From assembly GCF_036250755.1 (NCBI RefSeq), contig NZ_CP109583.1, forward strand, positions 5,789,501-5,853,500: a DNA stretch of 64,000 nt, in the 5' to 3' direction. The translations under genes and the position numbers were made by a program. Origin of the DNA: Streptomyces uncialis. GTDB lineage: Bacteria > Actinomycetota > Actinomycetes > Streptomycetales > Streptomycetaceae. This document shows, in pieces, positions 1 through 64,000 of this stretch. Every line of letters begins with the position of its first letter. Position 1 is the stretch's first letter. The notes under the pieces are model-generated. The model searched no databases and had not been told where the DNA came from. It saw only the letters and a list, made by a program, of their open reading frames with translations.

Positions 1-173
<173 letters not shown>

Positions 174-187
174 TCCCCACGCGTCAG

Positions 188-240
188 CGAACGGCCGGTG
201 GGCCCGCACCCGATCAGGGTGCGGGCCCACCGGCCGTTCG
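188..240. terminator. Perfect 23-bp inverted repeat, bidirectional terminator
   Basis: Arms at 188-210 and 218-240 are perfectly complementary around a 7-nt loop. It lies 14 nt after the sucD stop and 19 nt before the stop of the convergent gene at 260, so it can serve both. There is no U-tract, as is usual for streptomycete terminators. Confidence 0.9.
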
Positions 241-259
241 CGCTCCGTCCGGCGCCGGG

Positions 260-1591
260 TCAGCGCAGCTCCGGGTGCGTCCGGTGCGGGCCGGTCCGCG
301 GTGCCTCGCGCAGCAGGTCGCGCAGCGCGAGCCGCTCGTCGGTGAGCGGCCCCGGGCCCATCCGCGGGGGCACGCCCCGTACGGTCTCCGGCGGTGCCTC
401 GGGCGGCTCGTACGCCGTGGGCGCCGTGCGCAGGGTCAGCGCCGTCGCGCCCAGGATCAGGACCGTGAAGGCGATGGCCGTCCGGGTCCAGAACCGGGTC
501 CGCCGCTCGCAGCCGGAGCGGACCTCCGCCACCCGGGGCGGTTGCAGCTTCTCGCCGCGCGCCAGCCGGTCGAGCCCCTGGTGCAGCGCGTCCGGGTCGG
601 CCAGCACCGGGAGCCGCTCGGCCACCGACCGCCGGGCGCGCAGCAGCCGGTACGCCGCCGCCGGGGTGCTCGCCTCCGTCTCCGCCGCGGTCTCCGGCAG
701 ATCGAGGCCCACCCCGTCGTACAGCAGCAGGGTGCGCCGGTGCATGGGCGGCAGACTCATCAGGGTGTCCAGCAGCGCGTGGTCCTCGGGACTCGCCGGG
801 GGCGGGTCGGGCCGGCGCAGTGCGGGCCGGAAGCGGTGCCAGGGCGCCATCGCGTACTCGTACGCGGCGGCCCGGACCCAGCCGGCCGGGTCCCGGTCGA
901 CCGCGACCTCCGGCCATCGCTGCCATGCCTGGTGGAAGGCCCGTTCCACGGACTCCTGGGCGAGGGTGCGTCTGCCGGTGAGCAGATACGTCTGCCGGAC
1001 GAGCGCGGGGGCGCTGTGGCCGTACAGCCGGTCGAACGCCTGGTCGGCGCTCAGCCCGGCGGCGCGTTCCGCGGTGAGGAGGGAACCGTCCGCCGCGTGG
1101 CGGCGGCCGAACGGGTTCAGGAGGGCGGCGGGCTGCGCGATGGCGTTCAAAGGGGACGTGCCTCCGGGCGGTGGTGCGTGATTGTGGCGGACCTGACCGG
1201 CGAGCGGGGGCTTGGTGGAGCGCTGGGCGGACGCCTTGGGCCCGCGGGCGGGGCGCCCGGCGCCGGGGCGGTGACGGGGCGGGGGACCGGCGCTGTCGCC
1301 CCGGGCCGGTCCGGGAGGGCCGGGTGCGGGACGGTCCGGCGCGGCCCCGGGCGGCTCGGGTGCGCCGGATGCCTCGGCGGGCGGTGCCGGCTCCCTCGCG
1401 ATCGCCACGAGGAACGCCGCGTACGCGTCCCGTTTGCGCCCGCGCGGGTCGGTGCGGCCCGTCTCCCACGAACGGACCGTCTCCCGGGTGACGCCCACCC
1501 GCGCGGCCACGTCCTCCTGGCTCAGCGACCGCGCCTCCCGCAGCCGCCGGCGCTCCTTCGGGGGCGGCAGGGGGACGGGCTTCCGGCTCAC
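260..1591 (-). CDS. XRE-type HTH protein with sigma-factor-like region and C-terminal membrane anchor
   Basis: About 443 aa from a GTG at 1591; an in-frame ATG at 1681 is possible but would place the start inside AT-rich promoter-like DNA. Residues about 8-60 form an XRE helix-turn-helix ([20 protein letters not shown]). A Pro-rich linker follows. The middle resembles ECF sigma region 2 ([20 protein letters not shown], then [21 protein letters not shown]) and region 4 ([19 protein letters not shown]). One transmembrane helix lies near the C-terminus ([17 protein letters not shown]), leaving a short extracytoplasmic tail. The HTH points to DNA binding and the helix to membrane tethering, but the target is unknown. 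It is divergent from the DUF6350 gene, and the 135 bp between them contains the AT-rich stretch near 1652-1670. Confidence 0.75.
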
Positions 1592-1726
1592 CGCGGACGC
1601 CCCGTGCGACGGAACACCGAACGCGGACAGCCGCCCTCCCACCGAGCAGAAAAGTACATAAGCATATTTTGGGCGACACATCCGGTTATCGCCTGTTACG
1701 CGGCGAAAGCGCGTGTCGTTGGGAGC

Positions 1727-3037
1727 ATGGCGGGCGTGAACCGGATCATCCCCCGCGCGTCCGCCCCCGCCGTTCCGCCGCCGTCCCCGCGCAACCCATG
1801 GCCGCTCGCCCGGGTACGGGAGCGCACGACGGCCCTCGTCACCTCCCTGCTGGGCGGGGCGACGGCCGCCGGACTGGGCATCGGAGCCTGCGCGGTCCTG
1901 GTCATGGGCCTGTGGATCAGCTCGCCCTACCCCGACAGCGGACCGGACGGGGCGCTGCGCACCGCCGCCGCGCTGTGGCTGCTCGCCCACGGCGCCGACC
2001 TCGTACGCACCGACGGACTGACGGGCGCGGCCGTACCGGTCGGTGTCACCCCGCTGCTGCTGGTCGCGCTGCCCTGCTGGCTGGTCCACCGGGCCGCGCG
2101 GGACGCGGTCGGCCCCGGCCCCGGCGCGGTCCCCCTCGCCTGGTCCGGCGTGGTCACCGGCTACCTCGGCATCGTCGCCGGGACCGTCCTGTACGCCGCC
2201 GGGGGTGAGCCCCGCCCCTCGGCGGTGTCCGTCGCCGTGCACGTCCCGCCGCTGGTGGCGCTCGCCGCGGCGGTCGGCGTATGGGCCGCGTACGGGCGCC
2301 CCCGGCCCTCCTGGCCCCCGGCCCGGCCGTCCTGGGCCCGCCGGGTCGCGCCCCTGCGCGACCGTCCCCGGGACGCGGCCGTACGGGACCGGCTCCGGGT
2401 GGCCGTACGGGCCGCCGGGGTCGGCGCGCTGGTCCTCGTGGGCGGTGGGGCGCTGGCCGTCGCGGGCTCCCTGCTGTGGCACGGCGCCGCCGTCCAGGAG
2501 TCGTTCCCGCAGCTCACCGGGGGCTGGTCCGGACGGCTCACCGTCCTGCTGCTGTCCCTGGCCCTCGTGCCGAACGCGGCGGTGTGGGGTGCCGCGTACG
2601 CCCTCGGCCCCGGCTTCCTGCTGGGCGCCGCCCACCCCGTCACCCCCTTCGTGCCGGGGTACGAGGGTCCCTTGCCGTCGTTCCCGCTGCTCGCGGCGGT
2701 GCCCGGTGCCGGGGGCGGCTGGGAGTGGGTGTCCTGGGCGACCCTCGTGGTTCCCGTCGGGGCGGGGGTCGCGGTGGCGTGGTTCGTGGTCCGGGGGGAC
2801 GGGGAGGTGGTGCCCGGGCGGGGGCGGGCGGCGCTGCGGGCGCTGGAGGCGGCGGTGTGGGCCGGGGGGATGGTGGCGGGGCTCGCGGTGGTGGCCGGGG
2901 GGCCGCTCGGTGTCGGGGGGCTGGCCCGTTTCGGTCCCGTCTGGTGGCAGACGGGGGCGGCGGCGGTGGCCTGGACGGCGGTCGTCGCGGTGCCGCTTGC
3001 GGCGGCCCTGGCGGGTCGCCTTCGCTCGCGCTTCTGA
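1727..3037 (+). CDS. DUF6350 (PerM-like) integral membrane protein
   Basis: 436 aa, with the ATG chosen because family-like sequence starts there ([10 protein letters not shown]). After a short cytoplasmic tail, residues 40 onward are a series of about ten hydrophobic segments (for example [18 protein letters not shown] and [19 protein letters not shown]), so it is a polytopic membrane protein. Actinobacterial relatives are annotated DUF6350 or cell-division protein PerM, reported in mycobacteria to stabilise the divisome; that role is inferred here. Codon use turns G-rich toward the 3' end. The last codons (AGRLRSRF stop) lie inside the inverted end of the downstream repeat element, so the native C-terminus may have been replaced or trimmed. 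Confidence 0.85.
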
Positions 3038-3671
3038 GGTCTGTCCGGCTGGACGCGCTTGTCCCTGTGCGGGTCGTCCGTGGGTGCGCGGTCCCTCGCG
3101 CCCCTGGGTTTCTTGTGCTGGGCGCGATTGTTCCTGTGCCGTCGCTCGTCGTTTTCGCGCAGTTCCCCGCGCCCCTTTGGGGCGCGTCCGGTCGGTTCTT
3201 CGGGTCGGTGCCGGTCGGGATTCTCCGTCCTCGATCCGACACGCTCGGTACGACGTACGTGTGGTCCTACTGAAGAGCATCGGAGTCTGCGAGCAGAGAT
3301 TCCCGCCCACCCCCTCCCGCAGCCGTGCGACTGCGCGAGGAGGGTGCTTCGAACCCCGCCCCCGGTTTGCTGAGAGCCCGCAGCCGGACGACAGCCCCAG
3401 CCGGACGCCCCCAAAGGGCCGCGGGGAACCCCAGGGACGCGGGGAACTGCGCGAGCAACCACGGGCTACCCGCAGCCGAACGGGAACCGCAAGGGGCGCG
3501 ACCCCAGGGGCGCGAGGAACTGCGCAAAACCACCGAGCACCCCAGCTGGATCAAGTGGGCCAGGCACAGGAAACCTAGGGGCGCGGGGAACTGCGCACCC
3601 ACGGACGACCCGTACGGGAACAAGTACGCCCTGCCGGACAGACCTCAAAAGCGCGAGCAAAGGCGACCTGC
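3011..3671. repeat. Dispersed intergenic repeat element, copy 1
   Basis: Left end at 3011-3033 (GCGGGTCGCCTTCGCTCGCG...) and right end at 3649-3671 are imperfect inverted copies. The left half carries the 19-bp motif as gcgcagttccccgcgcccc (3157-3175). The right half carries its complement at 3434-3452 (variant), 3507-3525 (variant) and 3578-3596. The core at about 3198-3360 (ggtcggtgccggtcgggatt ... cagagattcccgcccacc) recurs in four other places in the window. The element lies between convergent genes. Open frames here run on both strands and I do not regard them as coding. Confidence 0.9.
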
Positions 3672-3704
3672 ACAGGGAACCCCCGAACCCCCCGGCAACG
3701 GGAA

Positions 3705-3742
3705 GGCCCCCGTCGGTCCCGGGAGGGGACGGACGGGGGCCT
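3705..3742. terminator. Stem-loop terminator
   Basis: Arms ggcccccgtcggtccc (3705-3720) and the facing ggggacggacgggggcc pair over about 16 bp with one mismatch and a short loop. It sits 20 nt past the stop of the leftward gene at 3763 and is the likely 3' end of that transcript. Confidence 0.8.
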
Positions 3743-3762
3743 GGGGCGTTGGGTGGACGGAA

Positions 3763-4680
3763 CTACTCGTCGACGCCGAGGAGGGGGCGGAGGTCCTTCG
3801 GGAGGAGGTCCTCGCAGGACTTCTCCGCCGGAACGGTCAACGCGTCCCGCGCGCACACGTAGTAGTCCTGGTACACCAGCTGCGCGGTGAAGGTCGCCGC
3901 GACGATCGCGAGCGCGAGCCCACCCGTCACGATCCCGCTGATCGCCGCGGTGGTCTGGGGCCGCTTCCCACCGGAACCGGAAGCGGAGCCGGAGCCGGCG
4001 GCCGCAGCGGGCGACTTGCCCGCATCGGAAGCGGAAGCGGAACCGGGGCCGAAGACGGAGGCGGTGGCGGGAGCCGTGCGGCCCCCCGCCTCCGCGTCGC
4101 CGGAGCCCCGCGCAGGGACGCCCCGCACGGCGGAGATCCCCCAGTAGACGGCGAGCGCCCCCAGCAGCAGCGCCACATAGGGCCAGCTGAACAGGGCGAA
4201 GAAGAAGGCCCACATACCCGTGAGCAACGCGTACCGCGCACGCCGCTGCCCGGGGTCCGCGGGGTCCCACCGCATCCCGGACGGCGGCCCGTCCTGCCCG
4301 CCGCCCTGCTGCCCGGGCCGCTCCCCGAAGCGTCCGCCCGACCTGCCGGGCTGCTGGTCGCTCCACTGGTTGCCCCACGGGCCCTGGTCGTCCTTGCCGG
4401 AGCCGTCACCGGACCCCTCGGGAGGCCGGGGCCGCCACGGCTTGTCCGGGCTGCCCTCGGGCGGCGGAGCGAACGGGTTGTCCTGGTCGGACCCGGAACC
4501 GGACCCGTTACCGCTCGGGCCGGACGGCTCCGTACCCCCGGAGGAGTCCCCACCGTGCGGCGCGGATGCCCCCTTCGGGTCGGTCTGGCCGCGGTCCCGC
4601 AGCAGGACGGTGCTCCGCGGGGACCCGGGCGCGGCGGGCCACGGATGCTGCGGCAGGAGTCGGAGGCTCGGTTCCGGCAT
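3763..4680 (-). CDS. Hypothetical Pro/Gly-rich protein with two or three membrane segments and a Cys-containing extracytoplasmic tail
   Basis: 305 aa from the ATG at 4680, which follows a purine-rich gaggggaag Shine-Dalgarno-like stretch. Residues 1-150 are low-complexity, rich in Gly, Ser, Pro and Asp, with no recognised fold. A hydrophobic pair (YALLTGMWAFFFALFSWPYV, then ALLLGALAVYWGISAV) is followed by an Ala/Ser-rich linker and a further helix (AAISGIVTGGLALAIVAATF). The C-terminus (about 45 residues) has two cysteines (YYVCARDALT, EKSCEDLL) that could form a disulfide outside the cell. Homologues sit between sucCD and purN in other streptomycetes as far as I recall. No function can be assigned. 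Confidence 0.8.
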   Translation of the reverse strand: MPEPSLRLLPQHPWPAAPGSPRSTVLLRDRGQTDPKGASAPHGGDSSGGTEPSGPSGNGSGSGSDQDNPFAPPPEGSPDKPWRPRPPEGSGDGSGKDDQGPWGNQWSDQQPGRSGGRFGERPGQQGGGQDGPPSGMRWDPADPGQRRARYALLTGMWAFFFALFSWPYVALLLGALAVYWGISAVRGVPARGSGDAEAGGRTAPATASVFGPGSASASDAGKSPAAAAGSGSASGSGGKRPQTTAAISGIVTGGLALAIVAATFTAQLVYQDYYVCARDALTVPAEKSCEDLLPKDLRPLLGVDE

Positions 4681-5314
4681 CAGATGTGCGACTTCCCCTC
4701 GGTGGATCACGATTCCGTGCAGCTCGGTGAACGTGCTGGACACGGTGGGCACGGCCGACCCGGACGGATCGCCGCCGATCACGGTGGATCTCAGTGATGG
4801 TACGGGCCACACGTACATACGCGACCGTACGGCCCCTGTCATCAGGACACACCACGCCGCTGACCCGGCAACGAACGGCATCCGGCCGGTGTTCCGCCCC
4901 GGCGGCACCGATCCCGCCGCCCGCGCTCCCGCACCCGCCGTGACCCCCGTGTCGCGCACCGTTCCCGCCGCAGGCCCGCGCCGTCCCCCGGCACGGGGAC
5001 ATGACCGCCGTACGCGCGTCACGCGCCGTCCCCGCCCCAGGGACCACGGAACCACGGCCGTCCCCGCCGCGGGCACCGCACCCGTCCCCCGCCGCCGGGC
5101 CCGCCCGGACGCCGCCGTCCGCCCCCGACCCGTCCCCTGGGCCCCGCCCACATGGCGGTATCGTTGCTGGCGGTCGGCCGCTTCGTAGAGTTCCCCGTAT
5201 CCGGGGACGCCAGGCTTTCGTGCGAACGTACGAAGACGCGGGCGACGGGCGGTCCACCCCCCGGCTCACACCGCGCCGCACCATCGAACGCCCCCGCGAG
5301 AAAGGGCCCACACC
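4681..5314. other. 634-bp gene-free divergent region upstream of purN
   Basis: No convincing reading frame on either strand: frames that cross it have the Arg/Pro-rich composition of shadow frames. It must hold the promoters for the leftward membrane-protein gene and for purNH. A stretch near 5200-5260 is closest to purN. I saw no riboswitch or clear operator palindrome. Confidence 0.6.
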
Positions 5315-5932
5315 GTGGCCGCCAAGCGCCTCGTCGTGCTGGTCTCCGGATCAGGAACGAATCTCCAGGCCCTCATCGACGCCATCGGTTCCGCCGGACC
5401 GGAGGCGTACGGCGCGGAGATCGTCGCCGTCGGCGCCGACCGGACCGGGATCGCCGGACTGGACCGCGCCGCCCGCGCCGGGCTGCCCACCTTCGTCTGC
5501 CAGGTGCGGGACCACGACTCGCGCGCGCAGTGGGACAAGGCGCTCGCCGAGGCCACCGCCGCGTACGAGCCCGACCTGGTGGTCTCGGCCGGGTTCATGA
5601 GGATCGTGGGCAAGGAGTTCCTCGCCCGCTTCGGCGGGCGGACCGTCAACACGCATCCCGCCCTGCTGCCGAGCTTCCCCGGGGCCCACGGCGTCCGTGA
5701 CGCGCTCGCGTACGGCGCCAAGGTCACCGGCTGCACCGTCCACTTCGTCGACGACGGCGTCGACACCGGACCCGTCATCGCCCAGGGCGCGGTCGAGATC
5801 CGGGACGAGGACGACGAAGACGCTCTCCACGAGCGCATCAAGGAAGTCGAGCGCGAACTGCTCGTCAAGGTCGTCTCGCGGCTGGCCCGCGACGGCTTCT
5901 CGATCGAGGGACGAAAGGTAGTTATCCCGTGA
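5315..5932 (+). CDS. purN: Phosphoribosylglycinamide formyltransferase
   Basis: 205 aa. Transfers a formyl group from 10-formyl-tetrahydrofolate to GAR in step 3 of purine synthesis; soluble cytoplasmic enzyme. The N-terminal Rossmann-like start ([18 protein letters not shown]) and the catalytic [10 protein letters not shown] loop with its preceding Asn are present, followed by [17 protein letters not shown], which holds the catalytic Asp. Length is normal. The GTG at 5315 gives the canonical N-terminus ([14 protein letters not shown]). The stop overlaps the purH start by 4 nt (GTGA), indicating translational coupling. Its cofactor is supplied by the nearby folD. Confidence 0.97.
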
Positions 5933-7509
5933 CCGCCGAAGGTACGCAGACCCCCGAGGGGGCGCAGGTGGCCATCCGCCGGGCGCTGATCAGCGTCTAC
6001 GACAAGACCGGCCTGGAGGACCTCGCGCGCGGGCTGCACGGGACGGGCGTCGAACTGGTCTCCACCGGTTCCACCGCCGCCCGGATCGCCGCCGCCGGGG
6101 TCCCCGTCACCCGGGTCGAGGACCTGACGGGCTTCCCCGAGTGCCTGGACGGCCGCGTCAAGACACTGCACCCGAAGGTGCACGCCGGCATCCTCGCCGA
6201 CCTGCGCCTCGACACCCACCGCGCGCAGCTCGCCGAGCTGGGCGTCGAGCCGTTCCAGCTCGTCGTCGTCAACCTCTACCCGTTCCGGGAGACCGTCGCC
6301 TCCGGCGCGAGCCCCGACGAGTGCGTCGAGCAGATCGACATCGGCGGGCCCTCCATGGTCCGCGCCGCCGCCAAGAACCACCCCTCCGTCGCGGTCGTCA
6401 CCAGCCCCGCCCGCTACGCAGACGTGCTCGCGGCCGTACGCGGCGGCGGCTTCGACCTGACGGCCCGCAAGCGGCTGGCCGCCGAGGCGTTCCAGCACAC
6501 CGCCGCCTACGACGTGGCCGTCGCGTCCTGGTTCGCGAGCGAGTACGCGCCCGTCGACGACACCGCGTTCCCCGACTTCTTCGGCGCCACCTTCGAGCGC
6601 CGCAGCACCCTGCGCTACGGCGAGAACCCGCACCAGGGCGCCGCCCTCTACGCCGACGGCACGGGCGGCCTCGCGGACGCCGAGCAGCTGCACGGCAAGG
6701 AGATGTCGTACAACAACTACACGGACACCGACGCCGCGCGCCGGGCCGCGTACGACCACGACGAGCCCTGTGTGGCGATCATCAAGCACGCCAACCCGTG
6801 CGGGATCGCGATCGGCGGCACCGTCGCGGAGGCGCACCGCAAGGCCCACGCCTGTGACCCGCTGTCCGCGTTCGGCGGGGTCATCGCCGTCAACCGGCCG
6901 GTGACGGAGGAGATGGCCAAGCAGGTCGCCGAGGTCTTCACCGAGGTCATCGTCGCCCCCGAGTACGAGGACGGGGCGCTGGACGTCCTGACCCGCAAGA
7001 AGAACATCCGGGTGCTGCGCGCCCACCAGGCGCCGGCCGCGCCCGTCGAGGTCAAGCAGATCGACGGCGGCCGGCTCCTCCAGGTCGCGGACCGGCTCCA
7101 GGCCGACGGCGACGACCCCGCGAGCTGGACCCTCGCCACGGGCGACGCGCTCTCCCCGGGCGAGCTGGCCGAGCTGGCGTTCGCGTGGCGGGCCTGCCGC
7201 GCCGTCAAGTCGAACGCGATCCTGCTGGCCCGCGACGGGGCCTCCGTCGGCGTCGGCATGGGCCAGGTCAACCGCGTCGACTCCGCGAAGCTCGCCGTCG
7301 AGCGGGCGGGCGCCGAGCGCGCGCGGGGGGCGTACGCGGCCTCCGACGCGTTCTTCCCCTTCCCGGACGGGCTGGAGATCCTTACCGCGGCCGGGGTCAA
7401 GGCCGTGGTCCAGCCGGGCGGTTCCGTCCGCGACGAGCAGGTCGTGGAGGCCGCGCGCAAGGCCGGGGTCACCATGTACTTCACGGGCACCCGCCACTTC
7501 TTCCACTGA
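5929..7509 (+). CDS. purH: Bifunctional AICAR formyltransferase / IMP cyclohydrolase
   Basis: 526 aa, the usual length. Catalyses the last two steps of IMP synthesis. The N-terminal MGS-like cyclohydrolase domain (about residues 10-150) has [20 protein letters not shown] and the STGSTAARI phosphate loop. The C-terminal formyltransferase domain has [14 protein letters not shown], the KHANPCG motif with catalytic Lys-His, and [12 protein letters not shown]. It ends in [11 protein letters not shown], typical of the family. The GTG start at 5929 overlaps the purN stop. A strong bidirectional terminator follows 31 nt after the stop. Confidence 0.98.
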
Positions 7510-7540
7510 CCGCATCCGGTGACCGCACCCGGTCACCGGA

Positions 7541-7590
7541 CACGGCGAAGGGCCGCGCATCCCCTGCGGGAGGCGCGGCCCTTCGCCGTG
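7541..7590. terminator. Perfect 18-bp inverted repeat between convergent genes
   Basis: cacggcgaagggccgcgc (7541-7558) pairs exactly with 7573-7590 around a 14-nt loop. It lies between the purH stop and the stop of the leftward gene at 7607. Confidence 0.92.
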
Positions 7591-7606
7591 CGGAGCGGCG
7601 TCGCGG

Positions 7607-8260
7607 TCAGTACCGGGGACGGTTGAACCAGGCGGACGCCTGGCTGTTCACCATCGACGCGAGGATGATGCCCGCGATCACCAGGGAGACGATCCCGGCG
7701 AAGGTGCCGGAGCCGCCCTGGCCGCCGAGGGTGTTGAAGAGTCCGCCGAGGATCATCAGGGACGCGTACACGATGGTCGTGATGCGGATGCCCGAGCCGC
7801 CCTTGGAGAACTTGACGCCCAGGAAGATGGACAGGGCGCCCAGCGCGAGGAACAGGGCGGCGAGCACGAAGCCGAGGCCCGCGAGGACATCGGTCTCCTC
7901 ACCGGCTCCGACACCGTTCGACACGTCCTGCGCGGCACCGACGGCTATCCCGAAGATCAGACCGGCGAGGATCTGGAAGCCGGACAGGACGAACAGCAGC
8001 ACCCGGGAGGTCTTCATCAGACCGGGCATCTCCATCGGCATCGCCATGCCGCCCGGGTACGCGCCGGGGTAGACGGGCGGGGCCTGCGGGTAGCCGTAAC
8101 CGGGCTGGCCCGGCTGCTGCTGGGGCTGCTGCGGCTGTCCGGCCTGGGGGTAGCCGTAACCGGGCTGGTCGGGCTGGCCGGGCTGCTGGGGCTGCTGGGG
8201 CTGCGGGGGCTGGCCGTATCCGGACTGCCCGTAGGGATTGTTCGGGTCGCCGAAGCTCAT
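7607..8260 (-). CDS. Small membrane protein with Pro/Gln/Tyr-rich cytoplasmic head
   Basis: 217 aa from an ATG with a good Shine-Dalgarno (ggaggaagt, 8 nt upstream). Residues 1-80 are low-complexity repeats of Pro, Gln, Gly and Tyr (GQPGYGYPQA occurs twice). Residues 85-210 form four hydrophobic helices (VLLFVLSGFQILAGLIFGIA, VLAGLGFVLAALFLALGALS and two more). Such Pro/Gln-rich heads with four membrane spans are common in streptomycete proteins of unknown function (DUF4064-like arrangement). No catalytic motif is seen. It is convergent with purH and divergent from folD across 275 bp. Confidence 0.8.
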   Translation of the reverse strand: MSFGDPNNPYGQSGYGQPPQPQQPQQPGQPDQPGYGYPQAGQPQQPQQQPGQPGYGYPQAPPVYPGAYPGGMAMPMEMPGLMKTSRVLLFVLSGFQILAGLIFGIAVGAAQDVSNGVGAGEETDVLAGLGFVLAALFLALGALSIFLGVKFSKGGSGIRITTIVYASLMILGGLFNTLGGQGGSGTFAGIVSLVIAGIILASMVNSQASAWFNRPRY

Positions 8261-8535
8261 GGCGGTTACTTCCTCCGTCGGTGGTGCTGGGGACGACGCG
8301 GCGTTGCACGGAGGAAGGAGTTCTTTACAGATGCGGCCGTACCCCCCGACACTGCCCGCGGCACTGTGCGCCCATGCTTCTTTAGCTGTGGCTTATTTGT
8401 CCAGCCCGGAGCCCCGCACTGTTGTGCAAGTGCAACACCGGTCACCAAGGTGTGACAGAGAGCTCGCCGGGGCGTCCGCCGGGTGGCGGGGCAGCGGATT
8501 GGAACCCGGCCCGTGCCATCCGCGAAGATGAACCC

Positions 8536-9399
8536 ATGACCGCCCAAATTCTCGATGGCAAGGCCACCGCAGCAGCGATCAAGTCCGAACTGGCCGTCCG
8601 CGTGGCGGCCCTCAGGGAGCGGGGCGTCACGCCCGGACTGGGCACGGTCCTGGTCGGTGACGACCCGGGCAGCCAGAAGTACGTTGCCGGAAAGCATCGC
8701 GACTGCGCACAGGTCGGGATCGCCTCCCTCCAGCGCGAACTGCCCGCCACCGCCACCCAGGAGGAGATCGAGGCGGTCGTCCGCGAGCTCAACGACGACC
8801 CGGCGTGCACCGGCTACATCGTCCAGCTCCCGCTGCCGCGCGGGATCGACGAGAACCGCGTCCTGGAGCTCATGGACCCCGACAAGGACGCGGACGGCCT
8901 CCACCCGACGAACCTGGGCCGACTCGTCCTCAACGAACCCGCGCCGCTGCCCTGCACCCCGTACGGCATCGTCCGGCTGCTGCGCGCGCACGGTGTGGAG
9001 ATCAACGGTGCCGAGGTCGTCGTCGTGGGCCGCGGGGTCACCATCGGCCGCCCGATGCCGCTGCTGCTGACCCGCCGCTCCGAGAACGCCACCGTGACCC
9101 AGTGCCACACCGGCACCCGCGACCTCGCCGCGCATCTGCGGCGGGCCGACATCGTCGTGGCGGCGGCGGGTGTGCCGCATCTGATCAAGCCGGAGGACGT
9201 GAAGCCGGGCGCCGCGGTCCTGGACGTCGGTGTCTCGCGCGACGAGCACGGCAAGATCGTGGGCGATGTCCACCCCGGTGTCGCCGAGGTCGCGGGCTGG
9301 CTGTCGCCGAACCCGGGCGGCGTCGGTCCGATGACCCGCGCCCAGCTCCTGGCCAATGTCGTCGAGGCGGCGGAACGGAACACGAACGGTGCCGGCTGA
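8536..9399 (+). CDS. folD: Methylenetetrahydrofolate dehydrogenase / methenyltetrahydrofolate cyclohydrolase
   Basis: 287 aa. Converts 5,10-methylene-THF to 10-formyl-THF using NADP, supplying the formyl donor for PurN and PurH. The substrate-binding N-domain carries the catalytic segment, with Tyr and Lys in [18 protein letters not shown]. The PLP-rich loop [20 protein letters not shown] and the nucleotide-binding [18 protein letters not shown] follow, ending with [20 protein letters not shown]. In [10 protein letters not shown] the common VGRSxIVG Ser is replaced by Gly. The ATG at 8536 gives the standard N-terminus ([19 protein letters not shown]). The downstream DUF3017 gene starts inside its last codons. 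Confidence 0.97.
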
Positions 9400-10126
9400 C
9401 ACCCCCGCCTCCGCCCCCGGCCCGGCTCCCGGCGCCGGTCCCGGCCCCGAGCCGGACGAGAACCCGGCAGCCCCTGAGGCCCCGGCCCCTGAGGTCACGG
9501 ACCCGGGCACGGGTGCCGACGAGGAAGCCGCCCCCGGTACGGGCACCGATACGGGCACGAGTACGGGTACCGGTACGCGCGCGGACGGCGACTCCGACGA
9601 CACCGGGGCCGACGGGACCGCAGGGAACACCGACGCCACAGGGACCGCCGAGGCCACAGGCGACACCGAGCCCTCCGGCGAATCAGGGACTCCCGGGACC
9701 ACCGGAACCCCCGGGGTCACCGAGGGGCCGCCGGTCGCGAAGGTCCGCAACCGCCGGTTCTCCCTCACCCGGGACACCGCGCGGCCCGAGGGCGGCGGCC
9801 GGGCGGCCCCGGGCGACGCCCCGGCCCCGGCCCGTCAGTGGCCGATGCTCACCGTGCTCGGCATGGTCGGCGTGGGACTGCTGCTCACCGGGCTCGATGT
9901 GTTCCGGGTCGGCACGGTCCTCATCGGGCTCGGGCTGCTGACCGGCGGGCTGCTGCGCTGGGCGCTGCCGTCCGTGGGGATGCTGGCCGTCCGTTCCCGT
10001 TTCACGGACATGATCACGTACGGGGTGCTCGGTGGCGCGATCGTGCTGCTGGCGCTGATGACCCAGCCGGACCCGGTGCTGGTGGTGCCGTTCCTGGAGG
10101 ACACGCTCCACTTCACGATCCAGTAG
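9389..10126 (+). CDS. DUF3017 membrane protein with long acidic low-complexity N-terminus
   Basis: 245 aa from the GTG at 9389, which overlaps the folD stop by 11 nt, so the two are co-translated. Residues 1-145 are a disordered tract rich in Thr, Gly, Ala, Pro, Asp and Glu. The DUF3017 core (residues about 150-245) has three hydrophobic helices: [20 protein letters not shown], a second from [17 protein letters not shown], and a third from [14 protein letters not shown]. It ends in [11 protein letters not shown]. Function of DUF3017 is unknown; its linkage to folD is conserved in streptomycetes as far as I recall. A hairpin 25 nt after the stop ends the operon. Confidence 0.85.
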
Positions 10127-10150
10127 CCGTCCGGCCCCAGCAGCCGTCCC

Positions 10151-10171
10151 GTCCCGGTGGCCCACCGGGAC
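10151..10171 (+). terminator. Short hairpin after the folD operon
   Basis: gtcccggtg and caccgggac are complementary 9-bp arms around a 3-nt loop, 25 nt past the DUF3017 stop. Confidence 0.7.
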
Positions 10172-10316
10172 CCGACGGGCGGTCACCGGTACGGACGGCC
10201 ACGGACGGTCACCGGAGTCCGTCGGGGGAGCGCGCGGGCGAGCCCTGACGGGGACTTCCGGACGGCTGGAACGGGCCAGGGGTGGACCGGGCTGTCCTCA
10301 ACGAGGCGGGGTCGAG

Positions 10317-10334
10317 TATCTTGATGACGAGATA
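10317..10334. promoter_or_regulatory. 18-bp palindrome upstream of icd, same consensus as upstream of mdh
   Basis: TATCTTGATGACGAGATA lies 99-116 nt before the icd start. Thirteen of its 18 positions match the palindrome TCTCTTGACGCCAAGAGA at 14848-14865 upstream of mdh. The shared form is TxTCTTGAyGmCrAGAkA. Two TCA-cycle genes in one window carrying the same dyad suggests a common DNA-binding regulator; the protein is not identified. Confidence 0.65.
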
Positions 10335-10432
10335 CATAGCCGACCGAGCGACGAGTCCGGACCACCTGCGCGGCGCACAGCGCGCAGCGGACCTCGCCGA
10401 CCAGCCGAAGCGCGAGAGGGACGTTCCACCTC

Positions 10433-11653
10433 ATGGCCAAGATCAAGGTAGCCAACCCCGTCGTCGAGCTCGACGGCGACGAGATGACCCGCATCATCTG
10501 GCAGTTCATCAAGGACAAGCTGATCCTGCCGTACCTCGATGTCGAGCTGAAGTACTTCGACCTGGGCATCGAGCACCGTGACGCCACGGACGACCAGGTC
10601 ACGGTCGACGCCGCGAACGCCATCAAGGAGTACGGCGTCGGCGTCAAGTGCGCCACGATCACGCCGGACGAGGCGCGGGTCGAGGAGTTCGGCCTGAAGA
10701 AGATGTACCGCTCGCCGAACGGCACCATCCGCAACATCCTCGGCGGCGTGATCTTCCGTGAGCCGATCATCATGGAGAACGTGCCCCGGCTGGTCCCGGG
10801 CTGGACGAAGCCGGTCGTCGTCGGCCGTCACGCCTTCGGTGACCAGTACCGCGCGACGGACTTCAAGGTCCCCGGCCCCGGCAAGCTCACCATCACCTTC
10901 CAGCCCGCGGACGGCTCCGAGCCGATCGAGCGCGAGGTCTACGACTTCCCGGGTTCCGGTGTCGCGCTGTCCATGTACAACCTGGACGACTCGATCCGTG
11001 ACTTCGCCCGCGCGTCCTTCCGCTACGGCCTGGCCCGGAACTTCCCGGTCTACATGTCGACGAAGAACACGATCCTGAAGGCCTACGACGGCCGCTTCAA
11101 GGACCTGTTCCAGGAGATCTTCGACGCGGAGTTCAAGGAGCAGTTCGAGAAGGCCGGGCTCACCTACGAGCACCGCCTGATCGACGACATGGTCGCCGCG
11201 GCCCTGAAGTGGGAGGGCGGCTACGTCTGGGCGTGCAAGAACTACGACGGCGACGTCCAGTCCGACATCGTCGCGCAGGGCTTCGGCTCGCTCGGCCTGA
11301 TGACCTCCGTCCTCATGTCCCCCGACGGCCGGACCGTCGAGGCCGAGGCCGCGCACGGCACGGTGACCCGTCACTACCGCCAGCACCAGCAGGGCAAGGC
11401 GACCTCCACCAACCCCATCGCGTCGATCTTCGCGTGGACCCGTGGCCTCGCCCACCGCGGCAAGCTGGACAACACCCCCGAGGTCACCAAGTTCGCGGAG
11501 ACCCTGGAGCAGGTCTGCATCGAGACCGTCGAGGGCGGTCAGATGACGAAGGACCTGGCGCTGCTGATCTCCAAGGACAGCCCGTGGCTGACCACCGAGC
11601 AGTTCCTGGAGGCGCTCGACGCCAACCTCCAGAAGAAGATGGCGTCCGCCTGA
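10433..11653 (+). CDS. icd: NADP-dependent isocitrate dehydrogenase (homodimeric, eukaryotic-like type)
   Basis: 406 aa. Oxidatively decarboxylates isocitrate to 2-oxoglutarate in the TCA cycle. The start [20 protein letters not shown], the substrate phosphate motif [14 protein letters not shown] (Ser-Pro-Asn-Gly-Thr) with downstream arginines, and the Asp-containing metal site ([20 protein letters not shown]) match the roughly 410-aa eukaryotic/mitochondrial-like subfamily. The monomeric actinobacterial form of about 740 aa is not present. The C-terminus holds [20 protein letters not shown], the NADP-binding segment. ATG at 10433. The upstream region (10172-10432) has the palindrome described at 10317. 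A terminator follows at 11719. Confidence 0.96.
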
Positions 11654-11718
11654 TCCGGCGCCGGCTTCCGGCCGGGCGGTCCGCCGTCCGGCCACCTGCG
11701 GGCCCCGACGCCCGCACC

Positions 11719-11753
11719 GTGGCCCGCACGCTCCCCGTGAGCGTGCGGGCCAC
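11719..11753 (+). terminator. Perfect 14-bp stem-loop after icd
   Basis: gtggcccgcacgct (11719-11732) and agcgtgcgggccac (11740-11753) pair exactly around a 7-nt loop, 66 nt past the icd stop. Confidence 0.88.
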
Positions 11754-12223
11754 CGCCGTGTCCGGGCGCTTGCGGTGACGGGACGGCCGTCCGCGGCGTG
11801 GGACAGCCGTCCGGCGGGGGCGCCCGGCGTACGCGGACGGTCCCCGCGGGCGTACCCCGGCGCGGTACGGTGACCGCCGGTAGGCCACGATGTGGCCTTC
11901 CGATGCTTACAGGTGGGTCCAGGTGTGTCCCTGGGGTGTCCGCCGCGTACGGTGCGTCACCGGGACGGTGCCGGGGTGTCCCGGCCCGGTATCAGAACCC
12001 GGGGTTCCGTATCGCGGACGCCCCGGGCGGTGGGACACTGGCGCGCAGGCGGCGGACTTCCCGCGCGCAAGGCGCGCGGCGAAGGAAGTCCGAACGCTTC
12101 CGTGCGCCCCCTGGGCGGGAACTGGCATCCCGGCTCCGGGCATCCCTGTGGGTACCAGAACGGGATGAGGCACGGGGTCACGCACAGGGACGTACACGTA
12201 CGTTCGGGGGATAGGGGGACGCA
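11754..12223. other. 470-bp gene-free region upstream of the XRE/DUF2690 gene
   Basis: No supportable gene. Overlapping short frames on both strands look like shadows. The segment acgtacacgtacgt near 12190-12205 is a nearly symmetric alternating motif 20-30 nt before the next start and could be an operator. A purine-rich gggggatagggggac stretch serves as the ribosome binding site. Confidence 0.5.
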
Positions 12224-13444
12224 ATGCCTCGTTGGAAGGAACTCCCGGAGGAACTGGACCCACAGGTCAAGGAGTTCACCGGACAGCTCCGCAGGCTGGT
12301 CGACCGCAGTGGGCTGGGTATCGCCGCGCTGTCGGACCGCACGGGCTACAGCAAGACGTCCTGGGAGCGGTACCTGAACGGCCGGCTGCTCGCGCCGAAG
12401 GGCGCGATCGTGGCACTGGCCGAGGTCACCGGCACCAACCCGGTCCATCTGACGACGATGTGGGAGCTGGCGGAACGCGCCTGGAGCCGTTCCGAGATGC
12501 GCCACGACATGACGATGGAGGCCATCCGGATCTCCCAGGCGCGGGCCGCGCTCGGGGAGACCGGCGGCACGCCCACGCGGGAGCGCGGCGGCCGGGCCCA
12601 CAAGGCGCCCGGGGGCCGTCCCGCGGGTGCCGACGCCCCCGCCGGACGGCCGGGCCGTCCCGGCGCGCGGGGCGGCGCGCACGCGGCGCCGGGCGCCCGG
12701 CGCCCGGACGGCGCTCCGCGCCCCGGCCCGGACCCGGCCCGTTCCGACGCCTCCGGCAACGACGTCACCTTCGAGAGCGTGCGCTACCAGGGGCACTTCG
12801 GCGGAGCCGTGCCGAACGGTCCGGGGACCCGTCCCGGAGCCCGTCCCGGTTCCCACCCGGCCGCCGCCAACGGCGCGATACCTCCCGGGGGACACCGGTC
12901 CACGGGGCGCGGTGGCGCGCCCCAGGGCCCCGCCGGGTCCGGGTCCGGCACCAAGCGGCGGACCACGATGTTCCTCGCCGGGGTCGTCGGCACGCTCGCC
13001 GTGATCGCGGTGGCCGTCTGGGCGACGGGTCTCGGCGGCGGTGACGGCGGGGCCCAGGCGAAGCCGTCCCCGTCCGCGAAGCCCAGCAAGCCGGTGCTGC
13101 CCGCCGGGGTCGAGTGCAGCGGCAAGGACTGCACCGGTCAGGACCCGGAGACCATGGGGTGCGGCGGCGAACTGGCCCGTACGACCACGACCGCCCGGGT
13201 CGGTACGGCCACCGTCGAGGTCCGCTACAGCAAGACGTGCGGGGCCGCGTGGGCGCGGATCACGCAGGCCGCGGGCGGGGACCGGATCGACATCGCGGCC
13301 CCCGGCGCGGCCAAGCAGGCCAGTACGGTCGAGGCCACGGCGGACACGGACGCGTATACGCCGATGGTGGCGGTCGGGGCGGCGGGCGACGCGAAGGCGT
13401 GTGCGACGGTCCGGGCCACGGCCCGCAAATCCTGCACGGAGTAG
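12224..13444 (+). CDS. XRE-family HTH protein with membrane anchor and extracytoplasmic DUF2690 domain
   Basis: 406 aa from the ATG at 12224. Residues about 15-75 are an XRE helix-turn-helix (LGIAALSDRTGYSKTSWERY, then LNGRLLAPKGAIVALAEVTG). Residues 110-245 are a disordered Pro/Gly/Arg linker. A single transmembrane helix follows (MFLAGVVGTLAVIAVAVWAT). The C-terminal domain of about 110 residues is DUF2690-like, with its cysteines in VECSGKDCTGQDPETMGCGG, in SKTC, and in KAC and KSC near the end, so at least two disulfides outside the cell are likely. The architecture suggests a transmembrane sensor that binds DNA directly. The C-terminal CTE stop is followed within 31 nt by the second repeat element. 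Confidence 0.85.
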   Translation: MPRWKELPEELDPQVKEFTGQLRRLVDRSGLGIAALSDRTGYSKTSWERYLNGRLLAPKGAIVALAEVTGTNPVHLTTMWELAERAWSRSEMRHDMTMEAIRISQARAALGETGGTPTRERGGRAHKAPGGRPAGADAPAGRPGRPGARGGAHAAPGARRPDGAPRPGPDPARSDASGNDVTFESVRYQGHFGGAVPNGPGTRPGARPGSHPAAANGAIPPGGHRSTGRGGAPQGPAGSGSGTKRRTTMFLAGVVGTLAVIAVAVWATGLGGGDGGAQAKPSPSAKPSKPVLPAGVECSGKDCTGQDPETMGCGGELARTTTTARVGTATVEVRYSKTCGAAWARITQAAGGDRIDIAAPGAAKQASTVEATADTDAYTPMVAVGAAGDAKACATVRATARKSCTE

Positions 13445-13475
13445 CTGTCCAGCTCGGCCCGAGGTTCCCCCCTGT

Positions 13476-14460
13476 GCGGGTCGCCTTTGCTTGCGCTTGT
13501 GAGGTCTGTCCGGGTGGGCGCACTTGTTCCCGCACAGGTCGTTCGTGGGGTGCGCAGTTCCCCGCGCCCCTTTGGGGCGCGTCCGGCTTGTTCTTCGGGT
13601 CGGTGCCGGTCGGGATTCTCCGTCCTCGATCCGACACGCTCGGTAACACGTCCAGTGGTCCGACTGAAGAGCATCGGAGTCTGCGAGCAGAGATTCCCGC
13701 CCACCCCCTCACGTGAGTCCTGCGACTGCGCGAGGAGGGTGCTTGAACCCCGGCCCCGCTTCCTGACAGCCCGCAGTCTGATCGCCAGCCCCAGTTGGGC
13801 GCCCCCAAAGGGGCGCGGGGAACTGCGCAAAAACGAGGACGGCCCCGCACCCGAGGAACAACCGCAAGGGGGCAGCACCCAGGGGCGCGAGGAACTGCGC
13901 ACCCCCGAAGTACCCGCACAGGAAGTACGTCCAGGTGTGGAACCCCAGGGGCGCGGGGAACTGCGCGAAGACGAGGGCGGACCCGCACCCGAGGAACAAC
14001 CGCAAGGGGGCAGCACCCAGGGGCGCGAGGAACTGCGCACCCCCGAAGTACCCGCACAGGAAGTACGTCCAGGTGTGGAACCCCAGGGGCGCGGGGAACT
14101 GCGCGAAGACGAGGGCGGACCCGCACCCGAGGAACAACCGCAAGGGGGCAGCACCCAGGGGCGCGAGGAACTGCGCACCCCCGAAGTACCCGCACAGGTA
14201 CAGGTACGCCCAGGTATGGAACCCCAGGGGCGCGGGGAACTGCGCAAAAACAAGGACAGCCCGCACCCGAGGAACAACCGCAATAGGGCAGCACCCAGGG
14301 GCGCGAGGAACTGCGCACCCACGGAGCGACGGCACGGGGACAAGTACGCCAGGCACAAGTAACCCAGGGGCGCGGGGAACTGCGCACCCCACGAGCGACG
14401 GCACAGGAACAAATGCGCCCAGCACAGGGGACCTAGGAAGCGCGAGCGAAGGCGACCCGT
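13476..14460. repeat. Dispersed intergenic repeat element, copy 2
   Basis: The left end (13476-13498, one mismatch from the consensus GCGGGTCGCC...TTGCGCTT) and the right end (14438-14460, two mismatches) are inverted copies, so the element is about 985 bp. The left half has gcgcagttccccgcgcccc at 13552-13570. The core lies at 13593-13762 in the same orientation as copy 1. The right half carries eight or more copies of ggggcgcggggaactgcgc or its ggggcgcgaggaactgcgc variant, largely inside a 138-bp tandem array. It starts 31 nt after the upstream stop codon. I consider the long frames across it non-coding. Confidence 0.9.
13861..14340. repeat. 138-bp tandem repeat array inside repeat element 2
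   Basis: The marker accgcaaggg starts at 13861, 13999 and 14137, and a degenerate copy at 14277, giving periods of 138, 138 and 140 bp. Each unit contains one ggggcgcgaggaactgcgc and one ggggcgcggggaactgcgc. The first three units are almost identical, so the array expanded recently. Because 138 is divisible by 3, open frames with a 46-residue repeat appear on both strands; this is a by-product of the period. Confidence 0.92.
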
Positions 14461-15952
<1,492 letters not shown>

Positions 15953-15971
15953 CCCGCGCCCGCACGAACCC

Positions 15972-16002
15972 CCGCCCCCGGCTGCCACAGGCGCCGGGGG
16001 CG
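15972..16002 (+). terminator. 11-bp perfect stem-loop after mdh
   Basis: ccgcccccggc (15972-15982) pairs with gccgggggcgg (15992-16002) around a 9-nt loop, 20 nt after the stop. It also faces the convergent gene ending at 16027. Confidence 0.85.
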
Positions 16003-16026
16003 GTGTCACGCCCGGGGCGGACCGGC

Positions 16027-16641
16027 TCACCGGAGCGCGGCCAGCTCCTCCCGGATGAGGTCCCGGGCGGCGTCACCGTAGACGGCGGACCGCTGGAGCA
16101 GCGCGAACGCCTTCTCGTAGACGGCCAGGTCCGCCTCGTCGGTGATGTCCAGCCCCGAGGCGATGGTCTCCACATGCACGAGCTTGCCGTCGAAGATCCC
16201 GAAGCTGTGCCCCGGGAGCCCGGCCAGCTCGGCCCGTGAGGGGATGATCCCCAGCAGCAGCCCCGCACGTTCGGTGGCCGCCAGCAGATGCGCGAGTTGC
16301 CCCCGCATCACCTCCACGCCCCCGAACCTGGCGCGCAGCGCCTGCTCGCCGAGAAGCGTGTGGTACGAGCGTCCGTCGCGCCCGATGAGCGCCGCCCTCG
16401 CGGTGCGGGCGGCGACACCGGCCTCGATGTCGTCCGGGACGCCGTGGAAGTTCACGACCCGCTGGAGAACGGCACGGGCGTAGTCGGCGGTCTGGAGGTT
16501 TCCCCAGACGAGTTCGGCACAGTAGTGGCGGGAGTCCTTCGTCCGCTGGACCAGCCCGAGGAAGCCGTCCTGCACCGGACCGGTTCCGTTACGCAGCACC
16601 GTGGACCAGGCTTCGTGGACGCGGGCTTGAGGAGTCGTCAT
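16027..16641 (-). CDS. Stand-alone DUF5753 protein lacking the usual HTH
   Basis: 204 aa from the ATG at 16641. The sequence (YCAELVWGNLQTADYARAVL, then RARFGGVEVMRGQLAHLLAA, GLLLGIIPSRAELAGLPGHS) matches the DUF5753 ligand/partner domain that normally follows an XRE helix-turn-helix in streptomycete regulators. Here only about 25 residues precede it and no HTH can be found upstream in frame, so it is either naturally HTH-free or a truncated regulator. It opens the accessory island next to the RiPP locus, on the opposite strand. A complete XRE-DUF5753 protein is encoded at 21444-22283. Confidence 0.75.
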   Translation of the reverse strand: MTTPQARVHEAWSTVLRNGTGPVQDGFLGLVQRTKDSRHYCAELVWGNLQTADYARAVLQRVVNFHGVPDDIEAGVAARTARAALIGRDGRSYHTLLGEQALRARFGGVEVMRGQLAHLLAATERAGLLLGIIPSRAELAGLPGHSFGIFDGKLVHVETIASGLDITDEADLAVYEKAFALLQRSAVYGDAARDLIREELAALR

Positions 16642-16875
16642 GCCTCCACCATGCCCATGGCGGCACCGTCCGCGCACATCAAGTCCTCCGGGCTGCGGGC
16701 GTATCCGGCGCCCGGCCGACCGGACGCGCCCCCGTTCACCCGTGCGGTACCGGCGCGGACCGTCCCCGCCTCCCGGCCAGGGGCGTGTGCGCCGGGGCGC
16801 GCGCGACCGCGAGGCAACTCCGCGCGCTTCCGCAAGGCTCTTGAGGTGTGGTGGACCTGCGCCGACGCTTTCCTC

Positions 16876-17067
16876 ATGAACCCTCAGTACTGCTGTCGAT
16901 GCGGAGTCCTGACCGAAGATCCCGTCCTGGTCGAGGCGGTGCACAGCGCGAGCGGCCCGGGCCTGGACATCTACGCGTGCCGCGACCACACCTTCCGGGT
17001 ACCCGCCGCCCTGACCCCGGCGGCGGCACTGGAGTCCGCCTTGCGCGGGAGCCACGGGAACGGGTGA
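16876..17067 (+). CDS. Small putative zinc-binding protein beside the graspetide locus
   Basis: 63 aa from the ATG at 16876. The N-terminus MNPQYCCRCGVLTEDPVLVE has a Cys-x2-Cys pair. A second pair, Cys-x2-His, follows in LDIYACRDHTFRV, giving a treble-clef or zinc-ribbon-like layout. A similar small protein (CCLCG ... VCAEHV) is encoded at 35882 beside the second PIMT-like locus. It precedes the RiPP precursor by 64 nt on the same strand and may be co-transcribed. Function unknown; I do not see a known family beyond the metal-binding pattern. Confidence 0.65.
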   Translation: MNPQYCCRCGVLTEDPVLVEAVHSASGPGLDIYACRDHTFRVPAALTPAAALESALRGSHGNG

Positions 17068-17131
17068 CAGGAGCTCGGCGTGGCTCGGCGGGGGTTCCCG
17101 TAAGCATCACCATGAAACGGAGGCGCGACAG

Positions 17132-17410
17132 ATGACGCAGACGCCCGCACCGTGGGATACGCAACGAATGGGGCCGTACGCGGCCACCACCACGGTCCCG
17201 GAGTACACGCCCGTGATCGACCCCGAAACGCAGATCGCGGTGATCGTGGATGAGCACGGCCGCACGGTTGAGCTCGGCGGCCACGGCACCAGCACGAATG
17301 GCCTGACGCCCACCGCGACCACCCCCGGTGACGGGTCCGGCCCAGGTGGCGCGACCGACGCGGACAGCACCGAGTCCTACGATCAGGACCAGAGTTCCGA
17401 CGATGGATGA
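17132..17410 (+). CDS. ATP-grasp-modified RiPP (graspetide) precursor peptide
   Basis: 92 aa from the ATG at 17132, with a ggagg Shine-Dalgarno 8 nt upstream. The leader carries the family hallmarks PWDTQRM (7-13), DPETQ (30-34) and DEHGR (40-44), as in peptides annotated 'putative ATP-grasp-modified RiPP' (TIGR04186-like). The C-terminal core, from about residue 53, is rich in Thr/Ser donors and Asp/Glu acceptors (TSTNG, TPTATTPGDG, ATDADSTESYDQDQSSDDG). This is expected for side-chain ester or amide macrocycles. Asp67-Gly68 is the dipeptide most prone to aspartimide formation, fitting the PIMT-like methyltransferase two genes on. The stop overlaps the ATP-grasp start by 8 nt. Confidence 0.88.
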   Translation: MTQTPAPWDTQRMGPYAATTTVPEYTPVIDPETQIAVIVDEHGRTVELGGHGTSTNGLTPTATTPGDGSGPGGATDADSTESYDQDQSSDDG

Positions 17411-18365
17411 CGGCAGGTCGGTACTGGTGCTGACCAACACCTACGACGTGACAGCGGACGTGGTGTTGCGGCTCCTCGCCGATCGCCACGTTCCGGTTGT
17501 CCGTCTCGACCCCGGCGCCGACCTGCACACGGGTGCTTCGCTGACCGCCACGTACCGCACCGGCGACCAGCGGGGCACCCTGCGCACGGCCAGCCGGGAA
17601 GTCGACATCGCACGGGTTAGGTCCGTCTGGGTGCGGAGGCCCTCGCCCTACCAGGGTCCGCCGGGGCTGAACCGCCAGGACCGCCGGTTCGCCGCAGACC
17701 AGGCACTGTGGGGCGCGGGAGGCATCCTCGCGTCTCTGCCAGGTGCGCACTACGTCAATCACCCGTGGAACAACCGGGCCGCCGAGTTCAAGCCCGCGCA
17801 GCTTTCGACCGCACGACGTTGCGGATTCCTGGTGCCCGACACAGTTGTCACCAACGATCCTGATGAAGCGCGGAAGTTCGCCGTCGGCCAGCCTGGCGGC
17901 GTGGTCTACAAACCACTGTGGAACACGCCCTACCGGGTGGACGGCCGGCCGCGCAGCGTGTGGGTACAAGAAGTGCGCGGAGCCGAGATCACCGACGCCG
18001 TGTCTGTCTGCCCGCATCTGTTCCAAGCCAAGGTGGACAAGGCGTTCGATGTGAGGGTCACCGCCGTGGGCGACCGGCTGTTCGGAGTCCGGATCGACAG
18101 CCCCGATCTCGACTGGCGCCACCGCCAGGACCTGATGAGATGCACGCCGGTCGACGTACCCGAGTCGGCCGTCCGTGCCGTCGCCGCCTACCTCACCGAA
18201 CTCCGTTTGACCTACGGTGCGTTCGACTTCGCCGTAACCACCGCCGGTGACTGGTACTTCCTTGAGTGCAACGCGAACGGCCAATGGGCGTGGCAACCGG
18301 CGGAGACCACCGCGGCGATCGCCCACGCCATCGCCGACCAGCTGGAGAAAGGCCCCGGTACATGA
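17403..18365 (+). CDS. ATP-grasp RiPP maturase (MvdD/TgnB-like graspetide synthetase)
   Basis: 320 aa from ATG 17403 (a second ATG at 17407 is out of frame). N-terminal residues 1-110 form the pre-ATP-grasp region that recognises the leader in this family (VLVLTNTYDVTADVVLRLLA). The ATP-grasp fold has the nucleotide lysine in GGVVYKPLWNTP. The metal-binding strand DVRVTAVGDRLFGVRIDSPD follows, and the late motif FLECNANGQWAW at about residue 286 is the ECNPNGQ-type signature of RimK/MvdD enzymes. It joins Ser/Thr/Lys to Asp/Glu side chains of the precursor through acyl phosphates. It overlaps the precursor gene upstream and the methyltransferase downstream (ATGA), so the three are one operon. 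Confidence 0.9.
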   Translation: MDDGRSVLVLTNTYDVTADVVLRLLADRHVPVVRLDPGADLHTGASLTATYRTGDQRGTLRTASREVDIARVRSVWVRRPSPYQGPPGLNRQDRRFAADQALWGAGGILASLPGAHYVNHPWNNRAAEFKPAQLSTARRCGFLVPDTVVTNDPDEARKFAVGQPGGVVYKPLWNTPYRVDGRPRSVWVQEVRGAEITDAVSVCPHLFQAKVDKAFDVRVTAVGDRLFGVRIDSPDLDWRHRQDLMRCTPVDVPESAVRAVAAYLTELRLTYGAFDFAVTTAGDWYFLECNANGQWAWQPAETTAAIAHAIADQLEKGPGT

Positions 18366-19504
18366 GCACATCGGCTCAGCTTCGCAGCGCCCTCGTGGAC
18401 AGACTCATCGAGGACGGCAGCCTCTCGGACCCCGGGTGGCGCGGCGCCGCCGGAGCGGTTCCCCGCGAGCTGTTCACGGGGACCTACTTCATGCCGGTGG
18501 CGGGCAGCGTCCCGACCAGCTACCGCCCGGTCCGGGAGGGCGAGCCCGGATGGCTGGAGGGGGTCTACTCCGACGCGACGCTGATCACTCAACTCGACGG
18601 CCGTATCCGGCCCGACGACGTGACCGAGGGCGCCGTACCCGGCTCCCCTTCGTCGTCGTCCACCCTGCCGTCACTGGTGCTGCGCATGTGGCATCAGCTC
18701 GACGCCGAGGACGGGCACCGGGTGCTGGAGATCGGCACCGGAACGGGCTACTCGACCGCGCTCGGCGCGTACCGCCTAGGGGACGCCGGTCTCACCAGCA
18801 TCGAGTACGACCCGGTGGTCGGCGGGGCCGCGGCCACGGCGCTCAAGGCGGCCGGGTTCGCGCCTCGGCTGATCATCGGTGACGGGCTGCGCGGCGACCC
18901 GGACGGCGGTCGGTACGACCGGATCGTCGCCACGTGCTCGGTCCGGTACATCCCGCTCCCGTGGCTGCACCAAGTACGGCCGGGAGGCAAGATCCTGGTC
19001 ACCCTCTCCGGGTGGAGCTACGCCAACGCCCTCGCGTTGCTCGACGTGACCGGTCCCGGAGAGGCCACGGGCCGGTTCCTGCCCGGATACACCAGCTTCA
19101 TGATCGCCCGTCCGCACGACCGGCCGCCCCGCCCGGCGCTGGCCCTGCTGCCCGGCGACGAGCGTCCGAGCCGGATCGACCCCGCCCAGCTCGACGACTG
19201 GACCGGCGGTTGGGTGGCTCAGCTCGCGGCGCCGTCGGCCGAACGCATGGGTGCGGGAGCGGAACAGATCCTCTGGGACGTGTCCACCGGCTCGCAGGCC
19301 CGGACAGCACCCGACCGCGATGGCGGGTGGACCGTCGTGCAGCGTGGTCCCATCCGTCTGTGGGACCAGGTCGAGCGGGCGGTACAGCGCTGGCAGGCCG
19401 TCGGCGGACCCCACCAGGAGGCATTCGGCATCACGGTCTCGGCCGCAGGCCAGCGCGTATGGCTCGGCACCGAGGACGGCCCCGGCTGGAACCTGCCGAT
19501 CTGA
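18362..19504 (+). CDS. PIMT-like methyltransferase of the graspetide locus
   Basis: 380 aa. The N-terminal half is a protein-L-isoaspartate O-methyltransferase fold: a conserved Ser/Thr loop (GSPSSSSTLPSLVLRMWHQL), SAM motif I HRVLEIGTGTGYSTALGAY at about residue 118, acidic SIEYDPVV, and IIGDG. The C-terminal 150 residues (through GPIRLWDQVERAVQRWQAVG) are an extension absent from repair PIMTs. In fuscimiditide-type graspetides such enzymes methylate a precursor Asp that then closes to an aspartimide. That role is inferred here from gene order. The start ATG overlaps the ATP-grasp stop. A distant paralogue of almost equal length is at 33866. Confidence 0.87.
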   Translation: MSTSAQLRSALVDRLIEDGSLSDPGWRGAAGAVPRELFTGTYFMPVAGSVPTSYRPVREGEPGWLEGVYSDATLITQLDGRIRPDDVTEGAVPGSPSSSSTLPSLVLRMWHQLDAEDGHRVLEIGTGTGYSTALGAYRLGDAGLTSIEYDPVVGGAAATALKAAGFAPRLIIGDGLRGDPDGGRYDRIVATCSVRYIPLPWLHQVRPGGKILVTLSGWSYANALALLDVTGPGEATGRFLPGYTSFMIARPHDRPPRPALALLPGDERPSRIDPAQLDDWTGGWVAQLAAPSAERMGAGAEQILWDVSTGSQARTAPDRDGGWTVVQRGPIRLWDQVERAVQRWQAVGGPHQEAFGITVSAAGQRVWLGTEDGPGWNLPI

Positions 19505-19637
19505 CCGGAAGCGATCCGGGGCAAGGGCGAAGCGCCGTGCGCCCGTGATCTCCGTTGTCTGACAGCTGTAGCTCGATCGGGCGGATCGCTTCCCGTCCGG
19601 CGGCCTGTTCCGCAGTCCGTGCGTAGGACGTGGTGGC

Positions 19638-19862
19638 ATGGGAATCGGCGACCGGCATCAGAAGAAGGATGTTGAGGCGGCACTCAAACGCGCGGAGGGG
19701 GCGGGCTTGAAGGTGACGCACGACAAGAACCGGCATCGGTGGGGATGGGTGATCTGCTATCCCTGCAACGAAGCACAGGTGGTGTTCTGCACCCCTCAGA
19801 ACGCGGGATCAGAGGCGAACAAGATTGACTCCTTCATCAGGAGGCACCGTGGACACGCGTGA
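19638..19862 (+). CDS. HicA-like small protein (putative toxin of a TA-like operon)
   Basis: 74 aa from ATG 19638. The order of a helical start (KKDVEAALKRAEGAGLKVTH), then DKNRHRWGWVICYPCNEAQV, then a polar TPQNAGSEANKIDSFIRRHR tail resembles HicA/YcfA-like small proteins, which fold as a dsRNA-binding-like domain and act as mRNA interferases in HicAB systems. The likely active His lies in NRHRWG. It overlaps the next gene by 14 nt. No classical HicB follows; instead there are three related 100-127-aa proteins. The toxin role is inferred from the fold-like pattern and gene order and is not established. Confidence 0.6.
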   Translation: MGIGDRHQKKDVEAALKRAEGAGLKVTHDKNRHRWGWVICYPCNEAQVVFCTPQNAGSEANKIDSFIRRHRGHA

Positions 19863-20175
19863 TTGGTACTTCACCCTGCATCTCCAGGAGAAGCTGACAC
19901 CGGAACAGGCGGACGAGCTCGACGGGTTCGACCGCTTCTGCGACGGACGCATCAGCCGTGTGGAGAGTCCGGGGCACACGAGGTTCAGTTGCCTCTTCGG
20001 GGCCGAGACCCTGACCGAGGCGATCGCGGAGGCGCTGGGACTCTTCGCGGACTTCCCCGGAGTCCTGGTCCGCAGTGTCGAACTGGACGAGATCGCGCTG
20101 GACGACAACGGCATGTGGACCCCGGCCGTGATCCCCGCGCCGCCTCCGGTGCAGGCGGCGCAGCCTCCGTCATGA
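19849..20175 (+). CDS. Tandem paralogue 1 of an uncharacterised ~105-aa family (putative HicA partner)
   Basis: 108 aa from the GTG at 19849, preceded by a perfect aggagg at 19839-19844. The layout is a strand (RDWYFTLHLQEKLTPEQADE), a helix, an acidic turn (FDRFCDGRISRVES), two strands (TRFSCLFGAETLTEAIAEAL), a helix, and a strand (GVLVRSVELDEIAL). It looks like a small alpha/beta sandwich. The tail is Pro/Ala-rich. Two relatives follow at 20236 and 20612. In HicAB-type modules the partner gene sits exactly here, so an antitoxin-like role is possible, but no DNA-binding domain is present. Confidence 0.7.
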   Translation: MDTRDWYFTLHLQEKLTPEQADELDGFDRFCDGRISRVESPGHTRFSCLFGAETLTEAIAEALGLFADFPGVLVRSVELDEIALDDNGMWTPAVIPAPPPVQAAQPPS

Positions 20176-20235
20176 GACCAAGCGTCGTCTCTGAAGCTCG
20201 CTGCCTGACCGATTTCACCGAGAGGCACCGGAACA

Positions 20236-20619
20236 ATGCGGTACTGGTACTTCGACCTCGTACTGGACGCCCCCCTCACCGAGGAACAGTCCAACACCCT
20301 GGATCACCTCGACCGCTTCAACGACGGGCGGATCGGCCTGGCGGAACGGCCGGGGTACAGCCGGTTCATGTGCTCCTTCAAGGCCACGACACTCACAGAG
20401 GCAGTGGCGGAAGCGCTGGGCTTCTTCGCGGACTTCCCCGGTGTCCTGATCCGAAGCGTGCAGATGGACCATTTCGATCTCCGTCACAACGGCTTGGCGA
20501 CGACTGCCGTGGTCCCCGCCCCGCCCTCGGTGGAGGCAGCACCGTCGGCACCCCGCAGAGCCAGGGGGAGGAGGCTCGGAGCATCGATCGATTCACGCGG
20601 AGGTACGAGGAGTGCGTGA
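20236..20619 (+). CDS. Tandem paralogue 2 of the same family
   Basis: 127 aa from ATG 20236 (YWYFDLVLDAPLTEEQSNTL, then ATTLTEAVAEALGFFADFPG, VLIRSVQMDHFDL). It is more diverged than copies 1 and 3 and has an extra basic tail (RRARGRRLG). The 60-nt gap before it and the DNA before copies 1 and 3 share a similar leader (a ttcac or ttcat run followed by gaggcacc or ggaggtac), consistent with duplication of a gene-plus-leader unit. Its stop overlaps the start of copy 3. Confidence 0.7.
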   Translation: MRYWYFDLVLDAPLTEEQSNTLDHLDRFNDGRIGLAERPGYSRFMCSFKATTLTEAVAEALGFFADFPGVLIRSVQMDHFDLRHNGLATTAVVPAPPSVEAAPSAPRRARGRRLGASIDSRGGTRSA

Positions 20620-20923
20620 CTGGCGTTTTACCCTGCATCTTCAGGACCTCTTGACTCCAGAGCAGTTGGACACTCTGTTCGGCTTGGACAGCTTCAGCGA
20701 TGGACGGACCAACCTGGTCAGAGGACCGGACACGGCCGAGTTCTGGTGCACCTTCAAGGCCGGAACTCTGACTGACGCGATCGCGGAGGCGCTGGGCCTC
20801 TTCGCGGACCTGCCCGGAGTCCTGGTCCGCAGTGTCGAACTGGACGAGATCGCGCTGGACGACAACGGCATGTGGACCCCGGCCGTGGTCCCCGCTCCGC
20901 CCCCGGTGGAGGCGGCGCCCTAG
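20612..20923 (+). CDS. Tandem paralogue 3 of the same family
   Basis: 103 aa from GTG 20612, with ggaggtacgagga upstream. Protein layout as in copy 1 (RDWRFTLHLQDLLTPEQLDT, then GTLTDAIAEALGLFADLPGV). About 130 bp of DNA (20785-20912) is nearly identical to 20028-20155 of copy 1, while the 5' halves differ much more. That pattern points to gene conversion or a recent partial duplication of the 3' half. Its end is followed by a short hairpin-like GC-rich stretch before the convergent DUF397 genes. Confidence 0.7.
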   Translation: MRDWRFTLHLQDLLTPEQLDTLFGLDSFSDGRTNLVRGPDTAEFWCTFKAGTLTDAIAEALGLFADLPGVLVRSVELDEIALDDNGMWTPAVVPAPPPVEAAP

Positions 20924-21005
20924 TTGCCGTGACGCTCGTCGGCTGACTTGCCCGAGCCCCGCCGATCCGGAGGAATGGGGTCGGCGGGGCTCGGGCTGCG
21001 CGGTT

Positions 21006-21206
21006 CTACAGTTCGGTGGACCGGGCGAGTGCGACCAGTCCGGCGAACGCGCGGACGGAGACCGTCAGGACGGGGCCGTCCGCGCGCTTGCTGTCCCGGA
21101 CGGGGACCACGCCGGTGGTGGTCGCGCGGGCGGGGGCCCACTCGACGCAGTTGCCACCGTTGTTGCTGTACGAAGACTTGATCCAGTTGTGAGGCTCGAT
21201 ATTCAC
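21006..21206 (-). CDS. DUF397 small regulatory-partner protein (copy 2)
   Basis: 66 aa from a GTG at 21206 with aaaggg upstream. The DUF397 signature is complete: WIKSSYSNNGGNCVEWA, then VPVRDSKRADGPVLTVSVRA, then FAGLVALARS. DUF397 proteins pair with XRE-DUF5753 regulators in streptomycetes, as in the whiJ and abaA-type loci that affect development and antibiotic production. It lies 34 nt downstream of a close homologue, giving two DUF397 genes behind one regulator. Confidence 0.9.
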   Translation of the reverse strand: MNIEPHNWIKSSYSNNGGNCVEWAPARATTTGVVPVRDSKRADGPVLTVSVRAFAGLVALARSTEL

Positions 21207-21240
21207 AAGGTGCCCTTTCGTAGCTGGGGCGCTTGCGGTT

Positions 21241-21447
21241 CTACAGGTCAGCGGACCGGGCGAGGCTGACCAGTCCGGCGAACGCTTCGGTGGACACCGT
21301 CAGGACGGGTCCGTTCGTGTGCTTGCTGTCCCGGACGGGGACTATGCCGGTGGTGGCCGCGCGGGCGGGGGCCCACTCGATGCAGTCGCCGCCATTGTTG
21401 CTGTAGGAGGATTTGACCCAAAGGGGGGAGAGGGAGTCGGTAGTCAC
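21241..21447 (-). CDS. DUF397 small regulatory-partner protein (copy 1)
   Basis: 68 aa from a GTG at 21447 that overlaps the stop of the upstream regulator (GTGA), so it is translationally coupled to it. Contains VKSSYSNNGGDCIEWAPARA, VPVRDSKHTNGPVLTVSTEA and FAGLVSLARSADL. It is highly similar to the downstream copy at 21006, and the pair looks like a recent tandem duplication. Confidence 0.92.
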   Translation of the reverse strand: MTTDSLSPLWVKSSYSNNGGDCIEWAPARAATTGIVPVRDSKHTNGPVLTVSTEAFAGLVSLARSADL

Positions 21448-22283
21448 AGGGTGCCCTTTCGTGCCTCATTGATCATGGCCACGGTTATTGCTTGGCAGAG
21501 CGATTCGGCCTGTAGTTGATGGTAGGCCGTCAACATGGGCAGTACGGAAGCTGCCTCACGGTCCAAGTGTCCTTGGGTCTGTGACTCGGCGTAGCAGATC
21601 ACGGACCGGTCGGGAAGAGTCAACAGGTTGACAGGCAGATCGAATGTTCGCCGCTCGCCCATTTCGTACGGCGCCACCTGTAGCAGCGTGTTCGCTTGCT
21701 CTGAGAACGCGATCAGATGCGCCAACTGGGCGTCCATGACGTCGGGGCCACCAACGTTCCGTCGGATCACGCTCTCGTCTATGGCCACAAAAATCATGGG
21801 CGGCTTGGCCCGTACTAACGCAGCCTGCCGCTCCGCCAGGAACGAGACTCGCTCATGGGCTTGTTCGGGTGTGATGGCACCCCGTCGTACTGCGCTGTCA
21901 GCCAACACCCTCGCGTACGCCGGCGTCTGCAACAGCCCGGGAACGATCCCAATGTTGTAGAGCCGGATCTCTACTGCCCGAGCCTCGTACCCCACGTACT
22001 CCGGGAAGCCTTCCAACAGCGCTCCGTGCCGGATCTCACGCCACGCACGTTCGAACGTTTCTGCTGACCCAACGGTTCCGAAGGCAACGTCAGCACTCAC
22101 TGCGAAGCGGCGAGTTGAGGGCTTGCTGGCAGTTTCTACCCCGGAAATGTGTCGGCCGGTGTACCCCATCCGATCCGCAAGCTCGTCCTGGGTCCAGCCG
22201 CGTTCCTCTCGTGCGCTGCGCAAACGTGCTCCGAACGCTGCTTCTTTACTGCTCTCGGGGTTCAGTTCCTTCCGGTTTACCAA
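21444..22283 (-). CDS. XRE-family HTH regulator with DUF5753 domain (whiJ-like)
   Basis: 279 aa. A TTG start at 22283 is chosen because it follows a strong ggaggg box by 3-8 nt and gives a sensible N-terminus (MVNRKELNPESSKEAAFGAR). Residues 18-75 are an XRE helix-turn-helix (LRSAREERGWTQDELADRMG, then YTGRHISGVET). Residues 100-279 are DUF5753 (AVEIRLYNIGIVPGLLQTPA, then YARVL, VGGPDVMDAQLAHLIAFSEQ). With the two DUF397 genes it forms the three-gene module known in streptomycetes as whiJ-like, where the HTH protein represses and DUF397 antagonises. The target promoter here is unknown. Confidence 0.9.
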   Translation of the reverse strand: MVNRKELNPESSKEAAFGARLRSAREERGWTQDELADRMGYTGRHISGVETASKPSTRRFAVSADVAFGTVGSAETFERAWREIRHGALLEGFPEYVGYEARAVEIRLYNIGIVPGLLQTPAYARVLADSAVRRGAITPEQAHERVSFLAERQAALVRAKPPMIFVAIDESVIRRNVGGPDVMDAQLAHLIAFSEQANTLLQVAPYEMGERRTFDLPVNLLTLPDRSVICYAESQTQGHLDREAASVLPMLTAYHQLQAESLCQAITVAMINEARKGTL

Positions 22284-23054
22284 CGTTCCCTCCGCGTTTA
22301 GGACGTTGAAGAGTGCCCCATCGTAGGGCCAATCTGATCTCCCCCGGTAGCGAAGGCGCTACGGAGAGGAGTGGTCGATGTCCGACGGGAATGTAACCGC
22401 AGACGGCGAATCGCCCCAAAATCCACTTGGGTCAGCTGGTGTTCGACACGTGTAGGCAGGCCCTCGGGGTGGTCATGGACACCGGCGCGGACGCTGTGGA
22501 CGGGCGCTGTTTCCTTCGTCCGCCCCGGGGTGGCGTCGAGTGGAGTGCCGAACGTGCGGACGTTCGGCCGGCCACGGTGGCGGACCAACTCCGGCCCGCC
22601 CTGAGCGAGGTGAACGCGCGGAGCCGAGGGGAACCCGGCGGTCACCGGTCCGCCCGGCTCCACTGAGGTCCGGCAGTCGGACGGACCACCCCTGAACCAC
22701 CGCTCCGTGTTGCGGCGTCCCCCCGGCGTCGCGGAGGAAAGCACGGAGCGGAACCCCCTCGGACCCGTGCGGTCGGCCCCACAGGTCCGAGGGAAGGGGA
22801 GCGGATACGCACCGCTCCCGGCCCCGGTCGTCCCGCCCGCCCGCATGGACGACCGGGGCCCCTGCTCGAACGGCAAGCGGTGAACGAAGTCCCCGGCACC
22901 TCGCCGGACCGGCCTTCCGCCACGCGTGCCGCTCCGGGCAGCCCGTACCGCAGACGTGCGGGTGACGGATCGCCCGGCCCTGTCGTGACGACAAGGGGCG
23001 GGAGGACGCATACCCGACCGGCCCGAGCCGCAACAGCACTGGAGGGAAAGGGAA
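22284..23054. other. 770-bp orphan region with two hairpins between the regulator and the recombinase cassette
   Basis: No frame on either strand has streptomycete codon bias or a recognisable product. It contains a 6-bp stem-loop gtagcg-aagg-cgctac (22347-22362) and a strong 14-bp stem-loop (22820-22860). GC content varies along it. It may hold the left flank of the Tn554-like insertion or decayed genes. Confidence 0.55.
22820..22860. terminator. Perfect 14-bp inverted repeat without an upstream gene
   Basis: ggccccggtcgtcc (22820-22833) pairs exactly with ggacgaccggggcc (22847-22860) around a 13-nt loop. It resembles a terminator, but the nearest gene reading into it cannot be identified, so it may mark a lost gene end or an element boundary. 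Confidence 0.6.
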
Positions 23055-23147
23055 ATGACCCTGGCCGTCGAACCCGCCGCGGAATGGCTCGCGGGTATCC
23101 GGACGCTCGAACTTGAGGTTACCGACCGGCTATCCGAGTGTTCGTGA
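23055..23147 (+). CDS. Short ORF with strong ribosome binding site, possibly a truncated gene start
   Basis: 30 aa from the ATG at 23055, preceded by ggagggaaaggga, one of the best Shine-Dalgarno sites in the region. The peptide starts MTLAVEPAAEWLAGIRTLEL and continues EVTDRLSECS; it looks like the amphipathic start of a normal cytoplasmic protein. It stops 39 nt before the recombinase start. It could be the 5' end of a gene cut off by the Tn554-like insertion, or a small leader for it. No family recognised. Confidence 0.4.
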   Translation: MTLAVEPAAEWLAGIRTLELEVTDRLSECS

Positions 23148-23185
23148 CGTTCGCCGTGACCGTGCCCTAAGTCCTGGCGTACTCG

Positions 23186-24409
23186 TTGACCGCCTATGTA
23201 CGCGACGTGGTCAATGTGCGCCAGGAGGCTTGTGTGGATGGGAAGTTGGTCATTGATGATCTACGGGTACAGGAGCTGGAGCTCGCGGACGGCACGTTCG
23301 CGTACACGATCCTGTGGCCGGAGGGCGCGACCCACCGGGAAGCGGACGGCTTCCTTCGGACTCGTCAGCCCGGGACGGACCGCACGTACGCCTTCCAGTT
23401 GGTGGACCACCTGCGATGGCTGGTGCACGAGGGCCTGACGCTCGCCTCGGTGACGCTCGATGACCTGTACCGGTACATGGGTGCAGTTGGGGCGAAGGTC
23501 CCGGGTCCGTACGGACAGCCGTGGCGGACGGGGAAGCGGCCGTACGGACACTCGGCCTTGAAGCTGGCCGCGTCCTGCCTGAAGGGCTTCTACCTGCACG
23601 TCTCTGGGCTGGGCATCAACGAGGAGTTGGGCAAGCGGCTGGATCGAAGCCGGCTGCCGACGCGCCAGGACCGCAATCGGGCGCTGCTCGGACATACGCA
23701 GAAGCAGCTGCCGAAGAACCCGCTGACTCCGAAGCAGGTACGTCGTCGCCACCCGAAGATGGCCCCCGAGGGCGCGAAGCAGATCCTCATGGAGGCGGTG
23801 AACTCCGCGCGAGACCGGATGGTCGTGACGTGGCTGGCGGACGGCGGTTTCCGCATCGGTGAACTGTGCGGCCTGCATCAAGCGGACCTGCATCTTCGGG
23901 AGAAGGCGGCCTGCGGCCAGTGCCGCTCTCCGCACGTGCACGTCGTGCACCGGCCCGCGAACCCGAATCGGGCCGCCGCGAAGACGAAGGCAGAGTGGTC
24001 CATCGACGAGGGCGTGGTGCGCGATGGGCTGATCCGACGGGTCAGCCCTGCGATGATCCACACCTACTTCGAGTACATGACCTGCGAGTATCCCCGCGAC
24101 GCCGGGCACGGCATGCTGCTGGTCCAGCAGCATGGCCCACGCCAAGGCCAGCCGTGGAGCACGGACGCCGCACGCGGCATGCTGCGTCGGGCTGGGGACC
24201 GGGCCGAGCTCGGCCGAGTCAAGCCCCACGGATTTCGGCACTCGTTCGCCACAGCCGTTCTCGATGCCTCCGGCGGTGACCTGGTGGTCACCCGCGAGGC
24301 GGGCGGCTGGGCATCGGCGAGCACGGTCGATGAGATCTACGCACACGCCGACGTCCACGACCCCGACTTCGCCCGGGCCCTGCAGAAGGTCTGGGGTGAG
24401 GAGGCGTGA
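23186..24409 (+). CDS. Tyrosine recombinase, TnpA-like first gene of a Tn554-type trio
   Basis: 407 aa if the TTG at 23186 is used; the true start may be a later codon, since the first 30 residues are weakly conserved. An N-terminal SAM-like core-binding domain (TYAFQLVDHLRWLVHEGLTL) precedes the catalytic domain. That domain has the first Arg in GGFRIGELCGL (about residue 223), the His-x-x-Arg box in KPHGFRHSFATAVL (about 349), and the Tyr in TVDEIYAHADVHD (about 385). The gene overlaps the next by 4 nt (GTGA). Two recombinases and a coiled-coil gene in this order are characteristic of Tn554-like transposons and RIT elements, which move by DNA cutting and rejoining without inverted repeats. 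Confidence 0.9.
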   Translation: MTAYVRDVVNVRQEACVDGKLVIDDLRVQELELADGTFAYTILWPEGATHREADGFLRTRQPGTDRTYAFQLVDHLRWLVHEGLTLASVTLDDLYRYMGAVGAKVPGPYGQPWRTGKRPYGHSALKLAASCLKGFYLHVSGLGINEELGKRLDRSRLPTRQDRNRALLGHTQKQLPKNPLTPKQVRRRHPKMAPEGAKQILMEAVNSARDRMVVTWLADGGFRIGELCGLHQADLHLREKAACGQCRSPHVHVVHRPANPNRAAAKTKAEWSIDEGVVRDGLIRRVSPAMIHTYFEYMTCEYPRDAGHGMLLVQQHGPRQGQPWSTDAARGMLRRAGDRAELGRVKPHGFRHSFATAVLDASGGDLVVTREAGGWASASTVDEIYAHADVHDPDFARALQKVWGEEA

Positions 24410-27003
24410 CGCATCTTGAACTGGCATCTCGGCAGCCAGATCCGCGCCGGCGCGAGGTTCGAGACCGGCTGGAGCTGTTGACCGCTCTGATCAACGGTCC
24501 GGACTGCGATCCGGCCTTCAGCAAGGAGATCATCAGGATCCCGGCTGATCACCCGGTCTACCCGTGGTTCTGCTCGGTGCTCGCCTGCGAACGCCCCCGG
24601 CACTCAAGAGCGGATCTATGCCCAGAGCACGGCAAGGAGTGGCGGGTAGCTCGTGAGGAAGGGGCGGACAGAGGCGACTTCGTGCGCACCGCAGAGCCCT
24701 TGCAGCCGCGCCCCGCGACGATTGCGTCCGTGGTGTGCCGGATCTGCCGGACGCGCCCCGCATTCAACCGGGAGTTGGCGCTCTGCCAGAGGCACCGCAA
24801 TCAGTGGGTACGCAGCGCCAACGACATCACCTTCGAGCGGTGGCTGGCCTCGCAGTCTCCCTACGTAAGTTACGGAGAGTGCAAGGTCACGGTCTGCGAT
24901 GAATTCGCGGAGTCTGCCCTGGGGCTGTGCACCGTCCACGCCGACCGCTATCGCCGCGGGGGCAGCCCGGGTCAGGCGAGACTGCCCGCCGGATCGTTCA
25001 TCTCCTACGAAAAGGCCGGGCGTGATGTCCCCGTCGAGTACGCCGACCACGCGGTCTTCCTCCGCTGGTGCGCGACGGCCCGAGCCTTGCGGCAATCGGG
25101 GCAGGTGAACCTGCGCGGCCTTCGCCCTCTGGCCCGGGCCGAATTCCAATGGAGCCTGCATGCCCACGGATACGTGCGCGGACGGTGGTGGAACCTCGCA
25201 TGGATTCAAGACCTGGTGGACCTCTGCCGAGAACAGGCCGTCAACTCGCTCCTGGAGGCCGACGTCACGGGGGTGCGTGCGGACCACCGCGCTGTTGTCC
25301 ACGAGATGGAAACCCACCTGCGTCTGATCTACGTGACTCCGGCGGAGACCAAGGAGGCCGGCTTTATCGAGACGGAGCACTTCGGGCACCGGTTCCCCAC
25401 GCGCTCCAGCCGCTTCGATCTCACCAGAATCACGCAACGCTGGCTCCGTGACCTCGCGTGGGAGTACCTGGCGGACCGGATGCGCTCCCCTCAATGCCCG
25501 CGTACCGGGTTCTTTCTCGACCATGCCCAGCGAGCCTGCGCCGAACTGAGCACCTTCCTGGAACTCGTGGCCACCGGCGGTGGCCACGACCCCGCCCAAC
25601 TGCAGCCGGACCAGATGCAGCAGTTCGTCGCCGACGTCCGGCGCCGGGAATCAAAGGGTCTGCCCTCCCTCGCCAGGCGCGGAGCTCATGATCGCCCGGT
25701 CATCATGTCTGCCTCGGCCCGCCGGGAAGTCTTCAACCACTGCCGCCGAGTGCTCCGCTTCGCCCTCGACTCAGGAGAGGCGGATCTCCTTGGGTTGGAT
25801 CGGGGCTTCATCACCGCCGTGCCCTACGGGGGAGTCGCACCCAAGCGAAGCCGCCACCCCTTCCCCGACGAGGTGGCACAGGCTGTCGTGGATGAGACGA
25901 ATCTGGGGCGGCTGGCCGAGGCATACGACCCGCAGGACCGCGGGCTGCGGGATATGTGGGAGACCATCGTCGCAACAGGGCGGCGAGCCAGCGAGGTTAT
26001 CGAGCTCAAGCTGGAATGCCTCGGCCGATACAACGGGTTGCCCATGCTCTGGCACGACCAGACCAAGGTCGGCAATTATGACGAGGCCATCCGCATCCCC
26101 GAGCCGGTCTACGTCATGCTCCAACGCCGCCAGCGCAAGACCCGCGCATGGTTCGCCGAGCGTCACTCCGGCCGCTATCCGGGGGCGGACGAGCGAGCCG
26201 CCCTGGCGCTCTTCCCGTCGCCAGTCTGTAACCCCGAGGGACAAACACCCCTGTCCTACACGTGGTTCAACAGCAAGTTCAGACAGTGGATCCAAGACCT
26301 CGAACTCGGAAAGTACGTCGCCCACCAGGCCAGACACACCCTGGCCACCCGCCTGCTGCGACACGGAGCCACCCTTTCGCACATCCGCCGCTACCTGGGC
26401 CAGGTCTCCGACCGGATGGCCGAGCACTACGCGAAAGTCGCGGTCTCCGAGATCGAAGACGTGCTGCAGCACATCTGGGTCGCCGGCCCCGGGGCACCCA
26501 ATCCGGGAGAACTCCTCTCCGGCCCGGTCACGCCGCTGGATCGCCGCCAGGCCGAGGCGCTTGCCGTGGACCTCTCCCGACGCAGCACGCCGGCCCAAGG
26601 CGGCTTCTGCACCTTCCAGCCCGTAGTCGACGGCGGGGCCTGCCCGTTCAACCTCGACTGCGAGAACTGCGACAAGTTCGTCATGTCCGGCGCCGACCTT
26701 CTCTACTGGCGCCGCAAACGCGAGCACTGGGGTTCCGTCGCCGAGCGTGCTCCAGACGACCGCACCGCCGACTACCTGCATGAGCTATTCGCACCGACCG
26801 CCAAGGCCATCGACGGGCTGGAGCGGGCCCTGGCCGGACTCGGGTTACTGGAGGACGCCTTGGCGCTCGACCTTCGACGGCCCCAGGACTACTTCGAGCG
26901 CCTGTGGAACATCGGCTTCAAGGCCACTGATCTCGCTGCCGCCGCTGACGACACGGCCGAGCACGATGACGAGGGCGACGCCGAGGAGAGGCGGTCGGCA
27001 TGA
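24406..27003 (+). CDS. Large tyrosine recombinase with zinc-finger-like arms, TnpB-like
   Basis: 865 aa. The N-terminal 190 residues hold three Cys/His clusters (WFCSVLACERPRHS..LCPEH; VVCRICRTRP..LCQRH; CKVTVCDE..LCTVH), each like a small zinc ribbon. The catalytic domain has Arg in VATGRRASEVIELKL (about 523), HQARHTLATRLLRHG (about 639) and the Tyr in RMAEHYAKVAVSEIE (about 674). A further Cys cluster lies near the C-terminus (GFCTF, ACPFNLDCENCDKF). It is longer than TnpB of Tn554 (about 630 aa, from memory) because of the N-terminal fingers. Starts with GTG in overlap with the first recombinase and ends overlapping the third gene. Confidence 0.9.
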   Translation: MTHLELASRQPDPRRREVRDRLELLTALINGPDCDPAFSKEIIRIPADHPVYPWFCSVLACERPRHSRADLCPEHGKEWRVAREEGADRGDFVRTAEPLQPRPATIASVVCRICRTRPAFNRELALCQRHRNQWVRSANDITFERWLASQSPYVSYGECKVTVCDEFAESALGLCTVHADRYRRGGSPGQARLPAGSFISYEKAGRDVPVEYADHAVFLRWCATARALRQSGQVNLRGLRPLARAEFQWSLHAHGYVRGRWWNLAWIQDLVDLCREQAVNSLLEADVTGVRADHRAVVHEMETHLRLIYVTPAETKEAGFIETEHFGHRFPTRSSRFDLTRITQRWLRDLAWEYLADRMRSPQCPRTGFFLDHAQRACAELSTFLELVATGGGHDPAQLQPDQMQQFVADVRRRESKGLPSLARRGAHDRPVIMSASARREVFNHCRRVLRFALDSGEADLLGLDRGFITAVPYGGVAPKRSRHPFPDEVAQAVVDETNLGRLAEAYDPQDRGLRDMWETIVATGRRASEVIELKLECLGRYNGLPMLWHDQTKVGNYDEAIRIPEPVYVMLQRRQRKTRAWFAERHSGRYPGADERAALALFPSPVCNPEGQTPLSYTWFNSKFRQWIQDLELGKYVAHQARHTLATRLLRHGATLSHIRRYLGQVSDRMAEHYAKVAVSEIEDVLQHIWVAGPGAPNPGELLSGPVTPLDRRQAEALAVDLSRRSTPAQGGFCTFQPVVDGGACPFNLDCENCDKFVMSGADLLYWRRKREHWGSVAERAPDDRTADYLHELFAPTAKAIDGLERALAGLGLLEDALALDLRRPQDYFERLWNIGFKATDLAAAADDTAEHDDEGDAEERRSA

Positions 27004-27581
27004 GCGCACCGGCCTCCCCGCCGCGCACGGCCGCCGCCCTGGCCGCCCGAGAACGCCGCGTCAAGGACATGCTCCAGCGGATCGAAGCCACCGTCGCCGA
27101 GTTGCGGCACCGACACACCGCAGTCACCTTCCAGGCCGTCGCCCGCAAGGCGGGCGTCTCCCGCACCTTCCTCTACGAAAACCCCGAGGCCAGGAGCCTG
27201 ATCGAGACCGCACGGGAGCGGGGCGAAGGAGCCGGCCGACCAGAGCGGCATCACGGCAGCGAGGCCGAGACGGCCTGGCGTGAACGCGCGCTCAACGCCG
27301 AAGACGGGCTCAAGACCGCACACGCGGAGATCAGAAGACAGCGCTCCCGCATGGGCCAGTTGCTCGGTCAGATCCGCGACCTGGAGGCCGGCTGGTCGGA
27401 CGAGTCGGTGACGCGCCTGGTCGAGCAGAACGCGCAGCTCAAACAGCGGGTTCAGCAACTGTCCCAGGACCAGCGGCAGATGGAGGAGCGACTGCAGGCG
27501 GCCCGGACGAACAACAGGTTCCAGGACCGCCGCATCGCCCAACTGGAAGCACAACTGCTGGAACACACCGGCGGCAGCTGA
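27000..27581 (+). CDS. DUF6262 coiled-coil accessory protein, TnpC-like
   Basis: 193 aa; ATG overlaps the upstream stop (ATGA). Residues 35-65 look like a helix-turn-helix (VTFQAVARKAGVSRTFLYEN). Residues 95-185 form a long coiled coil (LKTAHAEIRRQRSRMGQLLG, then LVEQNAQLKQRVQQLSQDQR). This matches DUF6262, the usual third gene after paired tyrosine recombinases in actinobacteria. It corresponds to TnpC, which in Tn554 sets orientation and efficiency of insertion. The element's right end should lie just downstream. Confidence 0.88.
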   Translation: MSAPASPPRTAAALAARERRVKDMLQRIEATVAELRHRHTAVTFQAVARKAGVSRTFLYENPEARSLIETARERGEGAGRPERHHGSEAETAWRERALNAEDGLKTAHAEIRRQRSRMGQLLGQIRDLEAGWSDESVTRLVEQNAQLKQRVQQLSQDQRQMEERLQAARTNNRFQDRRIAQLEAQLLEHTGGS

Positions 27582-27677
27582 GCGGCCGTGCTCGCCTCGC
27601 TAATCGGAGCCGGGCTTCCAGCGCCCGGACGGAGGCCGTCACCGTCCCCGTCCTGGCGCCTGGAGCCACGGCCGGCG

Positions 27678-27990
27678 TCAGGGCCTGGGCAGCGGCAGGC
27701 CGGGCATCTGCGCTTCGGGCACGGCGCTCTGGACGAGGAAGCGCAGGTGGAATGCCTCCTCGGTGGCAACGGTGATCCGCTCCGGACTGTGCCGGGTACT
27801 ACGGGACTTGTCCGGCAGGCCGGCGGCCCAGTGGGCGGGGTTGCCGAAGACGGGGCGGCGTGGTTCCGCGCGGACATGAAGGAGACCGTGCAGCCCAGCA
27901 GCTGGCCTTCGGCGGTGCTGTCGCCCGCGACGGTCAGCAGCACACGGGCGTATCCGTAGAGCCAGCCGGCTGACGTCGTCAGCCGGCCTG
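27678..27990 (-). pseudogene. Frameshifted 3' gene remnant
   Basis: On the minus strand a coherent C-terminus can be read (FGNPAHWAAGLPDKSRSTRH, then SPERITVATEEAFHLRFLVQ, then SAVPEAQMPGLPLPRP stop at 27678). The upstream part (GYARVLLTVAGDSTAEGQLL, then GCTVSFMSARNHA) is in a different frame, with the shift near 27860. No start codon with a ribosome binding site is found. The composition is protein-like in both pieces, so this is best read as the decayed end of a gene of unknown family, placed between the recombinase trio and the ABC genes. Confidence 0.5.
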
Positions 27991-28023
27991 GGCTGGTTCC
28001 AGAGGCTGGTGCTGACGGGTGGT

Positions 28024-30333
28024 CTACTCGGTGTGCAGCGCCGAGGCGACGGTCATCCGGGCCGCCGACCGGGCCGGGACCAGGGCACCGAGGACCGCGA
28101 TCGCCACACCCGCCAGGAGCATCGCGGCCAGCTGCGGCGCGTGCCACACGTCCTTCATATATGCGGGGAAGTCGACCACCCCGACATGGTCCACGACGAG
28201 GCGGTGCGCCACGATCCCGAGCGGGATGCCGAGCAGTCCGCCGACCGCGCCCAGCCCGGCGACCGAGGTCACCGTCATCACCACCACCTGCCGGGGTGTC
28301 ATCCCGATCGACTTGAGCATGCCCAGGTCCCGGCGCCGCTCACGGGTGTTCAGGAGAACGGTGTTGAAGACACCGAGCGACGCGACGAGCGTCAGCAGCA
28401 CCGTGAACACGGTCGAGAAGGTGATGACGGTGGCGGTGCCGGCGTTGCCGGAGTCCATCACCGACGCGTGCAGGCCCGGGTCGAGCGCCGCGACCGCCTC
28501 AGCGTAGGCACGCGCGTCGGCGCCGGAGGCGAGCCGTACCGTGTACTCGGTGGCGTGGGCGTCCGGTGCGAGTTGGGCGAAACTCTCCCAAGTGGCCTCC
28601 AAGGCACGGGCGTCACCCTCAATGAGCTGACCCACGACGGTCGCGGTGATCTTCCTACCGTTCAGCTCCAGCGTGACCCGGTCACCGAGCTTCAGCCCGC
28701 GCTGGCTCAGGAACGCCGGCCCCGCCACGATCTCGCCCGCCGCGGCCGGCGCCCGGCCCTTGACGATGGTGTGCTCGTACAAGGAATCGTCGCCGCGGTA
28801 GAAGTCGGCGAAGACGGGCTGGGTCTGCCCGGTCATGTTCGCCTGGGACAGCGCGCGGGCCCGTACCCCCTCCGCGCCCGGCAGGGACCGCAGCCGTTTC
28901 TCGATCTGCGGGTCACTGAGCCGGGGCGGAGTCCGGTCTTTGCCCGACCCCCCGGTCGTCACGTGAATCCTGGCGCCTCCGTCCTCCCGCCCGACATTGG
29001 CGTACGCCACCATGGTGCTGGTCAGTCCGGTCGACAGGGTCACCGTGGTGACCCCGAGGACGATGGCCGCCATGGTCAGCAGGGTGCGGCCAGGGCGGGC
29101 GAACGGCTGGCCGAGGCCCAGACTGACCGGCCGCGGCAGCCGGGTGGCGCCGAGCAGCCGCTGGACGCGCAGCCCGCGCCCGGCCTGCGGCGCGCCGCCC
29201 GCGCTGATCGCCTGTGCGACGGGCAGCCGGTGGGCGCGCAGGGCAGGGACCAGCGCGGCCAGCAGGACGAGGGCGGGCATGCCCACTAGGCAGGCCACGG
29301 ACACCCACGGACTGATGCCGCCGACCGAGGCCCGGCCCACCTCGATGCCGCTGAACGCGACCTTCAGGATCGGCCCGGCCAGCGCGTTGCCTACCAGAGT
29401 GCCCAGCACGCAGCCCACCACCGCCGGTACGGAAAGCATCGTCAGGTAGACGGCGACGACCTGGTTGGGGGTGAAGCCCAGGGCCTTGAGCACCCCGATG
29501 TGCCGGTACCCGGAGACGACTGCCCCGCTGACCACGTTGCCGACGATCAGGGTGGAGACGAGCAGGCCGAGGATGCCGAAGAGTGTGATGAACGGGAGGT
29601 AGGAGTCGGCCAGCGCGGAGAAGGCCTGCTTGAGGGTGAGGTAGGTCTGAGCGCCGGTCAGCGATTCCTTGGGCAGTCCCGTGGTGGCCCGTGCCAGCGA
29701 GGCGCTCAGCTGGGCCTCCGTCGAGGAGTCCGTGAAGCGGTAGAGCATCTGGGCGGAGGTCGGGTGCAGTGCGGCCATCTGCTCGGGCGAGACCCAGGCG
29801 CTCCCCGACTTGCTCATGCTGGCGGCGAATCCAACGACGGTCAGCGTCGCTCCGCCGGGGGTTTCCAGCTTGGTGCCGAGCAGCTCGGGGCCTGGGGAGC
29901 CCTGGACGGACCAGTTGACGACGATCTCGCCGGGTGCGGTGGCCCAGTGGCCCTCAAGGAGTTCGATCCGGTCCACGGGGCCCGCCGGATCGGCCCGGCC
30001 CACCACCGTGAGGGTGCCGCCCGCCATCCAGAGCCAGTCCCTGGGGATGTCGACGACGGCCTGCCCGAACGGCCCGGCCGCAGCCTCCACTCCGGGCTGC
30101 CGGGCAGTCCGCGCCAACTGCTCCTGCGAGACCTTGGTGGTGTCGAAGGCCGCCACCGTATGAGCACCGCGCTGTGCGGCGTAGGCCTTGTCGAAGGGGC
30201 CCGAGGCGGCGCTCAGCAGCGCCAGCGCGAGCAGGACGGTCGTGGTGGAGCAGAGCACGACGAGCCCGATGACGAAGGTCTGGAGCCGACGGCGCTTCAC
30301 GGCCGCGCGCGAGGCTCTCCATACGGCGCTCAC
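28024..30333 (-). CDS. ABC transporter permease, FtsX/MacB-like, with two permease repeats
   Basis: 769 aa from a GTG that overlaps the ATPase stop (GTGA). The order is TM1 (TFVIGLVVLCSTTTVLLALA), a large extracytoplasmic domain (residues 50-240), FtsX-type three-helix core (FITLFGILGLLVSTLIVGNV...), then a second copy (TLLTMAAIVLGVTTVTLSTG, a second external domain, TVFTVLLTLVASLGVFNTVL, and a final helix). The coupling-helix motifs RRDLGMLKSIGMTPRQVV and YRHIGVLKALGFTPNQVV are clear. Such permeases with a LolD/MacB-type ATPase usually expel peptides or antibiotics or sense them. The divergent two-component system is the usual regulatory partner. Confidence 0.92.
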   Translation of the reverse strand: MSAVWRASRAAVKRRRLQTFVIGLVVLCSTTTVLLALALLSAASGPFDKAYAAQRGAHTVAAFDTTKVSQEQLARTARQPGVEAAAGPFGQAVVDIPRDWLWMAGGTLTVVGRADPAGPVDRIELLEGHWATAPGEIVVNWSVQGSPGPELLGTKLETPGGATLTVVGFAASMSKSGSAWVSPEQMAALHPTSAQMLYRFTDSSTEAQLSASLARATTGLPKESLTGAQTYLTLKQAFSALADSYLPFITLFGILGLLVSTLIVGNVVSGAVVSGYRHIGVLKALGFTPNQVVAVYLTMLSVPAVVGCVLGTLVGNALAGPILKVAFSGIEVGRASVGGISPWVSVACLVGMPALVLLAALVPALRAHRLPVAQAISAGGAPQAGRGLRVQRLLGATRLPRPVSLGLGQPFARPGRTLLTMAAIVLGVTTVTLSTGLTSTMVAYANVGREDGGARIHVTTGGSGKDRTPPRLSDPQIEKRLRSLPGAEGVRARALSQANMTGQTQPVFADFYRGDDSLYEHTIVKGRAPAAAGEIVAGPAFLSQRGLKLGDRVTLELNGRKITATVVGQLIEGDARALEATWESFAQLAPDAHATEYTVRLASGADARAYAEAVAALDPGLHASVMDSGNAGTATVITFSTVFTVLLTLVASLGVFNTVLLNTRERRRDLGMLKSIGMTPRQVVVMTVTSVAGLGAVGGLLGIPLGIVAHRLVVDHVGVVDFPAYMKDVWHAPQLAAMLLAGVAIAVLGALVPARSAARMTVASALHTE

Positions 30334-31040
30334 GCGGTCGCCTCCAGCGTGCTCTCGCGGGCGACCCGGCCGTCGGCCACTTCGATCAGCCGGCTGGCGC
30401 AGCGGGTGGCCAGCTGCGGGTCGTGGGTGACGATCAACAGGGTCTGGCCGATCTGGTTGAGGTCGATCAGCAGATCCATCACCTGCTCGCCCGACCGGCT
30501 GTCGAGGGCGCCGGTCGGCTCGTCGGCAAGCAACAGGGCCGGGCGGTTCATCAACGCCCGTGCGACGGCGACCCGTTGCCGCTCTCCGCCGCTCAGCGTC
30601 GCCGGATAGTTGTTCCGGCGCTTGGCGACACCGAGTTCGTCCAGGAGCTCCAGGGCACGGCGGCGCGCCTGCCGGGCCGAGGTGCCGGTCAGCTGCGCGG
30701 CCAGCGCCACATTGTCCAGTACAGGCAGATCGTCGATGAGGTTGAAGAACTGGAAGATCATGCCGACGTTCCGCCGCCGGAACAGCGCCAAGCCGGTCTC
30801 GTTCAGTTTCCCGAGGTCATGACCCTGCACCTCGACTGTGCCCGAGGTCGGCCGGTCCAGGCCGGCCACCATGTTGAGCAAGGTGGACTTGCCGCAGCCG
30901 GAGGGGCCCATCACGGCAACCGCGTCGCCCGCCCTGATCTCCAGCGACAGGCCGTCCAGGGCCTTCGCGTCGCCGTACTCCTTGTGCACGCCGTCCAGCC
31001 GTACCACCACTTGCCGGGCACTGTCGTGATCAGTTGTCAT
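30330..31040 (-). CDS. ABC transporter ATP-binding protein (MacB/LolD class)
   Basis: 236 aa from ATG 31040. Walker A GPSGCGKSTLLNMVAGLD at about residue 40, Q-loop in MIFQFFNLIDDLPVLDNVAL, signature LSGGERQRVAVARAL, Walker B LLLADEPTGALDS and H-loop LLIVTHDPQLATRC. It energises the FtsX-type permease encoded immediately downstream. The 102-bp gap to the divergent sensor kinase holds a direct repeat that could control both directions. Confidence 0.96.
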   Translation of the reverse strand: MTTDHDSARQVVVRLDGVHKEYGDAKALDGLSLEIRAGDAVAVMGPSGCGKSTLLNMVAGLDRPTSGTVEVQGHDLGKLNETGLALFRRRNVGMIFQFFNLIDDLPVLDNVALAAQLTGTSARQARRRALELLDELGVAKRRNNYPATLSGGERQRVAVARALMNRPALLLADEPTGALDSRSGEQVMDLLIDLNQIGQTLLIVTHDPQLATRCASRLIEVADGRVARESTLEATA

Positions 31041-31073
31041 GGCTCGAACCTAGGACGGAGTCCGCGGACGGGG

Positions 31074-31124
31074 CGTCACTCCCCGGATGTATCCGTCCGG
31101 GCACGTCATCCCGGGGATGTACGG
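31074..31124. promoter_or_regulatory. Direct repeats in the ABC / two-component divergent region
   Basis: GTCACTCCCCGGATGTATCC (starts 31075) and GTCATCCCGGGGATGTACGG (starts 31105) are direct repeats 30 bp apart, about three helical turns. They lie between the divergent ABC operon and sensor/regulator operon and are a plausible binding site for the NarL-type regulator at 32015. Confidence 0.6.
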
Positions 31125-31142
31125 AGCTGCATCCGGGGGCTG

Positions 31143-32018
31143 ATGCGGGGCGTGTCGTGCAGCTGCGAAGATGGTCCGGTGTGGGGATCCGGGACGATGT
31201 GGCTGGTCATCGCCCTGGCGGCGGCAGTTGGCGCCGCTGGGTGTCTGTGCGTGGCGGTGGTCCGGGCGCGGCGGCTGCACCAGGCGGCCATCGAGGAGCG
31301 TGGCTGGCTGCTGGAGCGGGAGCGCGAGAGCGCGGCGCGGACCGCGGTCGACGCCGAGCGGGCCAGGATCGCCACCGAGCTCCACGACATCGTCAGCCAC
31401 AACGTGAGCCTCATGGTGGTCCAGGCCGGGGCCGCCCGCGAGGTGCTGGCCACGATGCCGGACGAGGCCGCGGCGGCGATGAGCGCCGTCGAGACCGCCG
31501 GACGGAACACGATGACCGAGCTGCGGCACCTGCTCGGCCTGCTCGCCCCCGCGCAGAACGGCGACGACGAGCCCTACGGTATGGACCTGTCACCGCAGCC
31601 GAGCTTGAGCCGGCTCAGCCCGCTGATCGACCGGATCGCCTTTGCCGGCCTGCCCGTGGAGATGCGCATCTCGGGTGAGCCGCGCCCCCTGCCGACCGGG
31701 ATCGATGTCACCGCCTACCGGATCATCCAGGAGGCCCTGACCAATGCCCTCAAACACGGGGACGGAGCGAAAGCCGAGGTGACGGTGCGATACGCGGACC
31801 ACTACCTGCGAGTCGAGGTGCTGAACAGCGGGCCGAGCATCCTGTCGGGCAACCGGCCAGTGCGGAGGGAGCCGGTCCCGGGCCAGGCAGACGGAACGGG
31901 ACGCGGGCTGCTCGGCCTGCGGGAGCGGGTCGCCGTCTACGGCGGCGACCTTGACGCCCGCCGCCGCCTCGGCGGCGGCTACCGCGTCCGCGCCCGGATC
32001 CCGCTGGACCGGCCATGA
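31143..32018 (+). CDS. Sensor histidine kinase (NarL-type partner, HisKA_3)
   Basis: 291 aa from ATG 31143; GTG 31179 or ATG 31197 are alternative starts, the latter beginning at the membrane helix. A single N-terminal helix (MWLVIALAAAVGAAGCLCVA) is followed by a short linker and the HisKA_3 motif ERARIATELHDIVSHNVSLM with the phosphoacceptor His. The ATPase domain has the N-box IIQEALTNALKHG and G-box GTGRGLLGLRERV. No large sensor domain is present, so it probably senses the transporter or membrane, as in intramembrane-sensing kinases next to ABC exporters. Overlaps its regulator gene by 4 nt. Confidence 0.92.
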   Translation: MRGVSCSCEDGPVWGSGTMWLVIALAAAVGAAGCLCVAVVRARRLHQAAIEERGWLLERERESAARTAVDAERARIATELHDIVSHNVSLMVVQAGAAREVLATMPDEAAAAMSAVETAGRNTMTELRHLLGLLAPAQNGDDEPYGMDLSPQPSLSRLSPLIDRIAFAGLPVEMRISGEPRPLPTGIDVTAYRIIQEALTNALKHGDGAKAEVTVRYADHYLRVEVLNSGPSILSGNRPVRREPVPGQADGTGRGLLGLRERVAVYGGDLDARRRLGGGYRVRARIPLDRP

Positions 32019-32734
32019 CGACGCGCACCGAATCCGCCCCTCGCGTCGTGATCGCCGACGACCAGGAGCTGGTCCGCACCGGCTTCCGCCTCATCCTGAC
32101 CGCCCGCGGCATCGACGTGGTGGGCGAAGCCGGCGACGGAGCCGAGGCCGTGGCCGCCGTGCGGAGGCTGCGGCCCGACGTCGTACTGATGGACATCCGG
32201 ATGCCCGCCATGGACGGCCTGGAAGCCGCCCGCCGCATACTCGCGCAGGCCCCGGACTGCCGAGTGATCATGCTGACCACCTTCGACCTCGACCACTACG
32301 TCTACGCCGCCCTCGCCGCCGGAGCCAGCGGATTCCTACTCAAGGACGTCACCCCCGCGCATCTGGCCGCCGCCGTACGCCTGGTCGACACCGGCGACGC
32401 CCTACTCGCACCCTCGATCACCCGCCGCCTGGTGGAGCGCTTCGCCCCCAGCGCCTCCAGAACCGGCTCGGATCTCGCAAAGCTGGCCGTCCACCGAGAC
32501 CTGGCCGCGCTGACGCCGCGCGAGCGCGAGGTACTGACGCTCATGGGCCGAGGTCTTTCCAATTATGAACTGGCGCGGGAACTGACCCTCAGTGAGGCGA
32601 CAGTGAAGACCCACGTAGCCCGGATCTTCGCCAAGCTGACCCTGCGCGACCGGGCCCAAGCCGTCGTCCTCGCCTACGAGACAGGACTCGTCTCACCGGG
32701 CGAGTCTGCTGACACCGCCAACCCCTGCCGATAG
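32015..32734 (+). CDS. LuxR/NarL-family response regulator
   Basis: 239 aa. The receiver domain has the acidic pocket (VVIADDQELVRTGF), the phosphoacceptor Asp in DVVLMDIRMPAMDGLEAAR, and the Lys in FLLKDVTPAHL. The C-terminal GerE-type HTH is typical (LTPREREVLTLMGRGLSNYE, then LARELTLSEATVKTHVARIF). ATG overlaps the kinase stop (ATGA). It most likely activates or represses the divergent ABC genes through the direct repeats at 31074-31124. Confidence 0.95.
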   Translation: MTTRTESAPRVVIADDQELVRTGFRLILTARGIDVVGEAGDGAEAVAAVRRLRPDVVLMDIRMPAMDGLEAARRILAQAPDCRVIMLTTFDLDHYVYAALAAGASGFLLKDVTPAHLAAAVRLVDTGDALLAPSITRRLVERFAPSASRTGSDLAKLAVHRDLAALTPREREVLTLMGRGLSNYELARELTLSEATVKTHVARIFAKLTLRDRAQAVVLAYETGLVSPGESADTANPCR

Positions 32735-33096
32735 CCAGCAATCTGGAGATCAAGCATGGATCAGCCAGTTTGGTGTCACATGAGGTGACGACCTCAGCCC
32801 GGCGCTATGTTCGGAAACGGCCGTCTGCGGAACATGATCAACTGTCAATTCCCGAAAGCGCCTGCACAGGTGAGCTAGTGATTCGCTGTCAAGTACAGGG
32901 AACTGCGAACGTGCCGGACGGGCCGAACTCGCCTGCATTACAGTCGAGTTGTCCATGATCGTGTACGTGATGGGGGCTTCCGGATGGCAGAGGAACCGGT
33001 GGCCGAGCGCGGGGTGCTGGCGCGCCGACCCAACGGACCCGGGCGAAGGAACTCTCCGCCAGGCCGACCATGATCGCGGCCTGAGAGCATCGAGGC
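32735..33096. other. 362-bp region with no supported gene
   Basis: Codon bias is lost and GC drops compared with both sides. A 5-bp dyad gtcac-atgag-gtgac is present at 32775-32789. Frames here lack ribosome binding sites and protein-like composition. It separates the two-component operon from the second PIMT-like locus and may be a junction. Confidence 0.45.
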
Positions 33097-33390
33097 GTGG
33101 GCAAGCACAGCCGACCCGGACCGTCGAACCAGCCGTCGCGCGCCGTCCCGCGTGTGGACGCCGACAACCCGTTCGCCGCGTACGACAAGCGGCGCCGCCC
33201 GCCGATGGACATCTACCGTCGCCACCGGCCGGTGCACGGCGGCGCCGGTCACCTCCGGCCCGACGAGCCGCGCGTCCTGGAGGAGCGGAGCGGGTCCGCG
33301 TACGAGCCGGTAGGCACCGCTCCCAACCTCGCGGCCGCCCAGGAATGGGTGAACGAACTCCGGCTCGGCGACGACCCCACAGCGAGATGA
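33097..33390 (+). CDS. Arg-rich small protein (DUF6087-like), candidate imiditide-type precursor
   Basis: 97 aa from GTG 33097. The first 60 residues are strongly basic (AAYDKRRRPPMDIYRRHRPV, then HGGAGHLRPDEPRVLEE), with no hydrophobic core of an enzyme. The rest is a short acidic helix (LAAAQEWVNELRLGDD). It resembles small actinobacterial proteins I recall as DUF6087. It is encoded upstream of a stand-alone PIMT-like methyltransferase. That matches the imiditide class, in which a basic precursor is aspartimidylated by a PIMT homologue partly through charge attraction; Asp in LRPDEPR is one candidate site. The precursor role is inference from context. Confidence 0.6.
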   Translation: MGKHSRPGPSNQPSRAVPRVDADNPFAAYDKRRRPPMDIYRRHRPVHGGAGHLRPDEPRVLEERSGSAYEPVGTAPNLAAAQEWVNELRLGDDPTAR

Positions 33391-33536
33391 CCCAGAGCGA
33401 AAAGCATCCCGGTCCGCAGCCGGTGCGATGACTCATCGAACGCCAGCCACCGCAGCACCGACCGGACACATGGCGAACATGTCCGGTACGCAAAGATCCT
33501 GGTCAAGACAGCTTCTCGCGAGAGGCGGTCGGAAAA

Positions 33537-33863
33537 TTGGAGATCACCGGCACGTGCCAACTGGCCTGCACATACTGTCTGTCCGAGTCGGGTCCCCGGG
33601 CCACGCACGGCACGATGACTCCCGCGGACTGGCGGCAGGTCATCACCGACGCCGCCGCACTCGGCATCCCGCGCGTCCAGCTCATCGGCGGTGAACCGAC
33701 CGTCCACCCGCAGTGGCGCGACTTCACCGAACACGCGCTCGGCCTCGGGCTCGGCGTTCAGGTCTACTCGAACCTGATCCACGTCGCGTGGTCATGGTGG
33801 GACACGTTCGAGCGGGACAGGGTGACCCTGGCGACCAGCTACTACGGCGACGGCGAGGCGTGA
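33537..33863 (+). pseudogene. Truncated radical SAM protein
   Basis: About 108 aa from a TTG; the frame stays open upstream to 33432 without a good start. The radical SAM Cys-x3-Cys-x2-Cys cluster is present (ITGTCQLACTYCLSESGPR), then MTPADWRQVITDAAALGIPR, VQLIGGEPTVHPQWRDF with the GGEP motif, and YSNLIHVAWSW. It stops after VTLATSYYGDGEA, where intact homologues of about 350-400 aa continue through the rest of the barrel and a SPASM-like end. So only the first third remains, probably by an internal deletion that left the downstream methyltransferase gene 2 nt away. The fragment cannot form a full TIM barrel. Confidence 0.75.
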
Positions 33864-33865
33864 CC

Positions 33866-35011
33866 ATGGAGTGGGAACAGCACGCGGAACGGCTCGCGCA
33901 CCAGGTGACCGACCCCGACTCGCGGTGGCTCGGTCCCGTGGCAGCCGTTCCCCGGCATGAACTGGTACCCCGGTGGTGGGAACGCGACCGGAGCGGAGGC
34001 TGGACCCTGCGCGTGGGCGAGGACGACCCGGACGCATGGCTTTCCGCCGCCTACGCGGACCGGTCCCTGATCACCCGCGTCGGCGCGCTGCACGCTGACC
34101 ACGCCCAGCCCGACGACCACCCCGAGGGGCGCCCCACTTCGTCGGCGACACTGCCGAGCCTGGTCGTGTCGATGCTGCGGCACGGACGGCTCGGGGACGG
34201 GCTCGACCTGCTCGATCTCGGCACCGGCGCGGGCGGACTCACCGCCTACGCCGCCGCACGGCTCGGAAGCGAGCGCGTGACCAGTGTGGACGTGGACCCG
34301 TACCTGACGGGCGCGGCGGCGGAACGGCTGGCGCGGCTCGGGCTCCGGCCCCGATTCCTCGCCCTGGACGCCACGGCGGAGATCCCGGGGACGTACGACC
34401 GGATCATCGCCACCGTGGGAATGCCCGCCGGCCCGGGACTCCGCCCCGTGCTCGGCGCGCTCCGCGAAGGCGGACGGCTGGCCGCCACCCTTGCCCGGAC
34501 CACCATGATCCTCACCGGGTGGAAGCAGGCCGGCGGTGATGTGGTCGGGCGGATCGAACGGGACTGGGCCGGGTTCATGCTCACCCGGTCCGGCGACGAC
34601 TACCCGCCCGAGCTCGCCGAACTGTTCGCCCACGCCCGGGAAGCGGACGGGGACAAGACCAGCACCGGCCGCTATCCCGTGGTGAACGTCGACGAGGCAT
34701 GGGAGGTCCGGTCCATGCTGGAAGTGACGACACCGGGCGTCGAGACCCGTTACGAGACCAGCGGACGGACCCGCACCGCCTACCTGGCGCACGCCGACGG
34801 GTCGTGGGCCCGGGCGTCCGCCGAGTGGACCGGCCCGCCCGAGGTGCGTCAGGGCGGACCGCTCCGGCTGTGGGACACGGTGGAACGCATCCGCACCTGG
34901 ATGCTCGCCGAGGGCGGACTGCCCCTGTACGGCGCCGACGCGCGGGTGACACCGGACGGAGTGGTCCATCTGTCCCGGGGCCGCTGGCAAGGCACCCTCG
35001 GCGCACCGTAA
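33866..35011 (+). CDS. PIMT-like methyltransferase of a second RiPP-like locus
   Basis: 381 aa from ATG 33866. Same architecture as the enzyme at 18362: an N-terminal segment ending in a Ser/Thr-rich loop (GRPTSSATLPSLVVSMLRHG), SAM motif I LDLLDLGTGAGGLTAYAAAR (about residue 113), VTSVDVDPYLTGAAAERLAR, then a C-terminal extension ending with GPLRLWDTVERIRTWMLAEG. The shared GPxRLWDxVER motif ties the two. It differs from housekeeping repair PIMTs in length and tail. With the basic small protein at 33097 it may install an aspartimide. The gene looks intact although the radical SAM gene before it is broken. Confidence 0.82.
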   Translation: MEWEQHAERLAHQVTDPDSRWLGPVAAVPRHELVPRWWERDRSGGWTLRVGEDDPDAWLSAAYADRSLITRVGALHADHAQPDDHPEGRPTSSATLPSLVVSMLRHGRLGDGLDLLDLGTGAGGLTAYAAARLGSERVTSVDVDPYLTGAAAERLARLGLRPRFLALDATAEIPGTYDRIIATVGMPAGPGLRPVLGALREGGRLAATLARTTMILTGWKQAGGDVVGRIERDWAGFMLTRSGDDYPPELAELFAHAREADGDKTSTGRYPVVNVDEAWEVRSMLEVTTPGVETRYETSGRTRTAYLAHADGSWARASAEWTGPPEVRQGGPLRLWDTVERIRTWMLAEGGLPLYGADARVTPDGVVHLSRGRWQGTLGAP

Positions 35012-35091
35012 GTCCGCCGCCCCGCCCGCCGTCCGGCGTGTGACCCGGTGACGGGCGGGGCTCCCGCCTCTTCGCGACGGGGTCCGACCGT

Positions 35092-35361
35092 CTACGTGTC
35101 GCCCCCGGCCCCGCGAGCCGTGACGAACGCACCACGCCCGGGAACCCTGTAGACGAGCCCGGCGTCCACCAGGGCGTCGATGGCGCGGCGAATGGTCGGG
35201 CGGCTGAGTTTGTACTCACCGGACAGGCGCGTCTCCGCGGTGAGCGCCCGATCGGGCTTCCAGTCGCCGCGTGCGATCCGGGCCCGAAGGATCTCGGCAA
35301 GTTGCTCGTACGGCGCATCCGGCGCGTCGCGCTCGATCTGATCGTCTGGCCCGTAGCTCAT
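35092..35361 (-). CDS. GntR-family transcriptional regulator (short, HTH only)
   Basis: 89 aa from ATG 35361; a longer frame upstream lacks conserved sequence. Essentially a winged helix-turn-helix of the GntR type (YEQLAEILRARIARGDWKPD, then LTAETRLSGEYKLSRPTIRR, AIDALVDAGLVYRVPGRGAF). There is no effector domain, as in many actinobacterial integrative-element repressors. It is divergent from the small gene at 35520. The 158-bp gap has a run of ttgacagtcattgtcaggcc (around 35398-35417), including a tgacagtcattgtca dyad suited to a GntR operator. Confidence 0.85.
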   Translation of the reverse strand: MSYGPDDQIERDAPDAPYEQLAEILRARIARGDWKPDRALTAETRLSGEYKLSRPTIRRAIDALVDAGLVYRVPGRGAFVTARGAGGDT

Positions 35362-35399
35362 GCCCAAAACGGTAGCGGTCCGGCCGGACCCGTCACCTT

Positions 35400-35414
35400 G
35401 ACAGTCATTGTCAG
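35400..35414. promoter_or_regulatory. Candidate GntR operator overlapping a TTGACA box
   Basis: tgacagtcattgtca (tgaca-gtcat-tgtca) is a perfect 5-bp dyad next to a ttgaca hexamer in the divergent region between the GntR gene and the gene at 35520. Autoregulation is the simplest reading. Confidence 0.55.
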
Positions 35415-35519
35415 GCCTTTGCAGCCCTTTACAATCTTGGCTAGTCTCAGAAACACAAGAACCCCCGCGACGGCGGCAACCGTCCGGGGGCATGGCCAAC
35501 GCTTAAGAGGAGCGTCAAC

Positions 35520-35885
35520 GTGCGCAACCCTATCGCCCGAGCTTTTACGCGGCTGCTGAACGTCCTCCCCTGGACGCCCCGCACCCCCCGCACCCGTCCC
35601 GGACGGCACACCGCCAGGTACTTCGCGGATGCGGCCGGGTCCGTCAGGGCCCCGCTGGTCATCTGTGCCGCGCGGACCCCCGTCCCCGTACATGTGCTCG
35701 CCCGGAGCGTCCCGTCGCCGTGGGGGCACCGGGTCCCGCCGTATCTGCGGGAGTGGATCGGGGAGCAGGAGGAGCGGGAGCGGCAGTACGAGCGGCGGGT
35801 GGCCGCTGCCGCGGCGGCGCTCGGGGTGGACGTGCCGTTCACGTTCGACGGGTCCGACGTGGCGCGGGTCGGGGTGTCCGCGTGA
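35520..35885 (+). CDS. Hypothetical protein divergent from the GntR regulator
   Basis: 121 aa from a GTG at 35520 with aggag 9 nt upstream. The start is basic (RNPIARAFTRLLNVLPWTPR), followed by a region with mild hydrophobicity (APLVICAARTPVPVHVLARS). A charged helix follows (EWIGEQEERERQYERRVAAA), likely a short coiled coil, and the end is FTFDGSDVARVGVSA. No known family recognised. Gene order (short GntR repressor divergent from small proteins) recalls control regions of actinomycete integrative or plasmid elements. The next gene starts inside its stop codon. Confidence 0.65.
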   Translation: MRNPIARAFTRLLNVLPWTPRTPRTRPGRHTARYFADAAGSVRAPLVICAARTPVPVHVLARSVPSPWGHRVPPYLREWIGEQEERERQYERRVAAAAAALGVDVPFTFDGSDVARVGVSA

Positions 35886-36277
35886 CGGACGGCGACCTGT
35901 TCCCCCAGGTGCCGCCGGTGTCCGGCGAGCACTGCTGCCTGTGCGGGCGCTGGACCGTCGCCCCGGTGGCCATCGGCTACGGAAGCATGAGCGGAAGCGT
36001 CAGCGTCACGCACCATGTGTGCGCCGAGCACGTGCACGCCCGGGGTCCGTGCACCGCCGACCACACCCCGCGCGGCCAGGGCCGATCAGCAGGCGTCGTC
36101 CGGCAGGCTCATCGCGACCTCGAAGCTCCCGGCGACCAGGCGGCGCCCGTCGAACACAGGGTCCTCGTCGAGCGTGGCGAGGACGCGGGGGTCCCCCGTG
36201 ACGGCCGCGGTGCCTCGGTCGCGGACAGCCTTCGACGGCCACTCCGTGATGGTCACGACGGCCGACTCCAGAGCTGA
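35882..36277 (+). CDS. Small Cys/His protein with an anomalous C-terminal overlap
   Basis: 131 aa if read to the first stop, starting with a GTG that overlaps the previous stop (GTGA). Residues 15-52 have CCLCGRW and VCAEHV, a Cys-x2-Cys plus Cys-x2-His arrangement similar to the 63-aa protein at 16876 near the other RiPP locus. From about residue 68 (position 36086) the frame runs antisense through the DUF1428 gene and loses protein character. The authentic product probably ended near 36080 and has lost its stop through a frameshift or rearrangement. Confidence 0.55.
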   Translation: MTDGDLFPQVPPVSGEHCCLCGRWTVAPVAIGYGSMSGSVSVTHHVCAEHVHARGPCTADHTPRGQGRSAGVVRQAHRDLEAPGDQAAPVEHRVLVERGEDAGVPRDGRGASVADSLRRPLRDGHDGRLQS

Positions 36278-36499
36278 CGCGCCCGCCACGCTCGCGAGCC
36301 CCCGCAGTTCCCCCGGGCCGTAGGAGAGCCCGTCCGCGTGGAAGTCGTCCTGGCTGACCGGATCGCCCGTCTGCCAGTAGTCGACGATACTGGTCGCCCC
36401 GTACTCGCGGTAGATGTCGGCCATCCGCCGCGAGAAGGCCAGGTAGACGGCCTTGCGGTCACTCGGGACGGGAACGATGGTGATGTCGGCGAACGTCAT
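36086..36499 (-). CDS. DUF1428-like protein
   Basis: 137 aa from ATG 36499. The start (ADITIVPVPSDRKAVYLAFS, then RRMADIYREYGATSIVDYWQ) and the late segment (VTITEWPSKAVRDRGTAAVT) match the DUF1428/YbaA family, small alpha/beta-barrel proteins of about 120 aa with a ferredoxin-like fold and no established reaction. The gene is complete. It is convergent with and overlapped by the small gene at 35882. Confidence 0.75.
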   Translation of the reverse strand: MTFADITIVPVPSDRKAVYLAFSRRMADIYREYGATSIVDYWQTGDPVSQDDFHADGLSYGPGELRGLASVAGASALESAVVTITEWPSKAVRDRGTAAVTGDPRVLATLDEDPVFDGRRLVAGSFEVAMSLPDDAC

Positions 36500-36696
36500 C
36501 CGTACCTCTCGCGTAGGGCGCTTCCGGTCGGCGTGCGGTCGGCCGTTCTGAGCGCGGTCAGCTTACCGATCAACGTTCCCACGGGAGTTCGACGAAGCCG
36601 CGCGACGCCGACCGGCACCGCCGTCATGTGACCGGACCGGTTGTCGGACAGGACCTGGCGCGGGTGGACGGCGGGACGCCGCGTGCGGGGGAGGGC

Positions 36697-37077
36697 TCAG
36701 GCGTCGGCGGCCCGTTCCCCCGCGCTGCGCTCCACGCAGAACTCGTTGCCCTCGGGGTCCGTGAGTGTGGCCCAGCCCTTGCCGTCCGGCCTGCGGTGGT
36801 CCCCGGCCAGGGTCGCGCCGAGGGCCAGGAGGCGGTCCACCTCCTCCTCGCGGGTGAGGTCCTGCGGCTGGAGGTCGAGGTGGACCCGGTTCTTGACGGT
36901 CCTGGCGTCCGGGACGGTCACGAACAGCAGGCTCACCCCGGTGGCCTCGACCGTGGCCTCCGGGTCGCCGGGGTGGTCGTCGTCGGCGAGGCGCCCGCCG
37001 AGGGCCGCCGCCCAGAAGGTGGCGAGCGTGTACGGATCGGAGGAGTCGATGGTCACATGCCGTACGAGAGAGGTCAT
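36697..37077 (-). CDS. VOC-family (glyoxalase/bleomycin-resistance-like) protein
   Basis: 126 aa from ATG 37077. Begins LVRHVTIDSSDPYTLATFWA and AALGGRLADDD, then VKNRVHLDLQPQDLTREEEV with the His of the metal site, and ends WATLTDPEGNEFCVERS with the second-site Glu/Cys region. This is the usual actinobacterial VOC plan of two beta-alpha-beta-beta-beta units. Substrate unknown; many such proteins are lyases, dioxygenase-like or drug-binding. Confidence 0.88.
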   Translation of the reverse strand: MTSLVRHVTIDSSDPYTLATFWAAALGGRLADDDHPGDPEATVEATGVSLLFVTVPDARTVKNRVHLDLQPQDLTREEEVDRLLALGATLAGDHRRPDGKGWATLTDPEGNEFCVERSAGERAADA

Positions 37078-37137
37078 CCGGGCACCCTAGGACGGGGTCC
37101 GGGGCCCGCGCACCGGGATTTCCGCGCCCTCCGAGGC

Positions 37138-37704
37138 CTAGTCCACGATCCCGTCGGCGATGCGCCGGGCGCGCAGCTCGCGGATCGCCTCGCGGCGGGC
37201 GAGCCGGTGCGTGCGCCGGATCTGGGCCTCCTGGTAGCGCCGCTTGTCCCGCTCGCTCTCGGGTGCCACCGGCGGTACGACCCGCGGCTTCCCGTCCGCG
37301 TCGACAGCCGCGAAGACCAGGTACGCCGAACCGACCTGCGTCGCCGCGGTCGACTCGTTCCACCGCTCGGCGAGCACCCGCACCCCGACCTCCATCGAGG
37401 TCCGGCCCGTCCAGTTGACCTGCGCCTTCACATGGACGAGGTCCCCGACCCTGACCGGCTCCAGGAACACCATCTCGTCCATGGACGCGGTCACCGCGGG
37501 CCCGCCCGAGTGGCGTCCGGCGACGGCGCCCGCGGCGTCGTCGACCAGCTTCATGATCACGCCGCCGTGCACCGTCCCCAGGAGGTTGGTGTCGTTGTGG
37601 GTCATGATGTGGCTGAGCGTGGTCCGGGAAGCGGAGGTGGGCTTGCCGGGGATGTCGGGAGTGCCGGGATCGCCGGACTCCGTCACGTGGGCCTGATCTG
37701 TCAT
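37138..37704 (-). CDS. Acyl-CoA thioesterase, hotdog fold
   Basis: 188 aa from ATG 37704, which follows a ggagga box. The hotdog motifs are clear: LSHIMTHNDTNLLGTVHGGV (Asn and catalytic Asp region), IMKLVDDAAGAVAGRHSGGP, ASMDEMVFLEPVRVGDLVHV, then AQVNWTGRTSMEVGVRVLAE. It is of the YciA/BACH type that cleaves medium- to long-chain acyl-CoA. The C-terminal 40 residues are charged and helical (RDKRRYQEAQIRRTHRLARR). Confidence 0.93.
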   Translation of the reverse strand: MTDQAHVTESGDPGTPDIPGKPTSASRTTLSHIMTHNDTNLLGTVHGGVIMKLVDDAAGAVAGRHSGGPAVTASMDEMVFLEPVRVGDLVHVKAQVNWTGRTSMEVGVRVLAERWNESTAATQVGSAYLVFAAVDADGKPRVVPPVAPESERDKRRYQEAQIRRTHRLARREAIRELRARRIADGIVD

Positions 37705-37881
37705 GTCCTCCACCTTATGGCGTGCCGAAGGACCCGGCTCACACGTGCCCGTCACCCCCCGTCGCACGGGCGCCACCGCGCGACCCGGCGCCGTCCGGAT
37801 TGCATCAGCTCTGCAACAGCGGCGCCCCGAAAATTCCCGCGCCCTGTCAGGGCGCCGCCGCGACCCGGCACACTATGGCCC

Positions 37882-39213
37882 ATGAACGAGTGGCCCGAGG
37901 GGCGGAGCGACCGGGGCGGCAGAGGCCGCAACGGTGACGGATATGGTCGCGGCAGTGGCAGCGCGCAGCCCGAGGGCGCCCGCGCGATGCCGCACGTCCA
38001 ACGCGGCCGGGGCCCCGGCCCGCGTCCGTCGGCGCCACCGCAGCCGCAGGGCGTCCCGCAGCAGCACGGATACGGCCACCAGGGCGCGCCGGGCGGCCAG
38101 GGGCAGCAGCAGGACGGCTACGACAGCGGCTACAACACCGGCCAGGTCTACGGTTCCCAGGGCGGTGGCGGCGGTGGTGGCCGGCGCGGCGGCGGGGACG
38201 ACGGCCGTCTGGGCGGCGGCGCGGCCCGTCCCGCGCCCGACTGGAAGCGCCGGATCAAGATCGGCTCGATCGCGCTGGCCGTGACGCTGCTCGCGGTCTC
38301 CGTCGGTACGTACTTCTGGGCCGACTCCAAGCTCAACCGCGAGGTCGACCTGTCCAAGGTCATCGAACGCCCCCGCGACGGCGACGGCACCAACTACCTG
38401 ATCGTCGGCTCCGACAGCCGCGAGGGCATGTCCGCCGAGGAGAAGAAGAAGCTCCACACCGGCTCCGCCGGCGGCAAGCGCACCGACTCCATGATGATCC
38501 TGCACGTCGGCGACAGCGGGAACGCGATGATCTCGCTGCCCCGCGACTCCGACGTCGAGATCCCCTCCTTCGTCGGCTCCGACTCCGGCAAGACGTTCCA
38601 GGGCACCGGCCGCCGCGTCAAGCTCAACGCCGCGTACGCCGAGGACGGCCCCGAACTCCTCGTCCGCACCGTCGAGCACAACACCGGGCTGCGCATCGAC
38701 CACTACGCGGAGATCGGCTTCGGCGGCTTCGCGAAGATCGTCGACGCGGTCGGCGGCGTCGAGATGAAGCTCGACAAGGGTTTCAAGGACAAGTACTCCG
38801 GCGCCGACTTCAAGGCCGGCACCCAGACCCTCGACGGCCAGCAGGCCCTCGCCTTCGTCCGCACCCGCTACGCCCTCGCGGGCAGCGACCTCGACCGGAC
38901 GAAGAACCAGCAGAAGTTCCTGTCCGCGCTCGCGAGCCAGACCGCGACACCGTCCACGGTCCTCAACCCGTTCAAGCTGTACCCGACGATGGGCGCCGGC
39001 CTCGACACCCTCATCGTGGACGAGGACATGGGGCTGTTCGACCTCAGCGAGATGTTCTGGGGCATGAAGGGTGTCACCGGCGGCGAAGGCGTCTCCATGA
39101 ACATCCCGACCTCGGGCTCCCGAGGCAGCAACCTCGTCTGGGACCGGGCGAAGATCAAGACCCTGGTCGACCAGATGAACAACGGCGACAAGATCACCGT
39201 CAAGAGCGGCTGA
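37882..39213 (+). CDS. LytR-CpsA-Psr (LCP) family cell-wall glycopolymer ligase 1
   Basis: 443 aa from ATG 37882. A Gly/Gln/Arg-rich cytoplasmic head (1-115) precedes one transmembrane helix (IGSIALAVTLLAVSVGTYFW). The extracytoplasmic LCP domain has TNYLIVGSDSREGM, GKRTDSMMILHVGDSGNAMI, SLPRDSDVEIPSF with the catalytic/polyprenyl-phosphate Arg and Asp residues, KLNAAYAEDGPELLVRTVEH, and DGQQALAFVRTRYALAGSDL. No LytR_C domain follows. LCP enzymes attach anionic polymers such as teichulosonic acid or teichoic acid to peptidoglycan. It is convergent with a second LCP gene across a perfect terminator. Confidence 0.95.
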   Translation: MNEWPEGRSDRGGRGRNGDGYGRGSGSAQPEGARAMPHVQRGRGPGPRPSAPPQPQGVPQQHGYGHQGAPGGQGQQQDGYDSGYNTGQVYGSQGGGGGGGRRGGGDDGRLGGGAARPAPDWKRRIKIGSIALAVTLLAVSVGTYFWADSKLNREVDLSKVIERPRDGDGTNYLIVGSDSREGMSAEEKKKLHTGSAGGKRTDSMMILHVGDSGNAMISLPRDSDVEIPSFVGSDSGKTFQGTGRRVKLNAAYAEDGPELLVRTVEHNTGLRIDHYAEIGFGGFAKIVDAVGGVEMKLDKGFKDKYSGADFKAGTQTLDGQQALAFVRTRYALAGSDLDRTKNQQKFLSALASQTATPSTVLNPFKLYPTMGAGLDTLIVDEDMGLFDLSEMFWGMKGVTGGEGVSMNIPTSGSRGSNLVWDRAKIKTLVDQMNNGDKITVKSG

Positions 39214-39230
39214 CCCCGTCACCGTACGCG

Positions 39231-39270
39231 CGTGAGGGGCGGGCACCCGGCCGGGTGCCCGCCCCTCACG
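39231..39270. terminator. Perfect 20-bp palindromic terminator between two LCP genes
   Basis: The left arm cgtgaggggcgggcacccgg (39231-39250) is exactly complementary to 39251-39270 with no spacer, so the RNA hairpin would have a tight loop. It serves both convergent genes. Confidence 0.92.
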
Positions 39271-39329
39271 TCATATCCCGTCATGTCCCGCCCGGCCCGC
39301 CCCGCACGCGCGCGGGAACCGCTACCTGC

Positions 39330-40808
39330 CTACCCGCCGCACAGCACCTCGTCGCCGGACACCGCGCCGAACTCCCCGGACTCCGCCGGGACCGCCGCCC
39401 GGACCCGGGTGACCCCCTCGTACCCGCTCCCCGCGACCACCCGCATCACCGGCCCGCGCCCGCGCTGCTCCCGCAGCTCGCTGCCCGGCAGGGCCGCCGC
39501 CAGGGACTTCGCCGACCGGTCCCAGCGCGGGTCGTGGAAGATCAGCGTGCGGGTGACGGTACGGTCCGCCGCGTTCATGGGGACACCCGTCGTACGGAAG
39601 CCCGCCCCGCGCAGCGCCGCGTCGACCTTCCCGCCGAGTCCCGCGGCGGCCGTGCCGTTCTCCACCTGGACCCGGATCTGGTCGGGGGCCACCGGCACCT
39701 CCACCGCCGCCGGGCGCTTCTTGCGGACGGTCAGCGGCTTGTCGTCCCGCAGCGCCTGGAACAGCCGCTTCGCCTTCCGGTCGTCCCACTTCACCGTGGA
39801 CCCGAGGCCCTTGACCTGATGGCTCGGATTGCCGACCGGCACCGTCGTGAACTCCGACGACGACGGCGAGAACCCCTTCATCGCCCGCCCCAGGGCCAGC
39901 ATCTCGTCCGTACCGAAGTCCCGGGACGCCCGTACCGACCCCAGCGAGGCCTGCGCCAGCTCACGGAACCGCACCGGGTTCAGCAGCACCCCCGACGAGG
40001 TCGCCTTGGCGATCAGCGCGGCCATGAATGTCTGCTGCCGCTGCATCCGCCCCAGGTCGGCGGCGCCGTCGATATGACGCGACCGCACGTACTGGAGCGC
40101 CTGGCCGCCGTTCAGATCATGCGGCCCGGCCGCCAGGTCGAGACCCGTGTACGCGTCCTTCATCGGCTTCTCCGTGCAGATCCGGACCCCGCCGACCACG
40201 TCCACCGTCCGCATGAAGCTGGTGAAGTCGACCTCCAGATAGTGATCGATCTTCACCCCCGTCATATGTTCCACGGTCCGCACCGTGAGCTGCGGCCCGC
40301 CCTCCGCGTACGCCGCGTTCAGCTTCACCGGGTGCGGGGCGTGCTTGCGGCCCGTCGTCCGGTCGGCATGCCCGGGGATCTCCGCGTACGAGTCCCTCGG
40401 CAGGCTCACCACACTGGCCCGGCCCCGGTCCGCCGAGATGTGCACGATCATGATGGTGTCCGTGCAGCGGCAGGGCTCGCCGCCCAGCCGGTACTTCGCC
40501 CGCTCGGCCGGGGTGATCCGGTCCCGGCCGTCCGTGCCGACGAGCAGCATCGTCGTGCCGTTCCCGGCGCGCGGCCGGTTCTTCATGTCCTTGAACGGGT
40601 CGACCCGTTCGATCCCGCTGTCGATCCCCGTCATCAGCGTGTGCCCGATACCCGCCGCCGCGAGCACCGACACCGACAGGGTCGTCACGATCCGCCGCGC
40701 CCAGCGCGGACGCCCGCGTCCCCGGGGCGCCGCGGGCGCGGAACCCCGGCCGTGCGGGGGCCCCGCCGGGCGCCGCGGACGGGAGGACGGACGGGGCGGT
40801 GGGGGCAC
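39330..40808 (-). CDS. LCP family cell-wall glycopolymer ligase 2 with LytR_C domain
   Basis: 492 aa from a GTG at 40808 preceded by gaaggtg 8 nt upstream; an upstream ATG at 40910 lacks a ribosome binding site. A basic Pro-rich head is followed by a helix (IVTTLSVSVLAAAGIGHTLM). The LCP domain has TTMLLVGTDGRDRITPAERA, CRCTDTIMIVHISADRGRAS, VVSLPRDSYAEIPGH, KLNAAYAEGGPQLTVRTVEH and GGQALQYVRSRHIDG. The C-terminal LytR_C domain (IRVQVENGTAAAGLGGKVDA) follows a short linker. The start region faces the glycosyltransferase gene across about 175 bp. Confidence 0.93.
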   Translation of the reverse strand: MPPPPRPSSRPRRPAGPPHGRGSAPAAPRGRGRPRWARRIVTTLSVSVLAAAGIGHTLMTGIDSGIERVDPFKDMKNRPRAGNGTTMLLVGTDGRDRITPAERAKYRLGGEPCRCTDTIMIVHISADRGRASVVSLPRDSYAEIPGHADRTTGRKHAPHPVKLNAAYAEGGPQLTVRTVEHMTGVKIDHYLEVDFTSFMRTVDVVGGVRICTEKPMKDAYTGLDLAAGPHDLNGGQALQYVRSRHIDGAADLGRMQRQQTFMAALIAKATSSGVLLNPVRFRELAQASLGSVRASRDFGTDEMLALGRAMKGFSPSSSEFTTVPVGNPSHQVKGLGSTVKWDDRKAKRLFQALRDDKPLTVRKKRPAAVEVPVAPDQIRVQVENGTAAAGLGGKVDAALRGAGFRTTGVPMNAADRTVTRTLIFHDPRWDRSAKSLAAALPGSELREQRGRGPVMRVVAGSGYEGVTRVRAAVPAESGEFGAVSGDEVLCGG

Positions 40809-40982
40809 GTGGGGAACACCTTCGCGGTACGGGCGCGGGCTCGACGCTACGGGGCCCGGGGCCGCACCCGCGCGGGAACGGCCGAGGGGCCTGGACGACG
40901 GTACGTCCATAGGAAATGCTGCCCGCGTGACCGGCCGGACGGCGCGCGACCGTGTCCCCCGTTCGCGGTAACGTGAGCGGCG

Positions 40983-42002
40983 ATGAACGCGACGCCCGCC
41001 CCGAAGCTTCCCCCCGTCTCCGTGATCATGCCGGTCCTCAACGAGGAACGTCATCTGCGCGGTGCCGTCCACGCGATCCTCGCCCAGGAGTACGCGGGCG
41101 AGATGGAGGTGGTGATCGCGATCGGCCCGTCCACGGACCGCACCGACGAGATCGCCGCCGAACTGGTCCGCGAGGACCCGCGCGTGCACACCGTGCCGAA
41201 CCCGACGGGCCGTACCCCCGCCGCGCTGAACGCCGCGATCAAGGCGTCCCGGCATCCGATCGTCGTCCGGGTCGACGGGCACGGGATGCTGTCGCCCGAC
41301 TACATCGCCACGGCCGTACGGCTGCTGGAGGAGACCGGCGCGCAGAACGTCGGCGGGATCATGCACGCCGAGGGCGAGAACGACTGGGAGCACGCGGTCG
41401 CCGCGGCGATGACCTCCCGGATCGGCGTCGGCAACGCGGCGTTCCACACCGGCGGACAGGCCGGGCCCGCCGAGACGGTGTACCTCGGGGTGTTCCGGCG
41501 CGAGGCCCTCGAACAACAGGGCGGGTACAACGAGGAGTTCATCCGGGCCCAGGACTGGGAGCTGAACTTCCGTATCCGTGAGGCGGGCGGGCTGATCTGG
41601 TTCTCGCCCGAGCTGCGGGTGTCCTACCGGCCCCGGCCCAGTGTCCGCGCGCTGGCCAAGCAGTACAAGGACTACGGGCGTTGGCGGCACGTCGTCGCCC
41701 GCTACCACCAGGGCTCCATCAACCCGCGCTACCTCGCGCCGCCGGTCGCGGTCTGCGCGATCGCCGCGGGTCTGGTGCTGGGGGTGGCCGTCACCCCGCT
41801 GGCGTTCGTCGTGCCCGGGGGGTACGTCGCGGCGATAGCCGCGGGGTCGCTGCCCGCGGGGCGGGGGATGCCGCTGGGGGCGCGGGTGCGGATTCCTGTG
41901 GCGCTGGCGACGATGCACATGTCGTGGGGCTGGGGCTTCCTCACGAGTCCGCGTGCGCTGGCCAAACGGGTCATCGCGAGTCGCCTTCGCTCGCGCCGCT
42001 GA
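40983..42002 (+). CDS. Family 2 glycosyltransferase, membrane-associated
   Basis: 339 aa from ATG 40983. GT-A fold: VSVIMPVLNEERHLRGAVHA, the UDP-binding Asp in AIGPSTDRTDE, DxD-like VVRVDGHGMLSPDYIATAV, acceptor-site AQDWELNFRIREAGG (ED-type base region) and the YRPRPSVRALAKQYKDYGRW tail. C-terminal hydrophobic segments (AVCAIAAGLVLGVAVTPLAF) anchor it. Close to four LCP genes, so it likely works on a lipid-linked wall polymer (inference). The last residues IASRLRSRR are encoded by the left end of the adjacent repeat element. Confidence 0.92.
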   Translation: MNATPAPKLPPVSVIMPVLNEERHLRGAVHAILAQEYAGEMEVVIAIGPSTDRTDEIAAELVREDPRVHTVPNPTGRTPAALNAAIKASRHPIVVRVDGHGMLSPDYIATAVRLLEETGAQNVGGIMHAEGENDWEHAVAAAMTSRIGVGNAAFHTGGQAGPAETVYLGVFRREALEQQGGYNEEFIRAQDWELNFRIREAGGLIWFSPELRVSYRPRPSVRALAKQYKDYGRWRHVVARYHQGSINPRYLAPPVAVCAIAAGLVLGVAVTPLAFVVPGGYVAAIAAGSLPAGRGMPLGARVRIPVALATMHMSWGWGFLTSPRALAKRVIASRLRSRR

Positions 42003-42592
42003 GGTTCCTCGGCTGGACGCACTTGTCCCCGCGGGTCGCCTTCGCTCGGGCCTCTGGGGTTCCCCACCTGGGCGTACTTGTTCCCGTGCGGTACTCCGTG
42101 GGTGCGCAGTTCCCCGCGCCCCTGGATGCTGCCCCCTTGCGGTCGCTCTTCGGGTGCGGGTCCGCCCTCGTCTTTTGCGCAGTTCCCCGCGCCCCTTTGG
42201 GGGCGCCCCGTTCCCGTAGTCCTTCGGGTGCGGAAGCCCCCTCCTCGCGCAGACGCAGGGCTGCGGGAGGGGGTGGGCGGGAATCTCTGCCCGCAGACTC
42301 CGATGCTCTTCAGCCGGGTAACGACACGTCGTACCGAGCGTGTCGGATCGAGGACGGAGAATCCCGACCGGCACCGACCCGAAGAACAAGCCGGACGCGC
42401 CCCAAAGGGGCGCGGGGAACTGCGCACAACCACCGAGCGACGGCACAGGGACGAAGTGCGTCCAGCCGGACAGACCTGGGAAGCGCAAGCGAAGGCGACC
42501 CGCGGGGAACTGCGCGAAAACGACGAGCGACGGCGCAGGGACAACCGCGTCCAGCCGGACAGACCTAGGAAGCGCAAGCGAAGGCGATGCCC
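41976..42592. repeat. Dispersed intergenic repeat element, copy 3 (core inverted)
   Basis: The left end is doubled (41976-41998 inside the glycosyltransferase 3' end, and 42031-42053). The right end is also doubled (42481-42503, an exact copy of the 23-bp consensus complement, and 42570-42590). The left half has the 19-bp motif as gcgcagttccccgcgcccc at 42104-42122 and 42177-42195. The right half has its complement near 42410 and a shortened form near 42505. The core (42240-42400) lies in the opposite orientation to the other four copies. Confidence 0.9.
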
Positions 42593-42597
42593 CGAGG

Positions 42598-44481
42598 TCA
42601 GTACGTAAACGCGGGGTTGACCTCCATGCAGGCGTCCTCGTCCGCCCCGTTCAGGAGGTCCGCCGACTCCGGCGTCCCCTCGGCCTCGGGCGAACCCGAA
42701 CCCCCGCCGTACGCCACGCCCTCACGCCAGTCCGCCCCGACGACGAGTGTCACCCCGGAGACATCCGTCGACCGCTTCACCGCGGACAGCGGAATCCCCA
42801 TCAGCTCGGCCACCCGCCGCGCGTCCCCCTCCAGATCCACACTGGGGTACGAGATCACCGTCCGCGCCTCGGTCACCGCGGCCTGGGTGTCGGCCACGGC
42901 CCGGGCCAGCCCCTTGCCCACGAGGAGCTGCGCGACGGTGGACGCCCGCCCCCGGGCCGGCGCGAGCACGTCCGTCCGGGTCCCGTTGACGACCTGTACG
43001 GGGATCTCCGCGTCGTCCGCCGCCGCGTCCTCGGACTTCTTCGGCGCCGCGGCCCGCTTCTTCTTGTCCTTGCCGTCGAGCGCGACATCGTCCCGTATCA
43101 GCCGGAACAACTGCTCCGCGTCCCCCGGCTTGGGCACCACCCGCGCACCGAGGTAGTCGAACGGCATGGTCGTCATGGTGATCCGGTCCGGCGGCACCTT
43201 GCGCAGCTCGTTGCCGAGGTCGTACAGCTTCATCACGGTGTCGAGCCCCCGGTCGACGGTGAGCGAACGGGTCGCGGTCTCCGCGAGACCCCGCAGCTTG
43301 CCGGGGTTGCTGAGCGTCGCGTTCTCCCGCATCTCCCGCACCATCGAGCTCATGTACATGTGCTGGGCCTTGGCCCGCCCTATGTCGCTGCCGTCCCCGA
43401 ACCCGTACCGGGTGCGCAGCCACTGGAGGGCCTGTTCGCCCTTGACGGAGTGGGTGCCCTTGGGGAGCTTGAGGCCGGAGCCCTTGTCGTCGTTCGTGTG
43501 GGAGTAGATGTCGCGGTCCACGCACACCGGCACCCCGCCGATCGCGTCGGCCATCGAGACCACCCCCGCGAAGTCGACCTGCACGAAGTGGTTGATGTGG
43601 ACGTCGGTGAGCTTCTCCCAGGTCGCGACGGTGCAGCCCGCGCCACCGCGGCCCAGCGACTGATTGGTCATCAGCCGCCCGCTGCTCGCCGGGTACACCT
43701 TGCCGGTGTCGGGGTCGGTGCACTTGGGGATCTCGATGAGCGTGTCACGGGGCATGCTGACCACCGACATGTTGCTGCGGTCCGCCGAGAGGTGGATCAG
43801 CATCTGCACATCGGCCAGCGGGGCCGCGCCGACACTGTCGGTGGAGCCGCCGAGCTTCAGGTTCTCCTTGGTGTTCCGGCTGTCCGAGCCGATGACCAGG
43901 ATGTTCAGCGGGGTCTGGCCCGCCGCGTTCGGGGTGGGCCTGGGCGCCTTGTGCTCACCGATGTTGAGCTCGCCCTTTTTGATGTTGCCGTTCAGATGGC
44001 GGTAGTAGAGGTATCCGGCGCCGGCCGTGCCGAGTATGACGAACGCGAGCACCATCGCCGACCAGCGCAGTATCCGCCGTCTGCGGCGCGGGACACGCCC
44101 GCCGGGTCCACCGGACCCGCCGCGTCCGCCGTTGCCGGGTCCCCCGCGTCCGGCGGGGGCCGGTCGGGAGCGCTCCCCCGGACGGGTGCGGTCCTTGGTC
44201 CTCGTACGGCCCGGGGGAGTGCGGGTGGCCGCGGTGCGGGTCCGGCCGGGCGGGGTCTCCTCCGCCGCGAGCGCGGCGGCGCTGCCGCCGGTGGTTCCGG
44301 AGTCCCGGGCGCCCGCCCGCGCCCCGTCCGTACCGGTGTCCGCCGCCGCGGGGACACCCGTACCGTCGTTCCCGGCGCCGCCGTCCTCCTCGTCCGCGAG
44401 GTCCGTGCCGCTCGGGGCGGGCGGGCCGCTACGACGGACGGGTGGCCGGGAATCCTCCCCGCGCATCCCACTTCGCCCCAT
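42598..44481 (-). CDS. LCP family cell-wall glycopolymer ligase 3 with LytR_C domain
   Basis: 627 aa from ATG 44481 with a strong ggagggg box. A long disordered Gly/Thr/Arg head (1-140) leads to a transmembrane helix (WSAMVLAFVILGTAGAGYLY). LCP motifs: LNILVIGSDSRNTKENLKLG, ADVQMLIHLSADRSNMSVVS, MPRDTLIEIPKC, MTNQSLGRGGAGCTVATWEK, VKGEQALQWLRTRYGFGDGS. LytR_C follows (IPVQVVNGTRTDVLAPARGR). Two conserved Cys (KCTDPD, GAGCTV) could form a disulfide. The stop lies 6 nt from the end of repeat element 3. Confidence 0.94.
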   Translation of the reverse strand: MGRSGMRGEDSRPPVRRSGPPAPSGTDLADEEDGGAGNDGTGVPAAADTGTDGARAGARDSGTTGGSAAALAAEETPPGRTRTAATRTPPGRTRTKDRTRPGERSRPAPAGRGGPGNGGRGGSGGPGGRVPRRRRRILRWSAMVLAFVILGTAGAGYLYYRHLNGNIKKGELNIGEHKAPRPTPNAAGQTPLNILVIGSDSRNTKENLKLGGSTDSVGAAPLADVQMLIHLSADRSNMSVVSMPRDTLIEIPKCTDPDTGKVYPASSGRLMTNQSLGRGGAGCTVATWEKLTDVHINHFVQVDFAGVVSMADAIGGVPVCVDRDIYSHTNDDKGSGLKLPKGTHSVKGEQALQWLRTRYGFGDGSDIGRAKAQHMYMSSMVREMRENATLSNPGKLRGLAETATRSLTVDRGLDTVMKLYDLGNELRKVPPDRITMTTMPFDYLGARVVPKPGDAEQLFRLIRDDVALDGKDKKKRAAAPKKSEDAAADDAEIPVQVVNGTRTDVLAPARGRASTVAQLLVGKGLARAVADTQAAVTEARTVISYPSVDLEGDARRVAELMGIPLSAVKRSTDVSGVTLVVGADWREGVAYGGGSGSPEAEGTPESADLLNGADEDACMEVNPAFTY

Positions 44482-44551
44482 CAGCAACCCCTCCCAGCAC
44501 ACCGCCGAAGTACTCAAGTTGCCCCGTTAGACGCCCGGGACACGCAAAGGG

Positions 44552-46381
44552 TTACTCCGAGCAGACCGCCTTGTCCGCTTCGACCTTCTGGATGCCCTCC
44601 GGCGCCTTCGTCGGAGCGTTGACCGGTACCCCCGCGCTCTTGAAGTCCTTGCCGAGCGTCAGCACGATCGCGGGCAGGCCCTGCGCGTTCTCCTCGCTCT
44701 CGCCCGGCTTCATCGCGGACGCGGGCAGACCCATGACCTCCGCCAGCCTGCGGGCCTGATCGGCCTGGTCAGGGGCGTAGGCGAGCTGGGTCTTGGCGAC
44801 CTCGGCCGGTGCGTTGCCGAGCTGGGTGGACTTGAGCACGCCCTCATTGTTCTGGAGCCAGGTGAGAGTTTCCTGAGCGGATCCCGCGGGGGCGCCGCCG
44901 TTGTAGACGTTCACCCGGACCTCGGCGGGGTCGGACTTCGGCCCTTCGAGGAGTTTCGCCTGGGCGGCCTTCGCCTTCTTCGCGTCGGCCTTCTCCTGCT
45001 GCTTGACCTCGGTCAGCGACACATCGTCGCGGATCATCGCGAACAGCGGTTCGGCCTTGACGGGTTCGACGACGACGGTCGTCGGCACCTCCTCGGCCGG
45101 GTTGTCCTCGACGGGGAGCGTGGTGAAGGTGATGTTCTTCGGGTTCACCTTCTTCATCTCCAGCCCCACGTCCTTGAGCTTGTTGATGCTGCCGATCCCC
45201 GTGTCGACCTCCAGCGCCTTCGTCGCCGCCTCGGCGAGGTCGAGCATCTTGGTCGGGCTGGACAGCGTCGAGTCGGACTTCAGCTTGCGCATCAGCGAAC
45301 CGAGGAACTGCTGCTGCACCTGGATGCGGTCGAGGTCGCTGCGGTTGCCGAAGCTGTCGCGGGTGCGGACGAACGCGAGCGCCTGCTCGCCCTCGATGGT
45401 GTGCTTGCCCGCGGAGAGCTTCAGATGCGACTTGGGGTCGTCGATGTCCTTGGCGACACAGACCTCGACGCCGCCCACCGCGCTCGTCAGCGTCTTCACC
45501 GCGTCGAAGTCGGCCAGCATGAAGTGGTCGACCTGCACCCCGGTCAGCTCCGTGACCGTCCGCATCGCGCAGCCCGCGTCCCGGCCGCCCTGGCCGAGGC
45601 TGGTGTTGAAACGCACCTGGACCGAACCGGGGACCACCTTGGTGGAGCCGTCCGACTGCTTCGTCGGGCAGTCGGGGATGTCCGTGATGAGGTCCCGGGG
45701 GATGCTCATGACCGTCGCGTTCGAGCGGTCCTTGGACACATGCAGCAGCAAGGTCGTGTCGGCGTGACCGGCGCTGTTCTTGTCGCCGTAGCCGCCGTTC
45801 CCCTCACCGGTCCGCTTGTCGGTGCCGATCACCAGGATGTTCACGGCCTTGTCCTTGCTGAACCCCTTGGCGCCCGCGCTGCCGACATCGGTGGTCTTGA
45901 TGTTGCTGTTCAGATGCTCCAGATACAGATACGCGGAGGTGCCCGCGCCGACCAGGACCACGGCGAGCGCGCCACTGCCCCAGATCAGCACCCGCTTGCC
46001 CCGGGACTTCTTCGGCGGCCTCTTGCGCGCCGCCTTGCCCCGGCGGCGGTCCGGCGGCTCCGGCGGCGCGGCCCGGCGCCTGCGCTGACCGGGAAGATCA
46101 CGGGTGCCGGACTCGTCACGGGACGGCGCGGAGGAACGGGAGCGGGACCCCGGCTGCCCGGGGCGCTCGCCCCTGGACGCACGGCGGCCCGCGGGGTCGG
46201 AGGGCTGCCGGGGCCCGGGCGCGCGTGCGGCCCCCGGCCGGGGAGCCCGACGCGGGGTCGGCACACTCGACTGCTCCGGGGAACTGTCGAGCCGAAGCTC
46301 GTAGTCACCGGTCTCTGGATTCAGTACCCACTGGTCTGCGGGGTCGATGTCGTCCCCCCGCCCATGGCCTTGCGCGTCCAC
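44552..46381 (-). CDS. LCP family cell-wall glycopolymer ligase 4 with LytR_C domain
   Basis: 609 aa from a GTG at 46381 (VDAQGHGRGDDIDPADQWVL), which matches the conserved N-terminus of this subgroup and has ggagga 12 nt upstream. A cytoplasmic head with a WVLNPETGDYELRLD motif (residues 17-31) precedes a basic tract and TM helix (IWGSGALAVVLVGAGTSAYL). LCP motifs: VNILVIGTDKRTGEGNGGYG, HADTTLLLHVSKDRSNATVM, SIPRDLITDIPDC, VRFNTSLGQGGRDAGCAMRT, IEGEQALAFVRTRDSFGNRS. LytR_C is at the end. Only 70 nt separate it from LCP 3, same strand, so they may form one unit. Confidence 0.94.
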   Translation of the reverse strand: MDAQGHGRGDDIDPADQWVLNPETGDYELRLDSSPEQSSVPTPRRAPRPGAARAPGPRQPSDPAGRRASRGERPGQPGSRSRSSAPSRDESGTRDLPGQRRRRAAPPEPPDRRRGKAARKRPPKKSRGKRVLIWGSGALAVVLVGAGTSAYLYLEHLNSNIKTTDVGSAGAKGFSKDKAVNILVIGTDKRTGEGNGGYGDKNSAGHADTTLLLHVSKDRSNATVMSIPRDLITDIPDCPTKQSDGSTKVVPGSVQVRFNTSLGQGGRDAGCAMRTVTELTGVQVDHFMLADFDAVKTLTSAVGGVEVCVAKDIDDPKSHLKLSAGKHTIEGEQALAFVRTRDSFGNRSDLDRIQVQQQFLGSLMRKLKSDSTLSSPTKMLDLAEAATKALEVDTGIGSINKLKDVGLEMKKVNPKNITFTTLPVEDNPAEEVPTTVVVEPVKAEPLFAMIRDDVSLTEVKQQEKADAKKAKAAQAKLLEGPKSDPAEVRVNVYNGGAPAGSAQETLTWLQNNEGVLKSTQLGNAPAEVAKTQLAYAPDQADQARRLAEVMGLPASAMKPGESEENAQGLPAIVLTLGKDFKSAGVPVNAPTKAPEGIQKVEADKAVCSE

Positions 46382-46963
46382 GGTTGTATGCGTCCTCCGT
46401 AAGGGCCCAGCGCAGCGCCTTCCCCCCTCGAAGGCACGCAGTGGATCAGTCACTCAGTGCACGACCATGCGACGGCCGCCCGCACCGGGATCGCTCACAC
46501 TATCCGCCCAGTTGGGCGCACAGCGAGGACGGTGACACATTCCACGTCCATACAACCGGGCAATATGGAGCATTTCTTCGGCCGTTGATCCGGTTCCCGC
46601 ATGTGTGTTTGCTCCCAGGCTGTCCGGATGTGGCCGTGGCACACTCGCGCTCGCGCGACGGCTGGGACATCTGGGACGGGCGGCGCCACGGGTCGGCCGG
46701 GCCCGGCCCCGGACCCGGCCGGCCCCTGAGATCCACCCCGCCGCACCCGTCGGCACTCAGTGCCGTGACCGGCGGGTCGTGGCGGTACGGGACGTGGCCG
46801 GTGGGGCGGTGGCGGTCGCGGTGGTGCTGGACGGTACGGGGTCGGCGTGGTCGCGGCGCTACCGGACGGGGCGGCCGGTCGTGGCGGGTCGTGGATGTGC
46901 GTGGTCGGGGTGCGGCGCTGCCGGAGGGGCGTGGCGGGTCGTCGTGGTCCGGGCGGTACGGGG
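46382..46963. other. 582-bp region with no supported gene
   Basis: The first 120 bp must contain the LCP4 promoter. From about 46740 to 46960 the top strand is unusually G-rich with short ggtcgtgg/ggcggtacggg repeats; no frame there has a start with a ribosome binding site or recognisable protein. I see no RNA gene. Confidence 0.5.
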
Positions 46964-47719
46964 TCAGCGGGCCGTGGCCGTCACATGTTCGGTCTCGACG
47001 CGTTTCGCCAGCGCGTCGTCGTCGAGATCCCCGGAGTTGCGGCACAGCACCACGGAACCCCCGGCGGCCAGCGGCCCGTACAGTCCCGCCGCGAGCCCGT
47101 CCCAGGTGTCGTACCCGAGCAGCGACATCACCCGGGCGCCGGGGCCGACGATCCCGAGCCGCTCCGCGTCCGCCACCGCCCGCGCCACGACCTCCGCGCC
47201 GGAGTACTCCGCTCCCGCCACGATCAGCGCCGCCTCGTGCGGGTCGACCGGGGCGAAGGGGGCGAACCGGTCCCCCTGTGAGGGCACCTCGACCGCGTAG
47301 TCGGCGAACCCCTCGGGGGCCACCGGGAATCTGCCGCCCAGCGGGCGCAGCGCCAGCGCCACCCGTTCGCCGCCGCACGCGCGGGCCGCGTCCAGCGCGT
47401 CCGGACCGGCCACCACGGCGTCGGCGCGGCCCGCCGCGCCGCCGACATCGGCGACCGCTCCCACGGACGAGCAGGCCAGCAGCCATACCGCGGTCTGCCA
47501 GTGGGCGGGCAGCAGCAGCGCGACCCGGTCGCCGGGCTCCACGTTCAGCTCGCCCTGGAGCAGGTTCGCGGTCTTGGCCACCCAATTGGCGAAGGTGGCC
47601 ACCGACAATTCGACCCGTTCCCCGGTCGCGTCGTCGTAGAAGGTCACCAGCGGTCGGGACGGGTCCGCGGCAAGCGCGGATCGCAGCAGGTCGGCGGGGG
47701 TGCGATCGGAGGCGTTCAC
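46964..47719 (-). CDS. TIGR03089-family protein (half-length AMP-binding-like)
   Basis: 251 aa from a GTG at 47719. It resembles the N-terminal part of adenylate-forming enzymes: RPLVTFYDDATGERVELSVA, FANWVAKTANLLQGELNVEP, GDRVALLLPAHWQTAVWLLA. The P-loop, the YGTTE-type motif and the C-terminal lid are missing. The end (GLYGPLAAGGSVVLCRNSGD) corresponds to the middle of the big domain. Actinobacterial proteins of this length form family TIGR03089, so it is a natural short form and unlikely to be an active ligase. Function unknown; divergent from the amidase gene. Confidence 0.85.
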   Translation of the reverse strand: MNASDRTPADLLRSALAADPSRPLVTFYDDATGERVELSVATFANWVAKTANLLQGELNVEPGDRVALLLPAHWQTAVWLLACSSVGAVADVGGAAGRADAVVAGPDALDAARACGGERVALALRPLGGRFPVAPEGFADYAVEVPSQGDRFAPFAPVDPHEAALIVAGAEYSGAEVVARAVADAERLGIVGPGARVMSLLGYDTWDGLAAGLYGPLAAGGSVVLCRNSGDLDDDALAKRVETEHVTATAR

Positions 47720-47870
47720 GCGCGACAGGCTACGCGCCCCGGAGGGGGGACGCGCCCGCCCGGGGGAGCGGCCACAGGTCCGGGCGGGGGAACGGGCCGA
47801 CCCGCGCGGGTGGACAAGCGGTCGCGGGCAGACGGTTCGTCAGTTCTCCGATGGACAGATAAGAGTGCTT

Positions 47871-49274
47871 ATGTCAAAGATGAGGCGTATGCGTGGATTC
47901 CTAGCTTCCTCGGTCGGCGTCACCTGCGCGATCGCACTGGCCCTCCCGCTCGCCCTGCCCGCCGCGGCGCGGTCCGCGCCGCACCCGGACCCCGCCCCAC
48001 CGGACACCCCCGCCGCCCCCGCCGCACCGGCCCGTCCCGCGACCCCGGCCCGCCCTGCCGCCCCTTCTCCTCCCGTACCGCCGGGCGGCACCCAGTCCCT
48101 CGCGCTCGCTCCCCGCCCCGCCGACCGGGTGCGGCCGCCCGGCACCCCGGAGCAGGGTCTCGCCCCGCGCGGTGTCCGCCCCTTCTCCCTGGTCGGCGTG
48201 GTCTGGGAGGACGCCGCGGCGCAACTCGACGGCCGGGTGCAGGTCCGTACCCGCGCCACCGGCACCGCCGACTGGTCCGGCTGGCAGGACCTCGACGTCC
48301 ACCAGGGCGACCACGGCGCCGACCCCGGTTCCGACGAGGCCCGTCCCGGCCGCGTCCGGGGCGCCACCGCCCCGCTGTGGGTCGGCGACTCGGACGGGGT
48401 GGAGGCCAGGGTCACCGGCCACCCGTCCGACGACCGCACCCACCCCGGCCATACGTCCCCCGGCCGCGACCGCGCCGCCGCGCTGCCCCGGGGCCTGCGC
48501 CTGGAACTGGTCGACCCGGGCCCCGAACCAGGGTCCGAGTCCGGGTCCGGCGGCGATTCCGAGTCCGACCCCGCGCCCCGGGCCGGTGCCGCATCCAGGG
48601 TCGGTGCCGCGCCCCGGGCCGTGGCCGCCGAGCCCCCCCGCGCCCGCGTGGCCGCCCCCGCCAAGCGCTACATCGGCCCCCGCCCCGGGATCGTCAGCCG
48701 GAAGAAATGGGGCGCCGACGAGGGCCTGCGGGACCGGGGCTTCGTGTACACCACGTCCGTCAAGGCGGCCTTCGTCCACCACAGCGCCACCGGCAACAAC
48801 TACCGCTGCTCCCAGTCGCCTTCGGTCATCCGCGGTATCTACCGCTACCACGTGCGGAGCAGCGGCTGGCGGGACCTCGGCTACAACTTCCTCATCGACA
48901 AGTGCGGCACCGTCTACGAAGGGCGGGCCGGGGGAGTGACCAAGGCGGTCCTCGGGGCCCACACCCTCGGCTTCAACGCGAAGACCATGGGCATCGCGGT
49001 GCTCGGCTCCTACGGACGGACCAAGGTGCCCTCCGCCGCCGTCAAGGCGATCGCCAAGCTCACGGCCTGGAAGCTGGGGCTGTACGGAGCCAATCCGAGG
49101 GGCAAGACATATCTGACGTCGGGCGGTGGCAATCTGTACCGAAAGGGAAAGAAGGTTCGGCTCCATGTGATCTCCGGGCACCGTGACGGCTTCAACACGG
49201 CGTGCCCGGGAGCCCGCCTCTACAGCAAGCTCGGCACCGCCCGCAGTACCTCGGCCCGACTGCAAGGACGCTGA
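47871..49274 (+). CDS. Secreted peptidoglycan-recognition / N-acetylmuramoyl-L-alanine amidase protein
   Basis: 467 aa from ATG 47871 (ATG 47880 also possible). Signal peptide MRGFLASSVGVTCAIALALP with LALPAAARSA cleavage region. A Pro/Ala linker follows, then a beta-rich module (VRPFSLVGVVWEDAAAQLDG, then STADWSGW-like WSGWQDLDV), then another low-complexity linker. The C-terminal PGRP/amidase_2 domain starts at about residue 275 (GIVSRKKWGADE). Zinc ligands: His in AAFVHHSATGNN, His in VISGHRDGFNTACPG with the Cys. GIAVLGSYG is the domain core. It cleaves the amide between MurNAc and the stem peptide outside the cell. Confidence 0.93.
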   Translation: MSKMRRMRGFLASSVGVTCAIALALPLALPAAARSAPHPDPAPPDTPAAPAAPARPATPARPAAPSPPVPPGGTQSLALAPRPADRVRPPGTPEQGLAPRGVRPFSLVGVVWEDAAAQLDGRVQVRTRATGTADWSGWQDLDVHQGDHGADPGSDEARPGRVRGATAPLWVGDSDGVEARVTGHPSDDRTHPGHTSPGRDRAAALPRGLRLELVDPGPEPGSESGSGGDSESDPAPRAGAASRVGAAPRAVAAEPPRARVAAPAKRYIGPRPGIVSRKKWGADEGLRDRGFVYTTSVKAAFVHHSATGNNYRCSQSPSVIRGIYRYHVRSSGWRDLGYNFLIDKCGTVYEGRAGGVTKAVLGAHTLGFNAKTMGIAVLGSYGRTKVPSAAVKAIAKLTAWKLGLYGANPRGKTYLTSGGGNLYRKGKKVRLHVISGHRDGFNTACPGARLYSKLGTARSTSARLQGR

Positions 49275-49383
49275 TCACGCAACCGTCAGGCCCCTGACCG
49301 CGTCTGCCGGGCGAGCGGTCCGCACACACCGGCCGGCCGGAGACGAGTCCGGCCGGCCCCGGCAGAAGGCAGGGACGAGACAG

Positions 49384-50466
49384 GTGACAGAAGCGATTCT
49401 CCTGGTCGGTGGCAAGGGCACCAGACTCCGTCCGCTCACGGTCAACACCCCCAAGCCGATGGTCCCCGCGGCCGGGGTGCCGTTCCTGACCCACCAGCTG
49501 GCCAGGGCGAGGGCCGCGGGCATCGACCACATCGTGCTCGCCACGTCCTACCTCGCGGAGGTCTTCGAGCCGTACTTCGGCGACGGCTCCGCGCTGGGGC
49601 TGCGGCTGGAGTACGTCACCGAACGCGAGCCGCTCGGCACCGGCGGGGCCATCCGCAACGCCGCCTCCCGGCTGGCCGCCGGGCCCGACGACCCGGTCGT
49701 CGTCTTCAACGGCGACATCCTCACCGGGCTCGACATCCGCGCGCTGATCGCCGCGCACGGGACGAGCGGCGCGGACATCTCCCTGCACCTCACGAAGGTC
49801 GCGGACCCGCGGGCGTACGGGCTCGTGCCCACGGACCCGACGGGCCGGGTGACCGCGTTCCTGGAGAAGCCGCAGACCCCCGAGGAGATCGTCACCGACC
49901 AGATCAACGCGGGGGCGTACGTCTTCCGCCGGTCGGTCGTCGACACCATCCCGGCCGGGCGCCCGGTCTCCGTGGAGCGCGAGACGTTTCCCGGCCTGCT
50001 GTCGTCCGGCGCCCATCTCCAGGGCATGGTCGACTCGACGTACTGGCTGGACCTCGGCACCCCGGCGGCGTTCGTACGGGGTTCCGCGGACCTGGTCCTC
50101 GGGCGGGTGCCGTCCCCGGCGGTGCCCGGCCGCTGCGGGGACCGGCTGGTGCTGCCCACGGCGCAGGTCGCGTCGGACGCGAAGCTGAGCGGCGGGACGG
50201 TGATCGGGCACGGGGCGCGGGTGGGCGCGGGGGCGCGGATCACCGGCAGTACGGTGCTGTCCGGGGCGGTCATCGCGCCGGGGACGGTGATCACCGACTC
50301 GATGATCGGGGCGCGGGCGCGGATCGGGGCGCGGACGACGCTGCGGGACACGGTGGTGGGGGACGACGCGCGGGTCGGGGCCGACAACGAGTTGCGGGAC
50401 GGGGCCCGGGTCTGGTGCGGCGCGGCGCTCCCGGCGGGCGCCCTCCGCTTCTCCCCTGACCGGTAG
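49384..50466 (+). CDS. Sugar-1-phosphate nucleotidyltransferase (mannose-1-phosphate guanylyltransferase-like)
   Basis: 360 aa from GTG 49384; a longer upstream frame overlaps the amidase end and is not conserved. The nucleotidyltransferase signature GGKGTRLRPLTVNTPKPMVP starts at residue 8. LGTGGAIRNAASRL, VVFNGDILTGLDIRALI and the EKP in VTAFLEKPQTPEEIVTDQIN follow, and WLDLGTPAAFVRG completes the sugar site. The C-terminal 110 residues are hexapeptide-like left-handed beta-helix repeats (GGTVIGHGARVGAGARITGS). The product most likely is GDP-mannose, feeding wall and glycoprotein mannosylation and, in context, LCP substrates. The exact sugar is inferred. Confidence 0.9.
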   Translation: MTEAILLVGGKGTRLRPLTVNTPKPMVPAAGVPFLTHQLARARAAGIDHIVLATSYLAEVFEPYFGDGSALGLRLEYVTEREPLGTGGAIRNAASRLAAGPDDPVVVFNGDILTGLDIRALIAAHGTSGADISLHLTKVADPRAYGLVPTDPTGRVTAFLEKPQTPEEIVTDQINAGAYVFRRSVVDTIPAGRPVSVERETFPGLLSSGAHLQGMVDSTYWLDLGTPAAFVRGSADLVLGRVPSPAVPGRCGDRLVLPTAQVASDAKLSGGTVIGHGARVGAGARITGSTVLSGAVIAPGTVITDSMIGARARIGARTTLRDTVVGDDARVGADNELRDGARVWCGAALPAGALRFSPDR

Positions 50467-50469
50467 CCC

Positions 50470-51488
50470 GTAGCGGTTGCCGCTTGCTGTCGCTCCTCGG
50501 GTGCGGGCCTGTCCTCGGTCTGTCCGGGTGGGCGTACTTGTCCCTGTGCGGGTCGCTCGGTGGGTGCGCAGTTCCCCGCGCCCCTGGGTTTCCTGTGCTG
50601 GGCGTACTTCGTTCCTGTGCCGTCGTTCGTGGGGTGCGCAGTTCCCCGCGCCCCTTTGGGGCGCGTTCTGCCGTCTTTCGGGTCGGTGCCGGTCGGGATT
50701 CTCCGTCCTCGATCCGACACGCTCGGTACGACGTCCAGCACAGCCACTGAAGCATCGGAGTCTGCGAGCAGAGATTCCCGCCCACCCCCTCCCGCAGCCA
50801 TGCGACTGCACGAGGAGGAGGCTGAGACGCCCCCAAAGGGGCGCGGGGAACTGCGCAAAAGACGAGGGCAGACCCGCACCCGAAGAGCGACCGCAATGGG
50901 GCACCCCCCAGGGGCGCGGGGAACTGCGCACCCCCGGACGTACCCGCACAGGAAGCAGGTACGTCCAGGTGTGGAACCCCAGAAGCGCCAGCGAAGGCGA
51001 CCCGCGGGGAACTGCGCGAGCAACCAAGGACCACCCGCACCCGAACGGGAACCGCAAGGGGCGCAACCTAAGGGGCGCGGGGAACTGCGCGAAAACGAGG
51101 ACGGCCCCGCCCCCGAAGAACAACCGCAATGGGGCAGCATCCAGGGGCGCGAGGAACTGCGCACCCCCGTCCGACCGGCACAGCAACAGGTACGTCCAGG
51201 TATGGAACCTCAGGGGCGCGGGGAACTGCGCGAGCAACTAAGGACCACCCGCACCCGAACGGGAACCGCAAGGGGCGCGACCTAAGGGGCGCGGGGAACT
51301 GCGCAAAACGAGGACGGCCCCGCACCCGACGGACAACGGACCCGGGGGCAGCATCCAGGGGCGCGGGGAACTGCGCACCCCCGGACGTACCCGCACGGGA
51401 ACAAGTACGTCCAGGTGTGGAACCCCAGAAGCGCCAGCGAAGGCGACCCGCACAGGAAACCTCGGAAGCGCAAGCGAAGGCGACCCGC
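50470..51488. repeat. Dispersed intergenic repeat element, copy 4
   Basis: Right end at 51466-51488 is an exact copy of the 23-bp consensus complement, with a variant just before it (about 51428-51452). The left end is degenerate. The left half has gcgcagttccccgcgcccc at 50566-50584 and 50636-50654. The core lies at about 50670-50815 (same orientation as copies 1, 2 and 5). The right half has at least seven ggggcgcggggaactgcgc-type motifs separated by accgcaa-type spacers similar to the 138-bp unit of copy 2. It fills the gap between the convergent nucleotidyltransferase and glycosylase genes. Confidence 0.9.
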
Positions 51489-51501
51489 CGGACCGGAGGG
51501 G

Positions 51502-52533
51502 TCAGAGGAGGCCGATGTCGGTGCGGGGCATCTTCGGGTGGCGCCGGGCCGGGGCCACCCCGGACAGCAGGATCAGCCGACAGGCCCTGTGCCGCTGCCC
51601 GGCGTAAGGCGCCAACAGCTCCAGCATGCCGTCGTCGTCCACGTCCCGGTCCCCCGCGAGGGCGTACCCCACGACCCCGGGAAGGTGCAGGTCCCCGACC
51701 GTCACACAGTCCGCCGCCCCATGACTGCGCTGCACGACCTCCGCCGAGGTCCAGGGCCCGACGCCCGCGACGAGCTCCAGCCGGGCCCGCGCGGCCTCGG
51801 GCGCCAGCCCGGTGGCCTGCTCCAGCCGCCCGGCCACCCGCACGGCCCGCAGCACGGTCGCGGCCCGCTTGTCGTCGACCCCGGCGCGGTGCCACTCCCA
51901 GGACGGCACCAGTACCCAGTCCCGCGCGCGGGGCATCACATGCAGCGACGGCACCCGCCGCCCGTCCGCCGCGGGCCCGGGCGCGACCTCCCCGAACCTG
52001 CGGACCAGCCGCCGCCACGCCCGGTACGCCTCGTCGGCGGTGACCTTCTGCTCCAGCACGGACGGGATCAGCGACTCCATGACCAGCCCGGTCCGGGTCA
52101 GCCGCAGTCCGGGCCGCCGCCGCCAGGTGTGCGCGACGACCCGGTGCCGGGGCACGAACTCGTCGGGCCGGTCCGCCCCGCCCAGCAGCTCCGGCAGCCG
52201 GTCCAGCAGCCACTCACCGCCGGGCCCCCACGCGATGCCCTCGACGTCCCCGCCCCGCGAGGCCACCCGCAGGGTGCCCGGCCCGGCGGGCGTCCGGCAG
52301 GCCCGCCACACGGACCCGTCGGGCATCGCGCGGAACGTGGGGTCACCGGGCCCGCGCCGCAGCGGCCCGAGCACGAGTCCCGGATCGACCGGTCCGGGCG
52401 GCGCCCACACCCGGGTACGTCCCGTGTCGTCCGCGTTCCGGCGGGGGCCCGACCCGGCGACGGGAGCGGGTACGCCGAGCTGCCCGCCGCGCACGGTCGT
52501 GCGCGTCGGTCGCGGTGCGTACCGTCCAGCCAT
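51502..52533 (-). CDS. DNA-3-methyladenine glycosylase II (AlkA-like, HhH-GPD)
   Basis: 343 aa from ATG 52533. The first 130 residues are an AlkA-type N-terminal domain. The helix-hairpin-helix domain holds ESLIPSVLEQKVTADEAYRA, then LVAGVGPWTSAEVVQRSHGA as the hairpin, and DCVTVGDLHLPGVVGYAL with the catalytic Asp. It removes alkylated purines in base-excision repair. The last 40 residues (LELLAPYAGQRHRACRLILL) complete the domain. The stop lies 13 nt from the end of repeat element 4. Confidence 0.9.
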   Translation of the reverse strand: MAGRYAPRPTRTTVRGGQLGVPAPVAGSGPRRNADDTGRTRVWAPPGPVDPGLVLGPLRRGPGDPTFRAMPDGSVWRACRTPAGPGTLRVASRGGDVEGIAWGPGGEWLLDRLPELLGGADRPDEFVPRHRVVAHTWRRRPGLRLTRTGLVMESLIPSVLEQKVTADEAYRAWRRLVRRFGEVAPGPAADGRRVPSLHVMPRARDWVLVPSWEWHRAGVDDKRAATVLRAVRVAGRLEQATGLAPEAARARLELVAGVGPWTSAEVVQRSHGAADCVTVGDLHLPGVVGYALAGDRDVDDDGMLELLAPYAGQRHRACRLILLSGVAPARRHPKMPRTDIGLL

Positions 52534-52620
52534 GGGGTCAGATCCGTATCCGGGGGTCAGGGGCCGCGGGCCGGCCGGGAGGGGCCCCGCGCGCGTGGGT
52601 ACGCCGCGGCGCCCGCCCCT

Positions 52621-53946
52621 TCACCGTACGTCGATGAACGCGTCGGCCTCCCGCGCGGGCCGTGGCCGGGGCTCCTCGGCGGGGTGCCCCACGGCGACCG
52701 CGCCCATGGGGTCCCAGTCGGCGGGCAGCCCGAGGACCTCCCGGACGACCTCGCGGCAGAACATCGTGGACGACACCCACGCGGAGCCCAGCCGCTCACC
52801 GGCCAGCGCGACGAGGAGGTTCTGCACCCCGGCGCCCATGGCGACGACGAACATCTCCCGCTCGGCCGCGTCCCGCCGGGCGTGCCCGTAGTGGTGCGCG
52901 CCGTCGGTCACCAGGCAGGGCACCACCAGATAGGGCGCGTTGCGCAGGACGTCGCCCCGGCGGACCCGTTTGGCGATGGACTCCTCCGGCTTGCCGTCCG
53001 CCCGCAGGTCCGCGATCCAGGCGTCCCGCATGGCGTCGAGCAGCGCGGTACGGGACGCGGCGCTCTCCAGCAGCACGAACCGCCAGGGCGTGGTGTGGTG
53101 CGGCGCGGGCGCGGTGACGGCGGCGGCGACCGCGCGGCGTACCGCTCCGGGGTCGACGGGCTCGTCGGTGAACGCGCGGATGGTGCGCCGCTGGGTGACG
53201 GCCTCGCGGACCGCCTCGGAGGTCCCCAGCCGGAACATGTCGTCGTACGCGGGACGGATCAGTTCCCGGGCGTCCGGTCCCGGACCGGTGCCGTCGGCGC
53301 CGGTCACGGTGTGCGGCAGCCCCCGCACCACGGCGACGGGCAGTCCCGCGGTCTTGCCCTTGACGAGGTCACCGGCGGCGGCGAGTTCGTCGGCGGTGGC
53401 GACGACGGTGGCGCTCAGCGGATTGCCGTGGCTGTCGGTGCCGCCCCGCAGATCGTCCAGCACATGGACGCCCGCCGCGCCGATGGCGATGTCGGTGAGG
53501 CCGTTGCGCCAGGGGCGCCCGGCGGTGTCGGTGACGAGGACGCCCACGGTGACCCCGAGGAGGTCCCGCAGCCCGTCCCGGACGGCCCGCGCGGACGCGT
53601 CGGAGTCCTCGGGCAGCAGCAGCACCGTCCCGGCGGGGGTGTTCGACGCGTCGACCCCGGCGGCGGCCATCACCAGGCCCTGCCGGTTCTCGACGATCCG
53701 CAGCGGGCCGCGGCGCGCGATCACGCGTACGGTCTCCGCGTCTATGGCGCTCTCGCGGTCGGCGGCGTCGAGCACCCGGCCCTCCGCCTTGGAGACGATC
53801 TTCGAGGTGACCAGGACGACATCGCCGTCGGCCAACGCGGGCTCGGCGGCGGCGATCAGCTTCGCCAGGTCGTCCCCGGCGGTCACCTCGCCGATCCCGG
53901 GCACCGCCCAGACCCGGAAGCCGTCCCGCGGCTGTGCGGTGCTCAC
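52621..53946 (-). CDS. fbiB: Coenzyme F420:L-glutamate ligase / FMN reductase, two-domain FbiB
   Basis: 441 aa from a GTG at 53946 that overlaps the fbiA stop by 4 nt. N-terminal CofE-like domain (1-245): [60 protein letters not shown]. It adds glutamates to F420-0 in a GTP-dependent reaction. C-terminal nitroreductase-like FMN domain (250-441): [60 protein letters not shown]. In actinobacteria this domain reduces dehydro-F420-0. Both domains are complete. Operon with fbiA. Confidence 0.96.
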
Positions 53947-54926
53947 GCGCGGACCTCTTCCGCCAGTGCCAGCGCCTCGCGCGCCATCCGCGCGGTGGCG
54001 TCGATGTCCGTCATCAGCAGGGGGACCGCGCGGCAGCGGATACCGGCGGCCTCCACGCGCGCGACGGAGCCCTCGTCCACGGTGTCGACCAGCCAGCCGT
54101 CCAGCAGGCCGGAGCCGTAGTGCTCCGCGACCGCCGCGGCGGTGGTCTCGACGCCGACAGCGGTCAGGACCTTGTCGGCCATCCCGCGCACGGGCGCGTC
54201 CCCGACGATGGGGGACAGGCCCACCACGGGGACGCCCGCGTCCGCGATGGCCTCGCGGATGCCGGGCACCGCGAGGATCGTGCCGATGCTGACGACCGGG
54301 TTCGACGGCGGGAACAGCACGACGTCGGCGCTCGCCAGCGCGTCGAGCACGCCCGGCGCGGGCTTGGCCCGGTCGGCGCCGACCGGGACGACGGCGTGCG
54401 CGTCCACGGAGGCGCGCAGCCGCACCCAGTACTCCTGGAAGTGGACCGCCTTGCGCTCACCCGCGCCGGGCTCGCCCTCGGGGACGGTGATCGCGACATG
54501 GGTCTCGATACGGTCGTCCGACATGGGGATGAGCCGTACCCCGGGCTGCCACCGCTCGCACAGGGCCTCGGTGACCGCGCTGAGCGGGTACCCCGCGGAC
54601 AGCATCTGCGTCCGCACGATGTGGGTGGCGAAGTCCCGGTCGCCGAGCCCGAACCAGCCGGGTCCCACGCCGTACGCCGCCAGCTCCTCCTTGACGTGGA
54701 ACGTCTCCTGCGAGCGCCCCCAGCCCTGCTCCTCGTCGATGCCGTCGCCCAGGGTGTACATCACCGTGTCGAGGTCGGGACAGACCTTCAGCCCGAAGAG
54801 GTGGATGTCGTCCCCGGTGTTGCCGATGACGGTGATGTCCGTGACCCCCGTGCCCTGTACGGCCTTCTTCAGACCGCGCAGGAACCGGGCTCCGCCGATA
54901 CCGCCTGCCAGAACCACAATGCGCAT
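53943..54926 (-). CDS. fbiA: 2-phospho-L-lactate / phosphoenolpyruvyl transferase of F420 synthesis (CofD/FbiA)
   Basis: 327 aa from ATG 54926. [20 protein letters not shown] is the canonical GGxGG start. [40 protein letters not shown] and [20 protein letters not shown] are metal and substrate motifs. [20 protein letters not shown] and [19 protein letters not shown] bind the activated lactyl/enolpyruvyl guanosine diphosphate. It transfers this group to Fo, giving (dehydro) F420-0, which FbiB then modifies. Confidence 0.97.
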
Positions 54927-54984
54927 ACGGCCAAGTCTGTCAGGCGGGTACGACAACGCGGGGCCCGGCCGTGGGCGGCTCCGC

Positions 54985-55482
54985 TCAGGCCCGGGCGGGG
55001 GCGTTCAGCGCGGCGCAGCGGGCGGCGTGCATCGGCATCTCGGTGAGCCCGGGGAAGTACACGTGCAGGCTCACCGCCGGTTCGAGCGCGTCGTTGGCGA
55101 CCTCGTGGACGTAGCCGGGCGCGAAGACCCGCTGTGCGCCCGGCCGCAGGACGCGTTCGGTGTCGCGGGTGCGTTCGGTCAGTTCGCCGTCGAGGACGGT
55201 GAGCACGCCGCTGGAGCCGCCGTGGTCGTGCCGTCCGCTGTCCTGGCCGGGTACCCAGGACAGCAGCCACACCTCGTAGCCGGGGCCGGTGCGCAGGCGG
55301 TGGTACCAGCGGCTGGTCGCGTCGTAGCGCACCAGGTGCGCCCACGCGGCGCGGTCGGCGGCGATGGTCCGGGCGAGGCCGGCGAACTCGGCCACGGTGG
55401 CGGGGTGCTCGCGGGCGGGCTGGAGGAGGTGAGGCACCTCAAGGATGTCGCCCGCGATCTGGAGGTCGCTGTCGCTGTTCAT
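54985..55482 (-). CDS. Cysteine dioxygenase (cupin)
   Basis: 165 aa from ATG 55482. Iron-binding His are His85 and His87 in GQDSGRHDHGGSSGVLTVLD and His126 in FAPGYVHEVAND, the three-His facial triad of cysteine dioxygenases. The surrounding strands fit a single cupin barrel. The enzyme oxidises L-cysteine to cysteine sulfinate with O2 and thereby lowers cellular cysteine. It lies 58 nt upstream of fbiA on the same strand. A Cys-rich upstream ORF with a TTGACA box sits 141 nt before its start and is a likely cysteine-sensing leader. Confidence 0.92.
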   Translation of the reverse strand: MNSDSDLQIAGDILEVPHLLQPAREHPATVAEFAGLARTIAADRAAWAHLVRYDATSRWYHRLRTGPGYEVWLLSWVPGQDSGRHDHGGSSGVLTVLDGELTERTRDTERVLRPGAQRVFAPGYVHEVANDALEPAVSLHVYFPGLTEMPMHAARCAALNAPARA

Positions 55483-55623
55483 GGATGCGGTGGGTCCTCG
55501 GCGAAGAGTGGGGGGCGGGATGTGCGGCGGGGGCGGGGTGTCCGGATCACGGACGGGGGAACGCCCCGGGAAAGGCGTCGCCCGGGTACGGGCGAGGGGA
55601 GGGACGGCCGGAGCGCGGTGGGC

Positions 55624-55713
55624 TCAACAGCCGGAACAGCAACAGCTACAGCGCGAGCGGGCAGCACCGAAGGACCCGGGGCGGGTCACGGAAAGCGCCA
55701 AGTTCGCGAGCAT
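55624..55713 (-). CDS. 29-aa Cys-rich leader peptide upstream of cysteine dioxygenase
   Basis: ATG at 55713, TGA at 55624. The peptide starts MLANLALSVTRPG and ends RSRCSCCCSGC, giving five Cys codons in the last eight positions (TGT, TGT, TGC, TGT, TGT). It is preceded by TTGACA (55749-55744), placing the expected transcription start at or next to the ATG, so the mRNA would be leaderless. The stop lies 141 nt before the cysteine dioxygenase start. Mycobacterial polycysteine leader ORFs control sulfur genes by attenuation, which is the known precedent. Here the downstream enzyme consumes cysteine, so completed translation of the Cys run may favour expression. That sign is inference. Confidence 0.72.
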   Translation of the reverse strand: MLANLALSVTRPGSFGAARSRCSCCCSGC

Positions 55714-55720
55714 GCCCACC

Positions 55721-55749
55721 AGGCAACCGGCTCACACCTCGGATGTCAA
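55721..55749 (-). promoter_or_regulatory. Candidate promoter of the Cys-leader / cysteine dioxygenase transcript
   Basis: A perfect -35 TTGACA (55749-55744) is followed by a 17-nt spacer and a weak -10 TTGCCT (55726-55721). Transcription would start at about 55714, next to the ATG at 55713. Confidence 0.55.
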
Positions 55750-56170
55750 CCGCGCCCCCCTCCCGTGGCGGGGTTTCACCTGTTCCGGTCGCTCACCACG
55801 TCGGAAGGTTTGTCCACAGCCCCCACGGGATACACGCGGCAACACGGGGTCTGTCCAACGACGTGACGGTCCCGTGATCCGAATGTGATCAGTTTCGCTT
55901 CCTCCTTGTCACCGGAACGACACCAATCCGTCGTCCGTCTTTCCCTCATGAGGGACATGGCCCCGAACGGGCGGTTGACGGGTGTCATGGTTTATGCCGA
56001 TTTGAACACTTACCGTATACCCTTGGTTCCGCAGAGTGAATAAGGGACCCAATAGCAGATCCCGGCTTGACTCGCTCGGATCGGCACACTTGTAATTTCA
56101 CTCGTGTCGTTTCGACCCGGATAGGTAACGACCACATCACGGGGACGCAAAAACAGACGAGGGGCGCTAC
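55750..56170. promoter_or_regulatory. whiB: whiB upstream control region
   Basis: About 420 bp with lower GC than the surroundings and no gene. TTGACT (56067-56072) and TGTAAT (56091-56096), 18 nt apart, form a good promoter about 75-104 nt before the whiB ATG. A longer AT-rich stretch at 55980-56040 may hold a second promoter, as whiB has two in S. coelicolor. The flanking dyad acacttgt..actcgtgt overlaps the -10. Confidence 0.6.
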
Positions 56171-56461
56171 ATGACCGAGCTGTTCCAGCACCTGCTGGTC
56201 GAGGCAGTAGCCGTTGAGGCCGTCGAGGGCGTGGACGAAGAGGAACTCGGCTGGCAGGAGCGCGCGCTGTGCGCCCAGACCGATCCCGAGTCGTTCTTCC
56301 CCGAGAAGGGCGGCTCCACACGCGAGGCCAAGAAGGTCTGTCTCGCCTGCGAGGTCCGTTCCGAGTGCCTGGAGTACGCGCTCGCCAACGACGAGCGCTT
56401 CGGCATCTGGGGCGGTCTGTCCGAACGCGAGCGCCGCCGCCTCAAGAAGGCGGCGGTCTGA
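56171..56461 (+). CDS. whiB: WhiB developmental regulator (Fe-S cluster protein)
   Basis: 96 aa from ATG 56171. Four cluster-binding cysteines: Cys34 in RALCAQTDPESFFPEKGGST, Cys57 and Cys60 in KKVCLACEVRSEC, and Cys66. The G(I/V)WGG turn (FGIWGGLSERERRRLKKAAV) and the basic tail complete the family layout. The near-identity of the C-terminal 65 residues to WhiB of S. coelicolor, as I recall it, supports orthology; the head is longer by a VAVEAVEG stretch. WhiB works with WhiA to stop aerial growth and start sporulation septation. The AT-rich upstream region fits complex control. Confidence 0.93.
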   Translation: MTELFQHLLVEAVAVEAVEGVDEEELGWQERALCAQTDPESFFPEKGGSTREAKKVCLACEVRSECLEYALANDERFGIWGGLSERERRRLKKAAV

Positions 56462-56909
56462 CCCGCCACCAGCACCCGCCCGCCACGGCGAGCACCACGC
56501 ACCACCCTTCACCAGCGCACCACTTCACCAGCGCACCACCGGTCATACCGGTAACACCGCACCACCGGGACGCCGGCACCACGGTGCCACCACGCCCGAC
56601 CGGCCCACCCGGCGAACCACCCGGCCCGCACCCGGGCGCCCGGAGCCGCCCCGCACGGCCCCCGCCGAGGTCCACGCGGACCCCGGCCGCACCCACAACA
56701 GAACAGCCCCACCGCACCCGAGGACGGACGGACACCCTCAGGGGCGAACCCCGTAGCCCGAAGGCCAGGGTTGTCCACAGGCGGCAACCGGCCAGGCGCC
56801 CAGCGGTTAGTGTGGTCGCTCGTCCAAGACACCCCACACAGCGCCGAGGCCCAGCGCCCGGGCGATGTGCGTTGTCCACCACGTCCAGCGAACCGGGGCC
56901 CGTACCTCG
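56462..56909. other. 448-bp gene-free region downstream of whiB
   Basis: Contains direct short repeats of caccagcgcaccac(c/t)tcac type at 56508-56540, within a C-rich run of cac and ccacc. No frame is convincing. The following glycosyltransferase could start as early as 56865, but the ATG at 56910 is preferred. Confidence 0.5.
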
Positions 56910-59900
56910 ATGTCCGTGCACAGCCATCCGACAGGCCACTACGCCACCACGGCCGCCGCGCACTTCACCGCGCCCGGCGGCACCCCGGCGGCCCACCCGG
57001 CGCTGTCAGACCCGACCAGCGCTCCCGAGCACCCGAGGCACATCGTCACCGCGGTCGTCGTCGCCCACGACGGCGCCCGCTGGCTGCCCGACGCCCTCGC
57101 CGGACTCCTCGGCCAGGAACGCCCCGTGCAGAACGCCGTCGCCGCCGACACCGGCAGCGCCGACGACTCCGCGCGACTGGTCACCGAAGCCCTCGGCGCC
57201 TCCCGCGTCCTGCATCTGGCCCGCCGCACCGGCTTCGGCCAGGCCGTCGACGAAGCCGTCCGCACCGCGCCCGTCCTCACCACGGACGACCTGCCGTACC
57301 TCAAGCGCCCCAGCGGCTGGGACCCCGTCAGCCGCACCTGGCGCGACGACGCGTACGACATGCCGGAACTCCCGCACGGCGAGCCCGAACAGTGGCTGTG
57401 GCTCCTCCACGACGACTGCGCACCCGAGCCGGACGCCCTCGCCCACCTCCTGCGCGTCGTCGAGAACGAACGCGAACTAGGACACGACGTGGCCGTCGTC
57501 GGCCCCAAGCTGCGCGGCTGGTACGACCGCCGCCAGCTCCTGGAGGTCGGCGTCTCCATCGCCAACAGCGGCCGCCGCTGGACCGGCCTGGACCGCCGCG
57601 AGCAGGACCAGGGGCAGCACGACCACGTACGCCCCGTGCTGTCCGTCTCCACCGCCGGCATGCTCATCCGCCGCGACGTCTACGAACAGCTCGGCGGCTT
57701 CGACCGCCGACTGCCCCTGATGCGCGACGACGTCGACCTCTGCTGGCGCGCCCACAACGCGGGCCACCGCGTCCTGGTCGCCCCCGAGGCCGTCGTCCGG
57801 CACGCCGAGGCCGCCTCCCGCGAACGCCGCGCCGTCGACTGCGTCGGCCGTACCGCCACCCCGCCCCACAAGGTCGACAAGGCGGGCGCCGCCTACACCC
57901 TCCTCGTCAACTCACGCGGCGCCGCCCTGCCCTGGGTCCTCGTCAGGCTCGTCGTCGGCTCCGTCCTGCGGACCCTCGCCTACCTCGTCGGCAAGGTCCC
58001 CGGACAGGCCCTCAACGAGATCACCGGACTCGCCGCGACCCTGCTGCGCCCCGGCCGCGTCCTCGCCGCCCGCCGCACCCGCGGCCGGCCGAAGCCCGAC
58101 AAGAACGAACTGCGTCCCCTGTTCCCGCCGCCCGGCGCGACCGTCCGCGCCACCGTCGAACAGGTCACCAGCAGCTTCGCCGGCTCCGACGAGGCCGACA
58201 CCGGCGGCCGGCACGGCGCCGTCGAGACCGGCCCAGGCGACGACGACGCCGAGTTCCTGGAGGTCGAGCAGTTCGCCCGCCTCAAGCGCGTCGGCCGCAA
58301 ACCCGGCCCCGTCCTCTTCGCGGTCCTGCTGCTGTTCGCCCTCGTCGCCTGCCGCGCCCTGCTCGGCCCCGGCGCCCTCGCGGGCGGCGCGCTGCTGCCC
58401 GCGCCCGCCGAGGCGTCCGACCTGTGGGCCCGCTTCACCGACGCCTGGCACCCCGTCAGCACCGGCGGCACCCAGTCCGCCCCGCCCTACCTCGCGCTCG
58501 TCGCCATGCTCGCGAGCCTGCTGTTCGGCTCCACCGGACCGGCCGTCACCGTCCTCCTCGTGGGCTCGGTGCCCCTCGCCGGTGTCGCCGCCTACTTCGC
58601 GTCCCGGCCGCTCGTCATGTCACGCCTGCTGCGCGCGTGGGGCGCCATCGCCTACGCGTTCCTGCCCGCCGTCACCGGAGCCGTCGCGGGCGGCCGGATC
58701 GGCACCGCCGTCCTCGCCGTCCTGCTGCCCCTGATGGCGCGTGCCGCGGTCTCCGCGAGCGGACTCGCCCTCCCGGGCACCTCCACCGCGCGCGGCAGCT
58801 GGCGCGCCACCTGGACCCTCGCACTGCTGCTGACCGTCACCACCGCCTTCACCCCGGTCGTCTGGCCCCTCGCCCTGCTCCTGGGCGTCGTCCTGCTCGC
58901 CGTCCGCCGCCGCGACCTCGTCGCGTACGGACCGCGCGTCCTGGCCGCCCTCGGCACCCCGGTGCTGGTCCTCGCGCCCTGGTCCCTGACGCTGTTCTCC
59001 GACGCGCCCGACGCCTTCTTCCAGGAAGCCGGACTCGACCACCGCGGCGGCCCCGCCGCCACCGCCCTCGACCTGCTCGGCGCCTCCCCGGGCGGCCCCG
59101 GCACCGTCGGCGGACTGCTGCTCGGCGGCATCGTCCTCGCCGCGCTGGCCGCCCTGCTGCGCACCGAACGCCGGGTCGCCGTACTCACCGCCTGGACGGT
59201 CTCGCTGGCCGCCCTCACCCTCGCCGCGCTCTCCAACGGCTCCGCGTGGGCCGGACCCGCGACCCTCGTCCACGGCATCGCCCTCCTCGCCGCGGCCCTC
59301 CTCGGCGCCGACGGCGCCCGGCACCGCGTCGCCGAACAGAGCTTCGGCTGGCGCCAGCCGGTCGCCGCCCTCATCGCCCTCGCCGCCGCCGCGGGCACCG
59401 TCCTGTCCGCCGCCGGCTGGATGATCCGCGGCGCCGACGACCCCCTCGCCCGCCGTGACGCCGTCCAGGTCCCCGCCTTCGTCGCCGAGGAGAGCGGCAC
59501 CCAGGACCAGGCACGCACCCTCGTCCTCGACGGCGAGTCACCCGCGCGCGTGGCCTACACCCTGGTCCGCGGCTCCGGTGTCCGCCTCGGTGACGCCGAC
59601 GTGGCCGCCGACGGCCCCGCGGGCCCCCGGCTCGACGAGGTCGTCGCGAACCTCGTCGCCGGATCGGGCGCCGACCAGGCCGACGAACTCGGCGGCTTCG
59701 CCGTCCGCTACGTCCTCGTCCAGGACGGCACCCCACGCGCGATGAGCCGCGTCCTCGACACCACCCCCGGGCTCACCAGGCTCAGCCAGCAGGACGGCAG
59801 CGCCCTGTGGCGCGTCGACCGGCAGGTCGCCCGCGCGGTGATCGTCCCCAGGAGCGGCGACCCCCAGCCGGTCGCCGCCGGACCCGTCGACGTGCGTGCC

Positions 59901-60746
59901 ACGATCCCCGCCGGACCCGAAGGCCGCGTCCTGCGCCTCGCCGACACCGCCGACCCCGGCTGGACCGCCACCCTGGACGGCAAGCCCCTCACCCGCACCA
60001 CCGTCGACGGCTGGGCCCAGGGCTTCACCCTGCCCGCCACCGGCGGACGCCTCGCCGTCACCTACGAACCCCCGACCACGCACACCGTGTGGAAGTGGAC
60101 CCAGGGCGCCCTCGCCGTCGTCCTCGTCGTCCTCGCCCTGCCCGGCCGCCGCCGCACCGTCGACGACGACCTGCCCGACGAGGCACAGCCCCCGGCGCCC
60201 ACCGAGCCGCAGCCCACCGAGGGCCGCCGCGCCCGCCGTCTGCGCGCCCGGCCCGCCGACGGCTCCACCGGCGGCCCCGACGGCACCCCCGGCCCGGACA
60301 CCCCCGGACACCCGGCCCCCGCGCCCCCGGCCGCCCCCGTCCCCCCGCAGCCCGACCACGGCGGCTGGGACACCCCGGCCACCACCACCGACCCCTACGC
60401 CCAGCAGGACCCGGCCGGCTACCCGCACGCCGCCGTCCCCGGCCGGCACACCCCCCAGGACCCCTACCAGGGCGCCTACCCGGACGGCGGCCACGAGCAG
60501 TACCAGCAGGACCCCTACCAGGGCACCGCACAGGACGGCGGCTACGCCCCGTACCCGCCCGCCGCGCCCCCCTACGGCGACCCCGGCCACGGCACCCCCC
60601 AGGAGCCGCACGGCACCCCGTACCAGGACCCCGGCGGGTACGACGGCGGCCATGCCCCCTACGACCCCGCGTACGGACAGCGTCAGCCCGAGCGGGGCCG
60701 GACACACGGCACCGACAGCGAGCACCCCGACGGGAGCCAGCAGTGA
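56910..60746 (+). CDS. Large membrane glycosyltransferase (GT2 domain plus polytopic GT-C-like region)
   Basis: 1278 aa from ATG 56910. Residues about 45-330 form a GT-A family 2 domain: HIVTAVVVAHDGARWLPDAL, AADTGSADDSARLVTEALGA, WLWLLHDDCAPEPDALAHLL (DDxxP acceptor) and RLPLMRDDVDLCWRAHNAGH (the ED-type base). Residues 480-1010 hold some 12 hydrophobic helices with an extracytoplasmic end. The last 150 residues are a Pro/Gly/Tyr-rich disordered tail (DPYQGAYPDGGHEQYQQDPY). Homologues follow whiB in streptomycetes as far as I recall. Donor and acceptor unknown; likely cell-envelope. The stop overlaps the next start (GTGA). Confidence 0.9.
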   Translation: MSVHSHPTGHYATTAAAHFTAPGGTPAAHPALSDPTSAPEHPRHIVTAVVVAHDGARWLPDALAGLLGQERPVQNAVAADTGSADDSARLVTEALGASRVLHLARRTGFGQAVDEAVRTAPVLTTDDLPYLKRPSGWDPVSRTWRDDAYDMPELPHGEPEQWLWLLHDDCAPEPDALAHLLRVVENERELGHDVAVVGPKLRGWYDRRQLLEVGVSIANSGRRWTGLDRREQDQGQHDHVRPVLSVSTAGMLIRRDVYEQLGGFDRRLPLMRDDVDLCWRAHNAGHRVLVAPEAVVRHAEAASRERRAVDCVGRTATPPHKVDKAGAAYTLLVNSRGAALPWVLVRLVVGSVLRTLAYLVGKVPGQALNEITGLAATLLRPGRVLAARRTRGRPKPDKNELRPLFPPPGATVRATVEQVTSSFAGSDEADTGGRHGAVETGPGDDDAEFLEVEQFARLKRVGRKPGPVLFAVLLLFALVACRALLGPGALAGGALLPAPAEASDLWARFTDAWHPVSTGGTQSAPPYLALVAMLASLLFGSTGPAVTVLLVGSVPLAGVAAYFASRPLVMSRLLRAWGAIAYAFLPAVTGAVAGGRIGTAVLAVLLPLMARAAVSASGLALPGTSTARGSWRATWTLALLLTVTTAFTPVVWPLALLLGVVLLAVRRRDLVAYGPRVLAALGTPVLVLAPWSLTLFSDAPDAFFQEAGLDHRGGPAATALDLLGASPGGPGTVGGLLLGGIVLAALAALLRTERRVAVLTAWTVSLAALTLAALSNGSAWAGPATLVHGIALLAAALLGADGARHRVAEQSFGWRQPVAALIALAAAAGTVLSAAGWMIRGADDPLARRDAVQVPAFVAEESGTQDQARTLVLDGESPARVAYTLVRGSGVRLGDADVAADGPAGPRLDEVVANLVAGSGADQADELGGFAVRYVLVQDGTPRAMSRVLDTTPGLTRLSQQDGSALWRVDRQVARAVIVPRSGDPQPVAAGPVDVRATIPAGPEGRVLRLADTADPGWTATLDGKPLTRTTVDGWAQGFTLPATGGRLAVTYEPPTTHTVWKWTQGALAVVLVVLALPGRRRTVDDDLPDEAQPPAPTEPQPTEGRRARRLRARPADGSTGGPDGTPGPDTPGHPAPAPPAAPVPPQPDHGGWDTPATTTDPYAQQDPAGYPHAAVPGRHTPQDPYQGAYPDGGHEQYQQDPYQGTAQDGGYAPYPPAAPPYGDPGHGTPQEPHGTPYQDPGGYDGGHAPYDPAYGQRQPERGRTHGTDSEHPDGSQQ

Positions 60747-62227
60747 ACCGCCCCACCCTGTCCCTGATCGCCGTGACGGCCGCGCTCGCCGCCGTCACCG
60801 GCCTCGCCATGGTGTCCGCGCCCGACGAGCCGGACGCGGGCCGGGAGACCGCCGCCACCCGCCTGCCCGTGGAACGCTCCAGCGCGCTGTGCCCCGCCCC
60901 CAGCAACTCGGAACTCGCCGACACCACGTACACCTCGTACACCCCGCGCTCGACCGGTACGCCCGGCTCCGGCTCGGCACGACTGAGTCCCGCCGCGAAG
61001 GAGTCCACCGGCTCCGGCAAGGCCGAACCGGTGGACGCGAAGCCCGTCCTCACACCCAAGAAGCCCGGCACCCCCGTCACCGGCGAGGACTCCGGGGCCG
61101 GCACCCCCGCCTGGATCGGCGCCGCCCGGGGCGACCTCGCCCCCGGCTGGACACTCCAGCAGACCACCACCGTCTCCGCGGGCTCCGGACGCGGCGTCCT
61201 CGGGGTGCTCTGCTCCGGCCCCGACACCGACTTCTGGCTGCCCGGCGCCAGCACCGCGAAGAACCGCACCGACTACATCCACCTGACCAACCCGGACGAC
61301 TCCGCGGCCGTCGTCGACATCGAGCTGTACGGCGAGGACGGCGCCCTGGAGTCGTCCCTCGGCGAGGACATCCAGGTACAGCCGCGCGCGAGCGTGCCCG
61401 TGCTGCTGTCCACCCTCACCGACCGGCCGCAGCCCGATCTGACGGCCCATGTGACGGTCCGCAGCGGACGCGTCGCCGCCGCGCTCCAGGCCACCGACAC
61501 CGCCCGCGGCGCCGACTGGCTGCCGCCCGCCGCCGACCCCGCCGCCTCCCTGGTCCTCCCCGGCATCCCCAAGGACGTCACCGAGGCCCGCCTCATCGCC
61601 TTCGCCCCCGGCGACGACGCCGACCTCGCGGTCCGCCTCGCCTCCCCGACCGGCCCCATCACCCCCGTCGGCAACGAGACCCTCCACGTCAAGGCCGGGA
61701 TGACGGCCGCCGTCGACCTCGGGGACATCACCAAGGGCGAGGCGGGGTCCCTGCTGCTCACCCCCACCCGCGGCTCTTCGCCGGTCGTCGCCGCCCTCCA
61801 GGTCGTCCGCGGCAAGGGCGCCGACCGGGAGACCGCGTACATCCCCGCGACCCCCGCGATCGGCGACCGCGCGACGGTCCCCGACAACCGCGCCGAGGGC
61901 ACCTCGCTGTCCCTCGTCGCACCCGGCGCCTCCGCGAAGGTCAGGGTCACCGCGTCGGCGGGCAGCGAGGGCGGCACACCGGCCACCAAGACGTACACCG
62001 TCAGGAAGGGCGCCACCCTCCTCGTCGAACCGCCCGCGCCCAAGGGCCTCAAGGGCTCCTACGCGCTCACCGTCGAGACGCTCTCCGGGGGCCCGGTGCA
62101 CGCCGCGCGCACCCTGGAGATCCCCGACGACGGCATCCCCATGTTCACCGTCCAGACCTTCTCCGACGACCGGGGCACGGTCTCCGTCCCGAAGACGGAG
62201 GAAGACCTGTCGGTCCTCCAGGAGTGA
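60743..62227 (+). CDS. DUF5719 secreted protein, co-translated with the large glycosyltransferase
   Basis: 494 aa from a GTG overlapping the glycosyltransferase stop. It has a signal anchor (LSLIAVTAALAAVTGLAMVS) and then an extracytoplasmic domain. A Thr/Ser-rich linker (YTSYTPRSTGTPGSGSARLS) precedes the DUF5719 core with its beta-strand repeats (DYIHLTNPDDSAAVVDIELY, PRASVPVLLSTLTDRPQPDL, TAHVTVRSGRVAAALQATDT). Two cysteines are present (ALCPAPSN, GVLCSGPDT). No enzyme motif is seen. Coupling to the glycosyltransferase suggests a partner in wall or polysaccharide assembly. Confidence 0.88.
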   Translation: MNRPTLSLIAVTAALAAVTGLAMVSAPDEPDAGRETAATRLPVERSSALCPAPSNSELADTTYTSYTPRSTGTPGSGSARLSPAAKESTGSGKAEPVDAKPVLTPKKPGTPVTGEDSGAGTPAWIGAARGDLAPGWTLQQTTTVSAGSGRGVLGVLCSGPDTDFWLPGASTAKNRTDYIHLTNPDDSAAVVDIELYGEDGALESSLGEDIQVQPRASVPVLLSTLTDRPQPDLTAHVTVRSGRVAAALQATDTARGADWLPPAADPAASLVLPGIPKDVTEARLIAFAPGDDADLAVRLASPTGPITPVGNETLHVKAGMTAAVDLGDITKGEAGSLLLTPTRGSSPVVAALQVVRGKGADRETAYIPATPAIGDRATVPDNRAEGTSLSLVAPGASAKVRVTASAGSEGGTPATKTYTVRKGATLLVEPPAPKGLKGSYALTVETLSGGPVHAARTLEIPDDGIPMFTVQTFSDDRGTVSVPKTEEDLSVLQE

Positions 62228-62263
62228 GCGCACACGGAGTGAGGGCACACGGAGTGACGGCCC

Positions 62264-62290
62264 CCGCCCGGTGACCGGCCCACCGGGCGG
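62264..62290. terminator. 10-bp stem-loop after the glycosyltransferase/DUF5719 operon
   Basis: ccgcccggtg (62264-62273) and caccgggcgg (62281-62290) are exact complements around a 7-nt loop, between two convergent genes. Confidence 0.8.
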
Positions 62291-62352
62291 TCGGCCACCG
62301 GTCCGCCGGGGCCGGACGGTCGAGGTCGGTCGGGGTGGGTCCGCCGAGCCGG

Positions 62353-62802
62353 TCAGTCGTCGTCGTAGTGCGGGTCGACGGCCTCCGGCGTGAGCCCGAG
62401 CAGCTCCGCGACCTGCTCCACCACGACCTCGTGCACCAGCGCCGCCCGCTCGTCGCGCCCCTTGCTGCGGATCTCCACCGGCCGCCGGTAGATCACCACC
62501 CGCGCGCGGCGCCCCTCCTTCGCCGTGACCACACCGCCCAGCGGTACGGGCTCCTCGTCCGCCGCGCCGTCCGGGGGGTCCAGCCGGGGCACCTCCAGGA
62601 CCAGGAAGTCGATGTCGGACAGCTGCGGCCAGCGCCGCTCCAGCCGCTCCACCGAGTCCTGCACGAGATCCGTGAACAGTTCCGCCCGGCTGGCCGCCAG
62701 CGGCACCTGCGGTGGGGCCACCGGACCGCGCATGCCCCTGCCGTGGCGGTCGCGGCGGCGCGGGCCGCGGGGCGCTGGCGTGGGGGGCACGGGGTTGTCC
62801 AT
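62353..62802 (-). CDS. Metallopeptidase-like family protein (zincin-like) with altered HExxH
   Basis: 149 aa from ATG 62802 (a GTG codon directly precedes it). The fold-family segments are LFTDLVQDSVERLERRWPQL, DIDFLVLEVPRLDPPDGAAD, ARVVIYRRPVEIRSKGRDER, then ALVHEVVVEQVAELLGLTPE. In the zincin-like family the last segment carries HExxH; here it reads HEVVVEQ, so the second zinc His is missing. Either the streptomycete version has lost protease activity or uses another ligand. The first 45 residues are basic and Pro-rich. Sits convergent to DUF5719 and divergent from the DUF3499 gene. Confidence 0.82.
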   Translation of the reverse strand: MDNPVPPTPAPRGPRRRDRHGRGMRGPVAPPQVPLAASRAELFTDLVQDSVERLERRWPQLSDIDFLVLEVPRLDPPDGAADEEPVPLGGVVTAKEGRRARVVIYRRPVEIRSKGRDERAALVHEVVVEQVAELLGLTPEAVDPHYDDD

Positions 62803-63228
62803 CACCGAGGAAGCGTAGTCCCCCGGCGCCCTCCGGGGCCTCCGTCACCGCCGGTGTCCGGACCGGCCCCGTCCACGGGCACCCGCCGCCCGCCTGTCAC
62901 CGCCCGCGTACCGCCCTCGTACCGCCCGCGCGGAGGCTTGCGCGCACAGGTGTACGCCATGTCACTTGTTGACTATTCAAGCCAAGATTCTGATCAATGA
63001 TGATCATGTCGCGAGCCGTCGATCATGTGGCACAACAGGGAAATTCCCCCCAGAGGTGGCCGCTCCCGACCCCTCGTGACCTTCCGACCAGGGGGCGGCC
63101 AGGGGGACATCCCAGGTCGGGGGGCCAATACCGGAAAGCCGGGGCGTCAGGTTCACGCCACGACACGGTGGAGTGACGTGCGGAGGCGTCGTCGCGGCCC
63201 GCTCAAGAGTGCGGTACCGTCCAACATC
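62803..63228. other. 426-bp divergent intergenic region
   Basis: The left part is C-rich. A lower-GC block at 62960-63020 has tgatca repeats (tgatcaatgatgatca, 62991-63006) and further gatcatg copies, likely operator or promoter DNA for both directions. A start-proximal ttgactattcaagcc (62968-62982) could be a -35 region. No gene seen. Confidence 0.55.
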
Positions 63229-63609
63229 GTGAGCCCTGTACGTCGCTGTTCGCGCACCGCTTGCGGCCGTCCCGCCGTCGCGACGCTGACGTACGTCTAC
63301 GCCGACTCGACCGCGGTCCTCGGCCCGCTCGCCACCTACGCCGAACCCCACTGTTACGACTTGTGCGCCGAGCACTCCGAGCGGCTCACGGCGCCCCGTG
63401 GGTGGGAGGTCGTCCGCCTCGCGGAGGCCAGTGGGCCGGCGCGGCCCAGTGGGGACGATCTCGAAGCGCTCGCCAATGCCGTGCGTGAGGCGGCGCGGCC
63501 GCAGGAGCGGGCGGCGGAGGCGGGGGGCACCGGTTCCCGTACCCCCGGCTACCCCGTGGAGTCGGGCCGCCGCGGCCACCTGCGGGTCCTCCGCTCCCCG
63601 GACAACTGA
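63229..63609 (+). CDS. DUF3499 small Cys-rich protein
   Basis: 126 aa from GTG 63229. The N-terminal segment VRRCSRTACGRPAVATLTYV has a Cys pair. PHCYDLCAEHSERLTAPRGW supplies Cys-x3-Cys-x2-His, a putative zinc site. This is the DUF3499 layout found beside the metallopeptidase gene in many actinobacteria. The second half is disordered. Function unknown. Repeat element 5 begins shortly after the stop. Confidence 0.85.
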   Translation: MSPVRRCSRTACGRPAVATLTYVYADSTAVLGPLATYAEPHCYDLCAEHSERLTAPRGWEVVRLAEASGPARPSGDDLEALANAVREAARPQERAAEAGGTGSRTPGYPVESGRRGHLRVLRSPDN

Positions 63610-63694
63610 CACTTCGTCGTCGCGCGGCGCCTGGGTCCCTTGTGCTGGGCGTACTTCGTTCCTGTGCCGTCGCTCGTGGGTTTCGCGGTTCCCT

Positions 63695-64000
63695 GCGGGT
63701 CGCCTTCGCTTGCGCTTCCCAGGTCTGTCCTGCTGGACGCACTTCGTTCCTGTGCCGTCGTTCGGTGGTTTCGCGCAGTTCCCCGCGCCCCTTTGGGGCG
63801 CGTCCGGTCGGTTCTTCGGGTCGGTGCCGGTCGGGATTCTCCGTCCTCGCTCCAACGCGCTCGGTACGACGTCCGGTGACCCGACTGGAGAGCATCGGAG
63901 TCTGCGGGCAGAGATTCCCGCCCACCCCCTTACGTGAGTCCTGCGACTGCGCGAGAAGGGTGGTTGAACCCCGGCCTCGGTCGACGCCGGCCCGCAGCCT
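63695..64000. repeat. Dispersed intergenic repeat element, copy 5 (truncated by the window end)
   Basis: The left end at 63695-63717 matches the 23-bp consensus exactly. The 19-bp motif gcgcagttccccgcgcccc is at 63773-63791. The core at about 63805-63975 is in the same orientation as copies 1, 2 and 4. The right half lies beyond the window. Further related sequence starts near 63620, just after the DUF3499 stop, so a second, degenerate end may be present. Confidence 0.9.

Follow-up and report, generated by a model that had tools for sequence, protein, structure and literature searches.

The cysteine dioxygenase (CDO) gene of the studied DNA is preceded by a short upstream open reading frame (uORF) that ends in a run of cysteine codons. 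Comparison of sequences indicates that this uORF is probably a conserved, cysteine-sensing leader with a leaderless predicted start. In our opinion, it is likely to act as a cysteine-responsive translational attenuator, which turns CDO on when Cys-tRNA is short; within this interpretation we infer the leaderless start, the stalling of ribosomes, the pairing in vivo and the sign.

If this is true, leaderless polycysteine attenuation reaches beyond the sulfur genes of mycobacteria to a catabolic-looking gene and spans a whole family of antibiotic producers, and the leader becomes a concrete, mutable RNA switch. The predicted sign calls the role of CDO in Streptomycetaceae into question. The data also suggest that rare synonymous codons of leaders may be retained for pairing, not for decoding.

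The Leader and Its Gene

All the positions refer to the window, that is, the whole analysed stretch of 64,000 nucleotides. On the minus strand, the TTGACA box (55749–55744) is followed after 30 nt by the ATG of the uORF (55713), its TGA stop (55626–55624) and, after another 141 nt, the ATG of CDO (55482). The features of the locus are as follows:

55773..55788, minus strand: conserved element with the consensus CCGGATGAGGTGAAAC, about 23–24 nt upstream of TTGACA (sequence comparison)
55744..55749, minus strand: –35 box TTGACA, ending 30 nt before the uORF ATG, with the transcription start predicted at or beside this ATG
55624..55713, minus strand: 29-codon uORF MLANLALSVTRPGSFGAARSRCSCCCSGC with a TGA stop (sequence and conservation)
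55634..55646, minus strand: 5′ arm of the predicted long-range helix, GCTGTTGCTGTTC, within the Cys codons (pairing prediction)
55483..55623, minus strand: C-rich spacer of 141 nt between the uORF and CDO (74–302 nt in 123 distinct relatives)
55495..55499, minus strand: GAGGA, the probable Shine–Dalgarno sequence of CDO (sequence)
55468..55480, minus strand: 3′ arm of the predicted helix, GAACAGCGACAGC, CDO +3 to +15 (G of the ATG and the N-S-D-S codons)
54985..55482, minus strand: CDO gene of the type I family, 165 aa, the proposed regulated gene (PF05995)

The sequence-only reading had reported a 29-codon ORF with five Cys codons among its last eight behind a perfect TTGACA, and this was confirmed: the peptide MLANLALSVTRPGSFGAARSRCSCCCSGC carries five cysteines among its last eight residues and ends in RCSCCCSGC. 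The identification of the next gene, 141 nt on, as cysteine dioxygenase also stood, since a domain search assigned it to PF05995 (E 1.9e-19), the type I family. The solved structures closest to this protein by sequence carry the name cysteine dioxygenase, a kind of match by which the substrate is not settled. The cofD gene (PF01933) is located downstream of CDO, and whiB (PF02467) is located upstream in divergent orientation.

Of the 123 Streptomyces sequences, 116 have the element CCGGATGAGGTGAAAC 24 nt ahead of TTGACA, and its best match is at the equivalent place in 15 of 37 other sequences. It is a possible candidate for an activator site or, alternatively, a piece of the divergent whiB control region. 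It is a weakness of the proposed promoter that a TAnnnT –10 hexamer was absent at the expected place, where TTGCCT, situated 17 nt after TTGACA, is devoid of the A of this motif, and that a promoter scan gave no sigma-70 site. An intrinsic terminator was rejected for the leader region, and a search against Rfam gave no matches up to E 1 within 55000–56200.

Among the 673 ORFs of the window (at least 10 aa, one per stop codon, both strands) the uORF is the sole one with at least four cysteines in the last eight residues. The window contains six TTGACA boxes, and the CDO box alone has a Cys-rich ORF at 28–32 nt. The corresponding rule (an ORF of 10–60 aa with at least four Cys in the last 12 residues, 28–32 nt after TTGACA) found no match in 80 non-CDO loci (L111–L190; 260,055 bases, containing five TTGACA boxes only).

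Distribution of the Leader in Streptomycetaceae

A uORF ending in cysteines was found before CDO in 79 of the 80 named Streptomyces loci; the exception is L021, where the contig offers just 32 nt of sequence before CDO. A stricter rule (TTGACA, 26–34 nt, ATG or GTG, and at least three Cys in the last 14 residues) recognised 133 of the 137 CDO loci, and the misses were L021 with its contig end, L213 from Streptomyces, and L216 and L217 from other families. Alignment across relatives had been proposed in the sequence-only reading as a check of whether the Cys run is kept while the peptide context drifts, and the outcome was positive both in Streptomyces (133 of 134 testable loci) and in other genera. 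The Streptomyces locus L213 has kept TTGACA and has a short stretch before CDO with the Cys uORF missing, perhaps as a result of a natural deletion.

These 133 loci correspond to 123 distinct sequences, since some genomes are present twice. The start ATG and the stop TGA were found in all 123 of them. The distance from the box to ATG is 30 nt in 102 sequences, 31 nt in 19 and 29 nt in 2, and a leaderless start is predicted because this spacing stays within 29–31 nt in 123 out of 123. The uORFs contain from 3 to 7 cysteines, and the number of residues preceding the first of them, 22, is constant in 92 of the 123. In an extra set, partly from genomes counted already, the Cys-ending uORF was present in 30 out of 30 loci.

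A further 40 loci were fetched from Streptomycetaceae genera other than Streptomyces, and in 38 of them a uORF ending in Cys follows a box that matches in five or six of its six positions; the two without it are L300 and L314, the latter being a contig end of 158 bases. The 38 leaders start with ATG (37) or GTG (1) and stop with TGA (23) or TAG (15), and 35 of them are situated 29–31 nt after an exact TTGACA. With L239 counted, each of the 16 other genera sampled has at least one leader-bearing locus, and in the genus g123 the leader was present in all 20 newly fetched loci.

The distant sample comprised 40 CDO loci, of which 39 belong to other actinobacterial families and one, L268, is a divergent second copy carried by a Streptomyces genome. 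In none of them does a Cys ORF follow a box with five or more of the six matches; in four, a Cys ORF is preceded by a weak box. The leader is thus specific to Streptomycetaceae in this sample.

Conservation of Codons

Codons 2–22 of the uORF showed omega of 1.08 in a set of 89 sequences and 1.13 in a set of 34. The shifted frames gave 0.91 and 0.72 in the former set and 0.90 and 0.58 in the latter. Since omega is about 1.1 in the true frame and no lower than in the shifted ones, the peptide is not what selection keeps. Leader peptides differ widely between genera except for the terminal cysteines, with an LRRAASALC stretch common to several of them.

TGT, a rare codon, accounts for 513 of the 642 Cys codons in the Streptomyces uORFs, the other 129 being TGC. 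In the CDO genes themselves (L001–L080 without L021), the ratio of TGT to TGC is 0:80, and in five genes of the window it is 2:13. The uORFs of other genera gave 132:61 and those of 28 loci of g123 gave 98:66. In uORFs of 30 codons (n = 39), the run is mostly TGT-NGC-TGT-NGC-TGT at codons 23–27, and those of 31 codons (n = 49) have one additional TGT; where TGC of the run is replaced, it is usually by AGC or CGC.

Predicted Pairing of the Cysteine Codons with the Start of CDO

In the window, GCTGTTGCTGTTC (55646–55634) can pair with GAACAGCGACAGC (55480–55468) through 13 base pairs, including one G-U. When base-pair probabilities were averaged over the two sets (89 and 34 sequences), the Cys run was matched to the first CDO codons, at approximately 0.34–0.38 per pair, with CDO +3 to +15 mostly paired. 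Pairs in the best register were counted for 122 sequences (L215, having no anchor, was left out): 74 of these may form the full 13 pairs, 105 form 12 or more and 117 form 11 or more; these counts flatter the helix because the Cys run is repetitive, and a slide of the run by six columns still pairs 79% in comparison with 92% in register.

The mean duplex energy of the natural Cys run with the CDO start region is –36.2 kcal/mol. The Cys codons redrawn at 8, 50 and 80% TGT gave means of –29.7, –32.9 and –34.3, an all-TGT run gave –35.1, pairing nearly as well as the natural one, and permutation of the same codons gave –34.7. For each redraw scheme, none of 20 redraws was as strong as the observed mean, and single sequences surpassed their own controls in 70% of cases against all-TGT runs and in 82% against permuted runs.

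A permutation test for covariation in Streptomyces was not significant, as 198 of 500 permutations were as good when any pair was counted and 50 of 500 when Watson–Crick pairs were counted. It was based on a MAFFT alignment built blind to CDO and comprising 117 of the 123 sequences (without L200, L206, L211, L212, L214 and L215), and covariation is not seen there because the CDO starts vary so little. In fact, synonymous sites of CDO codons 2–6 and 8–13 hardly vary: Gly 11 is GGC in a fraction of 0.97, Ser 3 is AGC in 1.00 and Ser 5 is AGC in 0.97. Another 12 Gly columns of CDO are conserved; this fraction is 0.41–0.85 for 11 of them and 0.99 for one. The figures do no more than suggest a synonymous constraint at the CDO start, because Ser 82 (1.00), this one Gly and the codons for Asp and Asn vary just as little away from the start; Ala 31 there reaches 0.95.

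A different version of pairing was found in the genus g123, where 28 of 32 loci have a recognisable CDO start (L329, L343, L346 and L347 were left out). In five loci with ATGAACAGCGAY, the Cys run pairs as in Streptomyces through 11 bp. In 18 loci with ATGTACTCC, ATGTATTCC or ATGAACTCC, whose CDO is devoid of AACAGCG, the Streptomyces-type pairing is unavailable, and the best helix is formed by the Cys run and the Shine–Dalgarno sequence, namely TGTCCCTG/CAGGGACA or TGTTCCT/AGGAACA, with 6–8 bp. The Pro codon CCC is matched there with GGGAC in all six cases; of the 12 loci with the Ser codon TCC, 11 have GGAAC, and the exception, L322, keeps one G-U. The CCC/TCC exchange may be a single compensatory event, since the six loci with CCC seem to be close relatives. 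Five loci with ATGTACAGC have weak pairing only. Overall, native g123 duplexes are stronger than swapped ones in 24 of 28 cases (means of –24.2 versus –21.8).

In the other genera, where the CDO start codons are provisional, 25 of 37 loci were above the shuffled mean near the conserved IAGD codons, and in a wider stretch a helix clearly above shuffled spacers was obtained in 3 of 34 loci (L299, L319 and L321). A helix with the CDO start or its Shine–Dalgarno sequence is predicted in Streptomyces and g123, and these searches gave none in most of the other genera.

Proposed Mechanism and Its Sign

Ribosome footprints were modelled on 18 of 87 eligible sequences as the cost of opening CDO from –15 to +15. 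Without a ribosome, the median cost is 18.5 kcal/mol (range of 6.3–23.7), and with a ribosome at codons 6–19 it is 16.7–19.2 kcal/mol. The easing of CDO opening starts with a ribosome at codon 21, reaches 10.5–11.1 kcal/mol with the A site at the Cys codons 23–27 and fades only beyond the Cys run (11.5–11.7 kcal/mol at codons 28–30, 14.0 at codon 31 and 12.9 at codon 32). When the Cys codons were redrawn at 8% TGT, the cost of the closed state was 11.4, and the natural sequence was harder to open in 17 of 18 cases. These footprint and opening results follow from the position of the helix and so restate it, not being independent.

According to the proposed mechanism, transcription would start at the uORF ATG, giving a leaderless message. 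With plentiful Cys-tRNA, ribosomes would clear the Cys codons fast, and the freed codons would pair with the coding start of CDO and block initiation. When Cys-tRNA is short, ribosomes would stall on the Cys codons and cover them, the CDO start would stay open and CDO would be made. A stalled ribosome should free CDO because the Cys codons can pair with its start or, in g123, with its Shine–Dalgarno sequence. The sequence-only reading had held that a leader placed before this gene needs the opposite sign, with successful translation of Cys codons permitting expression. This was not supported: the Cys codons themselves would be the sequestering strand, so a stall is predicted to free CDO. The predicted sign, ON at low cysteine, is the ordinary one for amino-acid attenuators, and mycobacterial polycysteine uORFs reportedly have the same sign, with the downstream gene on at low cysteine.

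Some published data concern this sign. In S. coelicolor under H2O2, SCO3035 was increased 6.5-fold, as given in Table 1 of PMC4991794, and ssuABC, cysNDCHI, cysA, cysM and metNIQ were induced alongside it (PMC4991794). From gene numbering and order next to whiB, which is SCO3034 (PMC4255298), we infer that SCO3035 is the CDO of the leader locus. Its induction together with cysteine biosynthesis genes is compatible with the low-cysteine-ON sign. According to PMC4991794, none of the 28 H2O2-induced genes was still induced when hbpS-senS-senR was mutated, and the authors credited HbpS-SenS-SenR with the induction; the induction of SCO3035 may be transcriptional because of this loss, and SCO3035 does not appear in the table of predicted SenR sites of that paper. 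The same source describes the oxidative induction of S. coelicolor cysteine genes as NdgR-independent and ascribes it to HbpS-SenS-SenR, upon which cysteine-sensing leaders could form a further layer.

Switching on a cysteine-destroying enzyme when cysteine is scarce would be odd, if cysteine is the substrate. Either the main substrate of CDO is another thiol, the oxidation of which yields sulfite that the cell can use, or CDO has a part in redox defence, or the predicted sign is wrong. We tentatively suggest, as a possibility with the chances rather against it, that CDO of Streptomycetaceae is a sulfur-salvage or redox enzyme, not one of cysteine disposal, turned on by cysteine starvation, and that the sensing codons and the first CDO codons co-evolved as two strands of one switch, so that part of the N-terminus serves its own regulation.

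Alternative Explanations

A leader of the opposite sign, in which quick translation of the Cys codons at plentiful cysteine leaves the CDO start accessible or prevents termination by Rho, seems unlikely to us. It agrees with the metabolic logic of a cysteine-degrading enzyme; moreover, a steady stream of ribosomes could likewise melt the helix, a modelled ribosome at the stop codon eases CDO opening too, and the spacer between the uORF and CDO is C-rich (C 49%, G 24%), like a Rho site. However, the position of the stall lies on the predicted sequestering strand itself, and under H2O2 SCO3035 was up alongside genes of cysteine biosynthesis (PMC4991794). The same C-rich spacer could, when untranslated, be a Rho site whose exposure is set by the leader, resulting in attenuation of transcription through polarity. 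Rho was proposed for mycobacterial cys leaders by Seliverstov et al. (PMC1262725), and the change of SCO3035 was registered at the mRNA level (PMC4991794). Nevertheless, the spacer varies in length from 74 to 302 nt, and this explanation, which we regard as quite improbable, accounts neither for the choice of TGT nor for the predicted pairing with the CDO start or, in g123, with the Shine–Dalgarno sequence. Rho could act additionally, via polarity.

The remaining alternatives attribute the function to the peptide. A nascent chain sensing cysteine in the ribosome tunnel would agree with the number of residues before the first Cys, 22 in 92 of the 123 uORFs, but codons 2–22 are free of purifying selection (omega of about 1.1) and the peptides of other genera are unrelated. 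An arrest peptide was rejected in the absence of any conserved nascent sequence and has, in our estimation, a very small probability. An even smaller one is given to a micropeptide acting by itself, for example, as a metal- or redox-binding protein: its C-terminus is indeed rich in cysteine, but the constraint concerns the choice of codons, not residues, and the functional micropeptide was rejected because the number and spacing of cysteines vary and their context drifts.

Relation to Known Leaders

The attenuator proposed here resembles the short, leaderless polycysteine ORFs known from mycobacteria (Canestrari et al. 2020, Mol Microbiol 114:93, cited by PMC9031893, PMC13236596 and PMC9094748). 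Both have a run of Cys codons, a position upstream of sulfur genes, a leaderless start (predicted here) and regulation by the speed of ribosomes through the Cys codons (proposed here), and the mycobacterial-type trait of a terminal Cys-codon run fixed in position while its context drifts is present in our sequences. The differences concern the family (Streptomycetaceae), the target (CDO) and the peptide sequences. In mycobacteria, the Cys tract is said to pair with the Shine–Dalgarno sequence, whereas in Streptomyces the predicted pairing of the Cys run is with the first codons of the gene. The CDO leader thus appears, by its sequence features, to be a variant of the known kind of polycysteine attenuator with a new target and in a new family.

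Another comparison is provided by tnaC, an arrest peptide that senses tryptophan and is induced by excess of this amino acid. It likewise precedes an amino-acid-degrading enzyme, tryptophanase; in contrast to it, the CDO leader shows no peptide selection, and its predicted sign is opposite.

Cysteine leader peptides were predicted by Seliverstov et al. (2005) for cys operons of Mycobacterium and P. acnes and for cbs of B. longum (PMC1262725). As in our case, these have runs of Cys codons near the stop and no obvious terminator. In the sections of that paper available to us, they are confined to cys and cbs operons with no mention of a Streptomyces cysteine leader, and the word dioxygenase is absent from the paper (PMC1262725). 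Table 4 of a study of S. lividans start sites gives eight leaders, none of them for CDO (PMC8079986). Among the literature matches listed, with subscription papers and supplementary tables outside the scope, there was no description of the CDO leader.

Short Cys leader peptides of actinobacteria are also represented in NCBIfam by NF042934 (cis_reg_atten), NF042933 (leader_Ms5788A) and NF042936 (leader_Ms4527A). Two Streptomyces CDO leaders (those of the window and L035) and seven from other genera gave no NCBIfam match, and the same two Streptomyces leaders gave none in Pfam. Membership of the CDO leader in a known leader family was rejected, as none of these nine leaders scored above the cut-offs of NF042934, NF042933 and NF042936.

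Other Cysteine Leaders in Streptomyces

Leaders of a VDLxRVxSxxC family, above the NF042934 cut-off, precede cysI in the genome of the window and a cysA-type gene (L154). The supposition that the cysI operon has the same polycysteine leader as CDO was not borne out, since this genome has a VDLxRV-type leader there; this type was recognised in 3 of 15 cysI loci (L111, L112 and L121). In L121, which represents the same genome, the Cys leader MPSAGIPLVSRRHVDLGRVSSAICPAR is situated at about nt 700–830 upstream of cysI (sulfite reductase) and matches NF042934.

A leader with the core TKRRAVDLCRVAAMLCR or near it was found upstream of a DUF1416 (sseC-like) gene in 14 of 15 loci. These are L141–L154, with L153 from the genome of the window, in which the N-terminus of the leader differs. 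In five of the 15 genomes searched (L172, L176, L178, L179 and L180), a leader ending in VDLCRLASAIC or near it is located a few hundred bases 3′ of a Prok-JAB match.

The metNIQ leader of S. lividans, called Met-dependent in Table 4 of PMC8079986, ends in GARCMCRRMCAF and has three Cys codons. Because of these codons and the induction of metNIQ together with SCO3035 under H2O2, this leader may sense cysteine.
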